Assembly: GCA_019635715.1 (NCBI GenBank)
Contig: JAHBYY010000001.1
Location: 103,097 to 167,096 of the forward strand
DNA: 64,000 bases
DNA from: Rhizobiaceae bacterium
GTDB lineage: Bacteria; Pseudomonadota; Alphaproteobacteria; Rhizobiales; Rhizobiaceae
Direction: 5' to 3'
The notes below the pieces were generated by a model. That model was not told the origin of the DNA. It searched no databases and saw only the letters and a program-made list of their open reading frames with translations. Position 1 is the stretch's first letter, and the number at the start of each line of letters is the position of its first letter. Shown here in pieces: positions 1 through 64,000 of the stretch. A program made the translations under genes and the position numbers.

Positions 1-873
1 TATGCGGCGAACACGATGGGCGTGCTGCGCATCGCCTTCCTCAATGCCGCGATCATCGACTTCTTCGCGTCGCTGTCGATCGCGATGCTCGCCGTGTTCC
101 TCGGCCTCGGCCATCTCGGACTGGCGAGGATCCCCGGCTTCCACGATCTCGCCCTGTGGCAGAGCCTGTTCATCCTGATGGTCGCGCCGGACTTCTTCGC
201 GCCGTTCCGCCGTTTCTCGGAGCAGTACCACGCCAAGGCGGAAGGCGAGGCCGCGGCGGCCGCGCTCGACCGGCTGTTCGAGGACGGCAGCCGGCCGTTC
301 ATGCCCTCCGGGATGCTCGAGGCGATCGACCTTTCGCTGCCCGCCGCCGGGATGGTGGCGATCACCGGACCGAGCGGCGCCGGCAAGACGACGCTGCTGC
401 GGCGGCTGGCCGGAGTGGACGGGGCGCCCGGCCCGATGAGCGGCGGGCGAGGCAGGCCGTCCTGGATCGGCACCGACAGTTTCGTTGCCGACGGCACGAT
501 CGCCGAAGCGATCGGCTCGAACGCCGACGCAGGCTCCACCCGGCTGGAGCTGGCCGCGCGCAGCGTCGGCCTGCTCGACGATGCGCTTCTGCCGGGCGGG
601 CTCTCGGCGCGCGTCGGGGCGAACGGCGCGTCTCTGTCGGGCGGCCAGCGCCTGCGCATCGCGGTGGCACGGGCGATACTGGCCGACGGACCGATCTACG
701 CGGACGAGCCCACCGCCAAGCTGGATGCGGCGAGCGCGGCTTCGATACGCCGGGCGCTGGCCGACCTTGCCGCTTCCCGCCCGATCGTCGTGGCGACGCA
801 TGATCCGAAGCTCGCGGCGCTGGCGCTTCGCCGCATCGACCTGCCACCGCGCGTCCACGGAGCCGCGACATGA
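1..873 (+). CDS. cydD: ABC exporter subunit CydD, C-terminal part (5' end outside window)
   Basis: This is the end of an ABC exporter half that, with CydC, moves glutathione/cysteine across the inner membrane and supports cytochrome bd assembly. The frame is open from base 1, so the first membrane helices lie upstream. Visible are a last membrane stretch (about nt 40-190) and a full nucleotide-binding domain: Walker A GPSGAGKTTLL near nt 367, signature LSGGQRLRIAVARAI near nt 634, Walker B ending DEPTAKLD near nt 705, and the switch His in ATHD. The stop overlaps the cydC ATG by four bases. The CydD assignment rests mainly on pairing with the degenerate CydC-like partner; another heterodimeric exporter half is possible. 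Confidence 0.82.
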   Translation, partial: YAANTMGVLRIAFLNAAIIDFFASLSIAMLAVFLGLGHLGLARIPGFHDLALWQSLFILMVAPDFFAPFRRFSEQYHAKAEGEAAAAALDRLFEDGSRPFMPSGMLEAIDLSLPAAGMVAITGPSGAGKTTLLRRLAGVDGAPGPMSGGRGRPSWIGTDSFVADGTIAEAIGSNADAGSTRLELAARSVGLLDDALLPGGLSARVGANGASLSGGQRLRIAVARAILADGPIYADEPTAKLDAASAASIRRALADLAASRPIVVATHDPKLAALALRRIDLPPRVHGAAT

Positions 874-2456
874 CGGAGACGGGACCAGGATCTTCTCGCC
901 GCTGGTGGCGCTATACGATTGCCTTGGCCGTTGTGGCGCTGCTCTGCGCCGTGTTGCTCGGCGGTCTCTCCGCCTGGTTCCTCGGCTCGGTGGCGCTGGC
1001 CGGGCTCACCGCCGCCGCCCTCACCTTCAACTTCCACATCCCCGGCGCCCTGATCAGGCTGCTGGCGATCGGCCGCACAGCGGCCAGGTATGGCGAACGG
1101 CTTGCCGGCCACCGGGCCGCGCTGACCGACCAGATCGAACACCGGGTGCGGCTGTTCGCCTCGATGGCGCAGGCCCCCGCCCTGCGCCGGGCCGGCTGGC
1201 AGTTCGGCGACCAGGCGACGCTCACCGACTATGTCGACGACGTGGAGGACGTCGATTTTTCGCGGCTGAGGGCCGGCATCCCGACGTTTACCGGCGCTGT
1301 CGGCGTCGCGCTGGGTCTCGCTGCGACGGCATGGGTCGCGCCTCTCGCCCTGCCGCCGATCCTCGCCATGCTCGCCGCGTCGATGCTCGCGGCGCGAAGC
1401 CTGGCGCATGCCGACGCCGTGTGGACCCGCAGCCGCACGCTGCGCCGCGAGGGTGCCGGCACTCTGGGAAGCGCGCTGACCTCGGTCGTGCCGCTCAAGG
1501 CAGAAGGCCTGTGGGGGCCACTGTCGCACGAGGCGATCGAGACCTTGTCCCGCGCCGATCGCGACTACGCGGCGCTGCGCCGCCGGCAGGCCTCGGTCGA
1601 TGCGCTGGCCAGCCTGCTCGGCCCGCTGTCGGCGCTCGGCGTCGTGGCGGCGGCCTGGCTCGCCGGCGGGCGCGGCGCGGCGCTGCTTCTGCCGGTCTTC
1701 GTCGCCTTCGGCTGGCTGGCGCTCGGCGAGGCAGCCGCGGGCCTGTCGCGCATCCCCGTCGCCTGGCTGCGGCGGCGGACAGCGTCGCGGGAGCTCGGCC
1801 GGTGGGGCTCAGCGTCCCCACCCGCCGATGGTTCCTGCGAGCCCCATGGCGCCCCGCAGGCGCTTCGGCATCCGGGATTGCAGCGGCTGGCGCCCGACGG
1901 CCGCGGGCTCGGCCGTCCGCTGCCGATCATCCTCGAAGTCGGACGCCCGACGGTGCTCGTCGGCGCCAGCGGCAGCGGCAAGACGAGCCTGCTGAAGCAG
2001 ATCGCCGGCTGGATCGGCGAGGATCCGATGGAGACGAGGGGCGGTCGCCTCGACGCGGCACCGCGCATGGCGCTCAGCGTGCTCTGCCTCCACGACGCGG
2101 CGATCCTGGCGGACACGGTTCGCGCCAATCTCTTTGCCGGCACCCGCGCCGACGAAGACCTCTGGGCGGCGCTGGCGGCGGTCGAACTGACCGATCGCAT
2201 CATCGAGGCCGGCGGGCTGGACGGCTGGGTGACGCAGTCGACCTTGTCGCTCGGCGAAGCGCAACGGCTCAACCTGGCGCGCGTCCTTTTGTCCGACCGG
2301 CCGATCGTGCTTCTCGACGAGCCCACCGAACATCTGGACGCCGATCAGGGACGGCGAATCCTCGACGCAATGGTCGGGCGGCTTGCCGACCGGATCCTGG
2401 TGCTCTCAAGCCATACGGTCGGTGGGCTGCCGCAGGGCCGCACCATCGTGCTTTGA
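870..2456 (+). CDS. cydC: ABC exporter subunit CydC
   Basis: This is the partner half-transporter of CydD, with an N-terminal six-helix membrane domain (about residues 15-290) and a C-terminal ATPase domain. Walker A is GASGSGKTSLL; Walker B is IVLLDEPTEHLD. The signature is degenerate (LSLGEAQRLNLAR instead of LSGGQ), as is common when one of the two ATP sites is non-consensus. At 528 residues it is a little shorter than typical CydC. It starts in an ATGA overlap with cydD. No cydAB genes follow: the next gene is on the opposite strand, so the bd oxidase genes, if linked, must lie upstream of the window. Confidence 0.87.
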   Translation: MTETGPGSSRRWWRYTIALAVVALLCAVLLGGLSAWFLGSVALAGLTAAALTFNFHIPGALIRLLAIGRTAARYGERLAGHRAALTDQIEHRVRLFASMAQAPALRRAGWQFGDQATLTDYVDDVEDVDFSRLRAGIPTFTGAVGVALGLAATAWVAPLALPPILAMLAASMLAARSLAHADAVWTRSRTLRREGAGTLGSALTSVVPLKAEGLWGPLSHEAIETLSRADRDYAALRRRQASVDALASLLGPLSALGVVAAAWLAGGRGAALLLPVFVAFGWLALGEAAAGLSRIPVAWLRRRTASRELGRWGSASPPADGSCEPHGAPQALRHPGLQRLAPDGRGLGRPLPIILEVGRPTVLVGASGSGKTSLLKQIAGWIGEDPMETRGGRLDAAPRMALSVLCLHDAAILADTVRANLFAGTRADEDLWAALAAVELTDRIIEAGGLDGWVTQSTLSLGEAQRLNLARVLLSDRPIVLLDEPTEHLDADQGRRILDAMVGRLADRILVLSSHTVGGLPQGRTIVL

Positions 2457-2482
2457 GCGCGGCAGCGGCGCCAGGCCGTGGC

Positions 2483-3592
2483 TCAGGCGCTGTTCCTCAG
2501 GATATCCAGATATTCAGCCTGCGTGGCGATGCGCGGATTGGTGGCGTGGCAATGATCCTTCAGCGCCGCGTGGCTGATCGCCTCCATCATCGCGTCGGTG
2601 ACGCCCATGGCGCGCAGACCGGCCGGCATGCCGAGGCGCATGTTGAGGTCGGCGATCACCCGGTCGGGCTCGCCGCCCATGCGCCGGGCCAGCATGTCCC
2701 ATTTGCCGCCGATCGCGGCGCGGTTGAACCGCAGCACCTCGGGCATCAGCACCGCGTTGAGCGTGCCGTGATGCAGGTTGAGCTCGCGGATCGCGCCGAG
2801 CGGATGGGTGAGCGCATGAACGGCGCCGAGCCCCTTCTGGAAGGCCATCGCGCCTTCCAGGGCGCACACCATCATGTCGCGGCGCGCCGCCTTGTCGGAG
2901 CCGTCGGCCTTCGCCCGTTCGATGGCGCCCAGGCCGCAATCGAGCCCATGCAGGGCTATGGCCTCCGCCGGCGGATTGAAGCTCGGCGCCATGTAGGTCT
3001 CGAGGCAGTGCGAGATCGCGTCCATGCCGGTCGCGGCGGTCAGGCCGGGCGGCAGGCCGTAGGTGAGTTCCGGATCGCAGAGCGCGATGCTCGGCAGGTT
3101 GAAGGGCGAGAGGATCCCCAATTTGCGCCCGTCGGCGGTGATGATGACGGCGGCGCGTCCGACCTCCGATCCCGTACCCGAGGTCGTCGGAACGGCGATC
3201 AGCGGGCAGATCCGGCCGTGGATCTTCGTCACGCCGCCGTTGACGGCGGCATATTGCCCGAGCGGCGGCGGATGGCCGGTGAGGATGCGCACCGCCTTGG
3301 CCAGGTCGAGCGAGGACCCGCCGCCGATGCCGACGATGCCGTCGCATTTGCCGGCCTCGTAGACGGCATGGGCCCGCAGCACGGAGTCTTCTGTCGGATT
3401 GGCCGGCGTGCCGTCGAAGACGACGGCCCCCGGCACCATCGCCTTGACCCGCTCGATGAGTCCCGTCCTCACCAGGCCCGCATCCGTGGCGATGAGCGGG
3501 CGCGACACGCCGAGATCGGCCAGGAAGGCGGGAAGGCGGGCGAATTCGCCCTCTCCGAACTCGATGCGCGTCAGGTAGTTGATGGTACTCAC
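2483..3592 (-). CDS. Iron-containing alcohol dehydrogenase
   Basis: A group III metal-dependent alcohol dehydrogenase that oxidises or reduces an alcohol/aldehyde with NAD(P). The Rossmann-like half carries GIVGIGGGSSLDLAK and the cofactor segment VPTTSGTGSEV. The metal-binding half carries TGMDAISHCLE, AVHALTHPLGA and LHHGTLNAVLMP, where the Asp and His ligands are expected. I chose a GTG start at 3592 preceded by GGAG; a TTG at 3610 would add six residues. It is the last gene of the leftward sugar-acid operon, 79 nt after the lactonase-like gene, so it may handle the short aldehyde released by the aldolase encoded upstream. Substrate is inferred from context only. Confidence 0.87.
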   Translation of the reverse strand: MSTINYLTRIEFGEGEFARLPAFLADLGVSRPLIATDAGLVRTGLIERVKAMVPGAVVFDGTPANPTEDSVLRAHAVYEAGKCDGIVGIGGGSSLDLAKAVRILTGHPPPLGQYAAVNGGVTKIHGRICPLIAVPTTSGTGSEVGRAAVIITADGRKLGILSPFNLPSIALCDPELTYGLPPGLTAATGMDAISHCLETYMAPSFNPPAEAIALHGLDCGLGAIERAKADGSDKAARRDMMVCALEGAMAFQKGLGAVHALTHPLGAIRELNLHHGTLNAVLMPEVLRFNRAAIGGKWDMLARRMGGEPDRVIADLNMRLGMPAGLRAMGVTDAMMEAISHAALKDHCHATNPRIATQAEYLDILRNSA

Positions 3593-3671
3593 CGGCGGTG
3601 CTCCACGCAATTCGATCCGGCGCGTTCCATTGTTCCCATGGCAGCGCCCCGGCGAGGTTTTGAATCAGGGC

Positions 3672-5639
3672 TCAGGAGAAGCTTATGCGAGCCACCGCAT
3701 AGGCGTCGAGGGTGACCGTACTCCCCCGAAACGTCGCCGCGGCGGTGTCGAGCCAGGCAGGATCTGTGGTCAGCCGTTCGAACCCGCTTGCGTCGACCAT
3801 GGCAAGCTTGGCGCTGCCGGGCAGCGGGCCGAACTCGGCAGTGACGGCCGCGGCGGTGAGGTTGGCGATCCAGAGCTGGGTGCGCCCGTCCCTGCGGACG
3901 GCGAGCGCCTCGACCGACCCTTTCGAGGACAGGGTTGTGTCGAGCAGCTCGGCACCGCTGAGCGCGGCCAGACCCGCGATCACATGGAAACCGGGATAGA
4001 CCGGCCTGCCCGACAGCTCGTCGAAATAGGGCGCGGAGGCATCGCTCCTGCGATGGATGTGGCCGAACGGACCGCTCGGGGCGCCGAGCGCCAGCCAGTC
4101 GACGCCGCCGCGGGCGCAGGCCGCGATGTAGCCCAGCATCCAGGCGGCATTGAACAGGCCGCGCTGCCGAGGGTCGATGTCGCTCAGGCAGACGCGGACA
4201 TTGTCCGGGTTCGGCGTGTTGGCCTTGCCATACGGGTTCTCGCGGCAGCCGAGCTGGCTCGGACCGATGCGATATTCGAGCCCTCCGCCCATGAAGGCGC
4301 GGGTCGACAGGATCTGGTAGGGGATCGCCTCGTTGGTCTCCATCACTGAAATGTCGTCGGCCGCATGCACGTTCGGGCAGGTGGTGTGGCTGACATAGTC
4401 GAGAGGGCCGGCCGGCGGCCGCTTGCGGTTGAGTTCGGTGAAGTAGGCGGCCATGCCACCGCCGATCCTGGCGCGCGGGAACGCCTTGCGCGCCGCGGCA
4501 TAAGTCTGCTCGAAGCTCGGCATCTCCGGCCAGGGCTGGTCCGGCTGATAGGATTTCAATTCCTGCTGCGGAAAGACCGAGACGGCGGCGGGCGACAGGC
4601 CAGCCTCGGACGTGGCGCGCGCCAGCCCCGCCAATTCGCCGTCCGGGTCCATCGAACCGAGAGTGATGATCTCCAGGACGATTTCGGCGCCGGTAGCCTC
4701 CCCCAGCTTGCGATAGGCGTCGAGTTCGGCCCTGCCGTGCCCCTTGCGCAGATCGACCTCGCAGACCAGCCAGCGCGGCGCGAGCCGCCTGACGAGCTCG
4801 ATATTGTCCAGTGCGAAGCCTGCTTCCGCGGCCTGCACGCCGAGCCCGAGGCGCGGCATGGCGCCGATCTTCTCGCCGACCGACACCGAGACCGCGCCGC
4901 CGGCGTCACCGCCTGCCGCCTCGGGGAGCGGACCTGAAATCGACAGGCGGACCGACTGGACGATCTTTTCGCCCTTGGGCAGCGTGTAGGGCCAGGGCTT
5001 GGTCAGCGGCCGGATGTAGGTCTTGTAGGAGGCGTCCGACCAGTTGCGCTGGTCCTCCGTCTCGTAAGCGTCACCCTCCATGGTGCAGGTCGCCCAGCAG
5101 CCCGGCGCGATCTCGTGCGACATGGCGCGCACGTCCTTGAAGGGGCAGCGCGGGTCGATCGTCTCGGGAAAGCGCGCCTCGCGGCGCGAGCCGTCGGTGT
5201 GCTCGATTCGGACGGGCGACCCTGCCACGCCCTCCACCGGATGAAGAACGATGAAGCCGGTGCGGTTGGTGAGCACGTCGGTCAGCGGCTCGGCGACCGC
5301 GTCGAAAGCGAGCGAGCCGTCGCTGCCGCCGGTGATCGTCGCATCATAGACGAGGTCGCGCTGGGCGTCGCGGCAACGGCCGCGGTAGCGCACCGAGAAG
5401 CTGTCCGCACCTTCCTCGATCTCCAGCCCGGTGATTTCCGGCGAAAAGGTTCCCCAGTTCTCGTTGCGCACCAGGAACGAGATGCCGCGCAGCACCTCGA
5501 TGCCGGCGATGCGGACATAGCGCAGGCCGCCATTGTCGAACTCGACCGAGAGCGGACCGGCTTTCAGGGTGCGCAGCGGCGGATCGACCTGCTCCGTGCC
5601 GCAAAGAATGATGGCTCGCGAAACCATGGACGCCCCCAT
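3672..5639 (-). CDS. apnL: D-apionate lactonase family protein
   Basis: The protein resembles D-apionate lactonase (ApnL), which opens D-apionolactone in degradation of the branched plant sugar apiose. I recognise the family from blocks such as LKAGPLSVEFDNGGLRYVRI, RNENWGTFSPEI, FIVLHPVEGVAGSPV and the acidic run EDQRNWSDASYKTY. It has an N-terminal beta domain (about residues 1-260), a TIM-barrel-like middle and a C-terminal beta domain, about 655 residues as expected. The start is uncertain (ATG at 5639 or 5627; neither has a clear ribosome site). No ApnO, OiaC or RuBisCO-like partner is nearby, so the substrate may be a related lactone. Confidence 0.78.
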   Translation of the reverse strand: MGASMVSRAIILCGTEQVDPPLRTLKAGPLSVEFDNGGLRYVRIAGIEVLRGISFLVRNENWGTFSPEITGLEIEEGADSFSVRYRGRCRDAQRDLVYDATITGGSDGSLAFDAVAEPLTDVLTNRTGFIVLHPVEGVAGSPVRIEHTDGSRREARFPETIDPRCPFKDVRAMSHEIAPGCWATCTMEGDAYETEDQRNWSDASYKTYIRPLTKPWPYTLPKGEKIVQSVRLSISGPLPEAAGGDAGGAVSVSVGEKIGAMPRLGLGVQAAEAGFALDNIELVRRLAPRWLVCEVDLRKGHGRAELDAYRKLGEATGAEIVLEIITLGSMDPDGELAGLARATSEAGLSPAAVSVFPQQELKSYQPDQPWPEMPSFEQTYAAARKAFPRARIGGGMAAYFTELNRKRPPAGPLDYVSHTTCPNVHAADDISVMETNEAIPYQILSTRAFMGGGLEYRIGPSQLGCRENPYGKANTPNPDNVRVCLSDIDPRQRGLFNAAWMLGYIAACARGGVDWLALGAPSGPFGHIHRRSDASAPYFDELSGRPVYPGFHVIAGLAALSGAELLDTTLSSKGSVEALAVRRDGRTQLWIANLTAAAVTAEFGPLPGSAKLAMVDASGFERLTTDPAWLDTAAATFRGSTVTLDAYAVARISFS

Positions 5640-5700
5640 ATTGCTCAATCGGCGGAATCACCGCGACCCCGAAAGCGGTTTCCCGCTTCGGAGTATCGCT

Positions 5701-6795
<1,095 letters not shown>

Positions 6796-6836
6796 CTTCG
6801 ACTATTCCCAAAAAACCGGATGTGATGCGGCATTGC

Positions 6837-7691
6837 TCATCCGCGTATCGCGCCGAGCGTCAGGCCGCGAACGAGATGCTTCTGGACCAGCACGCCGAGC
6901 ACGATCGACGGCACGAGAGAGACGATCGACAGGGCGCTGGCGGCGCCGTACTGGGCGCCCTGGAAGCTGAGGAAGGCTCGGAACACCGTGGGCAGCGTGT
7001 AGGCGTTGCGGCTGGTCAGCACGAGGGCGAAGAAGAACTCCGTCCAGCAGGCGATGAAGGTGAAGATCGCCGCCGCGACGATGCCCGGGACGGCCAGCGG
7101 CACGGCCACCCGCCAGAACGATGTCCAGCGCGTGCAGCCGTCGACCAGCGCCGCCTCCTCGAGCGAGCGCGGCATCTGGCGGAAATAGGCGAACATCATC
7201 CACACCGAAACCGGCAGGGTGAACACGGTGTAGGCGAGGATCAGGCCGACATGGGTGTCGTTGAGCCCGAGTGCGCGATAGTTCAGGAAGATCGGCAGGA
7301 CGATCGCCACCGGCGGCAGGAAGCGCTGCGACAGCACCCAGAAGGACAGGTGCTGTCCGCCGGTGTTGAAGCGCGCCAGGCTGTAGGCCATCAGCGTTCC
7401 GAAGAGGCAGGACAGCACGGTCGCCGAAATCGACACGATGAGGCTGTTGATCAGCCCGTTCAGCCCCCGATAGGCGAACAATGCGGCGTTGTAGTGGACC
7501 AAAGTGGGGTTGTCGGGAAACCACACCGGAGGACTGGCCAGGAAGTCGTCGCTCGGCTTGATCGAAGTGACGAAGGTCCAGTAGAGCGGCGCCAGAACGA
7601 ACAGGAAGCAGAGCGCAAGGAAGAGGATGCGGAAGATCGGGATGCGCCTCAGACGCGACCGGCGGACGCGGTTCACAACTGTGGTCGCCAT
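6837..7691 (-). CDS. Sugar ABC transporter permease (MalG type)
   Basis: An inner-membrane permease of the CUT1 importer, 284 residues with six predicted helices beginning at FRILFLALCFLFVLAPLYW. The EAA loop that contacts the ATPase is seen at EEAALVDGCTRWTSFWRVA. The ATG at 7691 shares one base with the stop of the preceding permease (TGATG), which fixes the start and implies translational coupling. The frame stays open far upstream as a G+C-rich artefact; the first 286 codons of that longer frame overlap the other permease and are not used. Confidence 0.9.
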   Translation of the reverse strand: MATTVVNRVRRSRLRRIPIFRILFLALCFLFVLAPLYWTFVTSIKPSDDFLASPPVWFPDNPTLVHYNAALFAYRGLNGLINSLIVSISATVLSCLFGTLMAYSLARFNTGGQHLSFWVLSQRFLPPVAIVLPIFLNYRALGLNDTHVGLILAYTVFTLPVSVWMMFAYFRQMPRSLEEAALVDGCTRWTSFWRVAVPLAVPGIVAAAIFTFIACWTEFFFALVLTSRNAYTLPTVFRAFLSFQGAQYGAASALSIVSLVPSIVLGVLVQKHLVRGLTLGAIRG

Positions 7692-8623
7692 CACCTGACC
7701 TCCGCCCTGAGCAGCCGGCGCACGAGGAAGAACACCACCAGCAGGGTGAGGATCATGAAGATCCAGGCACCGGCGGTGGCGCGCGACAGGTGGAACTGCG
7801 TGAAGCCGATCGTATAGAGATAGTAGGACGCGCTGTAGGTCGAGGTGCCGGGGCCGCCGCCGGTCATGATGAAGATCGTGTCGAACAGCCGGATCGCGTC
7901 GAGGAGCCGGAAGGTGACGGCGAGCAGCATCATCGGCGCGATGTAGGGAACGGTGATGTACCAGAAGGTCTGCCAGCGGCCGACCCCGTCCAGTTCGGCC
8001 GCCTCGTAGACATGCGGCGGGATCGAGGTCAGGCCCGCCAGCAGGATGACGAACATGAAGGGCGTCCACTGCCACATGTCTGCGAGGACCAGCGCCACGA
8101 AATTCCACGGGAAGGCGGTCAGCCATCGGATGTTGACCTCCTGCCCGAGCAGCAGTCCGAGCAGGTAGTTGGTCGGTCCGAACGGGCTGTGCAGCATGAG
8201 CACCCAGACCTGGCCGACGATGATCGGACTGATGAACAGCGGCACGATCAGGATGGAAATGAGCACGCCTCGGCCCCTGAACGTGTTGGCCATCGCCATG
8301 GCCATCGCCAGGCCGAGCAGGAATTCGAGCACCACGTTGATCGTCGACAGCACGACCGTGACCCAGAGCGAATAGCGGGCGACGGGATCGGTGATCACCT
8401 GCGTGAAGTTCTTCAGGCCGACATAGGCGTGGCCGGGTATCTGGAAGTCGTAGTTGACGAACAGCACCCAGACGGAAAACAGCAGCGGATAGATCGAGAT
8501 CGCAAGGATGAGCACGGCCGCCGGCGCGACCAGCAGCCATTTGAACCAATTGTCGCTTTTCCGCGCCGACGGATGCCGTCCCGGACCGGAAGTCCTGCCG
8601 TCTGCCGCAATGCCGTTCGCCAT
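7691..8623 (-). CDS. Sugar ABC transporter permease (MalF type)
   Basis: The second inner-membrane permease of the importer, 310 residues. A charged cytoplasmic N-terminus is followed by helix WLLVAPAAVLILAISIYPLL, then five further helices. The EAA motif is seen at YEAAELDGVGRWQTFWYITV. A GGGCGGG ribosome site precedes the ATG at 8623. It is separated from the substrate-binding gene by 115 nt holding two stem-loops, the common arrangement when the binding protein is made in excess over the permeases. Confidence 0.92.
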   Translation of the reverse strand: MANGIAADGRTSGPGRHPSARKSDNWFKWLLVAPAAVLILAISIYPLLFSVWVLFVNYDFQIPGHAYVGLKNFTQVITDPVARYSLWVTVVLSTINVVLEFLLGLAMAMAMANTFRGRGVLISILIVPLFISPIIVGQVWVLMLHSPFGPTNYLLGLLLGQEVNIRWLTAFPWNFVALVLADMWQWTPFMFVILLAGLTSIPPHVYEAAELDGVGRWQTFWYITVPYIAPMMLLAVTFRLLDAIRLFDTIFIMTGGGPGTSTYSASYYLYTIGFTQFHLSRATAGAWIFMILTLLVVFFLVRRLLRAEVR

Positions 8624-8660
8624 CCCGCCCTGCCGTCCCCAGTATCCTGCCAGTCTCGAT

Positions 8661-8729
8661 GCAAGGTCCGCATCCCGCGGAGCCGGACCTTGCGCCGTGA
8701 TCGACGGGGCCGCCGCGCGAGGCGGCCCC
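8661..8729 (-). promoter_or_regulatory. Two stem-loops between binding-protein and permease genes
   Basis: Two strong hairpins lie in the transcript just after the substrate-binding gene: a 9-bp stem (8706-8714 with 8721-8729, loop 6) and a 10-bp stem (8661-8670 with 8684-8693, loop 13). Neither is followed by a T-run on the minus strand. They are more likely 3'-end stabilisers or partial attenuators that raise binding-protein expression over the permeases than full terminators. Confidence 0.55.
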
Positions 8730-8738
8730 GTCTCTTCC

Positions 8739-10397
8739 TCAGAGCTTGACTGCCATGCCGAGCTTCTCGACCGTGTTGGCCGCCGTCGCGCCCGGCAGCT
8801 TCAGGAATTCCTGATAGAAGCCCTTCTGCGCATCCACGCCAAGGTTTTCCGTCGTGGCGTCCCATTCGGCCGCCGCGGTCTTGAGCGCCTCCATGGGGTC
8901 CGTTCCGGCCCACACCGAGGTGCACATGCGGTCGAGAGAGAGCTGGTAGTCCTGCGCGCCGGGCATGATCGGATCGAGCAGGCCGACATTGGCCGAGGCG
9001 TTGAGGTTCGCCAGATATTCCGGCGCGCTCGGGAAGAGCTGCCCGTAGAGTTCCGACTTGAAGTGCGAGATCCGGTACGGGTCGCGCAGCGCGTAGGGCA
9101 GCATGCAGCGGGCCAGAGACACCGGCGGCGAACAGGCCCACTGCATGAACAGGTATGCGGCTTCGGGATTGGCCGAATCGGCGGCCAGCGCCTTGTTGAA
9201 GCCGAAGGCATGCTCGGGGTTGCCGCCGGGCACGATCGCATAGCCGACCTTGCCGGCGATCGAGGACTGCGGGATGAACGAGATCGCCTTGTCGCTCTGC
9301 GAATAGCCGGCGGACATGCGGCCGGTCGGCGGCCATGAATACATCATGGCGATCTTGCCCTGCAGCCATGCCACCCACAGCGACACCGCGTCGAGCTCCT
9401 CGTTGCCGGGAATCGAGGCCTTGTTGGCGGCGATCATGTTGTTGAGCGTCTTGACGCCGATATCGTTGGCGATCGAGGCCTTCATGCCGTCGTCGAAGAA
9501 CATGCCGCCGTTCGAACGGAACTGCTGCATGAAATCGAACTGGTTGCCTGGGCTGCCCGCCTTGCGGAAGTGGCCGGCGCCGTAAACGTTGGGCGCCATC
9601 TGGTCGGTGATGAACTGGGCGACCTGGGCATAGTCCTCCCACGTCTTCGGCACTTCGAGCTTCTTGTTGAACTTGGCCTGGTAGGCCTCGTTGAGTTTCG
9701 GATCCTCGAAGATGTCCTTGCGGTAGTACAGGGCGAACATGTCGCCGTCGTCGAAGAAGCCCCAGATCTTGCCCTTGTAGGTGGGCAGGGCCTTGTAGAG
9801 CGGGTGGTAGTCCTCGAGATCCGCCATGTTCATGTATTTGGCGATGTAGTCGTCGAGCGGCGCGATCACGCCGCCGTCGGCGAGGGCCGGCGTCCACTGC
9901 GGCTGCAGATCCAGGATGTCGTAGGCGCCCGACTGCGCGATGTGCTCGGCGATCGGCTTGGAATACATGTCCGGCGACGGCAGTTCGACGACGGTCGACT
10001 TGATGCCGGTGAGCTGCTCCCAGAGCGGGCCGGAGAAGTTGCGCGGATCGAGACCCTGCAGGCCGGCCTCGTAGGTCATGTTGAGGTTGACGCCGGCGAA
10101 CTGCTTGGCGGCTTCGACGGCGCGGAAGGCCGAGCCGTCGGCCGGTCCCTCGGACGAGGCCTTCAGCGCGAGCGCCTGCGCCTTGCCCAGCGGCGTGTTG
10201 GGATCCTCGAGCTCCATCTTGGCCTGTGCCAGCGCCCACTGGACGCCGGAGCCCAGCATGCCGCCGGCGATCGGCAGCATGCCCATGGCCTGGCCGAAGC
10301 GCTTGATGAAGGTCCGCCGCGTCGGTTCACCGCGCAGGAAGGCATCGACGTCGGCTTCGAGGCCTGCCTGGAAATCACGTTTCTCACGATCGTTCAT
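8739..10397 (-). CDS. Extracellular sugar-binding protein with Tat-type signal
   Basis: A periplasmic family 1 solute-binding protein that delivers substrate to the permeases. It is long (552 residues). The N-terminus carries a twin-arginine-like motif RRTFIKRFGQ followed by hydrophobic MGMLPIAGGML and an ALAQA cleavage region, so export is probably through Tat in folded form. An upstream in-frame ATG at 10415 contains the ribosome site GGAGGAG within its own codons, so I take the ATG at 10397. It follows the dehydrogenase gene in the operon and precedes the permeases. The ligand is not evident from sequence. Confidence 0.88.
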   Translation of the reverse strand: MNDREKRDFQAGLEADVDAFLRGEPTRRTFIKRFGQAMGMLPIAGGMLGSGVQWALAQAKMELEDPNTPLGKAQALALKASSEGPADGSAFRAVEAAKQFAGVNLNMTYEAGLQGLDPRNFSGPLWEQLTGIKSTVVELPSPDMYSKPIAEHIAQSGAYDILDLQPQWTPALADGGVIAPLDDYIAKYMNMADLEDYHPLYKALPTYKGKIWGFFDDGDMFALYYRKDIFEDPKLNEAYQAKFNKKLEVPKTWEDYAQVAQFITDQMAPNVYGAGHFRKAGSPGNQFDFMQQFRSNGGMFFDDGMKASIANDIGVKTLNNMIAANKASIPGNEELDAVSLWVAWLQGKIAMMYSWPPTGRMSAGYSQSDKAISFIPQSSIAGKVGYAIVPGGNPEHAFGFNKALAADSANPEAAYLFMQWACSPPVSLARCMLPYALRDPYRISHFKSELYGQLFPSAPEYLANLNASANVGLLDPIMPGAQDYQLSLDRMCTSVWAGTDPMEALKTAAAEWDATTENLGVDAQKGFYQEFLKLPGATAANTVEKLGMAVKL

Positions 10398-10538
10398 AGT
10401 CCTCACTCCTCCCATCGGCCGCTCCGCCGCCCCTTGCAGCGTCCGGCCTGCTGCCTACACTCGTCCGCGGGCGCGGCGGTCGAGCCTTCCTCCCATCGCC
10501 GCCGGCATCAGCCCGGCGCGGCGCACGCCCGAATCCTT

Positions 10539-11600
10539 CTACGCCTCCTGACCGCCGAAGCGGGCCGCATAGCCGGCCAGCCTCCTTTTCCACACCTCCG
10601 TGCCCAGCACGTCGCGATTGACCACGCCGCGCGGCTCCCTGCCCTGCATGACGTCGAGCACGGCCCTGACGTCCGCCGCGCCATTGCCGGCGAAGCATTG
10701 GTCGGTCCAGCAGAGCGCATGCGGAGCCAGGATGACATTGTCCAGCTTCAGGATCGGATCGTCGGCGTCCGGCGGCTCCAGTTCCAGGACGTCGAGCCCG
10801 GCACCGGCAATGCGCCGCTCCTGCAGCACCTTGGTCAGCGCCTTCTGGTCGACGATCGGGCCGCGCGCCGTGTTGATGAGGTAGGCCGTCGGCTTCATCA
10901 GCGCGAGACGCTCGGCATTGACGATATGGCGCGTTTCCGGCGTCAGCGGACAGCTCACCGACAGGATGTCGGCGCGCCGGAACAGATCCTCCAGCCCGAC
11001 CAGCTCGATGCCGAGCTCCTCGGCCACCTTACGGTCGGCGAAGGGATCGTGGGCGATGAACTTCATGTCGAAGGGTTTTGCCATGCGGAACACTTCGGCG
11101 CCGATGTTGCCGATGCCGAGCGAGCCGAGCGTTCGCCCGACAAGGCCGACGCCCATATGTTCGGAGCGCCTGCCGAAGCCGTCCGGACCCTGCCGGGTCA
11201 GTTGATCCTTGATCATCAGCTTGCCGGTCAGCGCCAGCATGAAGGTGACGACCGAAACCGCGACCGGACGGCGCACGCCGTCCGGCGTGATGCACAGCGC
11301 GATGCCCGCATCGGAACAGGCCTTCACGTCGACCGTGTCGTAGCCGACGCCGAACCGCGCGACGACCGAGAGGCGACCGCTCTTCGGCACGCTGCCGGCG
11401 TCGAATTTGTGGATCAGCAGGATCAGCGCGTCGAAATCCTCGAGCTGGTCAGCGTTCAGCGGATTGCGCGATTCCAGATACGCCCACTCCAGACCAGGCG
11501 TCGTGTCGAGCGGCGTCAGGTCGAAATCCGGATAGGTCGGCGAGCCGTCGGGTTTGCGGAAGTCCCCGGAAAGCGCGACGCGGAAAGGTCTGTCGGCCAT
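10539..11600 (-). CDS. D-isomer-specific 2-hydroxyacid dehydrogenase
   Basis: An NAD(P)-dependent oxidoreductase of the D-2-hydroxyacid dehydrogenase family. The cofactor glycine motif is SLGIGNIGAEVF, the substrate-binding Arg lies in INTARGPIVDQKAL, and the catalytic His is in LAPHALCW. At 353 residues it is slightly long for the family. A strong GGGGAGG site precedes the ATG at 11600. It lies between the aldolase and the transporter genes of the same transcript, so it probably oxidises a sugar acid or reduces a 2-oxo acid in that pathway. It is not recognisably ApnO. Confidence 0.9.
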   Translation of the reverse strand: MADRPFRVALSGDFRKPDGSPTYPDFDLTPLDTTPGLEWAYLESRNPLNADQLEDFDALILLIHKFDAGSVPKSGRLSVVARFGVGYDTVDVKACSDAGIALCITPDGVRRPVAVSVVTFMLALTGKLMIKDQLTRQGPDGFGRRSEHMGVGLVGRTLGSLGIGNIGAEVFRMAKPFDMKFIAHDPFADRKVAEELGIELVGLEDLFRRADILSVSCPLTPETRHIVNAERLALMKPTAYLINTARGPIVDQKALTKVLQERRIAGAGLDVLELEPPDADDPILKLDNVILAPHALCWTDQCFAGNGAADVRAVLDVMQGREPRGVVNRDVLGTEVWKRRLAGYAARFGGQEA

Positions 11601-11611
11601 CGCTGCCTCCC

Positions 11612-12388
11612 CTACTTGCAGCCGGCGCGGATCTTCGACACGCCGTCGGCGAGCGCGTCGTGCAGCAGCCAGATGTCACCCTGGTAGCAGATGAAATCGA
11701 AGCCCTGGCCGTGGCAGTCGATGCCCTGCTGGACGTTGGCGACGAGCCGGCCGAGCGACTTGTTGTGTGTCCTGGCGGCAGCGACGACCTTGTCCATGGC
11801 GGCGAGGAAGACCGGGTTGGCGAATTCGCCGGGTATGCCGAGCGACACCGACAGGTCGAAATGGCCGACCCAGAGACAGTCGACGCCCTCGGCGGTGGCG
11901 ATCGCATCGATATTGTCGACGCCTTCCGCCGTTTCGATCAGCGCGATGAAGGCGGTGTGGTTGTTCGCGGCCGCGAACTTGTCGGCAACCGTGCCGGGCC
12001 GATAGCGATCATGGGCGATCTGCAGCGCCACACCGCGCCCGCCGGCCGGATGGTACTTCATCGCCCGGACGATCTTCTTCACCTGGTCGACATTGCCGAC
12101 CATCGGGACGATCAGACCCTCGACCCCCATGTCCATCGCCTGCGCGATGAAATGCGCGTCATGCGACGGCACGCGGACCATGACAGCGAGATCGGCAGCC
12201 TCGAAGTAGCGGATCGCGCTCTTCACCGTCTCCATGCCGAAGCCGGAATGCTCCATGTCGAAGAACACGTAGTCGCAGCCGGCGGATTTCAGGATATGTC
12301 CGATCCCCGGCGTGGCGAACTCGGCCACGAGATGGCCGAGCTTCACCTTGCGGTGGCCGGTCATCTCCCTCAGTCCCTCGGCAGCCAT
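11612..12388 (-). CDS. HpcH/HpaI family aldolase
   Basis: A class II, metal-dependent aldolase of the HpcH/HpaI family, which cleaves 2-keto-3-deoxy sugar acids or 4-hydroxy-2-oxo acids to pyruvate and an aldehyde. The catalytic His is expected in FFDMEHSGFG; metal ligands are the Glu in IALIETAEG and the Asp in VGHFDLSVSLG. The ATG at 12388 has GGAGG seven bases upstream and gives 258 residues, the normal size. A longer frame from 12415 lacks a ribosome site. With the dehydrogenase and lactonase-like genes it suggests a lactone, acid, 2-keto acid, cleavage route. Confidence 0.9.
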   Translation of the reverse strand: MAAEGLREMTGHRKVKLGHLVAEFATPGIGHILKSAGCDYVFFDMEHSGFGMETVKSAIRYFEAADLAVMVRVPSHDAHFIAQAMDMGVEGLIVPMVGNVDQVKKIVRAMKYHPAGGRGVALQIAHDRYRPGTVADKFAAANNHTAFIALIETAEGVDNIDAIATAEGVDCLWVGHFDLSVSLGIPGEFANPVFLAAMDKVVAAARTHNKSLGRLVANVQQGIDCHGQGFDFICYQGDIWLLHDALADGVSKIRAGCK

Positions 12389-12451
12389 TTGCGATCCTCC
12401 CCGCGGCGACGCCATTCTCCTCCGGCACCGCGCGCGTTCATGCGTTTGAGT

Positions 12452-12751
12452 TCAGCCCTCGCAGACGAGATCCCCGCGAATGACCAGCTTCGTGTCGACG
12501 AGCGGCGCGCTCGCGGCATCGAATTTTTCGAAATGCGGCGTCCGGCAATGCGCGTCGAAGGCAGCCGCGTCGTCGTAGATCTCGTAGAGCAGGATGCGGC
12601 CCGGCTCGCCTTGCGGCTCGACCACGTCGAACCGCCGGCACCCCGGCTCGTCGCGCACCGAAGCGCGGGCATTCTCGTCCATGAGAACGCGGAAGTCCGC
12701 CTGCGCACCCGGCTTGAGGCGAAAGTCCACGATGACGACGAAGCCGCTCAT
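12452..12751 (-). CDS. Antibiotic biosynthesis monooxygenase (ABM) fold protein
   Basis: A 99-residue protein with the dimeric alpha-beta barrel (ABM) pattern: VIVDFRLKPGAQADFRVLM, then EPGCRRFDVV, RILLYEIYDDAAAFDAH and a terminal beta strand. Small proteins of this fold serve as monooxygenases, mutarotase-like enzymes or accessory proteins; none of these can be chosen from sequence. The ATG overlaps the regulator stop by four bases (ATGA), so it is co-translated with the GntR gene and is the first enzyme-like gene of the operon. Confidence 0.8.
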   Translation of the reverse strand: MSGFVVIVDFRLKPGAQADFRVLMDENARASVRDEPGCRRFDVVEPQGEPGRILLYEIYDDAAAFDAHCRTPHFEKFDAASAPLVDTKLVIRGDLVCEG

Positions 12752-13458
12752 TCCCCTGCCCCCACGACATCGGTGTAACGGCGCGCCACATAGTCGAGAT
12801 GCTCGCGCATGGCCGCCTCGGCCCTGTCCGGATCTCCCGAGGCGACCGCTTCGAAGATCAGCCGGTGGGCCTCGAAGGCCTTCTGGTCCTCGCCGGCGGC
12901 GAGCGTGGTGCGCCGCTGCTCCAGAAGCCATTCGGCCAGCGCCGCGTGAATCGCCATGAAGATCGGATTGCGGCTGATCTCGGCCAGCACGAAGTGGAAA
13001 TCGACATCGGTGCGCTCGAAGCGGCGCAGGTCGCCGATCGACTGCCTGTTGACCTCGAGCGCCTCCTCCAGGCGCTTCAGGTCTTGCGGCGTTGCGTGCC
13101 GGGCGGCGTGGCGCGCCAGGCCGATCTCGAAGAAGGTCCGGGCGTTCTGGAAATCGTGGACGCCGCCGGGCGCCGCCATCATGTGACGCGCCGAACCCGA
13201 AAGCTGGTCGATGACCACTTGCGGCGTCGGCCGCGTCACGCGCGCGCGCTCGCCCGACCGCACTTCGACGAGGCCCATCTTGCTGAGGCGCAGCAGCGCC
13301 TCGCGCACCGACGGGCGACCAACGCCGAAATGGCGCATCAGATCGCGCTCCGACGGCAGGCGATCCGCCTCGAGGAATTCACCGTCGCGGATCATCCGCT
13401 CGAGACGATCGGCGACATCCTCGGAAAGCCTGCGCTGCTTGACCTGGGCGATGCGCAC
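12748..13458 (-). CDS. GntR/FadR-family regulator (NanR-like)
   Basis: A transcription factor with an N-terminal winged helix (LPSERDLMRHFGVGRPSVRE, about residues 30-75) and a C-terminal all-helical FCD domain with the ligand/metal region TDVDFHFVLAEISRNP. The segment RRLSEDVADRLERMI resembles NanR. I chose a GTG start at 13458 (236 residues): the longer frame from 13557 would run through a TTGACA/ATACCG promoter and the GGTAT operator, so it cannot be the translated start of that transcript. It is promoter-proximal in the operon and probably represses it until a sugar-acid ligand binds. Confidence 0.85.
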   Translation of the reverse strand: MRIAQVKQRRLSEDVADRLERMIRDGEFLEADRLPSERDLMRHFGVGRPSVREALLRLSKMGLVEVRSGERARVTRPTPQVVIDQLSGSARHMMAAPGGVHDFQNARTFFEIGLARHAARHATPQDLKRLEEALEVNRQSIGDLRRFERTDVDFHFVLAEISRNPIFMAIHAALAEWLLEQRRTTLAAGEDQKAFEAHRLIFEAVASGDPDRAEAAMREHLDYVARRYTDVVGAGE

Positions 13459-13473
13459 TTTGGCGTACCTGTT

Positions 13474-13517
13474 ATACCAATGGTATGACGGTATGCTGAC
13501 TGGGACCGGCGTGTCAA
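13474..13517 (-). promoter_or_regulatory. Promoter and GGTAT operator of the GntR-led operon
   Basis: On the minus strand TTGACA (13517-13512) and ATACCG (13494-13489) are separated by 17 bases, a plausible -35/-10 pair. A near-perfect palindrome ATACCAATGGTAT (13474-13486) follows at the expected transcription start, and a third GGTAT unit lies at 13490-13494. Repeated GGTATA units are the known NanR operator form, so this is probably the autoregulatory site of the adjacent regulator. Confidence 0.6.
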
Positions 13518-13660
13518 ATGCGTCCCGGGGCCAATTCAGGATTTTTTGATCATGCACCGCAGCAAAGGCGAATTGCCGCGCGCGAAGCCCTCAGCCGTTG
13601 GCGAGCCGGCCGCGCTCGGCTCCGCCTCTCCGCTTCCGAGGCCGGACCGGCAGCAGCCGA

Positions 13661-14128
13661 TCAGGGCTCGGAGACGTTCAGGTCGTAGCGCAGATAGTCC
13701 ATCCGCCTGGCGACCTTGTCGTAGACGCGCTGCGCGTCGAAATTGTCCGGCTGCGTCATCCAGAAGATCTTGAACCAGCCGGCGGCTTCCCCGGTTTCCC
13801 TGAGCTGCCGGATCATCGCCTGCGCGGCGCCCTTGCCGCGTGCGCTCGACCGCACATAGATGTCCTGGAGGTAGCAGGCGTCGCCCCTGCTCCAGGTGAA
13901 CGGGAACGTCAGGTAGAGGGTGAAGCCGATCGGCTCGTCGTTGCCGTCGACCGCCACGATGCCCCGCAGCCCGGTTCCGGCATCCATCATGCGGTTCCAA
14001 TTGAGTTCGCCCATCTCGCGGTTTCCGGGTTCCGACGGCGCCAGGGCGACGAAGTCGTTCCACATGTCCAGAAACGCGGCCTGGTCGGTCTCGACGACGG
14101 GACGAACTGTGACGGCGGTCGATTTCAT
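13661..14128 (-). CDS. GNAT family N-acetyltransferase
   Basis: A 155-residue acetyltransferase fold protein. The acetyl-CoA pyrophosphate loop is seen at YVRSSARGKGAAQAMI, following beta strands GIVAVDGNDEPIGFTLYL and CYLQDIYV; the C-terminal part has the usual FDAQRVYDKVA helix. The acceptor substrate is unknown. I use the ATG at 14128; the frame extends to 14215 without a better start. It lies 53 nt beyond the hot-dog hydratase genes and may be the last gene of the long leftward operon or have its own promoter. Confidence 0.84.
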   Translation of the reverse strand: MKSTAVTVRPVVETDQAAFLDMWNDFVALAPSEPGNREMGELNWNRMMDAGTGLRGIVAVDGNDEPIGFTLYLTFPFTWSRGDACYLQDIYVRSSARGKGAAQAMIRQLRETGEAAGWFKIFWMTQPDNFDAQRVYDKVARRMDYLRYDLNVSEP

Positions 14129-14180
14129 GGAGAATTCCCCTTTTGGATCGGCAACGCGGCCGCTTTCGGCACGGTTCCGG

Positions 14181-14579
14181 TCAAAGCGTGATCCTGATGC
14201 TCGCTTCGCCGGCAAGCACCACGTCGTCGTCGCTTCGCCTCAGGGCAAGCGACAGATCCGCCAGGCAGCCGGTCCCGCCGTCCTCGCGCGCCAGCAGCCG
14301 CTCGCAGGTCGCCACCAGCCTGTCGCCGGGCCAGACGGGACTTCTGAACCGCACCGCATAGCGCAGCACGGAGCCCGCGCCGAACCATGTCGTCAGCGCG
14401 GAGGCCAGCAATCCGGCAGACAGCATGCCATGCGCCATCACGTCGGGCAGGCCGGCCTGGCGCGCGAAAGCGTGGTCGTGGTGGAGCGGATTGAAGTCGC
14501 CGGATGCCCCGGCATAGCGGACGAGATCGGTGCGCGTCAGCGGCGGAAAGGCGATCGGGGCGGGTGCCGTCAGTGTCAT
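14181..14579 (-). CDS. MaoC-like hot-dog dehydratase subunit
   Basis: A 132-residue single hot-dog protein of the MaoC/(R)-enoyl-CoA hydratase type. The hydratase motif is present: YAGASGDFNPLHHDHAFAR, with Asp and His as expected catalytic residues, then MAHGMLSAGLLAS. Its ATG overlaps the stop of the neighbouring 139-residue hot-dog gene by four bases. The two probably form a heterodimeric enoyl-CoA hydratase in which this subunit carries the active site. Confidence 0.85.
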   Translation of the reverse strand: MTLTAPAPIAFPPLTRTDLVRYAGASGDFNPLHHDHAFARQAGLPDVMAHGMLSAGLLASALTTWFGAGSVLRYAVRFRSPVWPGDRLVATCERLLAREDGGTGCLADLSLALRRSDDDVVLAGEASIRITL

Positions 14580-14995
14580 TGGCCGGCTTTCGCCTTCTCG
14601 ATCGTCGTCGACACCTCGCGGCAGACGAGCTTGCCGGAAGCGACGGACACATATTCGGTCTCCGTCCTGAGGATGCGCATCGCCCCGCCGCGCCGGCCCT
14701 CCTTCATCTCGTCCGAAATCAGGCGAGCTCGGCACTGCAGCCGGTCTCCGGCATGGATCGGTGCGAAATATTCGTATTCCTGTTCGCCATGCACGGTGCG
14801 CGACCGGTCGAGCGCGAGAATCTCGCTCACCAGCCGGGCCACGAAGTCGGCCGAGGCCACCACGGGAAAGGTCGGCGGCGCGATCGTCGGATTGTCGCCT
14901 CCGGCGGTATCATGGACGGCGCGCGCGAACTCGCGAACCTTGCCGGCCTCGACCTCGAACTCCCATTGGGCAAGCGTGTCGCCGACGGCAATCAT
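14576..14995 (-). CDS. Hot-dog dehydratase subunit (FAS1-like/MaoC N-terminal type)
   Basis: A 139-residue hot-dog protein matching the N-terminal, usually non-catalytic half of two-domain MaoC hydratases. Recognisable blocks are FARAVHDTAGGDNPTIAPPT, GEQEYEYFAPIHAGDRL and the ending TEYVSVASGKLVCREVSTTI. The ATG at 14995 overlaps the upstream permease stop (ATGA) and its own stop overlaps the catalytic partner's ATG, so both subunits are translated together. It lacks the ASGDFNPLH motif seen in the partner. Confidence 0.82.
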   Translation of the reverse strand: MIAVGDTLAQWEFEVEAGKVREFARAVHDTAGGDNPTIAPPTFPVVASADFVARLVSEILALDRSRTVHGEQEYEYFAPIHAGDRLQCRARLISDEMKEGRRGGAMRILRTETEYVSVASGKLVCREVSTTIEKAKAGQ

Positions 14996-15795
14996 GTCAT
15001 CGCCGCCAGCGTCCGGCTGCGCCGCGTGACCAGCAGAAGCAGCACGAGCGCGAGGATGTTGAACATGATGAGCAGCGTCGCCACGGCGGTGACGGTCGGG
15101 TTCACCTGGAGCATCAGCTCGGCGAACATGCGCTTGGGGATGGTGACGTGGGTACCCGAGATGAACAGCGTCACCACCACCTCGTCGAAGCTCATGACGA
15201 AGCAGAAGATCCAGGCCGCCGCGGCGCTCGGCACGAGGTTGGGCAGCACGATCTTCGTCAGGATCTGCAACTGCGATGCGCCGAGCGTCGCCGCCACCTG
15301 TTCGATGCGGATGTCGAAGCCGCGGATCGCCGCCTGCATGATCAACACCACATAGGGCGTCGCCAGGATCACGTGGCCGAGCACCAGGCCGAAAAAGCTG
15401 CCGAGCAGGCCGGTGCGGGCGAAAAAGATGTAGAGCGAGACGGCGACGATGATCGACGGCACGATCATCGGCGCCATGAAATTGGCCTCGACGATGCGCC
15501 GCCCGCGGAACTCGCCGCGCACCAGCACGTAGGCGGCGAGCGTCCCGCAAGCCAGCGCGGCGGTCGACGCCAGCGTCGCCAGCAGCAGCGAATTCTTGCC
15601 GGCGTCGATCCAGATCGGATTGCCGAGCAGGTTCTGGTACCAGCGCAGCGACCAGGCGGGCGGCGGAAACTCCAGCGACTTGGCGTCGGAGAACGACATC
15701 GGCGCAACGATCATGATCGGCAGGCAGAGGAAGACCAGCACGAGGATCGCGAAGGTCGCGAGCGGCAGGTCGGACAGTCTGAACCGGCCGCTCAC
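14992..15795 (-). CDS. ABC transporter permease (PotC type)
   Basis: An inner-membrane permease of a polyamine/opine-type importer, 267 residues, six helices starting with LATFAILVLVFLCLPIMIV. The EAA loop is at QVAATLGASQLQILTKIVLP. It starts with GTG at 15795, inside a GTGA overlap with the preceding permease gene; the longer open frame to 16773 is a shadow of that gene. It pairs with the PotB-type permease and shares the binding protein and ATPase encoded upstream in the transcript. Confidence 0.9.
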   Translation of the reverse strand: MSGRFRLSDLPLATFAILVLVFLCLPIMIVAPMSFSDAKSLEFPPPAWSLRWYQNLLGNPIWIDAGKNSLLLATLASTAALACGTLAAYVLVRGEFRGRRIVEANFMAPMIVPSIIVAVSLYIFFARTGLLGSFFGLVLGHVILATPYVVLIMQAAIRGFDIRIEQVAATLGASQLQILTKIVLPNLVPSAAAAWIFCFVMSFDEVVVTLFISGTHVTIPKRMFAELMLQVNPTVTAVATLLIMFNILALVLLLLVTRRSRTLAAMT

Positions 15796-16685
15796 TGGTA
15801 TTTCTCCCGAAGCCGCTGATAGACCGCATAGAGGGTGAGCGTGATCGCCATCAGCACCACCGAGACGACCGCGGCGATCTCCCAGCGCGCGAAACGGTTG
15901 ATCAGCAGATCCATCATGTTGGCGATCAGCGGGACCTTGCCGCCGCCGAGCACCGCCGGGGTGATGTAGAAGCCGAGGCTGAGGATGAAGACGAGGATGC
16001 TCGACGCCGCCAGCGTCGGCACGGTCAGCGGAAAGAATACCTGCCAGAAGATGCGCAGGCGGCTCGCGCCCAGCGTTTCGGCGACCTGCAGCAGGCGCTG
16101 GTCGACGCGCAGCATGGCGGCATAGAGCGGCAGCACCAGGAAGGGCAGCAGGACGTTGGTCATGCCGATGACGATGCCCAGCTCGTTGTACAGGAATTCG
16201 ACAGGCTTCGAGGTGATGCCCAGCCAGTGCAGCGAGCGGTTGACCAGCCCGGCATTGCCGAGGATGACGATCCAGGCATAGGTGCGCACCAGGATCGACA
16301 CCCAGAAGGTCATCACCACCAGGGCGAGAACGATCATGCGCAGGCGAGGCCTGAGCTTCGTCGTCCAATAGGCGAGCGGATAGCCGAGCAGGATGGTGAC
16401 GAGGGTCACCTCCAGCGACACGAACAGCGTGCGCCAGATGATCCGCATATAGGCGTTGGATTCCAGGAACTCCTGGAAGTGCCGGGTGGTCAGCGCGCCG
16501 CTCTTGGCGTCGCTGACCGCCCAATAGGCCGTGTTGAGCAGCGGAACGTCGAAGACGACCGCGGTGACGAGAAGCAGCGGCGCGATCAGCAGCAGGAGGT
16601 CCCAGCGGAACCGCCGGCGCGCCGAAGCGGGTGCGGCGGCCGGACCGGCCACCGCGCCGTCGATCGCAAGGGAGGCGTCGATCAT
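15792..16685 (-). CDS. ABC transporter permease (PotB type)
   Basis: The second permease of the polyamine/opine-type importer, 297 residues. A short Ala-rich cytoplasmic start is followed by helix WDLLLLIAPLLLVTAVVFDV and five more; the EAA loop is at QVAETLGASRLRIFWQVFFP. I chose the ATG at 16685 with AGGAA upstream; an ATG at 16721 would overlap the end of the binding-protein gene and adds 12 residues. Confidence 0.9.
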   Translation of the reverse strand: MIDASLAIDGAVAGPAAAPASARRRFRWDLLLLIAPLLLVTAVVFDVPLLNTAYWAVSDAKSGALTTRHFQEFLESNAYMRIIWRTLFVSLEVTLVTILLGYPLAYWTTKLRPRLRMIVLALVVMTFWVSILVRTYAWIVILGNAGLVNRSLHWLGITSKPVEFLYNELGIVIGMTNVLLPFLVLPLYAAMLRVDQRLLQVAETLGASRLRIFWQVFFPLTVPTLAASSILVFILSLGFYITPAVLGGGKVPLIANMMDLLINRFARWEIAAVVSVVLMAITLTLYAVYQRLREKYQ

Positions 16686-16717
16686 GGACGCATTCCTGTC
16701 CGTCGCGCCGCCATCCC

Positions 16718-17740
16718 TCACTGCAGCAGCTTGAAGTCGTTCCAGCGCTTCTCGACCTCCTTGGCGTTGTCATACCACCACTGGCCGTTGATCAGCCACT
16801 GCACCTTCTTGTTCTCCGCCGAGGTCGGGAAGGTCTTCAGGACCTCGGGCGTGACGATCTTCTCCAGCTCCGGGCTGGGGCCGGGATAGGGCAGATAGTC
16901 GAGCAGGCATTTCTGGGCCTCGGCCTTGGTCTGGTACTCGAGCCATGGATAGAGCAGGTCCTTCTGCTCGTCCGAAATGCCCTTGGCGACCACCCACCAG
17001 GAGATGTCGAGCATGCCCTGGTTGTATGTCGCCGACACGCCCTCCTGACCGAGCACGCGGCCCGACCAGGCGATGGCGTACTGCGCCTCGTTGTCCTTCA
17101 GGAGCTGCGCCGGCTGCGCGCCCGACTGCCACCAGATCGTATCGCCCTTGATCTTCTCCAGCGTCTTGAAGGCCAGGTCGAGATCGACGCCCTTGGCCGC
17201 ATCTTCGACCGACATGCCGCCGCCCATGGCGGCGAAGGCCAGCACGAATTCCGGATAGTCCGGCAGGGCGCGCTTGCCCGGGAATTTCTCGGTGTCGAAG
17301 AATTCCGCGAAATTGGCGGGTGCCTTGGCGTCGGAGCGCCAGGCCATGATGGTCGAATAGTAGCTCGCGCCGAAGCCGAACTTGTTCTTCGCCTCGTCGA
17401 ACATGGCGTCGCCGCCGACGCGCGCCCAGTCGATCGGCTCGGCCAGATCCTCGGCCGAGAGGCGGAACATGTCGCCGGTCGCGCCGTCCGTCGCGACGTT
17501 GGTGATCACGCCGGACTTGGCCTGCGCGGTCATCTTGGCATAGCCGCCGGGCGTTTCCTGCACGACCTTGATGCCCTTCTCCTTGAGCAGCGGCTCGTGG
17601 ATGCACTTGTCGAGCGCGTCGGCGTATTCGCCGCCGGAGTCCATGATGTGCAGCACCTTCTCCTGCGCCGCCAGCGGGCCGGAGCATGCGAACAAAGTCG
17701 CGGCGCAGAAAAGTGACAGGTTCCCCAGATGTTTTTTCAT
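16718..17740 (-). CDS. Spermidine/putrescine-type periplasmic binding protein
   Basis: A 340-residue extracellular solute-binding protein (PotD/family 1 group). The signal peptide is MKKHLGNLSLFCAATLFACS followed by GPLAAQ; the Cys within it leaves open a lipoprotein, but the context is not a clean lipobox. The mature protein starts with EKVLHIMDSGGEYADAL. Proteins of this group bind polyamines, opines or other amines. Its neighbours are an amidohydrolase and an acyl-CoA ligase, so the ligand may be an amide- or amine-containing compound. Confidence 0.88.
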   Translation of the reverse strand: MKKHLGNLSLFCAATLFACSGPLAAQEKVLHIMDSGGEYADALDKCIHEPLLKEKGIKVVQETPGGYAKMTAQAKSGVITNVATDGATGDMFRLSAEDLAEPIDWARVGGDAMFDEAKNKFGFGASYYSTIMAWRSDAKAPANFAEFFDTEKFPGKRALPDYPEFVLAFAAMGGGMSVEDAAKGVDLDLAFKTLEKIKGDTIWWQSGAQPAQLLKDNEAQYAIAWSGRVLGQEGVSATYNQGMLDISWWVVAKGISDEQKDLLYPWLEYQTKAEAQKCLLDYLPYPGPSPELEKIVTPEVLKTFPTSAENKKVQWLINGQWWYDNAKEVEKRWNDFKLLQ

Positions 17741-17819
17741 GTCATCACCTTCGCTTAGCTGTTTCGACAGGGAGGTCAGTTTCGCATCCGGCGCCCTGCC
17801 ACGACGGGAATTGGCTGGT

Positions 17820-18881
17820 TCAGTGTCCTCCCTGCTCCGCCGCGCACTCGGGGAGCAGCCAGACGCTGGCCGGATCCCAGGACAGCGCGACGCGCTCGCC
17901 CTCGCGCATCGCGCCGCCTCCCGACCCGTTGGCGTTGATCATCCGGCCGCTGTCGAGCTCGACCGTGTAGCGGCGGATCTCCCCGAGAAAGACGACGTCG
18001 CGAACGTTGCCTTGGAGAAACCCCTGATCGGGGTGGGTGCGGATGTCCTCGGGGCGGATCATGGCGCAGACCGTGCTTCCGGGGGTGCGGTCGGAGGCGG
18101 CGCCGGGAATGCGTTCGCCGTCGGAGGTCTGGACGATGCCGCCGTCCTGGAGGGTCCCATCGATGAGATTGGCCAGGCCGAGGAAGCCCGCGGCGAAGCG
18201 CGTCGCCGGCCGGTGGTAGATTTCGGACGGCGTGCCGATCTGCTCGACCCTGCCGCCCGACAGCAGGACGACGTGGTCCGACAGCGAGAGCGCCTCCTCC
18301 TGGTCGTGCGTTACCATGATGGTGGTGATGCCGAGACTGCGCTGCAGGGCGCGTATCTCCGAGCGCACCTCCTCGCGCAGCTTGCGGTCGAGGGCGGCAA
18401 GCGGCTCGTCGAGCAGCAGGATGTCCGGCTTGAAGACGATGGCACGGGCCAGCGCGACGCGCTGCTGCTGGCCGCCGGAAAGCTGGTGCGGCCGACGCTG
18501 CTCGAAGCCTTCGAGGCGGACAAGACGAAGCGCGTCGGTGACGCGGTCGCGGACCTCGGCGGCGGACAGTTTGCGGATGCGCAAGGGGAACGCGACGTTG
18601 TCGAAGATCGACATATGCGGAAACAGCGCATAGCTCTGAAAGACCAGGCCGATGTTGCGCTGCGCCGCCGGCACGTAGGTGATCTCACGGTCGCCGAGCT
18701 CGATACGCCCCGACGTCGGCTGGGCGATGCCGGCGATCAGCGACAGCATGGTCGTCTTGCCCGAGCCGCTCGGTCCGAGGATGGTGGTGAACTCGCCCGA
18801 GGCGACCGACAGCGAGACCTCGCCGATGGCCTGGACCGGTCCGTAGGATTTCGAGACGCTGGAGAATCTGACGTTGGTCAT
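17820..18881 (-). CDS. ABC transporter ATP-binding protein (PotA type)
   Basis: The ATPase of the polyamine-type importer, 353 residues. Walker A is GPSGSGKTTMLSLIAG, the signature LSGGQQQRVALARAI, Walker B DILLLDEPLAALDRKL, and the switch His is in MVTHDQEEALSLS. The C-terminal 110 residues form a TOBE domain. The gene precedes the binding protein in the transcript and lies 24 nt after the amidohydrolase gene. Confidence 0.92.
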   Translation of the reverse strand: MTNVRFSSVSKSYGPVQAIGEVSLSVASGEFTTILGPSGSGKTTMLSLIAGIAQPTSGRIELGDREITYVPAAQRNIGLVFQSYALFPHMSIFDNVAFPLRIRKLSAAEVRDRVTDALRLVRLEGFEQRRPHQLSGGQQQRVALARAIVFKPDILLLDEPLAALDRKLREEVRSEIRALQRSLGITTIMVTHDQEEALSLSDHVVLLSGGRVEQIGTPSEIYHRPATRFAAGFLGLANLIDGTLQDGGIVQTSDGERIPGAASDRTPGSTVCAMIRPEDIRTHPDQGFLQGNVRDVVFLGEIRRYTVELDSGRMINANGSGGGAMREGERVALSWDPASVWLLPECAAEQGGH

Positions 18882-18905
18882 CGGCGTTCCGCCCTTGCTC
18901 CTTCG

Positions 18906-20303
18906 TCAGGTGACGCGCGGCCAGTTGGACTTGGGTCTGAGATCGGCTCGTTCGGCCGTGCCTTCGGCGGAGCGGCGGGCGATCCGGTAGATTTCCTCCT
19001 CGTCCAGCCTGGTGAGGCGGCCGTGCCGGACGATGATCTCGCCATCGCACAGGACGGTGTCGACGCCGCGTGTGCGGGCGATCAGCGCCAACTGCTTGAC
19101 GGGGTCGACGCCGGGTTGCGAATCCGGATGGTCGGCGCTGCGGATGACGATGTCGGCCCGCCGACCGGGCTCGATCGCGCCGAGTTCGCCCGGCATGCCG
19201 ATGGCCCGCGCGCCGCCATGCGTAAACATCTCGAGGATCGCCTCGGACGACAGGAACTGGCCCCACTCGCGGCTGACCAGATAGGCAATGATGCCGAGGT
19301 CGCCGAACGCCCAGGCCTTGGCGATGTCGGTGCCGAAGGCAATCGACGTGCCGCGCGCATGCAGGTCGGGAAAGGCGCTGCGCCCGGTCTGCGAGATGCC
19401 GTAATACATGAAGTTGCCGGGGTGCCAGACCAACGCCATGCCGCTCGCCGATATCGCCTCGACCTCGGCCTCGTCGAGCACGTTCATGTGGGTGAAGGCG
19501 CTGTTTTCCCCGATCAGGCCCTGTTCGGCATAGTGGACGAGCGCCGGCTTGCCGAAGCGATTGCGGTCATAATCCGCCTCCTCCTTGGTCAGGCTCTGGT
19601 GCTGGTGGTACATCACGCCTTCGCGGTCGGCGAGCGCCTTGGCCTCGCGCATCAGCTCGTCGGTGCCGCTGCCCGATCCGTAAAGGGCGACGTGGCCGCG
19701 GACGCGCGCGCCGGCGTCCTTGTTGCGCCCGAGCTGGCCTCCGAGGTCGCGCAGGCAGCGGGCGCGGTCGTTCGGCGCGCGCTCGACCTCGCCGGCCAGC
19801 GTCTCCATGCCGACCGTGTCCCACAGCATGCAGTCGGCCAGCGAGGCGCGGATGCCGACCGCGTTCACGGCTGCCGCGATGGCGTCGGGATAGAAACTCG
19901 TTCCGGCGTCGACGAAGCCGGTGAAGCCGTTGCGCGCCAGTTCCGCCGAGGCGAGCAGCGCGCTGGCGTGCTCGTCTTCCTCGGTGATCGCGTTGATCCA
20001 GCGCTTGAACACGCCGGTGCCGCCGCCCGGCGCGTCGGGAATCGATCCCCGGCAAAGATGCAGGCCGGCATGGTAGTGGCCGTCGATGTAGCCGGGATGG
20101 ACGACACCGCCCCCGGCATCGATGCGGCGGGCCGCGGTCCAGGCCTTCTCGATGGTCCGCGTCGGGCCGACCGCAACGATCGTGTTGCCGCTGATGGCGA
20201 TGGCGCCGTCGGAATAGATCGTGCGGTTCACATCGACGGTCAGGACGCAGCCGCCGACGATCAGCAGGTCGCACTGTTCCGGAGGACCGGGCTGCTCCGT
20301 CAT
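18906..20303 (-). CDS. Amidohydrolase (cytosine-deaminase/chlorohydrolase type)
   Basis: A 465-residue metal-dependent hydrolase that would hydrolyse a C-N bond of an amide, cyclic amide or amidine. The first metal motif is GYIDGHYHAGLHLCRG (HxH), further His ligands are in YHQHQSLTKEE and VWHPGNFMYY, and the catalytic Asp is in AFGTDIAKAW. The N- and C-terminal strands (VDVNRTIYSDGAIAI, PGRRADIVI) form the typical composite beta domain. It sits between the acyl-CoA ligase gene (2-nt gap) and the importer, so it may act on the imported compound and release an acid for CoA activation. Confidence 0.88.
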   Translation of the reverse strand: MTEQPGPPEQCDLLIVGGCVLTVDVNRTIYSDGAIAISGNTIVAVGPTRTIEKAWTAARRIDAGGGVVHPGYIDGHYHAGLHLCRGSIPDAPGGGTGVFKRWINAITEEDEHASALLASAELARNGFTGFVDAGTSFYPDAIAAAVNAVGIRASLADCMLWDTVGMETLAGEVERAPNDRARCLRDLGGQLGRNKDAGARVRGHVALYGSGSGTDELMREAKALADREGVMYHQHQSLTKEEADYDRNRFGKPALVHYAEQGLIGENSAFTHMNVLDEAEVEAISASGMALVWHPGNFMYYGISQTGRSAFPDLHARGTSIAFGTDIAKAWAFGDLGIIAYLVSREWGQFLSSEAILEMFTHGGARAIGMPGELGAIEPGRRADIVIRSADHPDSQPGVDPVKQLALIARTRGVDTVLCDGEIIVRHGRLTRLDEEEIYRIARRSAEGTAERADLRPKSNWPRVT

Positions 20304-20305
20304 GG

Positions 20306-21982
20306 TCAGGCTCCGACCTTGCCGGTCTCGCGATCCCAGGCCCCCTGCCGCAGGTCGCTCTTCTCCTTCAGCAGGGCCTGCTTCTGAACACGCATCGAAG
20401 GGGTGCGCTCGAAATCCGTGTCGCGGAACTCGATGAAGCGCGGAATCTTGAAGGCGGCCAGGTTCTCGCGACAGAAGGCGATCACCTGGTCGGGCGGGAA
20501 GCTGTCGCCGGGTCGCAATTGCAGATAGACCTTCACTTCCTCGCCGCGCAGCGTGTCGGGCACCGGCACGACGGCCGCCTCGACCACCTTGGGATGCGAG
20601 CGCAGCACACCCTCAACCTCGGCGGCGGAGATGTTCTCGCCCATGCGGCGGATGATCTCCTTCTTGCGGCCGACGAAGTAGAGCAGGCCGCGCTCGTCGC
20701 GCCGCGCCACGTCGCCGGAATGGTACCAGCCGCCGCGATTGGCCTCGGCCGTCACTTCCGGCCGGTTGAGATAGCCGGCATAGAGGTGAGGTCCGCCGAT
20801 CAGGCACTCGCCGGCCTCGCCGTCGGGCACATCGACGTCGTCGTCGCCGACCAGCCGGATGGTGACGCCGGGCGGCTCGACGCCCATCGTGCCGGTGCCG
20901 ACCAGCTCGTCGGCCAGATGATTCGGCACTCGGCTCATCACGCCGCCCTCGGTCGAGCCGTACTGGTTGTGCCAGTGGAAGCCGTAGCGCTCGACCATCT
21001 CGGCATGCAGTTCCTTGGGCAGGCCAGCATGGATGGCGAGGCGGATGCGATGATCCTTCTCGGCTGGTCCCGGCTCGCCCTTCATCAGCAGCGCGGGGAT
21101 CGAGGCGATGGAGAGGATCTCGGTCGCGTCGTACTGGGTCACCACGTCCCAGAAGCGCGACACCGAGAAGCGGCGCATGGCGACCAGCGTGCCGCGCGAG
21201 GCGAGCGAGGTCAGCAGTTGGATCGCCGGGTCGGCATAGTAGAACGGCAGGCAGCAAAGCTGGCGGTCCTGCCAGCCGCGGCGGAACATCCGAAGATCGA
21301 GGTCGACGACGCGCAGCCACCAGCCGTGATGCAGCATGCAGCCCTTCGGCGCGCCGGTCGTCCCGGAGGTGTAATAGACGGTGATGATGTCCTCGCGGTC
21401 GCACTCGACCGTGGTGAAATCAAGCGGTTCGCCGGCGTCCTCAAAGGCCTTGAGCCCGTCCGGCTCCTCGCCGTCGACCACGATGATGCGCGCCAGCGCG
21501 GGCGAATTGCCGCGCACCGCCTCGATGATCGGCAGTTGCGGCGTGCCGCAGATCGCCACGGTCGGCGCCGCGTCGGTGACGATGTGGCCGGCGTCGTACT
21601 GCATCGCCGTGGGCGCGATCGACACCATGGTGGCGCGGTTGGCGATGATGCCGAACAGCGCGATCATGAACTCCAGCCGGTTGTCGAGCATCATGACAAC
21701 ACGGTCGCCGGGCCTGACATAAGCCTTCAGATAACCGGCGAAGCGCTGGCAGCGGTCGAGCAGCTCGCGGCGCGTCATCACCGGGCCGTTCTCGATGATG
21801 ATCGCCGGCCGCTCCGGATCCTCCAGGCAGCCTCGGGCGAGCAGGTCGATGACCGAATCGTGCGGCACCGCCGCCCAGTCCGGTGCGACGTTCTCGTGGC
21901 GGATCCAGTCGGCCGGACGCTGCGGCGCGTTGGCGACGCCGAGTTCCATGCGCGGCGCCGAGTTCGGCAGGGGCACGCTCAT
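20306..21982 (-). CDS. Acyl-CoA synthetase (AMP-binding)
   Basis: An AMP-forming acid:CoA ligase, 558 residues. The phosphate-binding motif is VYYTSGTTGAPKG, the adenylate region is HNQYGSTEGG, the hinge is YFVGRKKEIIRRMGENIS, and the late catalytic Lys lies in RTPSMRVQKQALL. It resembles the ATP-dependent ligase group that includes crotonobetaine/carnitine-CoA ligase and FadD-like enzymes. The ATG at 21982 overlaps the upstream hydratase stop (ATGA), so longer in-frame extension is excluded. It would prime an acid for the hydratase, SDR and thiolase-like steps of the cluster. Confidence 0.9.
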   Translation of the reverse strand: MSVPLPNSAPRMELGVANAPQRPADWIRHENVAPDWAAVPHDSVIDLLARGCLEDPERPAIIIENGPVMTRRELLDRCQRFAGYLKAYVRPGDRVVMMLDNRLEFMIALFGIIANRATMVSIAPTAMQYDAGHIVTDAAPTVAICGTPQLPIIEAVRGNSPALARIIVVDGEEPDGLKAFEDAGEPLDFTTVECDREDIITVYYTSGTTGAPKGCMLHHGWWLRVVDLDLRMFRRGWQDRQLCCLPFYYADPAIQLLTSLASRGTLVAMRRFSVSRFWDVVTQYDATEILSIASIPALLMKGEPGPAEKDHRIRLAIHAGLPKELHAEMVERYGFHWHNQYGSTEGGVMSRVPNHLADELVGTGTMGVEPPGVTIRLVGDDDVDVPDGEAGECLIGGPHLYAGYLNRPEVTAEANRGGWYHSGDVARRDERGLLYFVGRKKEIIRRMGENISAAEVEGVLRSHPKVVEAAVVPVPDTLRGEEVKVYLQLRPGDSFPPDQVIAFCRENLAAFKIPRFIEFRDTDFERTPSMRVQKQALLKEKSDLRQGAWDRETGKVGA

Positions 21983-22821
21983 GCTGACACCTCGGCGTAG
22001 CCGTTCTTGATCACCAGATTTCCGTCTTGGTCCGCGGCCTCGAAGCCGACGAGGCCGCCCTCGCCCGCCCAGCGTCGGACGGTGACCGTCTGGCCCGGCG
22101 TGAGCAGCAGCGGATGGGCGAAGCGGCAACCGAGCCGCCTCAGACGCGCCACCTCGCCGCCGCAGGCGCCGTCGACGATCGCGCGCCCGGCATAGCAGAG
22201 CGTCAGCATGCCGTGGACGAGCGGCGCGGCGAAGCCGAGTTTCGCCGCGGCGGCCGGGTCCATCGTGTAGGGGGAGTAGTCGCGCGCCGCGTCGCCGTAG
22301 CGCCGCGTCTGGTCGGGCGCGAGCCCATAGGTGTCGCTCGTCGCCTCAGTCCGCGGGACCGCGGGCCGGGCCGGCACCGCCTCGCCATGCAGGATGTCGG
22401 ACGCGGCGCCGCGCAGCAGGCAGGTCGAGTACTGCGTGCAGACCGGCGTACCATCGTGAAGGGCGGTCTCGGACCTGACGATGAAGGTCAGGCCGGCACG
22501 TGTTCCCCGGATGCCCCGCAGCGTCGAGACCGTGAACAGGCGCTGGCCCGGCGTGATCGTCCTGTGGAAGACAAAATCGTGCTCGCCATGCATGACGAAG
22601 CCGGCGGCGACCTTGCCGAGCACCTCCATCATGCTCTGCATCACCGGAATGTGGGCGAACACCGGCGGGGCGAAGGCGCCTGCCAGATGCTTCGGGTTCA
22701 CGTCGTCGAACGAGCGTGCGAACTGCGCGAGACGGTGGCTGGAGGTGCGGAACTCTTCGGAGTCGCGCGAAAACCCGACCTGCGATCCGTCCACCGGCCT
22801 GTTCTCCACGGCGGCATTCAT
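21979..22821 (-). CDS. Two-domain MaoC-type hydratase
   Basis: A 280-residue protein with two hot-dog domains. The first (about residues 20-135) has FARSFDDVNPKHLAG and PPVFAHIPVM; the second (about 165-280) has YGDAARDYSPYTMDPAAAAK and PLVHGMLTLCYAGRAI. The usual hydratase Asp and His are thus partly conserved in the second domain. It probably hydrates an enoyl-CoA. It is joined by ATGA overlaps to the SDR gene before it and the acyl-CoA ligase after it. It is distinct from the split two-subunit hydratase later in the operon. Confidence 0.82.
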   Translation of the reverse strand: MNAAVENRPVDGSQVGFSRDSEEFRTSSHRLAQFARSFDDVNPKHLAGAFAPPVFAHIPVMQSMMEVLGKVAAGFVMHGEHDFVFHRTITPGQRLFTVSTLRGIRGTRAGLTFIVRSETALHDGTPVCTQYSTCLLRGAASDILHGEAVPARPAVPRTEATSDTYGLAPDQTRRYGDAARDYSPYTMDPAAAAKLGFAAPLVHGMLTLCYAGRAIVDGACGGEVARLRRLGCRFAHPLLLTPGQTVTVRRWAGEGGLVGFEAADQDGNLVIKNGYAEVSA

Positions 22822-23720
22822 AGCGGCAGTCCCTCGACGAAATCGCCCAGTTTCGGCAGGCGCGGCAGCCTGTGGTTCAGCACGAATTCGAGATCCTCGA
22901 TCTTCCAGCGTCCGTCCGTCTCGACATCGACGGCGATGGCACTCGGGGCGATCACCTCGACACGGTTCCCATAGGCCTGGAACACCTGGCCTGTGGCGGG
23001 ACAGTCGGCGAGCGCCAGCCAGCAGATCAGCGGCGCGACGTTGTCGGGATGGAAGACATCGAAGACATCGCCCTCCGGCGGCTGCAGCGATGCCTCGATG
23101 CGGGTGCGCGCCGACGGAGAGACGGCGTTGGAGCGGACGCCGTACTTGGCTCCCTCCAGGGCGAGCGTGCGCGACAGGCCGACCACGGCCAGCTTGGCCG
23201 AGGCGTAGTTGGCCTGGCCGAAATTGCCGATCAGCCCGGCCAGCGAGGTCGTGTGGACGATCGACGCCGCCACCGGCGCGCCGGACTTGGCACGGTTGCG
23301 CCAATATTCCATGGCGTGGCGCGCCGTCGCCGCATGGCCCTTGAGGTGGACGCGGATGACGGCGTCCCACTCCTCCTCGCTCATGTTGGCGAACAGGCGA
23401 TCGCGCAGGATGCCGGCATTGTTGACGAGGATGTCGAGCCCGCCGAACGTGTCGACCGCCAGGCGGACCAGCGCCCGCGCATCGTCCCAGTCCGACACGT
23501 CATGGCCGCTGACGACCGCCCTGCCGCCTGCCGCCGCGATCTCGGCAACCACCGACTGGGCCGGGGTCTCGTCCCGGCCGACGCCGTAGAGATCCCCGCC
23601 GAGATCGTTCACCACCACCGCCGCGCCATGGTCCGCCAGCGCCAGTGCATAGGAACGTCCCAGTCCGCGGCCGGCGCCGGTGACGATGGCGACGCGCCCG
23701 GAGAGCCGCCCGCCGCTCAT
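22818..23720 (-). CDS. Short-chain dehydrogenase (hydroxyacyl-CoA dehydrogenase type)
   Basis: A 300-residue SDR. The cofactor motif is IVTGAGRGLGRSYALALADH, then VVNDLGGD, NNAG at ILVNNAGILRDRLF, the catalytic Ser in TSLAGLIGN and YASAK. The C-terminal extension matches the type fused to MaoC domains in peroxisomal multifunctional enzyme 2, so oxidation of a (3R)-hydroxyacyl-CoA is likely. It is the first gene of the leftward operon; the ATG at 23720 is preceded by a 265-nt divergent promoter region that contains the shared 16-bp motif. Confidence 0.88.
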   Translation of the reverse strand: MSGGRLSGRVAIVTGAGRGLGRSYALALADHGAAVVVNDLGGDLYGVGRDETPAQSVVAEIAAAGGRAVVSGHDVSDWDDARALVRLAVDTFGGLDILVNNAGILRDRLFANMSEEEWDAVIRVHLKGHAATARHAMEYWRNRAKSGAPVAASIVHTTSLAGLIGNFGQANYASAKLAVVGLSRTLALEGAKYGVRSNAVSPSARTRIEASLQPPEGDVFDVFHPDNVAPLICWLALADCPATGQVFQAYGNRVEVIAPSAIAVDVETDGRWKIEDLEFVLNHRLPRLPKLGDFVEGLPL

Positions 23721-23890
23721 GCCCGGCGCTCCGGCCGCGCCTGGGTCCGGCTCGCAATTCGGTCGCATCTGTGGCCCGCAGATCCCGGCATGCACATTTT
23801 CCGTATGTCCGATCAGGCGCCTGCGCGCCGTTCCCCGTCGTTTCCCCGGACCTCGGCAGTCCCGGGCGTTGTTTGACAGCAAACGCATAA

Positions 23891-23914
23891 ATGAATATGA
23901 AGTCAACCTCATAT
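23891..23914 (-). promoter_or_regulatory. Operator/promoter motif upstream of SDR operon (copy 1)
   Basis: On the minus strand 23906-23891 reads TTGACTTCATATTCAT, identical over 16 bases to 26625-26640 in front of the thiolase operon. Locally it belongs to an inverted repeat, ATATGA (23895-23900) and TCATAT (23909-23914). The TTGACT could be a -35 box, which would let a bound TetR-type protein block RNA polymerase. The region lies between the divergent SDR and aminotransferase genes. Confidence 0.6.
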
Positions 23915-23985
23915 TTTTGGATTTCCCCGCGCCGTCGGGCTCCTGTATGGCGGTACCCACCAACCCTGCCCGCGGAAGACGATCG

Positions 23986-25218
23986 ATGAACCAGCCTGCC
24001 ACCTCCGCCTCCGACCGGCCCCGCCCCGCCTATTCGGCGTGGCTCGGCACGAGCAATTCGATCACTCAGCAATTCATGGCGATCGGCGGCATGAAGGATG
24101 TGGTGAGCCTTGCCGGCGGGCTGCCGGCCGCCGAGTTCTACCCGGTCGCCGAAATCGCCGAGGCGTCGCGCAAAGCGCTCGAACGCTGGGGCTCCGCGGC
24201 GCTGGAATACGGCCCGATCGAGGGCCTGCCGGCACTGCGCGAACATATCGCCAGGCGGATCAGCCTGCAGGCGGGCCGGCAGTTCACCGCCGCGAACGTG
24301 CTGCTGACGGTCGGCGCGATGCAGGGCCTGGACCTGATCGGCAAGGTGCTGGTCGATCCCGGCGAGCTGATCGTGACGCAGACGCCGGCCTATGTCGGGG
24401 CGCTCGACGGCTGGCGACCGCGCCAGCCTCGCTACGAACCGCTCGACTGGGGCAACGGCAGCCCCGAGGCGCTCGCCGCGCTGCGCCGGGCCAAATTCGC
24501 CTATGCCGTTCCCAACTACTCCAATCCGACCGGCGCGCTGGTGCCGACCGCCGCCCGCCAGGCGCTGCTCGACTCGGTGATGGAGACGGGGACCTGGCTG
24601 GTCGAGGACGATCCCTATCTGCCCTTGCAGTTCGACGGCGAGGCCGGCCCGAGCATTCTGGCGCTGCACGGCCGCATGGAGCCGGACGGCCCCTATGCCG
24701 GACCCGTCATCTATCTCGGCACGCTGTCGAAGAGCATCGTGCCCGGCATGCGCGTCGGCTGGGCGATCGCCGAGGCAGGCATGATCCAGACGATGGCGCT
24801 CGCCAAGCAGTCGAGCGACATCGCCAGTTCGATGCTGACGCAGGCCGTGGCGCTCGAACTGCTGGAGAGCGGCATCGAGGAGACCCACGTGCCGCGCATC
24901 GTCGCCGAATACCGCCACCGCCGCGACGTGCTGTGCGCCAGCGCGGCGCGCCATCTCGGCGAATGGTTCGAATGGGAGACGCCGCCCGGCGGCATGTTCG
25001 TCTGGATGAAGGCGCGCGACGGCGCTATCGACACCGACGCGCTCTACCAGGCGGCACTGAGGGAAAAGGTCGCCTTCGTGCCCGGCAGCGTCTTCGATCC
25101 CGCCGGTCTCGACCGCACCGCCATGCGGGTGAATTTTACCCGCAGCAGCCCCGAGATCATCGAGGAAGGGTGCCGGCGGCTCGCCGCGGCGGTGCGGCGG
25201 TACTTGGCGGAGCGGTAA
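23986..25218 (+). CDS. PLP-dependent aminotransferase (class I, 2-aminoadipate/MocR-domain type)
   Basis: A fold type I aminotransferase of 410 residues. The PLP Lys lies in YLGTLSKSIVPGMRVGW; other conserved blocks are SLAGGLPAAEFYP, LEYGPIEGLPALREHI, YAVPNYSNPTG and the C-terminal Arg in MRVNFTRSSPE. The type includes 2-aminoadipate and valine/aromatic transaminases. I use the ATG at 23986 (GGAAG upstream) rather than 23947. It is divergent from the SDR operon and shares its promoter region, so it may belong to the same regulon. Confidence 0.88.
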   Translation: MNQPATSASDRPRPAYSAWLGTSNSITQQFMAIGGMKDVVSLAGGLPAAEFYPVAEIAEASRKALERWGSAALEYGPIEGLPALREHIARRISLQAGRQFTAANVLLTVGAMQGLDLIGKVLVDPGELIVTQTPAYVGALDGWRPRQPRYEPLDWGNGSPEALAALRRAKFAYAVPNYSNPTGALVPTAARQALLDSVMETGTWLVEDDPYLPLQFDGEAGPSILALHGRMEPDGPYAGPVIYLGTLSKSIVPGMRVGWAIAEAGMIQTMALAKQSSDIASSMLTQAVALELLESGIEETHVPRIVAEYRHRRDVLCASAARHLGEWFEWETPPGGMFVWMKARDGAIDTDALYQAALREKVAFVPGSVFDPAGLDRTAMRVNFTRSSPEIIEEGCRRLAAAVRRYLAER

Positions 25219-25468
25219 AGAACGCGGTCGGGATACCGGATCACTTCACCATCTGTGAGGAGGCGGAGACGTAGCGGTCCGCTTCCTCTCCCCGCAAGCG
25301 GGGAGAAGAACGCTCGTCATCGTGCCAGCAAACCTCTTTCCGACGTAAAGGTGTGGACGCCATAGCGACTCGGCCTGCGGCAAACCGGCTCCAACCATCG
25401 CCGCAGGCACATCGCCCCAGCCTCCCCGCCATGCTATCGCAAGGTTCCAACCGCCCCGAGGCAAGCGC
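25219..25468. repeat. Intergenic region with REP-like hairpin
   Basis: A 250-nt gap after the aminotransferase gene. It contains a short palindrome, CTCCCCGC (25288-25295) facing GCGGGGAG (25298-25305), of the same CTCCCC family seen at 31.5, 46.3 and 48.9 kb. It could end the aminotransferase transcript. I see no gene here. Confidence 0.45.
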
Positions 25469-25807
25469 ATGGTCGGCCGCACCCATCTCCTGCTGTTCGC
25501 GGCCATCGTCGCCGAGGTGATCGCCACCACCGCGCTGGCGCGATCGGAGAGTTTCACGCGGCTGGTGCCGACCCTGGTCGCCATCGTCGGCTACGCGGCG
25601 GCGTTCTGGTTCCTGTCGTTTCCGCTGCGCACCATGCCGACGGGCGTGGTCTATGCGATCTGGTCAGGACTGGGGATCGTGCTGATCACGCTCGTCGCCT
25701 GGGTGTGGTCGAGGCAGGCGCTGGACCTGCCAGCCATTCTCGGCCTTGGACTGATCCTGGCAGGCGTGCTTGTGGTGAACCTGTTTTCGAAGACGGTCAG
25801 CCACTGA
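25469..25807 (+). CDS. Small multidrug resistance (SMR) family transporter
   Basis: A 112-residue, four-helix membrane protein of the EmrE/SugE family. The membrane-embedded Glu expected for proton/drug coupling is in FAAIVAEVIATTALARSE, and the family motif FPLRTMPTGVVYAIWSGLGI is clear. Such pumps export quaternary cations or guanidinium. Its 3' end overlaps the convergent TetR gene by 11 nt. A link to the surrounding catabolic genes is possible but unproven. Confidence 0.92.
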   Translation: MVGRTHLLLFAAIVAEVIATTALARSESFTRLVPTLVAIVGYAAAFWFLSFPLRTMPTGVVYAIWSGLGIVLITLVAWVWSRQALDLPAILGLGLILAGVLVVNLFSKTVSH

Positions 25808-26528
25808 CGGCAGCGCCGGCAAGCTCCGGCGGATCCTTGCAGTAGACGGCGCGATACCAGAGCACGGTCAGCAGCTTGGCAAGCTCGTCCGGGTCGAGCT
25901 CGCGTTCGTCGAGCACCGATTCCCGGGTGACGATCACCGAATAGAGATAGTGGAAGACCATGCCCTCCAGCGCGCGGGCCGCCATCATCGTCGAGCCCGG
26001 CATGCCCGCGCCATAGACGCCGCGCCGCGTGATGGAGCGGGCCAGTCCCTCGATCCACTTGCGGTGGCGCGGCCGCCACAGCGTCCGGAACTCGGGCAGG
26101 CGGCTCTGCAACTGCACGTGGCACTGCATCAGGCCGGCGTTCCGCTGATAGGCAGAGATGAAGAAGCGGTTGGTGTTGAGGATCGCCTCGTACTCGGTAT
26201 GGCGTCCGCCGACCTGCCTGGCCCGATCGTAGAGAAAGTTCACGAAGTCGAGGACCACCTCGATGGCAATCTCGTTCTTGTCGCGGAAATAGACGTAGAA
26301 GGTGCCCAGTGCAACCTCGGCGAAGGCGCAGATGTCGGCGACCTTCATGTCCTGATAGCCGACCTCCTCCAGCGCGCGCGCCGCGGCGATCTTCAGCCGG
26401 AACTTGGTGCGGTCGCCCTTGGTGGCGAAGTCGGTGGCCGAATAGACATCCGCGAGATGGTCGCAGTAGCGCCCGCAGTCCAGGGTGGGAACCGCGTCCG
26501 GCTCCATGCTTTCAACCAATGCCGCCAT
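25797..26528 (-). CDS. TetR family transcriptional regulator
   Basis: A 243-residue regulator. The N-terminal DNA-binding domain shows FRLKIAAARALEEVGYQ followed by the helix-turn-helix VADICAFAEVALGTFYVYF, and the ligand domain fills the rest. It has an unusually long N-terminal lead of about 35 residues before the helix-turn-helix domain. A GGAGAAAG site precedes the ATG. It is divergent from the thiolase operon and convergent with the SMR gene. It is the best candidate to bind the 16-bp motif shared by 23891-23906 and 26625-26640, with an acyl-CoA or substrate as inducer. Confidence 0.88.
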   Translation of the reverse strand: MAALVESMEPDAVPTLDCGRYCDHLADVYSATDFATKGDRTKFRLKIAAARALEEVGYQDMKVADICAFAEVALGTFYVYFRDKNEIAIEVVLDFVNFLYDRARQVGGRHTEYEAILNTNRFFISAYQRNAGLMQCHVQLQSRLPEFRTLWRPRHRKWIEGLARSITRRGVYGAGMPGSTMMAARALEGMVFHYLYSVIVTRESVLDERELDPDELAKLLTVLWYRAVYCKDPPELAGAAVSG

Positions 26529-26624
26529 TTGGTCTTTCTCCGCCCGTCCCTATGACACCGGCCGGGCGGAGTTTCAATCCGACCCCATCCGCGGGCCGCC
26601 GCTCTGTGAGCCATAAAATTGATA

Positions 26625-26640
26625 TTGACTTCATATTCAT
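26625..26640 (+). promoter_or_regulatory. Operator/promoter motif upstream of thiolase operon (copy 2)
   Basis: TTGACTTCATATTCAT is identical to the reverse complement of 23891-23906. It lies in an A+T-rich island between the TetR gene and the thiolase operon. TTGATA (26619-26624) with TTATCC (26642-26647), or TTGACT (26625-26630) with CCTATT (26648-26653), are possible -35/-10 pairs at 17-base spacing, so the motif overlaps the promoter. Confidence 0.6.
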
Positions 26641-26728
26641 GTTATCCCCTATTTTGGCCCCGCAGGCAAGTTTCGGGAAGATCGCGGCGGAGCCCTGCGC
26701 TCAGCCGCGCTACCGGGGAGGAAAAGAC

Positions 26729-26794
26729 GTGGAAACCAGAGGCGAACGTCGATGCAACCGCCCGCCGGCCGCCGCCGCGACGGCTTGCCGCTGA
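26729..26794 (+). CDS. Possible 21-residue leader peptide coupled to the thiolase gene
   Basis: A GTG with a very good ribosome site (GGGGAGGAAAAGAC) opens a 21-codon frame ending in TGA, which shares its last base with the ATG of the thiolase gene (TGATG). The peptide is Arg/Ala/Pro-rich and resembles nothing known to me. The thiolase ATG has no ribosome site of its own, so coupled re-initiation is plausible. The evidence is arrangement only. Confidence 0.3.
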   Translation: METRGERRCNRPPAAAATACR

Positions 26795-27954
26795 TGGCGC
26801 ACATCCTCTCCCAGTCCCCGGTATACATCGTCGGCGCGGCCGAGACGCCGCTCGGCAAGGTGCCGGACGAGAACGAATTTTCGATGGTCGCCAAGGCGGC
26901 GCGCGAGGCGCTCGGCGAGGCCGGGCTGAAGCTGCGCGATGTCGACGCGCTGTTCACCAACTACATGGGCGAGGAAGGCTCGGTGCAACTCGGCGAATAT
27001 CTCGGCATCCGTCCGCGCTACGCCGAATCTTCCGACATGGGCGGCGCCTCCTTCGAGTTCTTCGTCCATCACGCCATGCTCGCCGTGGCTTCGGGCCGCT
27101 GCGAGGTGGCGCTGATCGGCTACGCCTCGCGCCAGCGCAGCCGCAAGAACCGCAAGCGTGCCGCCGCGGCGCTCGACGGCTCGCTGTCGGCGCAGTTCGA
27201 AGTGCCCTTCGGCATCCATTTCCCGATCGGCCACTATGCGCTGAGCGCCGCCCGCTACATGCACCAATACGGGGCGACGCCCGAACATCTCGCCGAGATC
27301 GCGGTGGCGGCGCGCACATGGGCGGAGCTCAACCCGAAGGCGTGGATCCGCGCGCCGCTGTCGATCGACGAGGTGATGGCCTCGCCGCTGCTGTGCGACC
27401 CGCTGCGCAAGCTCGATTGCTGCCTGGTGACGGACGGCGGTGGCGCCATCGTGGTCGCCCGCAAGGACCGGGCACGCGACGCGGCGAAGACGCCGGTGCG
27501 CATTCTCGGCGCCGGCGAGAGCCATGTGCAGTGGCACGTCTCGCAATGCCCCGATCTCACCGTGACGCCCGGCGTCGCCTCCGGCCGCGATGCCTTCGGC
27601 ATGGCAGGCATCAAGCCGGCCGACGTCGACGTGTTCGAGCCCTACGACAACTTCACCCACGCCGTGCTGCTCTACCTCGAGGATCTCGGCTTCTGCGGCA
27701 AGGGCGAGGCCGGCGCCTTCGTCGCCGAAGGCAGGCTGAGACCCGGCGGCAGCCTGCCCTCGATGACCTCCGGCGGCGGCCTGTCCTACTGCCATCCCGG
27801 CGCGCTCGGCATCCTTCTGTTGATCGAAGCCGTCCGTCAGGTGCGCGGCGAGGCCGGCGCCCGCCAGGTTCCCGGCGCCGAGATCGCCGTCGCGCACGGC
27901 ACCGGCGGCCTCGCCTTCTCGACAGCTTCGACCGTGGTGCTCGCCCGTGACTGA
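26794..27954 (+). CDS. Thiolase-superfamily protein, Ltp2-like (possible retro-aldolase)
   Basis: A 386-residue thiolase-fold protein of the SCP2/lipid-transfer group. The usual nucleophilic Cys is absent: the corresponding block reads SSDMGGASFEFFVHHA. The end keeps SMTSGGGLSYCHPGALG and AVAHGTGGLAFSTAS. In Ltp2-type proteins loss of this Cys goes with retro-aldol cleavage of a beta-hydroxyacyl-CoA and with a DUF35 partner, and such a gene follows here with an 8-nt overlap. I chose the ATG at 26794 because 386 residues matches the Ltp2 length and the ATG is coupled to a leader frame; an ATG at 26752 is the alternative. Confidence 0.82.
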   Translation: MAHILSQSPVYIVGAAETPLGKVPDENEFSMVAKAAREALGEAGLKLRDVDALFTNYMGEEGSVQLGEYLGIRPRYAESSDMGGASFEFFVHHAMLAVASGRCEVALIGYASRQRSRKNRKRAAAALDGSLSAQFEVPFGIHFPIGHYALSAARYMHQYGATPEHLAEIAVAARTWAELNPKAWIRAPLSIDEVMASPLLCDPLRKLDCCLVTDGGGAIVVARKDRARDAAKTPVRILGAGESHVQWHVSQCPDLTVTPGVASGRDAFGMAGIKPADVDVFEPYDNFTHAVLLYLEDLGFCGKGEAGAFVAEGRLRPGGSLPSMTSGGGLSYCHPGALGILLLIEAVRQVRGEAGARQVPGAEIAVAHGTGGLAFSTASTVVLARD

Positions 27955-28339
27955 TTCCTTCTCCGACCTCGGCGCCGCCGACCCCACCACCGAGCCGTTC
28001 TGGCAGGCCTGCGCCGAACATCGCCTGACCGTCCAGCGCTGCACCGCCTGCGGCAACAGCCAGCTCTATCCCCGTCCCTTCTGCCTCGCCTGCGAGAGCG
28101 ACGCCCTCGGCTGGGTCGAGGCGAGCGGCGGCGGCATCATCTATTCGCTGACGACCGTGCGCCTGCCGGTCATCGACGAGCTGAAGCCGCCCTATTATCT
28201 CGCGCTGGTCGACCTCGACGAGGGGCCGCGCCTGCTGACCAACATCGTCTCCGACAAGGCGTCGATCGGCGATCGCGTCGGCGTGGAATGGCGCGCGCGC
28301 GACGGACTGCCGCCGCTTCCGGTCTTCCGGACGACCTGA
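27947..28339 (+). CDS. DUF35 OB-fold zinc-ribbon protein (thiolase partner)
   Basis: A 130-residue protein with an N-terminal zinc ribbon (RCTACGN and CLACES supply four Cys) and a C-terminal OB fold (GIIYSLTTVRLPV, PYYLALVDLDEGPRLL). DUF35 proteins bind acyl-CoA and form complexes with thiolase-like aldolases. It starts with GTG at 27947, overlapping the thiolase gene by eight bases, so the two products are made together. Confidence 0.88.
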   Translation: MTDSFSDLGAADPTTEPFWQACAEHRLTVQRCTACGNSQLYPRPFCLACESDALGWVEASGGGIIYSLTTVRLPVIDELKPPYYLALVDLDEGPRLLTNIVSDKASIGDRVGVEWRARDGLPPLPVFRTT

Positions 28340-28340
28340 G

Positions 28341-29534
28341 ATGGTCGCGTCGGTTGACGAGCCCGACCGCGACAGCATTGCCATCATCGGCGAGCTGATC
28401 GCCATTCCGACCGTGTCGCGCGATCCGAACCGCGATCTGCTCGCCTACGTCGTCGGGTTCCTCGGGCGCTACGGCATCGCCAGCGACATCCTGTGGAACG
28501 AGGACCGGACGAAGGGCAATCTGTGGGCGACCATCGGCCCCGCCGACGTGCCCGGCGTCATCCTCTCGGGCCATTCCGACGTGGTGCCAGTCGACGGCCA
28601 GAGCTGGACCAGCGACCCGTTCGTCATGCGCGAGGCCGACGGCCTGCTCTACGGGCGCGGCGCCTGCGACATGAAGGGCTTTCTCGGCATCGTGCTCGCC
28701 GCGGTCCCGGATCTGGTGCGGCGAGACCTCAAGGCGCCCGTCCACATCGCCATCTCCTACGACGAGGAGTTCGGCTGCACCGGCGTGCGAAGCCTCATCG
28801 ATCGGCTGGCATGCATGCCGGTCAAGCCGGCGCTGTGCATCGTCGGCGAGCCGACCAGCATGCAGGTCATCATCGGACACAAGGGCGGCGGCATGTATCG
28901 CGTCGTCGTCACCGGCCAGGCCGCGCATTCGAGTCTGGCGCCCCGCGCCGTCAACGCCATCGAATACGCCGCCGAGATCATCGCCTTCATCAAGACGCTG
29001 GCCCGCGAACAGGCGGAGCACGGTCCGCACGACCATGGCTACGACCTCAGCCACTCCACCATCTCGGTGAACACCATCCAGGGCGGCGCGGCGCTCAACA
29101 TCGTCCCGGATAGCTGCGTCTTCCAGTTCGACATCCGGGCGCTGCCGGACGTCGAGGCGCGCGACATCGTGGCGCGCATCGAGGCGCATGTCGCCGAGGC
29201 GATCCTGCCGCGCATGAAGGCGATCGCGCCGGAAGCGGGCGTGAGAATCGAATCGGTGGTCGAACTGGTCGGGCTCGACACAGACGCGGCGCATCCCGCC
29301 GTCACCTTCGTCAAGCGGCTGGTGCGCCGCAACGACCACGCCAAGGTCGCCTACGGCACCGAGGCCGGCCTGTTCAGTGCAAGCGCCGGCATCGTCTCCG
29401 TCGTGTGCGGGCCCGGTTCGATCGAGCAGGCGCACAAGCCTGACGAATATCTGGCACTCGGCCAGGTCGAGATCTGCGCGCGGATGATCGAGCGGCTGGC
29501 CGACCAACTGGAAGACGAAGGATTGCCCTGGTGA
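28341..29534 (+). CDS. Acetylornithine deacetylase-like M20 amidase
   Basis: A 397-residue zinc-dependent M20/ArgE-type hydrolase that removes an acyl group from an amino acid or related amine. Metal and catalytic residues are visible in LSGHSDVVPVDGQSW, YGRGACDMKGFLG and SYDEEFGCTG; the dimerisation domain begins near HKGGGMYRVVVTGQAAHSS. The ATG follows the DUF35 stop by one base. A true arginine-biosynthetic ArgE would not be expected here; a catabolic N-acyl hydrolase fits the neighbourhood better. Confidence 0.88.
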   Translation: MVASVDEPDRDSIAIIGELIAIPTVSRDPNRDLLAYVVGFLGRYGIASDILWNEDRTKGNLWATIGPADVPGVILSGHSDVVPVDGQSWTSDPFVMREADGLLYGRGACDMKGFLGIVLAAVPDLVRRDLKAPVHIAISYDEEFGCTGVRSLIDRLACMPVKPALCIVGEPTSMQVIIGHKGGGMYRVVVTGQAAHSSLAPRAVNAIEYAAEIIAFIKTLAREQAEHGPHDHGYDLSHSTISVNTIQGGAALNIVPDSCVFQFDIRALPDVEARDIVARIEAHVAEAILPRMKAIAPEAGVRIESVVELVGLDTDAAHPAVTFVKRLVRRNDHAKVAYGTEAGLFSASAGIVSVVCGPGSIEQAHKPDEYLALGQVEICARMIERLADQLEDEGLPW

Positions 29535-30718
29535 GCGCCACGCGTTTCGACGCGATCGTCGTCGGCGCCGGCATAGCGGGGACCGCCAGCGCCTACTACC
29601 TGCGGCGCGCCGGCCTGTCGGTCGCCCTGGTCGAGACGCATCGCCCCGGCTGGGGCGCCTCGGGCCGCAATCCCGGCTTCCTGTGGCTGCAGACCAAGGC
29701 GGCCGGCCTGTCGATGGATTTCTCGCTCGCCTGTCGCCGTTTCGCCGAAACACTTGCCGAAGCGATGCCGGACTACGGTTTTCGCCCCAGCGGCGGCGTC
29801 ATCCTCTACCGCGACGCGGCTTTCGAACCGGTGGCACGCGCCTTCGTCGCCGATCGCCGCGCCGCCGGCCTGCCGGTCGATCTCCTCGACCGCGGCCAGC
29901 TTCTCGATCTTCTGCCGGCAGTCGGGCCGGAAGTCTCCGGGGCCGTGTGGAACCCGCTCGATGCGCATCAGGACACGCGCCTGCTGGTGCGCCACCTGGC
30001 GCGCGGCTTCGAGGACGATGGCGGCCTGCTGATCGCGCCGGCGCGCGTCGCGGCGATCCTCGCCAGCGGCTCCGGCCTCGCCGGCGTGCGTCTCGACGAC
30101 GGCCGCGCCCTCGCGAGCCCGTGCGTCGTGGTCGCGGCCGGGCCCTGGGCCAACGCGCTTCTCCAACCGCTCGGCCTCCACCTCCCGTTCAAGCCGACCC
30201 GCTTCGAGGCCGCCGAGACCGCACCGGCGCCGTTCCGCCTCGGTCCGGTGGCCGCGGGCCAGTCGCTGTTCCGCTTCTTCACGCCGCCCGGCTTCGACGC
30301 GGCCGAGCTGCCGCGCCAACCTTCCGAACTGATCCGCCCCGATCTCGGCTTCACCGAACAGATCGCCAGCCTCCCCGATGGATCGCTGCAATTCGGCTGC
30401 GCCTACGAGATCGGCAGCGATCTCGACCAGGCGACCGTGGCAGGCCAGGCGATGGCCTGCTCGATCACCAGCCGCAATTTTCCCGGCATCGCCGCCCTGC
30501 CCGTGCTGCGGCAATGGGCCGGCGTCGTGGCGCAGACGCCGGACGGCCTGCCGGTCATCGACGCTGCCTGCGGCCCGCAAGGGCTGATCGTCAACGCCGG
30601 CCATTTCTTCGGGAACCTCGCGGGGGCGTTTTCCGGCAAGATCGCCGCCGACCTGGCGACCGGCCGCGAACCAGGCTATCCGGTGAACGGTTTCGCGCTC
30701 GACCGCTTCGGATCCTGA
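29531..30718 (+). CDS. FAD-dependent oxidoreductase (DAO/glycine oxidase type)
   Basis: A 395-residue D-amino-acid oxidase-fold flavoprotein. The N-terminal dinucleotide motif is IVVGAGIAGTASAYYLRRAG with the acidic end of beta 2 in VALVETHRPG; the C-terminal FAD contact is GLIVNAGHFFGNLAGAF. It would oxidise an amine or imino acid such as a secondary amino acid. The GTG start at 29531 overlaps the ArgE-like stop by four bases. Confidence 0.87.
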   Translation: MSATRFDAIVVGAGIAGTASAYYLRRAGLSVALVETHRPGWGASGRNPGFLWLQTKAAGLSMDFSLACRRFAETLAEAMPDYGFRPSGGVILYRDAAFEPVARAFVADRRAAGLPVDLLDRGQLLDLLPAVGPEVSGAVWNPLDAHQDTRLLVRHLARGFEDDGGLLIAPARVAAILASGSGLAGVRLDDGRALASPCVVVAAGPWANALLQPLGLHLPFKPTRFEAAETAPAPFRLGPVAAGQSLFRFFTPPGFDAAELPRQPSELIRPDLGFTEQIASLPDGSLQFGCAYEIGSDLDQATVAGQAMACSITSRNFPGIAALPVLRQWAGVVAQTPDGLPVIDAACGPQGLIVNAGHFFGNLAGAFSGKIAADLATGREPGYPVNGFALDRFGS

Positions 30719-30738
30719 GCATCGCAGGGAGGACGACC

Positions 30739-31404
30739 ATGCCGACAAAGCTCCACACGCCGACGCTTGCGCCGCTCAACGCCGGCGCCCGCCGCGACTG
30801 GGCCGGCATTCCCGTCACCATCGCATCGGATATCACCGCCGGGCGTCTGCTCGTCGACCCGCGCATCCGCCCGCTGCGTGCCTTCCCGCTCGGTGTCCGC
30901 ATGGTCGGACGGGCGGTCACCGGCTGGTGCGAGCGTTCCGATTTCGGTCCCGCCCTGCATGCGATCGACGCCGCGACCGAGGGCGACGTGGTGGTGCTCG
31001 ACGCCGGCGGCTGCGTGCAGACCGCCTATGTCGGCGAACTCCTGTGCGGCGCGGCGCGGCGCCGCAAGCTTGCCGGGCTGATCGTCAACGGCGCGGTCCG
31101 CGACATCGACACGCTGGCGAGCTGGGATGATTTTCCCGTCTATTGCCTCGGCACGACCGGCAAGGGCCCGCTCTCCAAGGAGCGCGGCGCCGTCAACGGT
31201 CCCATCGTGTTCGGCGGCGTCCCGGTCGAGCCCGGCGACATCGTGCTCGGCGACAATGACGGTCTGATCATCGTGCCCTCGACGCAGGCGGCGGCGCTGC
31301 TGCCGCAGATGCAGGAACGGGTGCGCATGGAGGGCGAATGGGCCGCCGCGCTGGCCTCGGGGCGCGCGCTGGTCGACGTCTTCAACGTCCCGGAAGCGAT
31401 CTGA
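30739..31404 (+). CDS. RraA family protein (4-hydroxy-4-methyl-2-oxoglutarate aldolase-like)
   Basis: A 221-residue RraA-like protein. Family features are ASDITAGRLLV at the start, GDVVVLDAGG, the loop LAGLIVNGAVRDIDTL (Arg-Asp pair expected to bind substrate and metal) and GDIVLGDNDGLIIVP. Members include the HMG/CHA aldolase and oxaloacetate decarboxylase. A GGGAGGA site precedes the ATG. It is the last gene of the operon and could cleave a 4-carboxy-4-hydroxy-2-oxo acid, but other roles are possible. Confidence 0.85.
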   Translation: MPTKLHTPTLAPLNAGARRDWAGIPVTIASDITAGRLLVDPRIRPLRAFPLGVRMVGRAVTGWCERSDFGPALHAIDAATEGDVVVLDAGGCVQTAYVGELLCGAARRRKLAGLIVNGAVRDIDTLASWDDFPVYCLGTTGKGPLSKERGAVNGPIVFGGVPVEPGDIVLGDNDGLIIVPSTQAAALLPQMQERVRMEGEWAAALASGRALVDVFNVPEAI

Positions 31405-31753
31405 GCGGCCGCCATCTCCGACATGGTCCGCGTCCCGCATCCGCGCTGCCCCTCCGGCCCTTCGGAACGCGCCGTTCACGTTCAGCTATTTGCAGATCGT
31501 TTCGACGAAAGGGAGCCGGCGCTGACGCCCCCCTCTCCCCGTTTTGACGGCGAGAGGGTAAGGGTGAGGGGCACTTTGAGGCGTTGATGCCGCCCCTCAT
31601 CGCCCTGCCGGGCACTTCTCCCCGTGAGGGACGGGGAGAAGGAGGCCGACCGCAACGCCCCGCGCGCTCCAACGGGAAGTGTGCCTATCCTAGCCCGTTC
31701 ATGGGGGAGGTGCCGAGCAAGGCGAGGCGGAGGGGGCTCTCGCCAGCCTTAAC
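31405..31753. repeat. Intergenic region with CTCCCC-type palindromes
   Basis: A 349-nt gap between convergent genes. It holds two hairpin units: one around 31531-31572 (CCTCTCCCCG ... CGAGAGGGTAAGGGTGAGGGG) and one around 31615-31642 (CTTCTCCCCGTGAGGG, ACGGGGAGAAGG). These resemble the palindromes at 25.3, 46.3 and 48.9 kb and may serve as bidirectional terminators. I see no gene. Confidence 0.5.
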
Positions 31754-33712
31754 TCATTCGCCGCCTTCCGCCTGCATCATGCCGCGCGTCATGCCGTAGA
31801 AGCCGGCGAGTTCGGGCATCAGCGCGGCAAGCTCGTCGAAGCGCGGATCGTCCGGTCCGACACCGACGGCCTCGATCGCCGTCATCAAGGCCCTGTGCGC
31901 GTCGAGCGTAGCGCCGTCCGGCGCATCGACCGGCGTATGGACGGACACCACCTCCGACTTGCCCTTGACCTTGATCCGGCCGACCGGCGCCAGCGCGATC
32001 CGCGGGCCGATCAGGCGGGCCGTCTCGTCGCCGACGAGGATCTCGACGTGCCGGCCCTTCGTCTCACTCTCCAGCCGCGCCGCGAGGTTGACCGGGTCGC
32101 CGAGCGCCGAATAGTTGAACCGGAAGTCCGAGCCGATATTGCCCACCACGCAGTCGCCGGTGTTGATGCCGATGCCGATGCGCAACGGGGTGATCTTGAC
32201 GCCGGGCGGCGCTTCGGCGGCGCGTTGCGCGTTCAGCGCGTCGACGGCCTTCAGCATGGCGCGCGCCGAGATCACCGCGTGGAGCGCGTGGTCGGGGTCG
32301 TCGATCGGCGCATTCCAGAAGGCCATGATCGCGTCGCCGATATATTTGTCGATCGTCCCGCCGGTCTTCAGGATCTCGTCGGAGAGCGGGTTGAGAAGCC
32401 GGTTCATCAGGCTGGTCAGCCCTTCCGGATCGTCCTTCATCTCCTCGGAGATGGTGGTGAAGCCGCGCACGTCCATGAACAGGATGGTCAGCTTGCGACG
32501 CTCACCGCCGAGCTTGAGCTGCGACGGGTCGCCTGCCAGCCGCGACACCAGCACCGGCGACAGATATTGCGAGAAGGCGCGGGTGATCTGCCGGCGCCGG
32601 CGCCGCTCGGTGGCGAAATCGCGCGCGCTCTGCGCGCCGGCGACCAGCAGGAACGCCAGCGCCGGACTGGTCGGCGCGAGATAGACGCGGCCGAAGTGCA
32701 GCAGCAGATAGGATCCCAGCACCGCGGCGAAAACCACACCGGCAGCGACCGCGGCCGTCGTCCAGCCGGTCCCGCGCCGCACCGCCAGGCCGGCGAGCAG
32801 CGCGGCGATGGCGATCGCCGCGAACGTCGCCTCCATCCCCGCCGGCGACAGATGCAGCGCGCCGGCGAGATTGTCGAGAACCGTCGCCTGCACTTCCACG
32901 CCGGGGACAAGGCGGCGGCTGCGTGGTGTGAACGACGTGGCGAACGTGTCCGCACCGCCCTTGTCGAGGCTGGGGGCGGACTGCATCGACAGGCCGACGA
33001 TGACGATGCGGTCGCGGAACAGGTCCCTGGGGAGGAAGGCCTCGGGGTCGAGCGCCTGATAGTACGAGACCGTCTCGTAGGTTCTGGCCGGGCCGAAGGC
33101 CTGCATCAGTCCGCCGGCGGGACTTTCGATCGATACGCCGGCGCGGTCGAGAAGGCGGGCGGCGAAGCCGTCGCGATAGGCCGGCATGCGGCGCAGCGTT
33201 CCGTCGCCGTCGATCACCACCGAGACCAGTCCCGGCCGGGCTCCCCGATCGGTGAAGGCGGAGATCGGTTCGACCCGCATATACTGGTCGGCCTGCGGCG
33301 TGCGGATCAACGTCTCGTCGGCGGCAAGCACGACGTCCGGCCCGAGCGCGGCCGCCAGCGCCTGGTCGGACTGGGGATTGGAGGGCTCGGCGAAGATAAT
33401 GTCGAGGCCGATCGCCCTGGCGCCGGCCTTGCGCAGCGCCTCCACCAATTGCCCGTGCAGGCTACGCGGCCACGGCCACTGGCGCCCGATCTCGGCAAGC
33501 GACGGCTCGTCGATGGCGACGATGATCGGCGTGGACGAACTGCGCGGCGGTGGCGCCGCGGTGGACATCCAGTCGAAGATGCGCAGATCGAAGAGCTGAA
33601 GCGGGGCGGCCTGCGCCAACAAGGCGACCAAAAGCACGACGACGCTCGAAAGGGCGGCCACGTCGCGCAGCCTGCCCCGCTCGCGCCGGTGCTCGCCCGC
33701 CGCCGGCGCCAT
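31754..33712 (-). CDS. Adenylate/guanylate cyclase with CHASE2 sensor domain
   Basis: A membrane cyclase of 652 residues. The N-terminal helix SSVVVLLVALLAQAA anchors an extracytoplasmic CHASE2 domain (about residues 40-290), followed by about three helices (residues 295-375) and a class III cyclase domain (about 420-610). Metal-binding residues lie in LFMDVRGFTTISEE and KYIGDAIMAFWN; the transition-state Asn/Arg region is YSALGDPVNLAARLE. It starts one base after the FecR-TPR-barrel stop, so the two are one transcript; it may sense a periplasmic signal related to that protein and make cyclic nucleotide. Confidence 0.9.
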   Translation of the reverse strand: MAPAAGEHRRERGRLRDVAALSSVVVLLVALLAQAAPLQLFDLRIFDWMSTAAPPPRSSSTPIIVAIDEPSLAEIGRQWPWPRSLHGQLVEALRKAGARAIGLDIIFAEPSNPQSDQALAAALGPDVVLAADETLIRTPQADQYMRVEPISAFTDRGARPGLVSVVIDGDGTLRRMPAYRDGFAARLLDRAGVSIESPAGGLMQAFGPARTYETVSYYQALDPEAFLPRDLFRDRIVIVGLSMQSAPSLDKGGADTFATSFTPRSRRLVPGVEVQATVLDNLAGALHLSPAGMEATFAAIAIAALLAGLAVRRGTGWTTAAVAAGVVFAAVLGSYLLLHFGRVYLAPTSPALAFLLVAGAQSARDFATERRRRRQITRAFSQYLSPVLVSRLAGDPSQLKLGGERRKLTILFMDVRGFTTISEEMKDDPEGLTSLMNRLLNPLSDEILKTGGTIDKYIGDAIMAFWNAPIDDPDHALHAVISARAMLKAVDALNAQRAAEAPPGVKITPLRIGIGINTGDCVVGNIGSDFRFNYSALGDPVNLAARLESETKGRHVEILVGDETARLIGPRIALAPVGRIKVKGKSEVVSVHTPVDAPDGATLDAHRALMTAIEAVGVGPDDPRFDELAALMPELAGFYGMTRGMMQAEGGE

Positions 33713-33713
33713 G

Positions 33714-36700
33714 TCAGAACCGCAGCTTCAGCGAACCGGTGAAGCTGCGGCCCCAGCCGGGAACGTAGGGCGCGACCTCGAAATCCTCGTCCAGAAGGTT
33801 GTAGGCGGCCAGTTCGAGTGCGATGCGCTTGTCGAACGGCTCCCAGGTGGCGAAGGCGTCGGCGGTCCAGTAGGAGCCGAGCGTGCGTATTCCGGGCAAG
33901 TCGGCCGTCCGCGAGCCGACATAGGTGGCGGCGAGCGTCACCTTGAAATCCGCCTGGTTGACCCAGGTCAGGCCGAATCTGGCCGTATGCTCGGGAATGT
34001 AGGGCAGAGGCGCTCCGTCCAGGCCCTGCATGCGATTGCGCGACTCCGCATGGGCATAGGTCGCGAAAGCGCCGAGGCCGTGCGTCAGCCAGAGGTTGAG
34101 CGTGGCGCTGAGGCGGTCGATCTCGCCCTCCTCGACCGAGATCTGGTCCAGCGAAGCCGGGACCGGGATCGCCAGGTTGTCGACCTTCTGATGCTGGTAG
34201 CCCAGCGAGGTGAAAACATTGCTGGTCCACTGCGCGTCCCAGCGGGCGGCGAAGGTGTCGCTGCTGCCGCCGACATCGAGCGGCACCTGGTCGGCCTGCA
34301 GACCCACCACCCCGATGGGCGCAAGCGTCGCGGCGTTCAGCGTGCTGCCTTCCCGCAGATAGCCGGCGCGGAGCGAATGTCCCTCGACCGGCGCCCAGGC
34401 CGCGCCGAGGCGCGGCGCGAACTCCGTCTCGCTGAGCGCGTCGCCGTCGTAAAGAATGCCGAAGGCCGCGGCCTCGATCTTCAGTGTCGGCGTCACCTCA
34501 TAGACGGCGTCGAGATAGGCCCGGCCGGCCGTCAGGTCGTAGCTCTCCGACGCGGTGGTGAGGGTCGGCGGACCAAACGGCAGCAGCAGGATCGCCGACT
34601 GGGTCCGATCCTGGCGGAAGGTGCCGCCCTCCGCGCCGTAGCGCAGGGTCAGGTCGCCGATCCCCAGCGTATGGTTGACGGCGCCCATGATCGAATCCTG
34701 ACTGGAGGTCACGGTCTGCGACTGCACGGCATCGATCGGCCCGATGACCGTATCGAGCCGCAGCGCGTTCAGGTCCGCGCTGTCCCGGTCGAAACCCGAA
34801 AGGAAGACCCCGGCGCTGACGACGTTGCGATAGCCGAATGTGTGGCTCCAGGCGCCGCCGTAGCTCGACGACTCGTCCTCTACCTTGCGATCGTAGGCGA
34901 ACGCCGACACGTCCAGCCCGAAGCCCAGCGGGATCGGCGGATCCAGAAAGAACAGACCGTCCGAAATCCTGCTCTCGATGTTCTGGACGTTGGCGAAGGC
35001 GACGATGCGGTCATAGGGCGTCGGCTGGGCGGTGACATAGCCGGTGCCGGTCACCGTCTTGTCGGACAGGCCGAAGCTGGCGGTGGGCAGATTGCCCGTC
35101 CGGGCGGTGCTCTGCCGCTTCTCCTCGGTGTCGCGCACGTTGATCTCGCCGAAGAAGCTGACGGGGAAGGGATAGGCGACATAGCCCTGTATGTCGCCGC
35201 CGGCCGTCCAGCCTTCGACGTCTCCGGCGACGCCGCCGCCCGAAACGCTGGCCTCGACGAACGGCCGCTGGATGAGGTTGGCGCTGCGCGAGCGGCTGGA
35301 AATCATCTGCGGATCGAGCAGCAATGCCTGGAGGACCGATCCGAAAGCCTCGTCATTGCTCTGCGGCTCGGCGACCGGCGTACCGGCGCTCAGGGTGTTG
35401 ACGAAGGCCGTGGAGCTGCCGGCGACGGCCTGGTCGACGAGCGCCGACGCCGAAAGCGGATCGAAGACAGCGTCGCCATAGAAGCGGCCCCAGGCGTCCA
35501 GGCCCTGCAGCCGGTAGGCCTGGTTCAGCGTCGAACCCTGGTCGCGGCTGGCACTCAGCGACGCGAAGTCGCCGCCGCGCGCCCGCGCCCGCTTCAATCC
35601 CTCCTGAGCGGAACGGATCGCCCTGTCGGCATCATAGCCGTCGATCGCCAGGGCGGTCGCGACGCTGGCCGGCGCCGGATCGTTGGGGTCGAGGCGGTCG
35701 GCGTTTTCCAGCGCCTGTTCGGCCGGCTCCTTGTCGCCGCTTTCCGAATAGGCTGCCGCGAGCAGCAGCAGCGCCTGCGCGTAGGCGGGATTGGCGGTCG
35801 TGCCGGCGAGCAGGTCGCGACGCGCCGCGTCGAGATCGCCCTCCTTCATATGGTACGAGCCGCGGGCCACCAGGCCCAGCGAGAATTCCGGATCCTGTTC
35901 CAACGACTTGTCGATCAGGACCTTGGCCTCCGCGAGGCGGTTCTGGTCGAGGTAGAGGATGGCGAGATTGGCATAGGAAACGGGGTCGCCGGGATCGAGT
36001 TCGATCGCCGTCCTCAGCGCCGCCTCCGATTCGCGCTCCGCGCCGCGAGCGCCGTGGACGAGGCCGAGCGCATTCCAGATCGTGGTCGAGCCGGGATTGA
36101 GCAGGCGGGCCCGTTCGAGGTCGGCCAGCGCACCCTCCAGGTCGCCTTCCAGGTCGGCCCGGTAGTTGGCACGGGCTTCGAGGGCCGTCGGATGGTCGGG
36201 ATCGAGAGACAGCGATCGCTCGATCGCTTCCTTCACCTGCTCCCGGTCGTCGATCAGCAGCGCGAACTGCGCCCGCACGGCCGGCAGGGTGGCGTCGGTC
36301 GGGTAGCGCTGCTCGGCCCGGCGCACCACCTCGATCGCCGCGGGAATGTCCTTGATGAACCCTGTCGACCAGGCGTCGGCGATCGCGGCATACGGCCCGC
36401 CGTCCCGGACGTTGGGGAGCGGCTGAACGACGTCGGGATTTGTCAGCGACCGGACGAAATAGGCGCCGTAGGCGGCGACCGCGCCGCGCCGCGCGTCGAG
36501 ATGCGGCCGGGCGCGGGCATAGAGGCGTCCGGCCTCGTCGTAGCGCCTGTCTGCGCCGGCCAGCGTGGCGTCGAACAGGTCGAGCCGAGCCTGCTGCCTT
36601 GGTGACAGCCGCGATCGCCTGGCCTGGTCGGCCGCGGCTTCCGCCACGGCCCTGCCGTCGATCGACAGCGACACCTCGGCGAGCGTCAGCCAGTCCTCGG

Positions 36701-37409
36701 GGTTGCGCGCAGACTCCGGCAGTGCGCGGATCCGTCCCCGCTCGCCGGCGATGTCGGTGCTCGACAGCGGCGATACGGGAATCGCGCCGAAGCCGTTGCG
36801 CAGCGAGAGATAGAACAGCATCTGCTCGCGATCGTCCGGGGCGACGACCACCGTCTTGGTCGGGGGCATGCCGATGCGGGCCGAGGCGGCCTCGCCGCGC
36901 ACCACGGAAACCTTTCCCTGGGGATTGGCCAATTCGACCGTGCCTTCGAGCACGATCATCGAGGTGCGGTCGCCGTCGACCGTCATCGTCCAGTCGGTGC
37001 CGCGGATCGCCGCGGCCGCCGCCGGCGTATCGATGACCAACCCCTCGCCGCCGCGCTCGGCGCGGGCCCAGATGCTACCGGTCTGAAGCTCGAACTCCGA
37101 ATCACCGCCTGGGTTGATGGACTTCACGACCATCGTCGTGTTCCGGCCCATGCGGATCTGGGTATTGTCGGAGAACAATACCGCCAGATTGCCCAGCGCG
37201 TTGGTGCGCAGCACATCGCCGGCCAGCAATTGCTGGTCGACATCGACGCCGCGCCAGTTCGACACCTCGATGAACCGGACTTCCTCGCCGACCTTGCGGG
37301 CGATCACCGAGCCGGCGGCCGTCCCGCTGCGCGCCACGGGCTCGGCCAGCAGGGGCTGCGCAAGGCCGAGGACGAGCATCGCCGCAACTGTTAGCCGCCG
37401 TCCCCGCAT
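33714..37409 (-). CDS. FecR domain - TPR - outer-membrane beta-barrel protein
   Basis: A 1231-residue exported protein. A signal peptide (LTVAAMLVLGLAQPLLA) is followed by a FecR domain (about residues 40-190; GDVLRTNALGNLAVLFSD, AAAIRGTDWTM), then TPR repeats (about 240-600; for example NPGSTTIWNALGLVHGARGA) and a large C-terminal beta barrel of about 590 residues ending GRSFTGSLKLRF, with the terminal Phe typical of barrels handled by BAM. TPR plus barrel recalls exopolysaccharide exporters such as BcsC or PgaA, but the barrel is as large as a TonB-dependent receptor. It neighbours capsule genes and is cotranscribed with the CHASE2 cyclase. Function unknown. Confidence 0.82.
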   Translation of the reverse strand: MRGRRLTVAAMLVLGLAQPLLAEPVARSGTAAGSVIARKVGEEVRFIEVSNWRGVDVDQQLLAGDVLRTNALGNLAVLFSDNTQIRMGRNTTMVVKSINPGGDSEFELQTGSIWARAERGGEGLVIDTPAAAAAIRGTDWTMTVDGDRTSMIVLEGTVELANPQGKVSVVRGEAASARIGMPPTKTVVVAPDDREQMLFYLSLRNGFGAIPVSPLSSTDIAGERGRIRALPESARNPEDWLTLAEVSLSIDGRAVAEAAADQARRSRLSPRQQARLDLFDATLAGADRRYDEAGRLYARARPHLDARRGAVAAYGAYFVRSLTNPDVVQPLPNVRDGGPYAAIADAWSTGFIKDIPAAIEVVRRAEQRYPTDATLPAVRAQFALLIDDREQVKEAIERSLSLDPDHPTALEARANYRADLEGDLEGALADLERARLLNPGSTTIWNALGLVHGARGAERESEAALRTAIELDPGDPVSYANLAILYLDQNRLAEAKVLIDKSLEQDPEFSLGLVARGSYHMKEGDLDAARRDLLAGTTANPAYAQALLLLAAAYSESGDKEPAEQALENADRLDPNDPAPASVATALAIDGYDADRAIRSAQEGLKRARARGGDFASLSASRDQGSTLNQAYRLQGLDAWGRFYGDAVFDPLSASALVDQAVAGSSTAFVNTLSAGTPVAEPQSNDEAFGSVLQALLLDPQMISSRSRSANLIQRPFVEASVSGGGVAGDVEGWTAGGDIQGYVAYPFPVSFFGEINVRDTEEKRQSTARTGNLPTASFGLSDKTVTGTGYVTAQPTPYDRIVAFANVQNIESRISDGLFFLDPPIPLGFGLDVSAFAYDRKVEDESSSYGGAWSHTFGYRNVVSAGVFLSGFDRDSADLNALRLDTVIGPIDAVQSQTVTSSQDSIMGAVNHTLGIGDLTLRYGAEGGTFRQDRTQSAILLLPFGPPTLTTASESYDLTAGRAYLDAVYEVTPTLKIEAAAFGILYDGDALSETEFAPRLGAAWAPVEGHSLRAGYLREGSTLNAATLAPIGVVGLQADQVPLDVGGSSDTFAARWDAQWTSNVFTSLGYQHQKVDNLAIPVPASLDQISVEEGEIDRLSATLNLWLTHGLGAFATYAHAESRNRMQGLDGAPLPYIPEHTARFGLTWVNQADFKVTLAATYVGSRTADLPGIRTLGSYWTADAFATWEPFDKRIALELAAYNLLDEDFEVAPYVPGWGRSFTGSLKLRF

Positions 37410-37620
37410 CGTTCCCGCCGCGCCGATCTGTCGCGGCGGTTATCCCTGTAAACGGAAAGGCCTGTCAACCTCGGCGGTCAAACGTCCGCCGAGTGTGGCA
37501 GGGTTGCTCCGCGCGGATGAAAACGCCGTGAGCACCGGCCGCGCCAGTTGCCTTCTCCCCCCGACTGGAGGCAACACTGTCGTCAATGCAGCACCGGTGA
37601 TCGGAGGGCTGGAAGACGGC

Positions 37621-39729
<2,109 letters not shown>

Positions 39730-39741
39730 ACGCGGCCTGGT

Positions 39742-40422
39742 TCAGGCGCCGCGCATCGCCGGCTCGGAGCGGGCGGTCGTCTTCTCGTAATATTGTATGG
39801 CGCGATTGAGCGACGGGAATTCGAGCAGCCTGCCGCCTTCGAGCACGATGCCGTGGTTGCAGAATTCCTTCATGAGCTGGGCGCTGTGCGAGATCAGGAT
39901 CACGGTCGACTTGTCGAGCCGCTCGTTCAGCACGATCTTGCACTTGCGCCGGAACGACGCGTCGCCGACCGCGATCACCTCGTCGATCAGGTAGTAGTCG
40001 AACTGGATCGCCATCGACACGCCGAACGACAGGCGCGCCCGCATGCCGCTCGAATAGGTGCTGACCGGCTCCTTGATGTACTTGCCGATCTCGGCGAAGT
40101 CCTCGACGAAATCCAGCAGCTCCGGATAGTTCCGGCCATAGATGCGGGCGATGAAGGCGAGGTTTTCCCGCCCGCTCAGCGAGCCATGCAGCCCGCCCTT
40201 GAAGCCGAGCGGCCAGGAGACGCTGCCGTCGCGGAAGATGCGCCCGGAATCGGGCACTTCCGCTCCCGACAGCAGGCGCATCAGCGTCGACTTTCCCGCA
40301 CCGTTGCCGCCGATGATCGCGGTGTTGCGGCCCTTCACGAAGGCGCTGCTGATGTCGTTCAGCACCATCTGCCGGCCGAAGCGCGACGGATAGGATTTGG
40401 TGACGTTCTCCAGCCGGATCAT
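39742..40422 (-). CDS. kpsT: Capsule export ABC transporter ATP-binding protein KpsT
   Basis: The 226-residue ATPase of a group 2-type capsule exporter. Walker A is IIGGNGAGKSTLMRLLSG, the signature region reads TYSSGMRARLSFGVS, Walker B is FDYYLIDEVIAVGD (typical KpsT/Wzt form) and the switch His is in LISHSAQLM. It acts with a KpsM permease, but no kpsM is found between kpsC and the kpsE-like gene or anywhere else in the window. Confidence 0.92.
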   Translation of the reverse strand: MIRLENVTKSYPSRFGRQMVLNDISSAFVKGRNTAIIGGNGAGKSTLMRLLSGAEVPDSGRIFRDGSVSWPLGFKGGLHGSLSGRENLAFIARIYGRNYPELLDFVEDFAEIGKYIKEPVSTYSSGMRARLSFGVSMAIQFDYYLIDEVIAVGDASFRRKCKIVLNERLDKSTVILISHSAQLMKEFCNHGIVLEGGRLLEFPSLNRAIQYYEKTTARSEPAMRGA

Positions 40423-40464
40423 CGTCGGCCTATCCCATCGAACCGGCTGCGATCACGGCGCGCG

Positions 40465-41847
40465 TCACACCGTGTGATCGCGAACCGCCTGGACGACGAG
40501 GTAGCCGATCAGCCACGCCACGCAGAGGGCGAAGAAGGCGATGATCGTGTTGATGATGCGCAGCGGATAAAGCGCAACGTCGGGCACGGTCGGCTCCACG
40601 GCGATGGCGAAGTAGCGATCCTGCCGGCGGGCTTCCGCCTGCGAGGTCTCCAGCGACGACAGCGCCGAGGTATAGGCCTTTTCCGCAAACTCCTGTTCCA
40701 GCGCCAGCGCATTGTACTCGTTGAGCTGCGTGGACAGGTTGTTGGCTCCCGTCCCCTGGCCCGAACCCATGCCGCGACGCTTCAAGTCGAGCTCGGTCGT
40801 GTACGACGCGATCTGCCGGTCGAGCACGCGCACCGACGGCGAGTTCGGGTCGACGGTCGACAACAGCGCGGCGCGGCGCGACTTGAGCTCGATCAGCGTC
40901 TTCTCGAGACCCTGGATGATCACCTGATCGGATTCGGCGACCATCGTCGGATTGGCGGTCTGCTCGCGATCGCGGAATGCCGCGACGGCCTGGCGGGCCT
41001 CGATCAGACGATCCTCGGTGCGCGTCACCTCGGACTGGGCGGTCGAGATCAGTTGCAGGCGCGCCTTGGTCGACAGGTCGTTCACCAACTGGTTGGAGAC
41101 GTTCAGCACGGCCTGGGCGATCGCGGTCGCATCGGGGCTGCTGAACGCCGTGACCTGGAACGTGGTGATCGAGGTGGTCGAGTTGTAGCTCGCGTCGATC
41201 ATCCAGCGCCAATAGTACACGAACTCCTCGAGCGGCATGTCCGCGTCGATCCGGTAGACCGGGTCGATCTCCGGACCGGCGAAATACCGGCGCACGTCGA
41301 TCCCGAGCTTCTGCTTGATGTCGAGCAGGATCTGCGTCGAATGGATATAGTCGATGACGATGTAGGCGTCCGCGGCCTGGGTGCTGGCACCCGGCAGCGC
41401 GGTCAGCCCGAGCGTCTCCAGACCGGACTTCTCGGTGCCGCGCACGGAGAACCGCATCTCCGACCTGTAGTGGTCGGATGCGACGAACGCATAGTAGAGT
41501 CCGACCAGCACGACCGGCAGCAATACCGCCAGCATGAAGGAAATCTTCGCCCAGCCGAGGCGGCGCAGCTTGCGTACCGGCGCGGCTGCCGGCTGAACCG
41601 TTTCCTCGACCGCCGGGGCAGCCGGTACCGGCCGCGTCGCGGGGCGCGCGACCGCGCGTGCCTGCGGGGCCGGTGCGATGTCGGCGGCGGCGTCGGTCGC
41701 CGGCGCGACCAGCCGCAGCTTGGGAGCCGCGGTGGCGGCCGGGGTCGCCGCCCGCGCGCTGCGCGCCGCCGGCTGGCCCGCAGGCTTGGCAGCGGCCGCG
41801 TCTTGCCGCGGCGGCGGCTGCCGCGGCAGCGGCGGAAGGATTGCCAT
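40465..41847 (-). CDS. kpsE: Capsule export inner-membrane protein KpsE-like, conserved C-terminal part
   Basis: This frame encodes the conserved module of a KpsE/Wzz-type polysaccharide co-polymerase: a transmembrane helix (ISFMLAVLLPVVLVGLYYAF), a periplasmic domain with long coiled coil (AQSEVTRTEDRLIEARQAV), and a C-terminal helix (IINTIIAFFALCVAWLIGYL). An ATG at 41847 (460 residues) opens it but has no ribosome site. An Ala/Pro-rich coding sequence upstream lies in another frame and seems to be the natural N-terminus, joined by a one-base shift near 41.80-41.87 kb. Either the gene is frameshifted or the sequence has an error. Confidence 0.75.
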   Translation of the reverse strand: MAILPPLPRQPPPRQDAAAAKPAGQPAARSARAATPAATAAPKLRLVAPATDAAADIAPAPQARAVARPATRPVPAAPAVEETVQPAAAPVRKLRRLGWAKISFMLAVLLPVVLVGLYYAFVASDHYRSEMRFSVRGTEKSGLETLGLTALPGASTQAADAYIVIDYIHSTQILLDIKQKLGIDVRRYFAGPEIDPVYRIDADMPLEEFVYYWRWMIDASYNSTTSITTFQVTAFSSPDATAIAQAVLNVSNQLVNDLSTKARLQLISTAQSEVTRTEDRLIEARQAVAAFRDREQTANPTMVAESDQVIIQGLEKTLIELKSRRAALLSTVDPNSPSVRVLDRQIASYTTELDLKRRGMGSGQGTGANNLSTQLNEYNALALEQEFAEKAYTSALSSLETSQAEARRQDRYFAIAVEPTVPDVALYPLRIINTIIAFFALCVAWLIGYLVVQAVRDHTV

Positions 41848-43297
41848 CGGCGGCTGATGGGGCGTGCCGCAGCCGCCTTCGATGCGCCTCCGCGGGCACA
41901 AGCTTGGGCGCGGCCGGCTCGGCCGCCTTGGCAGGCGGCGCGGCGGCGGCGTTCGCGGTTGCCGCCGGCTTCGGCGCGGCGGCTGCCGCCGGGCTCGGGG
42001 CGGCATCGGGCTTGGCGGCGGCAGGTGCCGCCGCAGCGACGGGCTTTTCGGTGACGGGGGCGGTCGCAGCCATCGGCGCATCCGGTTTCGCGGAGACGGA
42101 CGCCGGCTTGACGGCGGCGGCCTTCTCGATTGCACGGTCGGAGCCGGCCGGGTTCGCCGCTGCTTGCGCAGCCGGGGCCGCCTCCTTTGCCGCCGCCGGC
42201 GCGGCAGGTGCCGCCAGCTTGGGCTCAGTCGCCACAAGCACCTGATTTGCGGCGGCATCAGGGCGTGCCGCCACGGCCTCCGGCCTGGCCGCCACGGGCG
42301 CCACCGGCTTGGCCGCCGTCTCGGCACCCTTCGCAGCCTCCGGCTTCTCGGCCACCGGTGCCGCCTGCGGCGGTGCCGCAGGTTTGGGCTCGGCGCCAGC
42401 CGCCTTCACCGGAGTATCCTCCGACTTCGCGGCGGCGGGAGGCGGCGGGGTGGTGACGGGACCGGCCGGCCTCGCAGGCACCGTCGGCGCGGCCGCCGCT
42501 GGCGATGGCGGAGCTGCCGACGTCACGGCCGGCTTCGGCACATCCTCTGCCTTCGCAACGGCGGACGGCGGCGTGGCGGCAGCCGGAGCGGCTTGCGGCG
42601 GGCGAGCCGGCTGCACGACCGCCGCTGGCGATGGCGGAGCTGCCGGCGCCACGGCCGGCTTCGGCGCATCCTCCGCCTTCGCGGCGGCGGGCGGCGGTGG
42701 AGGGACGGCGGGACCGGCCTGCCTCGCAGGCGCCGTCGGCGCGGTCGCCGTTGGCGGAGCTGCCGGCGTCACGGCCGGCTTCGGCGCATCCTCTGCCTTC
42801 GCGGCGGCGGGCGGCGGCGGCGCGAAGGCGGGACCGGCCGGCCTCGCAGGCGCCGTTGGCGCGGCCGCCGCGGGCGATGGCGCAACGGCCGGAGCGACTT
42901 GCGGCGGGCGCGTCGGCTGCGCGACCTGCGGGCGCAAGGCATCGATGCGGGCTGCGATCGACTGCATGCTGGCATTGGCGGCATCGCCGGGGCGCGCCGG
43001 CGCAGCGTTGGGCGCCGGCTCGCTGACCCGGCCGAGCGCGGCGAGCGCCTCCGCATAGCTGCGCGGCGGCGGCGCCTGCCTGGTTTCCGGGGCCGGTCTC
43101 GGCGCAAGCACGGCGGCAGCCGCGCCGGACACGATCGATTCTGCCGGCGCAGGGCCCGCTGCCGGCACCGCGGAACCCTCCGCAGGGAGCGCAGCGGCCG
43201 AGCTTGCGTTCTGGAGCTTCGTTGCGCCGAGATCGCCGAAATCCGGATCGGACCGCAGCGCCTCGGCAATGGCATCGATGAAATCGTTTTCGTTCAA
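41848..43297 (-). pseudogene. Frame-displaced Ala/Pro-rich N-terminal part of the KpsE-like gene
   Basis: A continuous frame begins near a TTG at 43297 (NENDFIDAIAEALRSDPDFG) and runs as a low-complexity Ala/Pro/Lys-rich chain of about 480 residues, then leaves the KpsE frame in an alanine-coding GCC/GCG run near 41.8 kb. Read with a one-base shift there, it would fuse to the KpsE module and give a protein of about 940 residues. The start is uncertain: the frame extends to 43420, but a TTGACA at 43380-43375 suggests translation starts downstream of it. Confidence 0.5.
42420..42900 (-). repeat. Tandem repeats in the Ala/Pro-rich segment
   Basis: Four imperfect copies of a unit of about 120-125 nt encode a PARPAGP - PPPPAAAKAEDAPKPAV - PAAPPSPAAA pattern. 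The marker GGCCGGCTTCGG recurs at about 42529, 42653 and 42773. These repeats could allow slippage or recombination and so length change of the linker. They are protein-coding repeats, not CRISPR. Confidence 0.7.
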
Positions 43298-43852
43298 AGG
43301 TTTGACAGCCCAGCCCGAATTTCTGAATTCGCCTTCACGGAGCCAATCGGTAGCCGCGCAATGCGAAAGCAGTATGTCAAAATCTTGGCTAATAAAACAT
43401 AACCGGCGCCGAAACGCCATCGTCCCGCACGTGCCGCCCTCGAATCCCGGGAACAGGATCGGACACGCCGTCCCTCGCCAAATGAGACGCCATGCTGCTT
43501 TTGGAAGCGCGGAGCTGCCCGATTTTCTGCATTGTCGACGGTCATATCCCGCATTTTGACTCGCATTCGGTCACAAGATCGGTAAAAAGCCACAGCCCTG
43601 CGTTGACAGAGCGAGTCTGTCTGGCGGAAAGTCGTTCGATCGCGGCCCGCTTCGACGATGCTCGCGCAGTCAGACCGCGAGCAAGGGCGAGCACGAGGCT
43701 CCGATGACGGTTCAGGCAGGACGCATATTCCGATCTGCGGCAACGGCTTTCGCCGGCTCCGCCGTGCCGCCGGCCGGCGCACGGTCCCCGCATTTGGCTG
43801 GATCCGGTCCGATGACGACGCCATCAACGACACTCTCCGGAACCACACATCC
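43298..43852. promoter_or_regulatory. Divergent promoter region, no gene seen
   Basis: A 555-nt gap between the leftward kpsE-like gene and the rightward FAD/GcvT gene. It is clearly more A+T-rich around 43.30-43.42 kb, where TTGACA lies on the minus strand (43380-43375), though without a clean -10 box. Open frames crossing the region look like G+C-bias artefacts. No hairpin terminator or RNA gene is evident. Confidence 0.45.
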
Positions 43853-46306
43853 ATGACCCTTCCCGGCCACGCCCAGATCGTCGTCATCGGCGGCGGCATC
43901 ATCGGCTGCTCGACGGCCTATCATCTGGCGCGCGACCACAAGGCCGACGTGGTGCTGATCGAGCAGGGCAAGCTGACCTCCGGATCGACATGGCATGCCG
44001 CCGGGCTCGTCGGTCAGTTGCGCTCGTCGGCGTCGATCACCCGCGTGCTGAAATATTCGGTCGACCTCTACAGGGCGCTGAAGGACGAGACGGGCCTCGA
44101 GACCGGCTGGAAGATGACCGGCTGCCTGCGCCTGGCCACCAACCAGGATCGCTGGACGGAGTATCGCCGCCTTGCCACCACGGCGAAGAGTTTCGGCATG
44201 GAAATGCACCTGATCTCGCCGGAGGAGGTCAAGCGCATGTGGCCGCTGATGGACGTGTCGGATCTCGTCGGCGCCTCATGGCTGCCCACCGACGGCCAGG
44301 CCAGCCCGTCCGACATCACCCAGTCGCTGGCCAAGGGTGCGCGCCTGCACGGCGCTAAGCTGTTCGAGGAGGTGCGCGTCACCGGCTTTGAGATGGACGG
44401 CAACCGCATCACCACGGTGAAGACCAGCCGGGGCGACATCGCCTGCGAGAAAGTGGTGAACTGTGCCGGCCAGTGGGCGCGCCAGGTCGGCGCCATGGCT
44501 GGCATCGATGTGCCGTTGCAGCCGGTGAAGCACCAGTACATCATCACCGAGAAGATCGACGGCCTCGCTGCCGATGCGCCGACGCTGCGCGATCCCGACC
44601 GCCGCACCTATTTCAAGGAGGAGGTCGGCGGGCTGGTGATGGGCGGCTATGAGCCGAACCCACAGGCCTGGGACACCGGCCTGCCCGGCGGCGACGTGCC
44701 GGACGAATGGGAATTCCGTCTGTTCGACGACGATTTCGACCATTTCGAGCAGCATATGAGCCAAGCAATCGCCCGCGTCCCGGCGCTGGAGACGGCCGGC
44801 GTCAAGCAGATGATCAACGGACCCGAGAGCTTTACGCCCGACGGCAATTTCATCCTGGGCAGCGCGCCGGAATGTGCGAACATGTTCGTCGGCGCCGGCT
44901 TCAACGCCTTCGGCATAGCGTCCGGCGGCGGCGCCGGCTGGGTGCTGGCGCAGTGGGCGATGGACGGCGAGGCGCCGCTCGACCTCTGGGTGGTCGACAT
45001 CCGCCGCTTCTCCGGCCTGCATCGCGATCGAAGCTGGGTGCGCGACCGCACGCTCGAGGCCTACGGCAAGCACTACACGATCGGCTATCCGCACGAGGAA
45101 CATGATAGCGGCCGGCCGCGCATCGTCTCGCCGCTCTACGGGAGGCTGAAGGCGCACAACGCCGTCTTCGGCTCGAAGCTCGGCTGGGAGCGGCCGAACT
45201 GGTTCGCTCCGGCCGGCGGCGAGGCGCGCGACATCTATTCGATGGGCCGGCAGAACTGGTTCGGCGCGGTCGGCGACGAACACCGGCACGTGCGCGACAA
45301 GGTCGGCATCTTCGACCAGTCCTCCTTCGCCAAATACGAGGTCACCGGTCCGGACGCGCAGCGCGCGCTCGACTGGATCTGCGCCAACGATGTCTCGAAG
45401 CCGGCCGGCCGGCTGACCTACACCCAGTTGCTGAACACCCGTGGCGGCATCGAGGCCGACCTGACCGTCGCCCGGCTCGCCGAAGACCGCTTCTACGTCG
45501 TCACCGGAACCGGCTTCCGCACCCATGACCGCGCCTGGATCGCCGACCATGTTCCCCACGGGCTGGAGGTGGCGATCGAAGACATCACCGAAGCCTGGGG
45601 CACGCTGTCGCTGATGGGCCCGCGGGCCCGCGACGTTCTGGCCGCCGTCACCCGATCCGACGTGTCGAACGCCGCCTTCCCTTTCGGCCATGTTCGCGAA
45701 CTCACAATCGCCGGCGCGACGGTACGCGCCCTGCGCGTCACCTATGTCGGCGAACTCGGCTGGGAGCTGCACATCCCGATCAACGCGACCGGCGAGGTGT
45801 TCGACGCGCTGATGACGGCGGGCAAGCCGTTCGGCATCCGGCCGGTCGGCTACCGCGCGCTGGAATCGCTGCGCCTTGAAAAGGGATATCGCGCCTGGGG
45901 CTCCGACATCACCCCCAACGACACGCCCCGCGAGGCCGGTCTCGGCTGGGCGGTGAAGCTCAGGAAGAACATCGACTTCGTCGGCCGCCGCGCGCTGGAG
46001 GCGATCGACGGCGCGGCGCTGACCAAGCGCTTCGCCGGCTTCACCGTCGACGATCCCGACATCGTGCTGGTCGGCCGCGAGACCATCCTGCGCAACGGCG
46101 AGCCGGTCGGCTACCTGACCTCGGGCGGTTACGGCTACACGGTCGGCAAGAACATCGGCTACGGCTATGTCCGCCACGCCGCCGGCGTCTCCGACGATTT
46201 TCTGGAGAGCGGCGACTATGAGCTGGTCGTGGCGATGGAGAAGACCCCCGCCCGGCTGCATCTCGAGCCGCTCTACGATCCCAAGGGCGAGCGGGTGAAG
46301 GGGTGA
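43853..46306 (+). CDS. FAD-dependent oxidoreductase with GcvT domain (dimethylglycine/sarcosine dehydrogenase type)
   Basis: An 817-residue two-module enzyme. The N-terminal FAD module (about residues 1-380) has IVVIGGGIIGCSTAYHLARD and GSTWHAAGLVGQL, where the His corresponds to the covalent FAD site in dimethylglycine dehydrogenase. The C-terminal module (about 430-810) is an aminomethyltransferase/GcvT fold that captures formaldehyde units on tetrahydrofolate (YTQLLNTRGGIEADLTVARL, YVGELGWELHIP, ESLRLEKGYRAWG). It probably demethylates an N-methylated amine. The ribosome site is weak. A paralogue follows 180 nt downstream. Confidence 0.88.
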   Translation: MTLPGHAQIVVIGGGIIGCSTAYHLARDHKADVVLIEQGKLTSGSTWHAAGLVGQLRSSASITRVLKYSVDLYRALKDETGLETGWKMTGCLRLATNQDRWTEYRRLATTAKSFGMEMHLISPEEVKRMWPLMDVSDLVGASWLPTDGQASPSDITQSLAKGARLHGAKLFEEVRVTGFEMDGNRITTVKTSRGDIACEKVVNCAGQWARQVGAMAGIDVPLQPVKHQYIITEKIDGLAADAPTLRDPDRRTYFKEEVGGLVMGGYEPNPQAWDTGLPGGDVPDEWEFRLFDDDFDHFEQHMSQAIARVPALETAGVKQMINGPESFTPDGNFILGSAPECANMFVGAGFNAFGIASGGGAGWVLAQWAMDGEAPLDLWVVDIRRFSGLHRDRSWVRDRTLEAYGKHYTIGYPHEEHDSGRPRIVSPLYGRLKAHNAVFGSKLGWERPNWFAPAGGEARDIYSMGRQNWFGAVGDEHRHVRDKVGIFDQSSFAKYEVTGPDAQRALDWICANDVSKPAGRLTYTQLLNTRGGIEADLTVARLAEDRFYVVTGTGFRTHDRAWIADHVPHGLEVAIEDITEAWGTLSLMGPRARDVLAAVTRSDVSNAAFPFGHVRELTIAGATVRALRVTYVGELGWELHIPINATGEVFDALMTAGKPFGIRPVGYRALESLRLEKGYRAWGSDITPNDTPREAGLGWAVKLRKNIDFVGRRALEAIDGAALTKRFAGFTVDDPDIVLVGRETILRNGEPVGYLTSGGYGYTVGKNIGYGYVRHAAGVSDDFLESGDYELVVAMEKTPARLHLEPLYDPKGERVKG

Positions 46307-46322
46307 TGGCGGACCTGACGAC

Positions 46323-46450
46323 GCCCCCTCCACCGCCTTCGGCGGTCCCCCTCCCCCGTAGACAGGGGAGGATCAGAGGTGCCGCCTGCACGCCCCAAAT
46401 CCTCCCCTGCGAAGCGGGGGAGGGGGACCGCCGAAGGCGGTGGAGGGGGC
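46323..46450. repeat. Perfect 35-bp inverted repeat between the two FAD/GcvT genes
   Basis: Arms at 46323-46357 and 46416-46450 are exact reverse complements over 35 bases (starting GCCCCCTCCACCGCC). Inside, CAGGGGAGGAT (46363-46373) faces ATCCTCCCCTG (46399-46409). Each half can also fold on its own, so this looks like two REP-type units in opposite orientation filling most of the 180-nt gap. Related units occur at 48.9 kb. Confidence 0.85.
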
Positions 46451-46486
46451 GCATCCATATCGTCGAATCGAAGACCGAAAGAGCCC

Positions 46487-48904
46487 ATGCCCTTCCGCGC
46501 TGACCGACACGTCCACATCCTGATCATCGGCGGCGGGGCGATCGGCACGTCGCTGGCCTACCACCTCGCCCGCGACGGCGCGAAGGACGTTCTGCTGGTC
46601 GAGAAGGCGCAGCTCACCCATGGCTGCACCTGGCATGCCGCCGGCCTCGTCGGCCAGCTACGCGGCAAGAAGAACCTCACCCGGCTGATGCAGAACTCGG
46701 TCGCGGTGTTCGACCGGCTGCAGGCCGAGACCGGCCAGGACATCTCGTGGAAAAAAGTCGGCTCGCTCAGGCTGGCCGGCAGCGCGGCGCGCTGGAGCGA
46801 GATCCGCCGCTCGATGGGCCAGGCGAAGAGTTTTGGCGTCGAATGCCATTCGCTGTCGGCCGAAGAGGCGGCAAAGCACTTCCCGTTCATCGTCAGGGAC
46901 GGCATCGAAGGCGCCGCCTTCATCCCCGGTGACGGCTATATCGACCCGTATTCGCTGACCATGGCCTATGCCAAGGGCGCGCGCCAGAACGGCGCGCGGA
47001 TCGAGGAAGGCGTCCGCGTCGAGGAGATCGTCGTCGATAATCGCCGCGCGGTCGGCGTGGTGACCAATGGAGGAACGATCTCCTGCGACATCCTCGTCAA
47101 CTGCGCCGGCCTGTGGGCCAAGCGCGTCGGGAAGATGGCCGGCGTGCCGCTGGCGGCCGGCATCGTCGAGCACCAGTATTTCGTGACCGAGAAGAAGCTG
47201 ACGCTCGATCCCGGCCTGACGACGCTGCGCGACCCCGACAACAATTTCTACCTGAAACCCGACACCGGCAGTTTTGCCATCGGCGGCTGGGAGGACGGGT
47301 CCAAGGGCTGCTGGCGCGGCGAACCGCCGCTCGACTTCGGCCGGGAGCTCTTTGCACCGAACATGGAGCGTCTCGAACTCTTCGCCCTGCCGGTGGCCGA
47401 GCGCCTGCCGGTGCTCAACGAGATCGGCATCCAGACCGTCATCAACGGCCCGATCCCGGTCTCCTATGACGGCGAGCCGATCATGGGCCTGGCGCCCGAG
47501 CTCGACAATTTCTACGTCGCCTGCGGCTTCACCGCCGGCATAGCGGCCTCCGGCGGCGCCGGGCTGGCGCTGTCCAACATGATCCTGCACGGCGATGCCG
47601 GCATGGACCTCTGGCCGTTCGACGTGCGCCGCTTCGGCGCGGTGCAGGCGCAGGGCCGCTATCTCGAACAGCGCGCCATCGAGGCCTATGGTGCCTATTA
47701 CAAGATCCACTGGCCGGCCGAGGAAGCGCATGCCGGGCGCGGCCTGCGGCTGTCGCCGCTGCACGAGCGGCTGCGCTCGCGCGGCGCGGTGTTCGGCTCC
47801 AAGTTCGGATGGGAGCGGCCCAACTGGTTCGCACTCCCCGGCAGCGACGCGGTCGAACTCGGCAGCTTCGAGGGCAAGCCAGGCTGGTTCGACGCCGTCG
47901 GCGAGGAGGTGCGCGCCATTCGCGAGCGCGCGGCGATCATCGACCAGACCTCGTTCTCGAAGTTCGAGATCTCCGGCAGGGACGCGCTCGAGGCGATGAA
48001 CCGCATCGCCGCCAACGACCTTTCCGGCGCGCCCGGCAAGGCGGTCTACACGCAGCTCTGCAATGCGCGCGGCGGCATCGAGGCCGACGTCACGATCCTG
48101 CACATAAGCGACGACCTGCTCTACCTCGTCACCGGCTCCGGCTTCGGCGTGCGCGACGGCCACTGGGTGCGCCGCCACCTGCCCGACGGCGTGTCGTTCC
48201 GCGACGTCACCAACCAGTTTGCCGTCATCAACATCTGCGGCCCGCTGTCGCGACAGATCCTGCAGTCGGTGTCCGACAGCGACCTGTCAAACGCGGCGCA
48301 CCCCTTCCTCGCCGCCCGCTGGATCGAGGTCGGCGACGCAAGGGCGCTCGCGGTGCGCATCGGCTATGTCGGCGAGCTCGGCTACGAACTCTACGTGCCG
48401 CAGGAGTTCGCCCCCCATGTCTACGACACGCTGGTCGAGGCGAGCGCCCCGTTCCAGCTCGCCGACGCCGGCTACCGCGCCATCGACGCCTGCCGCATGG
48501 AGAAGGGCTATCTCTACTGGTCCGGCGACATCACGCCGGACTACAACCCCTACGAGGCCGGGCTCGGCTTCGCGGTGGCACTCGACAAGGGAGACTTCAT
48601 CGGCCGCGAGGCTCTGGCGAAGATCAAGGCCGAAGGCGTCAAGCGAAAACTCTGCTCCTTCACCATCGACGGCTTCGCGCCTCTGCATGGCGGCGAGGCG
48701 ATCATCGCCGACGGCATGGTGGTCGGCTCCGCGTCCTCCACCGGCTACGGCTACACGCTCGGCAAGACCATTGCGTTCGGCTACCTGCCGACCGAGATCG
48801 CGGCGCGGCGGGATTTCGTCATCGAGGCCTTTGGCAAGTCCTACGCCGCAACGCGCGGTCCGCGGGTTCTCTACGACCCGAAGATGGAGAGGCTGAAGGG
48901 ATGA
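46487..48904 (+). CDS. FAD-dependent oxidoreductase with GcvT domain, second paralogue
   Basis: An 805-residue paralogue of the preceding enzyme with the same order of modules. The FAD motif is ILIIGGGAIGTSLAYHLARD, the presumed covalent His is in GCTWHAAGLVGQL, and the folate module shows YTQLCNARGGIEADVTIL, YVGELGYELYVP and DACRMEKGYLYWSGDI. The two proteins are clearly diverged, so they probably take different N-methyl substrates or act in sequence. The ATG at 46487 has no strong ribosome site; the frame runs upstream into the repeat. Confidence 0.88.
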   Translation: MPFRADRHVHILIIGGGAIGTSLAYHLARDGAKDVLLVEKAQLTHGCTWHAAGLVGQLRGKKNLTRLMQNSVAVFDRLQAETGQDISWKKVGSLRLAGSAARWSEIRRSMGQAKSFGVECHSLSAEEAAKHFPFIVRDGIEGAAFIPGDGYIDPYSLTMAYAKGARQNGARIEEGVRVEEIVVDNRRAVGVVTNGGTISCDILVNCAGLWAKRVGKMAGVPLAAGIVEHQYFVTEKKLTLDPGLTTLRDPDNNFYLKPDTGSFAIGGWEDGSKGCWRGEPPLDFGRELFAPNMERLELFALPVAERLPVLNEIGIQTVINGPIPVSYDGEPIMGLAPELDNFYVACGFTAGIAASGGAGLALSNMILHGDAGMDLWPFDVRRFGAVQAQGRYLEQRAIEAYGAYYKIHWPAEEAHAGRGLRLSPLHERLRSRGAVFGSKFGWERPNWFALPGSDAVELGSFEGKPGWFDAVGEEVRAIRERAAIIDQTSFSKFEISGRDALEAMNRIAANDLSGAPGKAVYTQLCNARGGIEADVTILHISDDLLYLVTGSGFGVRDGHWVRRHLPDGVSFRDVTNQFAVINICGPLSRQILQSVSDSDLSNAAHPFLAARWIEVGDARALAVRIGYVGELGYELYVPQEFAPHVYDTLVEASAPFQLADAGYRAIDACRMEKGYLYWSGDITPDYNPYEAGLGFAVALDKGDFIGREALAKIKAEGVKRKLCSFTIDGFAPLHGGEAIIADGMVVGSASSTGYGYTLGKTIAFGYLPTEIAARRDFVIEAFGKSYAATRGPRVLYDPKMERLKG

Positions 48905-48920
48905 GTTCTGACTTGCTGTT

Positions 48921-49050
48921 CGCCCCCTCCATCATGCTGCGCATGGTCCCCCTCCCCCGCTTCGCAGGGGAGGATTTCGCGTCGCGGCCGGCCGCACCCT
49001 CGATCCTCCCCCGTTCACGGGGGAGGTGGCCCGAAGGGCCGGAGGGGGCG
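48921..49050. repeat. REP-like palindromes between FAD/GcvT and kinase genes
   Basis: The 168-nt gap contains two palindromic units: one around 48947-48975 (CCCCTCCCCCGCTTCG, CAGGGGAGGAT) and one around 49003-49050 (ATCCTCCCCCGTTCACGGGG, then GGCCCGAAGGGCC). They share the CCTCCCC core with the 46.3-kb inverted repeat. Confidence 0.7.
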
Positions 49051-49072
49051 CAGGGAAACTTCAGGACGCCTC

Positions 49073-49978
49073 ATGACCCCTGACCTCGACCTCGCCCGCG
49101 ACGCCCTTTCGCGCATCCCGGCGCTCGCCGCCTATCGCGGCGAGATCGTCCGCCTCGGCGGGCTGACCAATCTCGTCTTCCGCGCCGGCGATGCCTGCCT
49201 GCGCATCCCCGGCAAGGGCACGGAGGAATACATCAACCGCGCCAACGAGTCGGTTGCCGCGCGCGAGGCGGCCCGGGCCGGCGTCAGCCCGGAAGTGCTG
49301 CATTTCGACGCGGCGACCGGCGTGATGGCGACGCGCTTCATCGACGGCGCGGTGACCATGTCGCCGCAGGCGTTCAGGACGAGACACGGTTCCCCGACCC
49401 GCGCCGGACAGGCTTTTCAAAAGCTGCATATGTCCGGCGCGGTCTTTTCCTTCCGTTTCGAACTGTTCGCCATGATCGACGACTATCTGACGATCCTGTC
49501 GACCAAGGACGTCGTGCTGCCCGAAGGCTACCACGACGTGGTGCGCGAGGCCGGGACGGTGCGCGCCGCGCTCGCCGCGCATCCGCTGCCGGTCGTGGCC
49601 TGCCACTGCGACCCGCTGTGCGAGAATTTCCTCGACGCCGGCGACCGCATGTGGATCGTCGACTGGGAATATTCGGGCATGAACGACCCGATGTGGGATC
49701 TCGGCGACCTGTGCGTCGAAGGCGGCTTCGACGCAAACCAGGAAGAGGAGCTGATCCGCGGCTATTTCGGCGGCGTCCCCTCGCCGGCGGAGCGCGGGCG
49801 CATCGTCATCTACAAGGCGATGTGCGACCTGCTGTGGACGCTGTGGGGGCTGATCCAGCTCGCCAACGGCAATCCCGCGGACGATTTCCGGGCCTATGCG
49901 GACGGCCGTTTCGCCCGCTGCAAGGCGCTGATGGGGACCGCGGATTTCGCTCGCCACGTCGCGGCTGTCGGGCACTGA
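49073..49978 (+). CDS. Choline/ethanolamine kinase-like phosphotransferase
   Basis: A 301-residue protein of the LicA/choline kinase branch of the aminoglycoside phosphotransferase fold. The catalytic loop is VACHCDPLCENFLDAG and the metal motif IVDWEYSGMNDPMWDLGDL; the N-lobe shows RLGGLTNLVFRAG. It would phosphorylate choline or a similar amino alcohol. An AGGA site precedes the ATG. It lies downstream of two enzymes of the methylamine/dimethylglycine type, which fits a choline-related locus. Confidence 0.87.
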   Translation: MTPDLDLARDALSRIPALAAYRGEIVRLGGLTNLVFRAGDACLRIPGKGTEEYINRANESVAAREAARAGVSPEVLHFDAATGVMATRFIDGAVTMSPQAFRTRHGSPTRAGQAFQKLHMSGAVFSFRFELFAMIDDYLTILSTKDVVLPEGYHDVVREAGTVRAALAAHPLPVVACHCDPLCENFLDAGDRMWIVDWEYSGMNDPMWDLGDLCVEGGFDANQEEELIRGYFGGVPSPAERGRIVIYKAMCDLLWTLWGLIQLANGNPADDFRAYADGRFARCKALMGTADFARHVAAVGH

Positions 49979-50087
49979 AGGGCAAAATGCCTGTTTTTCC
50001 GACAGATCGCTAAAATCCGAACGATTGCCTTAGCCAGACCGTGGGCGGCCGGCTGCTACCTCCTTGCATGAGGCAGGGAGTGCGCGG

Positions 50088-51074
50088 ATGGCCGTTCTCG
50101 TCACGGGTGGTGCAGGCTATATCGGCAGCCACATGGTCTGGAAGCTGCTCGACGAGGGCGAGGACGTCGTCGTCGTCGACCGCCTGTCGACCGGCTTCGA
50201 ATGGGCGGTGCCGGCCGAAGTCGAGCTGGTCATCGCCGACATCGCCGACCAGGCGGCGGTCGAAGAGGTGCTGAAGCGGCGCCGGATCGACGCCATCTTC
50301 CACTTCGCCGGTTCGATCGTCGTCCCGGACTCCGTGGCGGACCCGCTGGGCTATTATCTGAACAACACGGTGAAGTCGCGCGCCCTGATCGAGAGCGCGG
50401 TGCGCGTCGGCGTGCCGCACTTCATCTTCTCCTCGACCGCCGCCGTCTACGGCAGCAAGCACAATGCGCCGGTGATCGAGGATGCGCCCACGGTGCCCGA
50501 TTCGCCGTATGGAACGTCGAAGCTGATGACCGAGATGATGCTGCGCGACACCGCGGCAGCTCACCCGCTGACCTATACCGCGCTGCGCTACTTCAACGTC
50601 AGCGGCGCCGATCCGCGCGGCCGCACCGGACAGTCGACGCGCGGCGCGACGCAGTTGATCAAGGTCGCGTGCGAGGCGGCGACCGGCAAGCGCCCCTATC
50701 TCGAAGTCTTCGGCACCGACTATGCGACGCCGGACGGCAGTTGCGTGCGCGACTTCATCCATGTCTCGGACCTGGTCGCCGCCCACTATCTCGCCCTGAA
50801 GCGGCTGCGCGACGGCGGCGCCTCGATCGTCGCGAACTGCGGCTACGGCACCGGCTATTCGGTGCTGGAGGTCGTGGACGCGGTGCGCCGCAGCGTCGGA
50901 CACGATTTCGACATCCGCCTGCAGGGCCGAAGGACCGGCGACATCGTCTCCATGGTCGCCAACGCCGACAGGGCGCGGCGCGAGCTGTCGTGGACGCCGA
51001 GCCTCGACGATCTCGACCTGATCATTTCGCATTCGCTCGCCTGGGAGGAGTCGCTGAAGCGCCGCAACACTTGA
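50088..51074 (+). CDS. galE: UDP-glucose 4-epimerase
   Basis: A 328-residue extended SDR that interconverts UDP-glucose and UDP-galactose. The NAD motif is VLVTGGAGYIGSHMVWKLLD, the catalytic region is FSSTAAVYGSKHNAP and YGTSKLMTEMM (YxxxK), and LRYFNVSGADPRGRTG is typical of GalE. I use the ATG at 50088 (GGGAG upstream) over 50064. With the next gene it supplies nucleotide sugars for surface polysaccharide. Confidence 0.9.
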   Translation: MAVLVTGGAGYIGSHMVWKLLDEGEDVVVVDRLSTGFEWAVPAEVELVIADIADQAAVEEVLKRRRIDAIFHFAGSIVVPDSVADPLGYYLNNTVKSRALIESAVRVGVPHFIFSSTAAVYGSKHNAPVIEDAPTVPDSPYGTSKLMTEMMLRDTAAAHPLTYTALRYFNVSGADPRGRTGQSTRGATQLIKVACEAATGKRPYLEVFGTDYATPDGSCVRDFIHVSDLVAAHYLALKRLRDGGASIVANCGYGTGYSVLEVVDAVRRSVGHDFDIRLQGRRTGDIVSMVANADRARRELSWTPSLDDLDLIISHSLAWEESLKRRNT

Positions 51075-51159
51075 CGCCGCCCCGCCGGATGCGTTCAAGC
51101 ACTGCGAAGGCGGCGCGCCCCGGAAGGCGTGGCGCCACTCGGCATGGAGGTAGGGCGGC

Positions 51160-52167
51160 GTGACTACTCTGGTGACCGGTGCGGCGGGCTTCATCGGCGC
51201 CGCAACCGCCAAGGCGCTGCTGGCGCGCGGCGAACAGGTGGTCGGCCTCGACAACCTCAACGACTATTACGACGTCGCGCTGAAGCAGGCCCGGTTGGCG
51301 CGCCTTCAGGGCGATCCCGGCTTCCGCTTCATCCGCGCCGACCTTGCCGACCGCGCGGCGGTCGGCGCCGTCTTCGCCGAGCAAAGGCCCGATCGGGTCG
51401 TCCATCTGGCCGCGCAGGCCGGCGTCCGCTACGGGCTGCAGAACCCGCATGCCTATGTCGAATCCAACCTCGTGGGCTTCCTCAACATCCTGGAAGGCTG
51501 CCGGCGCGCCAATATCGGCCATCTCGTCTTCGCATCGTCGAGCTCGGTCTACGGCGCCAACAGCAGCCTGCCCTATCGGGTCGGCGACAATGTCGACCAC
51601 CCGCTCAGCCTCTATGCCGCCAGCAAGAAGGCCAACGAGCTGATGGCGCATTCCTACGCCCATCTCTACGGCGTGCCGGCGACCGGACTGCGCTTCTTCA
51701 CCGTCTACGGACCGTGGGGCCGGCCGGACATGGCGCCGTTCGTGTTCACCCGCAAGATCCTCGCAGGCGAGCCGATCGAAGTGTTCAACAACGGCCAGCA
51801 TGCCCGCGACTTCACCTATATCGACGACATCGTCGACGGCGTCGTGCGGGCGCTGGATCATGTCGCGGCGCCCTCGCCGGGGTTCGACCCGGCCGATCCC
51901 GATCCGGCGACCTCGTCGGCGCCGTACCGGCTTTACAACATCGGCAACAGCCGGCCGGTGAAGCTGATGGACTTCATCCGCACCGTCGAGGACGCGACGG
52001 GCCGCAAGGCGGTGCAGGTCATGCGACCCAAGCAGCCCGGCGATGTCGAGGAGACCTTCGCCGACATCTCGGCGCTGGCAGCCGATACGGGATTCCAGCC
52101 GAAGGTCGAGATCGGCGAAGGCATCCGACGCTTTGTCGCCTGGTACCGCGACTTCTACAAGGTCTGA
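51160..52167 (+). CDS. NAD-dependent epimerase (UDP-glucuronate 4-epimerase type)
   Basis: A 335-residue extended SDR. The cofactor motif is LVTGAAGFIGAATAKALLAR, then GLDNLNDYYDVALKQARL, FASSSSVYGANSSLPY, the YxxxK in YAASKKANELMAHSYAHLYG, and RFFTVYGPWGRPDMA. This pattern is that of UDP-glucuronate 4-epimerases (LpsL/WbnF type) making UDP-galacturonate for LPS or capsule. It starts with GTG at 51160 behind GGAGG and lies 85 nt after galE. Confidence 0.88.
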   Translation: MTTLVTGAAGFIGAATAKALLARGEQVVGLDNLNDYYDVALKQARLARLQGDPGFRFIRADLADRAAVGAVFAEQRPDRVVHLAAQAGVRYGLQNPHAYVESNLVGFLNILEGCRRANIGHLVFASSSSVYGANSSLPYRVGDNVDHPLSLYAASKKANELMAHSYAHLYGVPATGLRFFTVYGPWGRPDMAPFVFTRKILAGEPIEVFNNGQHARDFTYIDDIVDGVVRALDHVAAPSPGFDPADPDPATSSAPYRLYNIGNSRPVKLMDFIRTVEDATGRKAVQVMRPKQPGDVEETFADISALAADTGFQPKVEIGEGIRRFVAWYRDFYKV

Positions 52168-52180
52168 CGGCGCGGCCGGA

Positions 52181-53356
52181 TCAGAGTCTGGCGATCCACG
52201 CCGCCAGCCGGTGCGCGGCTTCCTCCACGAGATCCGGCCGGCGGTGAAAGCACAGGCGCAGGAAGCCCTGCCCGCTGTCGCCGAAGGCGGTGCCCGGCGC
52301 CACACCGACATTGGCGTGATCGACGATGTCGAAGGCGGCTTGCGTCGCGTCCTCCATGCCGTCGACCGAAAAGAACAGATAGAAGGCGCCGGGCGGCACC
52401 GCGAAGCGTACCCGCCCTGTCTCGCCGAGAACCTTGCAGACGATGTCGCGGGCGGTCTGCGCCTGGGCGATCTGCTGGCGGAGGAACTCGTCGCCCTCGT
52501 CAAGCGCGGCGATGGCGCCGCGCTGCATGAACTGCGCGACGCCCGAGGTGGAATACTGGACGAGGTTCTCGAAGGTCCGCCCGAGCGACGGGTGGGCCTT
52601 CAGCCAGCCGATGCGCCAGCCGGTCATCGCCCAGTTCTTCGAGAAGGTGTTGACGAAGAGGATGCGGTCGTCCGGCTCCATGATGTCCATGAAGGAGGCG
52701 GCGCGGCCGCCGCCGAAGTGGAACAGCGCGTAGATCTCGTCGGCGACGATCCACAGGCCGCGCCGGCGCGCCAGGTCGAGTATGCCGCGCAGCGTCTCGA
52801 GATCGGCGGTCCAGCCCGTCGGATTGGACGGCGAGTTGACGAAGATCATCCGGGTGCGATCGGTGACCGCAGCCGCCAGCCGCTCGAGATCGCAGGTCCA
52901 GCCATTGTCGCCGAAATCCAGCGGCACGCCGACCGGCGTCGCGCCGCCGACGGCCGCGGCCGCCGCGAAATTGGGCCAGGCCGGCGTCAGGTAGAGCGCT
53001 TCATCGCCTGCCCCGACGGTCGCGGCGATGGCCATCTGGATGGCGTGCATGCCGCCGCCGGTGGCGATGAACTCGGAGGCATCGAAGGAATATCCGAAAT
53101 GCCGCTGATGGTAGCGGGCGAGCGACTGGCGCAACTCGGGGATGCCGCCCTGCCAGGTGTAGAAGGTTTCGCCCGCCCGCAGCCCGGCGACCGTCGCCGA
53201 GGAAATGAAATCGGGCGTCGCCAGGTCGCTCTCACCCGACCACAGCGGAATCAATCCCTTGCGGTCGCGCCCGTAGTCGGCCACCGCCTCGATGCCGCTG
53301 ACGGGCGCCGCGGAGGCTTCGGCGCGCAACGCGCCCACCAGGCTTTTCTCGGCCAT
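52181..53356 (-). CDS. PLP-dependent aminotransferase (class I/II)
   Basis: A 391-residue fold type I aminotransferase. The PLP Lys is in VNTFSKNWAMTGWRIGWL; other blocks are LWSGESDLATPDFI, IFVNSPSNPTGWTAD, IVADEIYALFHF and the C-terminal Arg in GFLRLCFHR. It resembles aspartate or N-succinyldiaminopimelate aminotransferases; the substrate is uncertain. It ends 13 nt from the convergent epimerase gene. Confidence 0.88.
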   Translation of the reverse strand: MAEKSLVGALRAEASAAPVSGIEAVADYGRDRKGLIPLWSGESDLATPDFISSATVAGLRAGETFYTWQGGIPELRQSLARYHQRHFGYSFDASEFIATGGGMHAIQMAIAATVGAGDEALYLTPAWPNFAAAAAVGGATPVGVPLDFGDNGWTCDLERLAAAVTDRTRMIFVNSPSNPTGWTADLETLRGILDLARRRGLWIVADEIYALFHFGGGRAASFMDIMEPDDRILFVNTFSKNWAMTGWRIGWLKAHPSLGRTFENLVQYSTSGVAQFMQRGAIAALDEGDEFLRQQIAQAQTARDIVCKVLGETGRVRFAVPPGAFYLFFSVDGMEDATQAAFDIVDHANVGVAPGTAFGDSGQGFLRLCFHRRPDLVEEAAHRLAAWIARL

Positions 53357-53383
53357 CGCATTCTCCCTCGCAGACCAACGAAA

Positions 53384-53415
53384 ATCAGCCCCGGCGCTGA
53401 CACCGGGGCTGATTG
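53384..53415 (-). terminator. Rho-independent terminator of mscL
   Basis: A 12-bp perfect stem (53384-53395 with 53404-53415, eight-base loop), G+C-rich in the middle and followed on the minus strand by TTCGTTGG after the A/T end of the stem. It lies 22 nt beyond the mscL stop and just before the aminotransferase ATG. Confidence 0.8.
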
Positions 53416-53437
53416 CGACCGTCCATATCAGATCGGG

Positions 53438-53860
53438 TCAGCGCCTGGCGAGCAGGTCGCGGATCTCGGTCAGCAACTGGACATCGGCCGGAGGCGGAGC
53501 GGCCGGGCCGGCCTCCTTCTGCTTCTCCAGCTTCTTGCGCATGGTGTTCACCGCCTTGACCATCAGGAAGATGATCCAGGCGAGGATGAGGAAGTTGATC
53601 ACCACCGTGAGGAAGTTGCCGTAAGCGAACACCGCCCCCTGCTTGCGGGCCTCTTCCAGCGACTCCGCCGTCACTGTGGACGACAGCGGTATGAAATAGT
53701 TCGAGAAGTCGAAGCCGCCGAAGATCGCGCCGACGACCGGCATGATGATGTCGCCGACCAGCGAACTCACGATCAGTCCGAAGGCGCCGCCGATGATCAC
53801 GCCGACGGCGAGATCCATGACATTGCCCTTGGAGATGAACTCCTGGAATTCCTTAATCAT
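53438..53860 (-). CDS. mscL: Large-conductance mechanosensitive channel MscL
   Basis: A 140-residue homopentameric inner-membrane channel that opens under membrane tension to release solutes on osmotic downshift. The start [20 protein letters not shown] and helix 1 ([20 protein letters not shown]) are characteristic; helix 2 is [19 protein letters not shown], followed by the Lys-rich cytoplasmic helix. GGAGGG lies just before the ATG at 53860; the open frame upstream to 53935 is not needed. Confidence 0.96.
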
Positions 53861-54041
53861 CCAAACCCTCCTGTTCCGGCAGCCGCTTTGTCCCCGCAGG
53901 CCGCAGCGCACCATAGCAAAAAAGCGATCGTGCAAAAGCCGCTAAAGCACCGGCGCGACGCGGCAGCGGCATGCGCCGAAAGCCGCGATTGCATCCGCCC
54001 TCGCCGATGTGATCCTCTGAGGACCGGAGGATCATCGTCGC

Positions 54042-57000
54042 GTGCAGGGCTGGCTCGTCGTCTTCATCGCCATCGTCTACGTGTCGCTGCTGTTCGCGAT
54101 CGCCAGCTTCGGCGACCGCAAGCGGCTCGGCGTCGAGACGCGCCGGCTGCGGCCCTACATCTATGCCCTCAGCCTGGCGATCTACTGCACGTCGTGGACG
54201 TTCTTCGGCTCGGTCGGCCTCGCCGCCGAGCGCGGTTTCGAATTCCTCGCCATCTATATCGGGCCGGTGCTCGTCTTCGCCTTCGGCTATCCGCTGCTGG
54301 CGCGCATCGTGCGCCTCGCCAAGGCGGAGAAGATCACCTCGATCGCCGACTTCCTGGGGGCCCGCTACGGCAAGAGCTTCACGGTGGCGTCGATCGCCAC
54401 GGTCATCGCCACGGTCGGCGCGATCCCCTACATCGCGCTTCAGCTCAAGGCGATCTCCGGCTCGGTCAGCCTGATGGTCGAGCACTATACCGGTGCGCCG
54501 CCCAGCTTCGATCCCTTCCTCAGCGACATCTCGCTGGCGGTCGCCCTGCTGCTGGCGCTGTTCGCGGTGCTGTTCGGCACGCGCCACGCCGACGCGACCG
54601 AGCACCAGGACGGGCTGATCCTCGCCGTGGCGGTCGAATCGGTCGTCAAGCTGGCGGCGTTCCTGGCCGTCGGCCTGCTGGCCGCCTTCGTGCTCGCCGG
54701 CGGGCCGGGCGAGCTGATCGCCACGCTGGCGCGCAGCGACGCGGTCAACAGGGCACTCGAATACCGCACTTCGCTCGGCACCTGGCTGGTGGCCACCGTG
54801 ATCAGCGGCTTCGCCATCGTCATGCTGCCGCGGCAGTTCTACGTGATGATCGTCGAGCATCGCGGCGCCCACGAGCTGCGCAAGGCGACGCGCATCTTCC
54901 CGCTCTACCTGGTGCTCATCAATCTGTTCGTTCTGCCGATCGCCTTTCTCGGCCTGGCGCAGGTGGGCCCGGCGACGAGCAGCGACCTTTACGTGCTGTC
55001 GCTGCCGCTGCTGGCCGGGCACGACACTTTCGCCATGATCGCCTTCATCGGCGGTCTCTCGGCGGCGACGGCGATGGTCATCGTCGAAAGCGTGGCGCTG
55101 TCGATCATGATCTCGAACGACATCGTCATCCCGCTCTTCCTGCGGCGGCGGCTGACGGCGCGCGCCGGCGCCGCCGAAGACTGGTCGCAGTTGATCCTCA
55201 ACGTGCGCCGGGCCGCGATCTTCACCATCCTGATGGTGGCCTTCCTCTACTACCGCGAGAGCACGACCAACACGCGGCTCGCCTCGATCGGCCTGATGTC
55301 GTTCGCGGCCATCGCCCAGTTCGCGCCGGCCTTCATCGGCGGGCTGGTGTGGCGCCGGGCCAATGCGCGCGGCGCGGCGCTGGGCATGCTCGCCGGGCTG
55401 GCGATCTGGGTCTACACGCTGCTGCTGCCGACGCTGCTCGGCCCGGACGCCGCGATCCTGCGGCACGGCCCGCTCGGCATCGAGGCGCTGAAGCCGCAGG
55501 CGCTGTTCGGCACGATCGCCGAGCCGCTCAATCACGGCGTGCTCTGGAGCCTCGCCTTCAACCTGCTGTTCTACGTCTTTGGCTCTCTGTCTCGCGCGTC
55601 CGTGCCGCTGGAGCGCATCCAGGCCGCGGTGTTCGTGCCGCGCGACGCCGGTCCGATGCCGAGCCTGCGGCGCTTCCGCACCGCCGTCACCGTCAACGAC
55701 CTCAAGGATGCGATCGCGCGCTACCTGGGCGTCGAGCGGACCGAGCGCTCCTTCCAGTCCTTCGAGGACAAGGACGGAACCCGCCTCGACGGCAACGACC
55801 AGGCCAGCATGGCCGTCGTGCGCTTCTCCGAGCAATTGCTGGCCAGCGCCGTCGGCTCGTCCTCGGCCCGCCTCATCCTGTCGCTGCTGTTCCAGCGCCA
55901 CGACAAATCGGCCCGCGACGCCTTCCGGCTGCTCGACGACGCGACCGAGGCGCTGCAGCACAATCGCGACCTGCTGCAGATCGCGCTGGACCAGATGGAG
56001 CAGGGCATCACCGTCTACGACCAGGACTTCCGGCTGATCTGCTGGAACCGCCAATACCGCACCTTGCTCACCCTGCCGGAGGAGATGGGTCGCGTCGGCG
56101 TCTCGCTGGACGAGATGCTCCGCCAACTGGCAGGACGCGGCGAGATCGCACAGGATGCCGCCGAGGGATTGCTCGACCGCTTCGCCAGCCACGGCGAACC
56201 GTGGGAGCTTCCCCTCGCAAGATCCCGCCGCATCCTCGAACTGCGGTCGAATCCGATGCCGGACGGCGGCATCGTCGTCACCTATGCCGACATCACCGCG
56301 CGGGTCGACGCAGACCTGGCGCTGAAGCGGGTCAACGAATCGCTCGAACAGCGCGTCAGCGCCCGCACCGCCGAGCTGATGAGCGTCAACGAGGAGCTGG
56401 CGCAGGCGCAGATGATCGCCGAGGAGGCGAACCTCTCGAAGACGAAATTCCTCGCCGGCGCGGGCCACGACATCCTGCAGCCGCTGAACGCCGCCCGGCT
56501 GTACTGCTCGTCGCTGATCGAACGCACCGGCAGCGGCGCGGCGGCGGAAGCGGCGCGCAACATCGACTCGTCGCTGGAATCGGTCGAGACCATCCTGGGT
56601 GCCGTGCTCGACATATCGCGACTGGACGCAGGCGCGATGAAGCCGATCGACACGGTCTTCAGGCTCGACGGGCTGCTGAAGCAGGTGGCGACCGACTTCC
56701 AGCCGCTGGCCCGCGAGAAGGGGCTCGATCTCGTCATCGTGCCGTCGTCGCTGGCCGTGGAAACCGACCGCAACCTGCTGCGCCGGCTGATCCAGAATCT
56801 CGTCTCGAACGCCATCAAATACACGCGCCGCGGCCGTGTGCTGATCGGTGTGCGGCGACGCGGAGGCCTCGCCGAGATCCAGGTGTTCGACACCGGCATC
56901 GGCATCCCCGTCGACCAGCTCAACGCGGTGTTCCGCGAGTTCATTCGCCTCGACGCCGGCATGCGGGAAGCCCAGGGGCTCGGACTCGGCCTGTCGATCG

Positions 57001-57533
57001 TCGACCGCATCGCCCGTGTGCTGCATCTGGAGATCCAGATCGATTCGGGCCGCGGCAATGGAACCCGGTTTTCGGTCATCCTGCCGGTCGCGGCGGCGGG
57101 CGAGCCCGAACTGCCGCACCCCGCCCCGGCCCCGGTTCCGCCGGGCGCGCTGGTGTCCGGCCTGTCCGTGCTGTGCATCGACAACGACATCCGCATCCTC
57201 GACGGCATGCGGCTGCTGCTCGAAGGCTGGGGATGCCGGACCGCCACCGCCACCGGTTCCTCGGACGTGGCGCTCGCGGCGGCGGATCACGCCCCCGATC
57301 TCCTGCTCGCCGACTATCACCTCGACGGCGAGACCGGCCTCGACCTCATCGCCGCGCTGCGGCGGCGCTGGGGCACGGAGGTTCCGGCGGTGCTGATCAC
57401 CGCCGACCGTTCGGCGGAAGTTCGGGCGCGCGCCGATCAGCTCGACGTGGCGGTGATCGGCAAGCCGGTCAGGCCGGCGACGCTGCGCACCCATCTGATG
57501 CGGATCCGCCGCATCGCCGCGGCGGCGGAGTGA
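54042..57533 (+). CDS. Hybrid sensor histidine kinase with sodium:solute symporter domain
   Basis: An 1163-residue membrane kinase. The first 520 residues or so form a PutP-like sodium/solute symporter domain of about 13 helices; then come a PAS domain (about 650-760; LEQGITVYDQDFRLICWN after MEQ), a kinase core with phosphoacceptor His in GAGHDILQPLNAARLYCSS, ATP-lid motifs DTGIGIP and GLGLGLSIVDRIA, and a receiver domain at the end (LLLADYHLDGETGLD). The HDxxQPL H-box is the NahK-like type often paired with LuxR regulators, and one lies 3 nt away, convergent. The start is GTG with GGAGG eleven bases upstream. Confidence 0.9.
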   Translation: MQGWLVVFIAIVYVSLLFAIASFGDRKRLGVETRRLRPYIYALSLAIYCTSWTFFGSVGLAAERGFEFLAIYIGPVLVFAFGYPLLARIVRLAKAEKITSIADFLGARYGKSFTVASIATVIATVGAIPYIALQLKAISGSVSLMVEHYTGAPPSFDPFLSDISLAVALLLALFAVLFGTRHADATEHQDGLILAVAVESVVKLAAFLAVGLLAAFVLAGGPGELIATLARSDAVNRALEYRTSLGTWLVATVISGFAIVMLPRQFYVMIVEHRGAHELRKATRIFPLYLVLINLFVLPIAFLGLAQVGPATSSDLYVLSLPLLAGHDTFAMIAFIGGLSAATAMVIVESVALSIMISNDIVIPLFLRRRLTARAGAAEDWSQLILNVRRAAIFTILMVAFLYYRESTTNTRLASIGLMSFAAIAQFAPAFIGGLVWRRANARGAALGMLAGLAIWVYTLLLPTLLGPDAAILRHGPLGIEALKPQALFGTIAEPLNHGVLWSLAFNLLFYVFGSLSRASVPLERIQAAVFVPRDAGPMPSLRRFRTAVTVNDLKDAIARYLGVERTERSFQSFEDKDGTRLDGNDQASMAVVRFSEQLLASAVGSSSARLILSLLFQRHDKSARDAFRLLDDATEALQHNRDLLQIALDQMEQGITVYDQDFRLICWNRQYRTLLTLPEEMGRVGVSLDEMLRQLAGRGEIAQDAAEGLLDRFASHGEPWELPLARSRRILELRSNPMPDGGIVVTYADITARVDADLALKRVNESLEQRVSARTAELMSVNEELAQAQMIAEEANLSKTKFLAGAGHDILQPLNAARLYCSSLIERTGSGAAAEAARNIDSSLESVETILGAVLDISRLDAGAMKPIDTVFRLDGLLKQVATDFQPLAREKGLDLVIVPSSLAVETDRNLLRRLIQNLVSNAIKYTRRGRVLIGVRRRGGLAEIQVFDTGIGIPVDQLNAVFREFIRLDAGMREAQGLGLGLSIVDRIARVLHLEIQIDSGRGNGTRFSVILPVAAAGEPELPHPAPAPVPPGALVSGLSVLCIDNDIRILDGMRLLLEGWGCRTATATGSSDVALAAADHAPDLLLADYHLDGETGLDLIAALRRRWGTEVPAVLITADRSAEVRARADQLDVAVIGKPVRPATLRTHLMRIRRIAAAAE

Positions 57534-57536
57534 GGG

Positions 57537-58202
57537 TCAGCCTGCCGCCTGCATCGGCTCGGCGCCGATGCGGGTCAGAAGGATCACCGCCTGGGTGCGG
57601 CTGTCGACGCCCAGCTTCTGCAGGATCGCCGAGACATGCGCCTTGATGGTCGCCTCGGACACGCCGAGCTCATAGGCGATCTGCTTGTTCAGCAATCCCC
57701 CGGCGATCATCGCCAGCACCCGCGTCTGCTGCGGCGTCAGCGACTGCAGCCTGCGGATCAGGTCGGAGATTTCCGGATCCTGTTCGACACCCAGGTCGAC
57801 GCCGGCCGGCTGCGCGATGCCGCCATCGAGCACCGTGCGCACGGCGGAGCGGATATCCTCCATGCTCGCCGATTTCGAGATGAAGCCCGAAGCACCCAGT
57901 TCGAGCGCGCGCCTTATGGTGCCGGGATCGTCATGGGCCGAAACGACGACGACCGGCACGGACGCATGGGCGCCGCGCAGGGCGATCAGCCCCGACAGGC
58001 CGGACGCACCCGGCATGGCGAGGTCGAGCAGCAGGAGATCGAGATCGGCGCGATCGGCCACCATGGCCTTGGTCGCTTCGAAATCGCCCGTCTCGACGAT
58101 CTCGGCGACATCGTCCAGGCCGGCGAGGGCCTGCTTCAGCGCCCCACGGAAAAGCGGGTGGTCGTCGGCGATCACGAAAGTGTAGCCTGCACTCACGTCC
58201 AC
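57537..58202 (-). CDS. LuxR/NarL-family response regulator
   Basis: A 221-residue response regulator. The receiver domain has acidic DD in FVIADDHPLFRGALKQAL, the phosphoacceptor Asp in LLLLDLAMPGASGL and the Lys in SGFISKSASM; the C-terminal NarL-type HTH is LTPQQTRVLAMIAGGLLNKQ to VSEATIKAHVSAILQKLG. A GTG start at 58202 is used, with another GTG two codons later equally well placed behind GGGGAGG. It is probably the output partner of the convergent hybrid kinase. Confidence 0.9.
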   Translation of the reverse strand: MDVSAGYTFVIADDHPLFRGALKQALAGLDDVAEIVETGDFEATKAMVADRADLDLLLLDLAMPGASGLSGLIALRGAHASVPVVVVSAHDDPGTIRRALELGASGFISKSASMEDIRSAVRTVLDGGIAQPAGVDLGVEQDPEISDLIRRLQSLTPQQTRVLAMIAGGLLNKQIAYELGVSEATIKAHVSAILQKLGVDSRTQAVILLTRIGAEPMQAAG

Positions 58203-58306
58203 CTCCCCTCCGCCCAGAGTCTTCTTGTGATTGGGGCGGACATCGGAGCGCCATTATGCGGCGCGGCCCTGCCATTTCAAGCAAAGTCTTTCCTGGACGG
58301 CGGCGG

Positions 58307-58744
58307 TCACGTCTTGTCGGGGTCAGTGGCCGGAGGAGGCGCCGGCGCCTTGTCCAGATCCTTCACCACGCCCATGAAGGAGCGCAGGAAGCGCTCCATG
58401 TAGCTCAGCGTCTTCTCGAAATCCTCGTCCGTCGGCAGCTTGGATTCCAGGCGCTGCGACAGCGAATTCTCCAGCTTGACCATGCGCCGGTCGAGTGCTG
58501 CCAGCGCCTCCTGCAGCTTGCCGATCTCGGCCCGGTAGTCGGCCTGCGCGTCGACCGCCGGCTTGCAGGCGAGGCCGTCGGTCGCCGGCGTGCAGTAGGA
58601 CATGGCGCCGGTCCGGCGGTCCATCCTGACGAAACCCTCGCCGGATTTCTCCAGCACGTAGCGGTCCTGCTGGTCCTCGGCGGCCGCCGCCAGGGGCGAT
58701 GCCGTCGCGATGGCGGTGGCGAGTGACAGGGCAGCCTTGCGCAT
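58307..58744 (-). CDS. Small secreted protein of unknown function
   Basis: A 145-residue protein with a signal peptide (KAALSLATAIATASPLAAAA), a short segment DRYVLEKSGEGFVRMDRRTG with two Cys shortly after (YCTPATDGLACKP, perhaps a disulfide), then a predicted coiled coil (IGKLQEALAALDRRMVKLEN) and a Pro-rich tail. I do not recognise a family with a known role; similar small proteins occur near two-component genes in Hyphomicrobiales. It probably resides in the periplasm. Confidence 0.75.
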   Translation of the reverse strand: MRKAALSLATAIATASPLAAAAEDQQDRYVLEKSGEGFVRMDRRTGAMSYCTPATDGLACKPAVDAQADYRAEIGKLQEALAALDRRMVKLENSLSQRLESKLPTDEDFEKTLSYMERFLRSFMGVVKDLDKAPAPPPATDPDKT

Positions 58745-58849
58745 GGGACATCCTTCCGTTCCGCGTGTCGTTCATCCGGCCACAACTTTGCGCCGGAAAT
58801 GCGAAGCCGGCGGCTTTGCGTCAGGCCGGCTTCGGCCTATAGGGCAGGC

Positions 58850-59197
58850 ATGCAGCCCGATACAGTTTACAAGATCTGCCCGCGCGGCCTCTGGGAAAAG
58901 GCCGAGGCCGACGGCGTCTTCGCCGGCGCGGCCATCGACCTGACCGATGGCTTCATCCACTTTTCCACGGCGACGCAGGCCGTCGAAACCGCCCGGCGGC
59001 ATTTCGCCGGCCAGGACGATCTTCTCCTGATCGCGGTCGACGCCGCAAGACTCGGCGACAGGCTGGTCTACGAGGCCTCGCGCGGCGGCGACCTGTTCCC
59101 GCATCTCTATGGGCCGCTCGACCTAGCCGCCGTGCGTTGGACGAAGCCTTTACCCCTTTCCGCGGACGGACACGTCTTCCCGGCGATGGACGCCTGA
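58850..59197 (+). CDS. DUF952 domain protein
   Basis: A 115-residue DUF952 protein. Conserved blocks are TVYKICPRGLWEKAEADGVF, DLTDGFIHFSTATQAVETA and GDLFPHLYGPLDLAAVRW. The family is related to ADP-ribosyltransferase-like folds, but no function is established. AGGGCAGG precedes the ATG. Its TGA shares its last base with the ATG of pyrD (TGATG), an arrangement common in Hyphomicrobiales. Confidence 0.88.
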   Translation: MQPDTVYKICPRGLWEKAEADGVFAGAAIDLTDGFIHFSTATQAVETARRHFAGQDDLLLIAVDAARLGDRLVYEASRGGDLFPHLYGPLDLAAVRWTKPLPLSADGHVFPAMDA

Positions 59198-60285
59198 TGG
59201 GTCTGTTCGACAGGATCGGCCGGGAAGTTCTCTTCCGGTTCGACCCGGAAACGGCGCACGGCCTGTCGCTGCGGGCGCTCGCCTGCGGCCTGCCGGTGGC
59301 ACCGCGCGCGCCGCACGACCCGAGGCTCGCCGTCACGGTCGCCGGCCTCGCCGTGCCCAATCCGCTCGGCATGGCCGCCGGCTACGACAAGGACGGCGAG
59401 GTGCCGGACGCGCTGCTCGGCCTCGGCTTCGGCTTCGCCGAGATCGGCAGCGTGACGCCGCGGGCGCAGCCCGGCAATCCCAAGCCGCGCATCTTCCGGC
59501 TGGCCCGCGACGGGGCGGTGATCAACCGGCTGGGCTTCAACAATCAAGGCCACGACCGCTGCATGGCGCGGCTGGCGGCGCGGCGCGGCCGGCCGGGCAT
59601 CGTCGGCGTCAACATCGGCGCCAACAAGGACAGCGCCGACAGGATCGCCGACTACGAGGCCGGCGTGCGCCGTTTCGCCTCGCTGTGCAGCTATCTGGCC
59701 GTCAACATCTCGTCGCCCAACACGCCGGGGCTGCGCTCGATGCAGGCGCGCGGCGAGCTCGCCGACCTGCTGTCGCGGGTCGTCGCGGCGCGCGCCTCGC
59801 TTTCCGACGCCGACGGCAAGCGCAGGCCGATCTTCCTGAAGATCGCCCCCGACCTCGTCGAGGCGGAACTTGCCGACATCGCCGCGGAAGTCGGCGCCCA
59901 TGGGATCGACGGCGTGATCGTCTCCAACACCACGCTGTCGCGCGCCGGCCTGTCGGACACGCGGCATGCCGGAGAGGCGGGCGGCCTGTCGGGGCGTCCG
60001 CTGTTCGAGCGCTCCACCGCCGTGCTTGCCCGGATGCGCCGCCTGCTCGGACCGCAGACCGCGCTGATCGGCGTCGGCGGCGTGTCGTCGGCCGAGACGG
60101 CGCTGGAGAAGATCAGGGCAGGAGCCGACCTCGTTCAGCTCTATACCGGGCTGGTCTATGGCGGGCCGTCGCTGCCCGGCCGCATCCTGCGCGACATGGC
60201 GCGGACCCTCGACGCCGAGCGGGTCGCCTCGGTGTCGGCGCTGCGCGGCAGCCGCCTCGACCATTGGGCATCGCAGCCGATCTGA
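59197..60285 (+). CDS. pyrD: Dihydroorotate dehydrogenase (quinone), class 2
   Basis: A 362-residue FMN enzyme that oxidises dihydroorotate to orotate with quinone in pyrimidine synthesis at the inner membrane. The N-terminal membrane-association helices (GREVLFRFDPETAHGLSL) mark class 2; the catalytic Ser is in VNISSPNTPGLR, and FMN-binding blocks are MAAGYDKDGEVPDALLGLGF and IGVGGVSSAETALEKI. The start at 59197 is fixed by the TGATG junction with the DUF952 gene. Confidence 0.95.
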   Translation: MGLFDRIGREVLFRFDPETAHGLSLRALACGLPVAPRAPHDPRLAVTVAGLAVPNPLGMAAGYDKDGEVPDALLGLGFGFAEIGSVTPRAQPGNPKPRIFRLARDGAVINRLGFNNQGHDRCMARLAARRGRPGIVGVNIGANKDSADRIADYEAGVRRFASLCSYLAVNISSPNTPGLRSMQARGELADLLSRVVAARASLSDADGKRRPIFLKIAPDLVEAELADIAAEVGAHGIDGVIVSNTTLSRAGLSDTRHAGEAGGLSGRPLFERSTAVLARMRRLLGPQTALIGVGGVSSAETALEKIRAGADLVQLYTGLVYGGPSLPGRILRDMARTLDAERVASVSALRGSRLDHWASQPI

Positions 60286-60326
60286 GACGCTTCCCTGCGG
60301 ACGGATCGGCGCTATGGTCTGGCGCC

Positions 60327-61229
60327 ATGCCGCTGCCCATCGTCTCCCACCCCGACTACGACGCGAATTTTCCCGCCGACCATCGCTTTCCCATGGGCAA
60401 GTATCGCGCGCTGGCGGACCGCCTGGAGCGGACAGGGCTCGTCGAACGCGGCAGGCCGATGCGCGCCGAGCCCGCGGAGACGGCGGCGCTGCGCCGGGCG
60501 CATGATGCGATCTATGTCGAGCAGGTGCTCACCTGCGGCGTGCCGGCGGCGATCGAGCGGGAGATCGGCTTTCCGGTCGGCGAGCGCGTTGCGCGACGCG
60601 CCCATCTGGCGTCGGGCGGCACGGTGATGGCGGCGCGCCTGGCGCTCGCCCACGGCATCGCCTGCAACGCCGCCGGCGGCAGCCACCATGCGCGGCGCGC
60701 CCACGGCGCGGGGTTCTGCACCTTCAACGATGTGGCGATCGCCGCGCTCGACCTTTTGGCCGAGCGGCCGGAGCGGCGCATCCTGGTGATCGACCTCGAC
60801 GTGCATCAGGGCGACGGCACGGCGGAGATCTTGGCGGACGAGCCGCGCGTGTTCACCTTCTCGATGCACGCCGAGAAGAACTATCCGGTGCGCAAGGTGG
60901 CCTCGACGCTCGACATCGGTCTTCCGGACGGCGTGGAGGACGCGGCCTATCTCTCGACGCTCGCCGCGACGCTGCCGCTTCTGTCGCCGGCCGGCCGGCC
61001 CGACCTCGTCTTCTACAATGCCGGCGTCGATCCGCATCGCGACGACCGCCTCGGGCGCCTGTCGCTCAGCGACGCCGGGCTGCGGCAGCGCGACCGCATG
61101 GTGATCGGCCATTTCCGCGGCCGCGGCATCCCGGTCTGCGGCGTCATCGGCGGCGGCTATTCGACCGATGTCGAGACGCTGGCGGCGCGCCACGCCATCC
61201 TGTTCGAGGAGGCCGCCGCCGTCGCGTGA
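60327..61229 (+). CDS. Histone deacetylase family hydrolase
   Basis: A 300-residue class II-like deacetylase of the arginase/deacetylase fold. Active-site His pair in AAGGSHHARRAHGAGFC, zinc ligands Asp and His in VIDLDVHQGDGTAEIL and the third Asp in YNAGVDPHRDDRLGRL; the GVIGGGYS loop is present. Bacterial members deacetylate acetylpolyamines or other small acetylated compounds, and the substrate here is unknown. It lies 41 nt downstream of pyrD and may be cotranscribed. Confidence 0.9.
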   Translation: MPLPIVSHPDYDANFPADHRFPMGKYRALADRLERTGLVERGRPMRAEPAETAALRRAHDAIYVEQVLTCGVPAAIEREIGFPVGERVARRAHLASGGTVMAARLALAHGIACNAAGGSHHARRAHGAGFCTFNDVAIAALDLLAERPERRILVIDLDVHQGDGTAEILADEPRVFTFSMHAEKNYPVRKVASTLDIGLPDGVEDAAYLSTLAATLPLLSPAGRPDLVFYNAGVDPHRDDRLGRLSLSDAGLRQRDRMVIGHFRGRGIPVCGVIGGGYSTDVETLAARHAILFEEAAAVA

Positions 61230-61306
61230 CGATCGAGCCGGCGTAGCCCGCGAGGCGCGGGAACCGCCATTTGCAGGCCGCCCTCACGCAAGGTCCAAAC
61301 AGCGGC

Positions 61307-61573
61307 TCAGCGCCGGTAGCTGAACAGCCTGAGGATCAGGAAGGCCGGGATGACGATGGCCGCGCCGAGCAGCATGTAGCCTAAGAAGCGGTCGACGGTG
61401 GCGAAGCCCATGTTCCAGATGCGCAAGACCGTGTCGCGCAGCCAGTCGACGATGTCGAGCGGCGACCAGCCGAAGGCGCTCATCACGACGCCGACCAGGA
61501 AGGAGATCACCAGGAGCTTGACGAACACGCGCAGCGGCGTGTCGCCGAGAAATCTGTTCACACCGCCAGCCAC
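61307..61573 (-). CDS. Small membrane protein (DUF6460-like)
   Basis: An 88-residue protein with two transmembrane helices (VFVKLLVISFLVGVVMSAFG and GYMLLGAAIVIPAFLILRLF) separated by an amphipathic segment DIVDWLRDTVLRIWNMGFAT. It resembles the DUF6460 family of Hyphomicrobiales, of unknown role. I chose the GTG at 61573 with GGAGA upstream; the frame extends to 61615. Confidence 0.7.
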   Translation of the reverse strand: MAGGVNRFLGDTPLRVFVKLLVISFLVGVVMSAFGWSPLDIVDWLRDTVLRIWNMGFATVDRFLGYMLLGAAIVIPAFLILRLFSYRR

Positions 61574-61689
61574 GATTCGTCTCCGTTGCTCACTGCCGCA
61601 TAGGCTCCGCCGCACGCCGCATCAAGCCGTTTTCGGAAGGCTCGAAGCCGATTGCGGAGCCGGCCGCCGCCGTGGTATCGAGGCGTCGC

Positions 61690-61763
61690 GCGGGTATGAT
61701 GTAATGGTAGCCTGTCAGCTTCCCAAGCTGAACGCGCGGGTTCGATTCCCGCTACCCGCTCCA
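61690..61763 (+). tRNA. tRNA-Gly (CCC)
   Basis: A complete 74-nt tRNA with encoded CCA. The acceptor stem pairs GCGGGTA (61690-61696) with TACCCGC (61753-61759); the anticodon stem TCAGC/GCTGA encloses loop TTCCCAA, giving anticodon CCC; the T arm is GCGGGTTCGATTCCCGC. It reads GGG glycine codons. An integrase gene starts 166 bp downstream, so the 3' end probably serves as the attachment site of the island. Confidence 0.97.
61740..61763 (+). other. Probable attachment site (attL) in the tRNA-Gly 3' end
   Basis: Tyrosine integrases commonly insert at the T arm and acceptor end of tRNA genes while restoring the tRNA. The integrase here is immediately downstream and directed away from the tRNA, the usual layout. 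The matching direct repeat would lie beyond the right edge, so this site is inferred, not demonstrated. Confidence 0.4.
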
Positions 61764-61929
61764 CTGGACCCCTTCACCCGCTCCACTTTAAACGGGGCGT
61801 GTAGTCAGGATTTGGAAAGTCTGTCATTGAATTCAATGACATGACCAACCACTACAATCCATTTCGGTCCTGTGACGCGGTGAGTTGAGCGAAACTGTCT
61901 AACATTTCGTCCAACACCCGGCGCCGTCC

Positions 61930-63243
61930 ATGTCTGAGTTTCTTACCCTTCGCGGTTCCATCTGGCACTTCGTCCGGCGCGTTCCGGCGGAGTTTTCCGA
62001 ACTCGACCGCCGCGGCATTGTCCGCCACTCCACACGCATCCGCATAGCTGATGACCGTGTCGGCCGACGCGCCGCCCGCGTTGCCCAGAAGCTGAACGAG
62101 GCGCTTGAACTTCACTGGAAGTCCCTCGCGACCGAGCGTCCGACGTCGAGCCTGTCGCCGTATGACGATGCGCGCCGCCGCGCACGTGAACTGGGGTATG
62201 ACTACGTCCCGAACGAAAAGCTGATCGTGCTGCCGCTTGAGCGGATCCTCGAGCGGCTTGAAACCCTCGTCTCCAAAGGCTTGGTGCAGGACCCTGGCGC
62301 GCGAACGGCGGTGCTGGGAACGCGGAAGCCCGATGCGTTTCTGCTGTCCCAGCTCTTCGAACAGTTTGAGGCGGCAACAAAGGACGAAACTCGTGACTTC
62401 TCACCGGATCAGCGTCGCATCTGGCGAAATGGCCGAAAGCGCACAGTCGAGAGCTTTGTGAAGGTCGTCGGTGACAAACCGGTTACGGCGATCACCGAGG
62501 CCGACGGTATCGACTACACGGAGTGGTGGCGCGAGCGCGTCATAGAAGAGAGCATGGCTGTCAAGAGCGCCAACAAGGACATCGGCCAGCTCAGCAGAAT
62601 GCTGAAGGAGATGAGCATTCGTCGCCGTCTCAACCTGCCGGACATTTTCAAGGGTTTGCGGCTGCGGGGCGAGGTCGAGAAATCGCGCCAGCCTTTCGAT
62701 CCCTGGTTCATCCAGGCGAAGCTGATTGCCGGTTCGGCCCTTGAAGGCTTGAACGAAGATGCCCGCTTCGTCCTCTACGTCATGATGGACACCGGCCTGC
62801 GGCCATCGGAGGTCGTGAACCTGCGCGAGGGGACGATCTTCCTAGATGCAAAGATCCCCTACGTGAAGGTCGAAGCCGATGGGCGGCGGCTGAAGACTGA
62901 AGATTCGGCCCGCGAAATCCCGCTGACCGGAATCGCGCTCGCCGCCATCCGGCAAAGGCCCACTGGCTTCCCGAAGTACCGCGATAGGGCAACGGTCCTG
63001 TCGGCGACGGTCAACAAGTACCTCAGCGAAAACGGCTTGCGTCCGACGAAGGACCATACCCTCTACTCTCTTCGTCACAGCTTCAAGGATCGGCTGGTCG
63101 CCATTGAAGCACCCGACAGCTTGATTGACAGCCTGATGGGGCACCGGACCTACAAGCCCAAATACGGGCGCGGGCCCTCGCTCGAACTCAAACTCAAATT
63201 TCTGGAACGGATAGCATTCACCGTTCCCGACCGGTTAGCGTAG
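61930..63243 (+). CDS. Tyrosine-type site-specific integrase
   Basis: A 437-residue recombinase of the phage/island integrase family. The N-terminal arm and core-binding domain (about residues 1-255; LSEFLTLRGSIWHFVRRVP-like start, ITEADGIDYTEWW) is followed by the catalytic domain: first Arg in MMDTGLRPSEVVNLREG, second Arg with following His in LYSLRHSFKDRL, then SLMGHRTYKPKYGRG supplying the third His and a likely nucleophile Tyr. The first His of the HxxR box is replaced by Tyr. Together with the tRNA it marks the left end of an integrated element. Base composition is lower in G+C than the host genes. Confidence 0.92.
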   Translation: MSEFLTLRGSIWHFVRRVPAEFSELDRRGIVRHSTRIRIADDRVGRRAARVAQKLNEALELHWKSLATERPTSSLSPYDDARRRARELGYDYVPNEKLIVLPLERILERLETLVSKGLVQDPGARTAVLGTRKPDAFLLSQLFEQFEAATKDETRDFSPDQRRIWRNGRKRTVESFVKVVGDKPVTAITEADGIDYTEWWRERVIEESMAVKSANKDIGQLSRMLKEMSIRRRLNLPDIFKGLRLRGEVEKSRQPFDPWFIQAKLIAGSALEGLNEDARFVLYVMMDTGLRPSEVVNLREGTIFLDAKIPYVKVEADGRRLKTEDSAREIPLTGIALAAIRQRPTGFPKYRDRATVLSATVNKYLSENGLRPTKDHTLYSLRHSFKDRLVAIEAPDSLIDSLMGHRTYKPKYGRGPSLELKLKFLERIAFTVPDRLA

Positions 63244-63443
63244 TCGGCAAGAAGGCGTTGCGCGCGCGCCTTCGTCCCTTCCCGGCGCTGTAGTTCGTTT
63301 AGTTCCAACTCGAGGCGTTCAAAGAGGGGAATGTGAACGTCACCATCGACCTCAAGGAAGTACGCGAGCAACAGCAGCGCGCGCTGAAGACGCTCTTCGA
63401 GTGAGATCTGATCGTGCGTGGGGTGATGATCGTTGGTCGTCAT
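63150..63443 (-). CDS. Small hypothetical protein downstream of the Argonaute gene
   Basis: A 97-residue, mostly helical and charged protein (LEERLQRALLLLAYFLEVDG, LFERLELELNELQRREGTKA). I do not recognise a family. It lies on the Argonaute strand 110 nt past that gene's stop and overlaps the integrase 3' end by 94 nt in antisense. The ATG at 63443 lacks a good ribosome site; the frame is open back to a TTG at 63557 that overlaps the Argonaute stop. It could be an accessory protein of the Argonaute system or an island gene of its own. Confidence 0.5.
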   Translation of the reverse strand: MTTNDHHPTHDQISLEERLQRALLLLAYFLEVDGDVHIPLFERLELELNELQRREGTKARAQRLLADYANRSGTVNAIRSRNLSLSSSEGPRPYLGL

Positions 63444-63553
63444 GAGAACTTGCCAATGAAAGCCCCCATTGAACGGCCGCTTTGACCTCCGAACAAGCGA
63501 CATGCCTGGGAGAGGATGGGAAAGGATTGGATTCGAACTGCGAACGCTCTCGA

Positions 63554-64000
63554 TCAAATATAGAACCGAAATGGCAGCGGGGGTGCCTCACGTCCCCGGG
63601 GCGAGGCAAGAAGGATTTCCCCGACACGGTCTGCAAACTTGAGCGTTACAGGTAAGCCGCTGGCATAATCGCATGAATTGTAGTTCACCTTGGTGAGACC
63701 AAGAATGTCTTGCATTATTTGTATCAGATCAGATTCATCACGATCTGGCAGTAAGCCTTGCTCCTGATTGATTTCGATCAGCAGCGGCTTCGGTGTTTCA
63801 AAGCCAGGATATGTGCGCAGCCGTGGTGTATAGCCGGTGGTCCATAGATAGCCCTCTCGCCTGGAAAGTGTCACGGCCGTTCCTCTAAGCACCGGAACGT
63901 CAGCATCGGGGCGAAGAAGCCGGAGATCTTGTGAAGTACGGATGCGAACGCCTACAAAACGGCGTGTCTCCGCTGGAATCGCGCTGCGGAAGCCCTCCCA
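63554..64000 (-). CDS. Prokaryotic Argonaute, C-terminal PIWI part (5' end outside window)
   Basis: The frame is open from the window edge to a TGA at 63554-63556 and gives 148 residues matching the end of a long prokaryotic Argonaute: VGVRIRTSQDLRLL, PVLRGTAVTLS, LWTTGYTPRLRTYPGFETPK, PLLIEI, DILGLTKVNYNSC, GLPVTLKFADRVGEILL and the ending PLPFRFYI. The last two blocks are the closing PIWI segment. The Asp in FADRVGE (codon 63629-63631) falls where I expect the fourth catalytic residue (His807 in human AGO2), so an active nuclease is possible; the other three lie outside. Codon use is less G+C-rich than the host. It is probably guide-directed defence against foreign DNA or RNA. Confidence 0.85.
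   Translation of the reverse strand, partial: WEGFRSAIPAETRRFVGVRIRTSQDLRLLRPDADVPVLRGTAVTLSRREGYLWTTGYTPRLRTYPGFETPKPLLIEINQEQGLLPDRDESDLIQIMQDILGLTKVNYNSCDYASGLPVTLKFADRVGEILLASPRGREAPPLPFRFYI

Follow-up and report, generated by a model that had tools for sequence, protein, structure and literature searches.

The locus at the end of the contig

The window, which is the whole stretch of 64,000 nucleotides that was analysed, corresponds to bases 103,097-167,096 of contig C1. At its right edge, the tail of a prokaryotic Argonaute (pAgo) gene lies next to an integrase gene and a tRNA gene, and the following features are found there.

61690..61763, plus strand: tRNA-Gly (CCC), a probable attachment site of an island
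61930..63243, plus strand: tyrosine recombinase/integrase of 437 aa (Pfam Phage_integrase PF00589, E 7.6e-9), convergent with the Argonaute gene
63150..63557, minus strand: open frame of 135 aa that overlaps the Argonaute stop and may not be a gene
63554..64000, minus strand: tail of a short prokaryotic Argonaute with PIWI domain, 148 C-terminal residues and the stop; the 5' part is lost at the contig end

The Argonaute frame enters the window from the right end on the minus strand, stays open for 148 residues, and has its stop codon at 63554-63556. Since C1 is 167,096 bases long and terminates at window base 64000, the contig itself, and not merely the window, breaks off inside the gene. The assembly consists of 151 contigs, with an estimated completeness of 85.16%. 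The blocks quoted in the first-pass annotation, namely LWTTGYTPRLRTYPGFETPK, LTKVNYNSC, PVTLKFADRVGEIL, and an aromatic-Ile C-terminus (FRFYI), were all found in the 148-residue frame.

The surroundings differ in base composition from the rest of the window. The G+C content is 54.1% in the Argonaute fragment and 58.2% from position 61764 to the window end, against a baseline of 610 overlapping 447-bp pieces of window positions 1-61000 with a median of 68.0% and a minimum of 56.4%. Together with the tRNA-Gly and the integrase, this low G+C content fits an integrated island. The tyrosine integrase is probably the integrase of the island on which the Argonaute is presumed to lie, and the Argonaute itself would have arrived horizontally on this tRNA-Gly-linked element. 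A second copy of the tRNA-Gly 3' end was sought in the assembly with 34 bases (at most two mismatches) and 22 bases (at most one mismatch), and both searches returned only the tRNA itself. The 135-aa frame belongs to no family in Pfam or NCBIfam and has a relative in none of the compared loci. The stretch 61690-63243 is a likely integration site; its visible cargo starts with the Argonaute and breaks off where the contig does. On a conjugative Sphingobium plasmid, a relative with 59% identity is flanked by one recombinase gene on either side.

Identity and relatives of the Argonaute fragment

The PADLOC profile pAgo_I, which represents class I (short) Argonautes, matches the fragment at E 3.8e-55 over profile positions 357-493 of 493. 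Moreover, 11 distinct sequences of the PDB set match it at E<=0.01. The best five of these (8fex, 8qlo, 8j7s, 8ifk, and 8j8h; E 1.9e-34 to 1.5e-31) cover 147-148 of the 148 residues, the next matches are four further short Argonautes of 471-485 aa (E 3.2e-16 to 6.5e-14), and a long Argonaute, VbAgo with two sequences, follows only at E 7.9e-4. The same five entries contain TIR-domain chains, which match the partner protein of a relative; 8fex, 8ifk and the like are entries that we take to be the SPARTA systems of Maribacter polysiphoniae and Crenotalea thermophila. The first reading, a prokaryotic Argonaute of which the C-terminal PIWI part is visible, is confirmed by the PADLOC and SPARTA-type PDB matches. 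On sequence matches to solved structures, the fold of the fragment is settled, and judged from PADLOC, the PDB and 76% identity to a contig of Methylopila jiangsuensis, the Argonaute assignment is far beyond chance.

Profile libraries of general scope were less informative. No Pfam family matched the fragment at E<=1, and the Piwi model PF02171, proposed at first reading as a check, had no match in the genome of the window. Pfam-A likewise gave no match at E<=0.1 for any of four full-length relatives, so that the missing Piwi match is insensitive as a test and does not refute an Argonaute. NCBIfam has a model neither for the fragment nor for the Argonaute of M. jiangsuensis or its partner.

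The first-pass annotation had framed the protein as a candidate for comparison with long-A and long-B Argonautes, and this framing is not supported, as the relatives are short and class I by PADLOC. In the close group, the Argonaute frames are mostly 506-519 aa long, which leaves no room for a PAZ domain; the longer mechanically predicted frames are mostly upstream extensions, and one (L063) is a fusion. For the window protein, the class I assignment rests on its last 148 aa and on these lengths of its relatives.

A scan of contigs yielded 18 related loci with 58-76% identity, the nearest being that of M. jiangsuensis (L002). In the order-wide search, 28 of 397 genomes, own genome counted, had a match at E<=1e-3, and in 15 of the 28 it was below 1e-30. 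Outside the own genome there were 29 matches, and gene context was extended for 20 of them; those left without extension (L039, L041, L042, L044-L048, and L050; E 5.8e-16 to 8.8e-4) are weaker ones. In a plasmid collection, 99 of 72,556 records matched at E<=0.1, 82 of them over at least 80% of the query, and 51 of the 99 are predicted to be conjugative. The initial remark that such Argonautes are rare is therefore only partly true: a minority of genomes of the order carries a match, and short pAgos are reported as the main kind encoded by Alphaproteobacteria (PMC6299218).

The genes upstream were surveyed at 38 loci with longer flanks, which make 37 distinct loci, as one (L052) repeats L002. 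A homolog of the TIR-APAZ protein of one relative, L004, lies directly upstream of the Argonaute or is fused to it (L063) in 31 of the 37 (L002-L019 and L053-L065). At L008 the contig carries only the APAZ part, and at L057 and L060 the TIR-APAZ homology is divided between two frames. The L004 protein itself matches TIR-domain chains of the PDB at E 2e-52 and Pfam TIR_2 at 1.4e-14. No homolog of it was found at the other six loci (L066-L071); the upstream proteins profiled at four of them (all but L069 and L071) have SMEK, Schlafen/AlbA_2, DUF4365, and SIR2 domains. The SIR2 and DUF4365 kinds are published under the names SPARSA and SPARDA. At L066 and L067, short Argonautes of the same order have SMEK-domain and Schlafen/AlbA_2-domain proteins directly upstream.

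A tree of 31 rows was built from the region covered by the 148-aa fragment; it omits TtAgo and seven Sphingomonas rows that were identical duplicates. A branch with support 100/99 parts 25 rows, namely the window and 24 TIR/APAZ-linked Argonautes, from six others; long branches in the outer group call for caution. Within the larger set, the closest partner of the window row is Methylopila L002; the support of 93/86 is moderate and weaker than that of the main split. The window fragment is closely akin to TIR-APAZ-linked short Argonautes. With E 1.9e-34 to SPARTA-type Argonaute chains and its place on the 100/99 branch, it very probably belongs to a SPARTA system, as the C-terminal part of its short Argonaute, whose partner would be a TIR-APAZ protein.

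The comparison with known systems points in the same direction. Like the SPARTA proteins in 8fex and 8ifk, the window protein has a C-terminal PIWI match over 148 residues, the guide-binding N-Y-N, and a C-terminal Ile, and its relatives have a TIR-APAZ gene followed by the Argonaute gene with overlapping ends (ATGA at three of four junctions examined, TGATG at the fourth). Unlike them, it sits on an alphaproteobacterial branch and is known from its Argonaute tail alone, which is 6-9 residues longer, around NQEQGLLPDRDESD, than the same stretch of its three nearest relatives. M. jiangsuensis L002 shares 76% identity with it and is nearest in the tree, but has a complete TIR-APAZ/Argonaute pair where the window has only the tail. 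SIR2-, DUF4365-, SMEK-, and Schlafen-type systems of the order also place an effector gene directly upstream of a short pAgo, but they fall across the 100/99 branch from the window.

Catalytic residues, proposed mechanism and rival readings

In an alignment with TtAgo (sequence from the Thermus plasmid pTT27), an Asp of the window protein, in KFADRV, aligns with D660, the last of what we take to be the catalytic positions of TtAgo (D478, E512, D546, and D660). This upholds the by-eye alignment to human AGO2, which had put the Asp at the fourth of the catalytic positions. The fragment holds only this position, as the first three fall beyond the contig end. Among 31 relatives of the group aligned with TtAgo, the D478 position is V in 30 and L in one, and the D546 position is R, K or Q in all; the E512 position is variable and loosely aligned, with E in two (L054 and L064), and the D660 position is D in 23, N in five and R in three. 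The fourth-position Asp is also kept in the solved chains 8fex and 8qlo (FADK), and 8ifk and 8j8h have Asn. This Asn agrees with Asn484 of a SPARTA protein, for which Val284, Tyr328, Arg362, and Asn484 are given at the tetrad positions (PMC11156904). Short pAgos are described in a passage of PMC10474274 as having neither a DEDX tetrad nor nuclease activity.

Since 23 of the 31 relatives combine the fourth Asp with degenerate first and third positions, this Asp says nothing about activity, and the suggestion that the enzyme is catalytically active is left unsupported, the more so as the SPARTA-type chains 8fex and 8qlo share the residue. A long Argonaute with slicing activity of its own on DNA or RNA, and with positions 1-3 hidden beyond the contig end, is scarcely credible. 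Such an enzyme would have to carry a class I profile among relatives mostly of 506-519 aa, to differ from all 31 group members in the first and third catalytic residues, and to be a far weaker match to the long VbAgo than to the short chains. TtAgo, a long-A Argonaute, resembles the window protein in the PIWI match and in the Asp at D660, but has a PAZ domain and the D-E-D-D tetrad, whereas the relatives of the window protein have V/L at position 1 and R/K/Q at position 3. Judged from its relatives and the literature, the window Argonaute most likely cannot cut DNA. A fourth-position PIWI Asp in short Argonautes must accordingly not be taken to indicate that they are active nucleases.

In the solved SPARTA, the guide/target contacts that fall inside the stretch of the fragment are Lys395, Asn439, Asn466, Asn468, Arg481, and Ile507, of which Asn468 and Ile507 are reported as belonging to the site of Mg2+ and the 5'-phosphate (PMC11156904). 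Counted along the PDB alignments in 8ifk numbering, which fits Asn484 of the same source, the residues of the window protein at the six positions are Arg, Lys, Asn, Asn, Lys, and Ile. Three are identical (Asn466, Asn468, and Ile507), and the others are two Lys/Arg swaps (Lys395 to Arg and Arg481 to Lys) and one change from Asn to Lys (Asn439). SPARTA is reported to respond to a guide RNA and a target ssDNA by tetramerisation and by hydrolysis of NAD(P)+ in the TIR domain, with Glu77 as catalytic residue (PMC11156904; PMC10474274). Of 20 aligned partners, 18 have the corresponding NADase Glu, those of the three nearest relatives included; it is missing from the nuclease-fused L058 and L059. The alignment covers 20 of the 31 partners, and the other 11 are eight near-identical Sphingomonas copies, L008 (which is without TIR), and the split L057 and L060.

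The best reading of the window system is that of a guide-RNA-directed DNA sensor of a SPARTA NADase, with partner and mechanism taken from its relatives and the literature. The intact protein would have about 510 aa and a MID-PIWI architecture, and its gene would share an operon with a TIR-APAZ gene immediately before it, past the end of the contig. Partner and Argonaute would associate as a heterodimer in which the Argonaute holds the guide RNA. Pairing of this guide with invading single-stranded DNA would then lead the heterodimers to tetramerise, whereupon the TIR domain would degrade NAD(P)+, and the infected cell would be stopped or killed. On this account, the window gene would add one truncated alphaproteobacterial SPARTA to a known and structurally solved family.

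The missing parts of this operon were sought in the own assembly. The full-length L004 Argonaute found only the window fragment, and the single other hit of the searches in this genome, on contig C119 (E 0.339), is at chance level. The TIR-APAZ protein of L004 found no homolog in the 85%-complete assembly, nor did that of L002, although the L002 query recovered its target from all four control genomes. The TIR-APAZ partner is missing from the assembly, which does not imply absence from the organism. As the MID domain, three catalytic positions, and the partner gene all lie outside the assembly, we infer the operon rather than observe it.

This gap leaves room for other accounts of the locus. 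A short Argonaute working with another effector, be it SIR2, DUF4365, SMEK, Schlafen or a nuclease-TIR-APAZ variant, would be in keeping with a partner gene outside the contig and with the presence of such partners beside more distant relatives in the same order. It is nevertheless very unlikely, given that the 100/99 branch parts the window from the six loci without TIR-APAZ and that the nearest relatives (L002-L004) have plain TIR-APAZ proteins with the NADase Glu. There is equally little chance that the partner of the window is an exchanged effector instead of a plain NADase, comparable to the rhizobial and roseobacterial fusions of a nuclease with a Glu-less TIR that are described below. 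Similarly, a pseudogene remnant at the edge of a decaying island would account for the failure to find either the partner or the N-terminal part in the assembly, but the 148 residues are open, extend to the C-terminus of the family, and keep the conserved blocks, and the contig ends inside the gene in an assembly that is 85% complete, so that this origin is highly improbable as well.

Operons with a nuclease-like domain and other variants among the relatives

Several SPARTA-like operons of rhizobia, Roseibium and roseobacters carry a nuclease-like (Mrr-like) domain fused in front of TIR-APAZ. This arrangement is found at L058, L059, and L060 and at the plasmid loci L082-L089, the plasmid sample consisting of eight of nine records with at least 80% coverage; the plasmid copies are not part of the tree. 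The NADase Glu is replaced in all 11 nuclease-fused proteins (by Asp in nine and Leu in two), and a nuclease-type motif, DGR...QAK, is kept. Among partners without the nuclease domain, the Glu is kept in 25 of 25, which comprise the 18 mentioned above and seven further loci. These seven include L074 and L075, whose identity to L058 over TIR-APAZ is 52% and 49%, respectively.

The nuclease label is weak, as the Pfam family Mrr_cat matched L058 only, at E 0.0044 and 17.6 bits, under the 21-bit cut-off. Similar domains that stand alone on plasmids are annotated as restriction endonuclease. Nine of the nuclease-fused proteins have frames of 639-649 aa, and the remaining two, L060 (441 aa) and L087 (466 aa), are shorter. 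A class-wide search of 385 genomes for more such fusions gave matches in eight, in none of which both domains were covered. The entries returned by a literature search contained no mention of a loss of the NADase Glu in nuclease-TIR-APAZ proteins. The replaced Glu and the retained motif suggest that the killing function of the nuclease-fused operons has moved from the NADase to the nuclease. The survey of relatives points to an exchange of killing function within such operons, which makes these loci a better target for study than the window gene.

Another variant is L063 (positions 293-3703, minus strand), from a genome of the family to which the window also belongs, where TIR-APAZ and the short Argonaute share a single frame of 1136 aa. 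One TIR-APAZ protein is reported to be itself a short pAgo (PMC6299218). The L063 fusion carries about 195 additional N-terminal residues.
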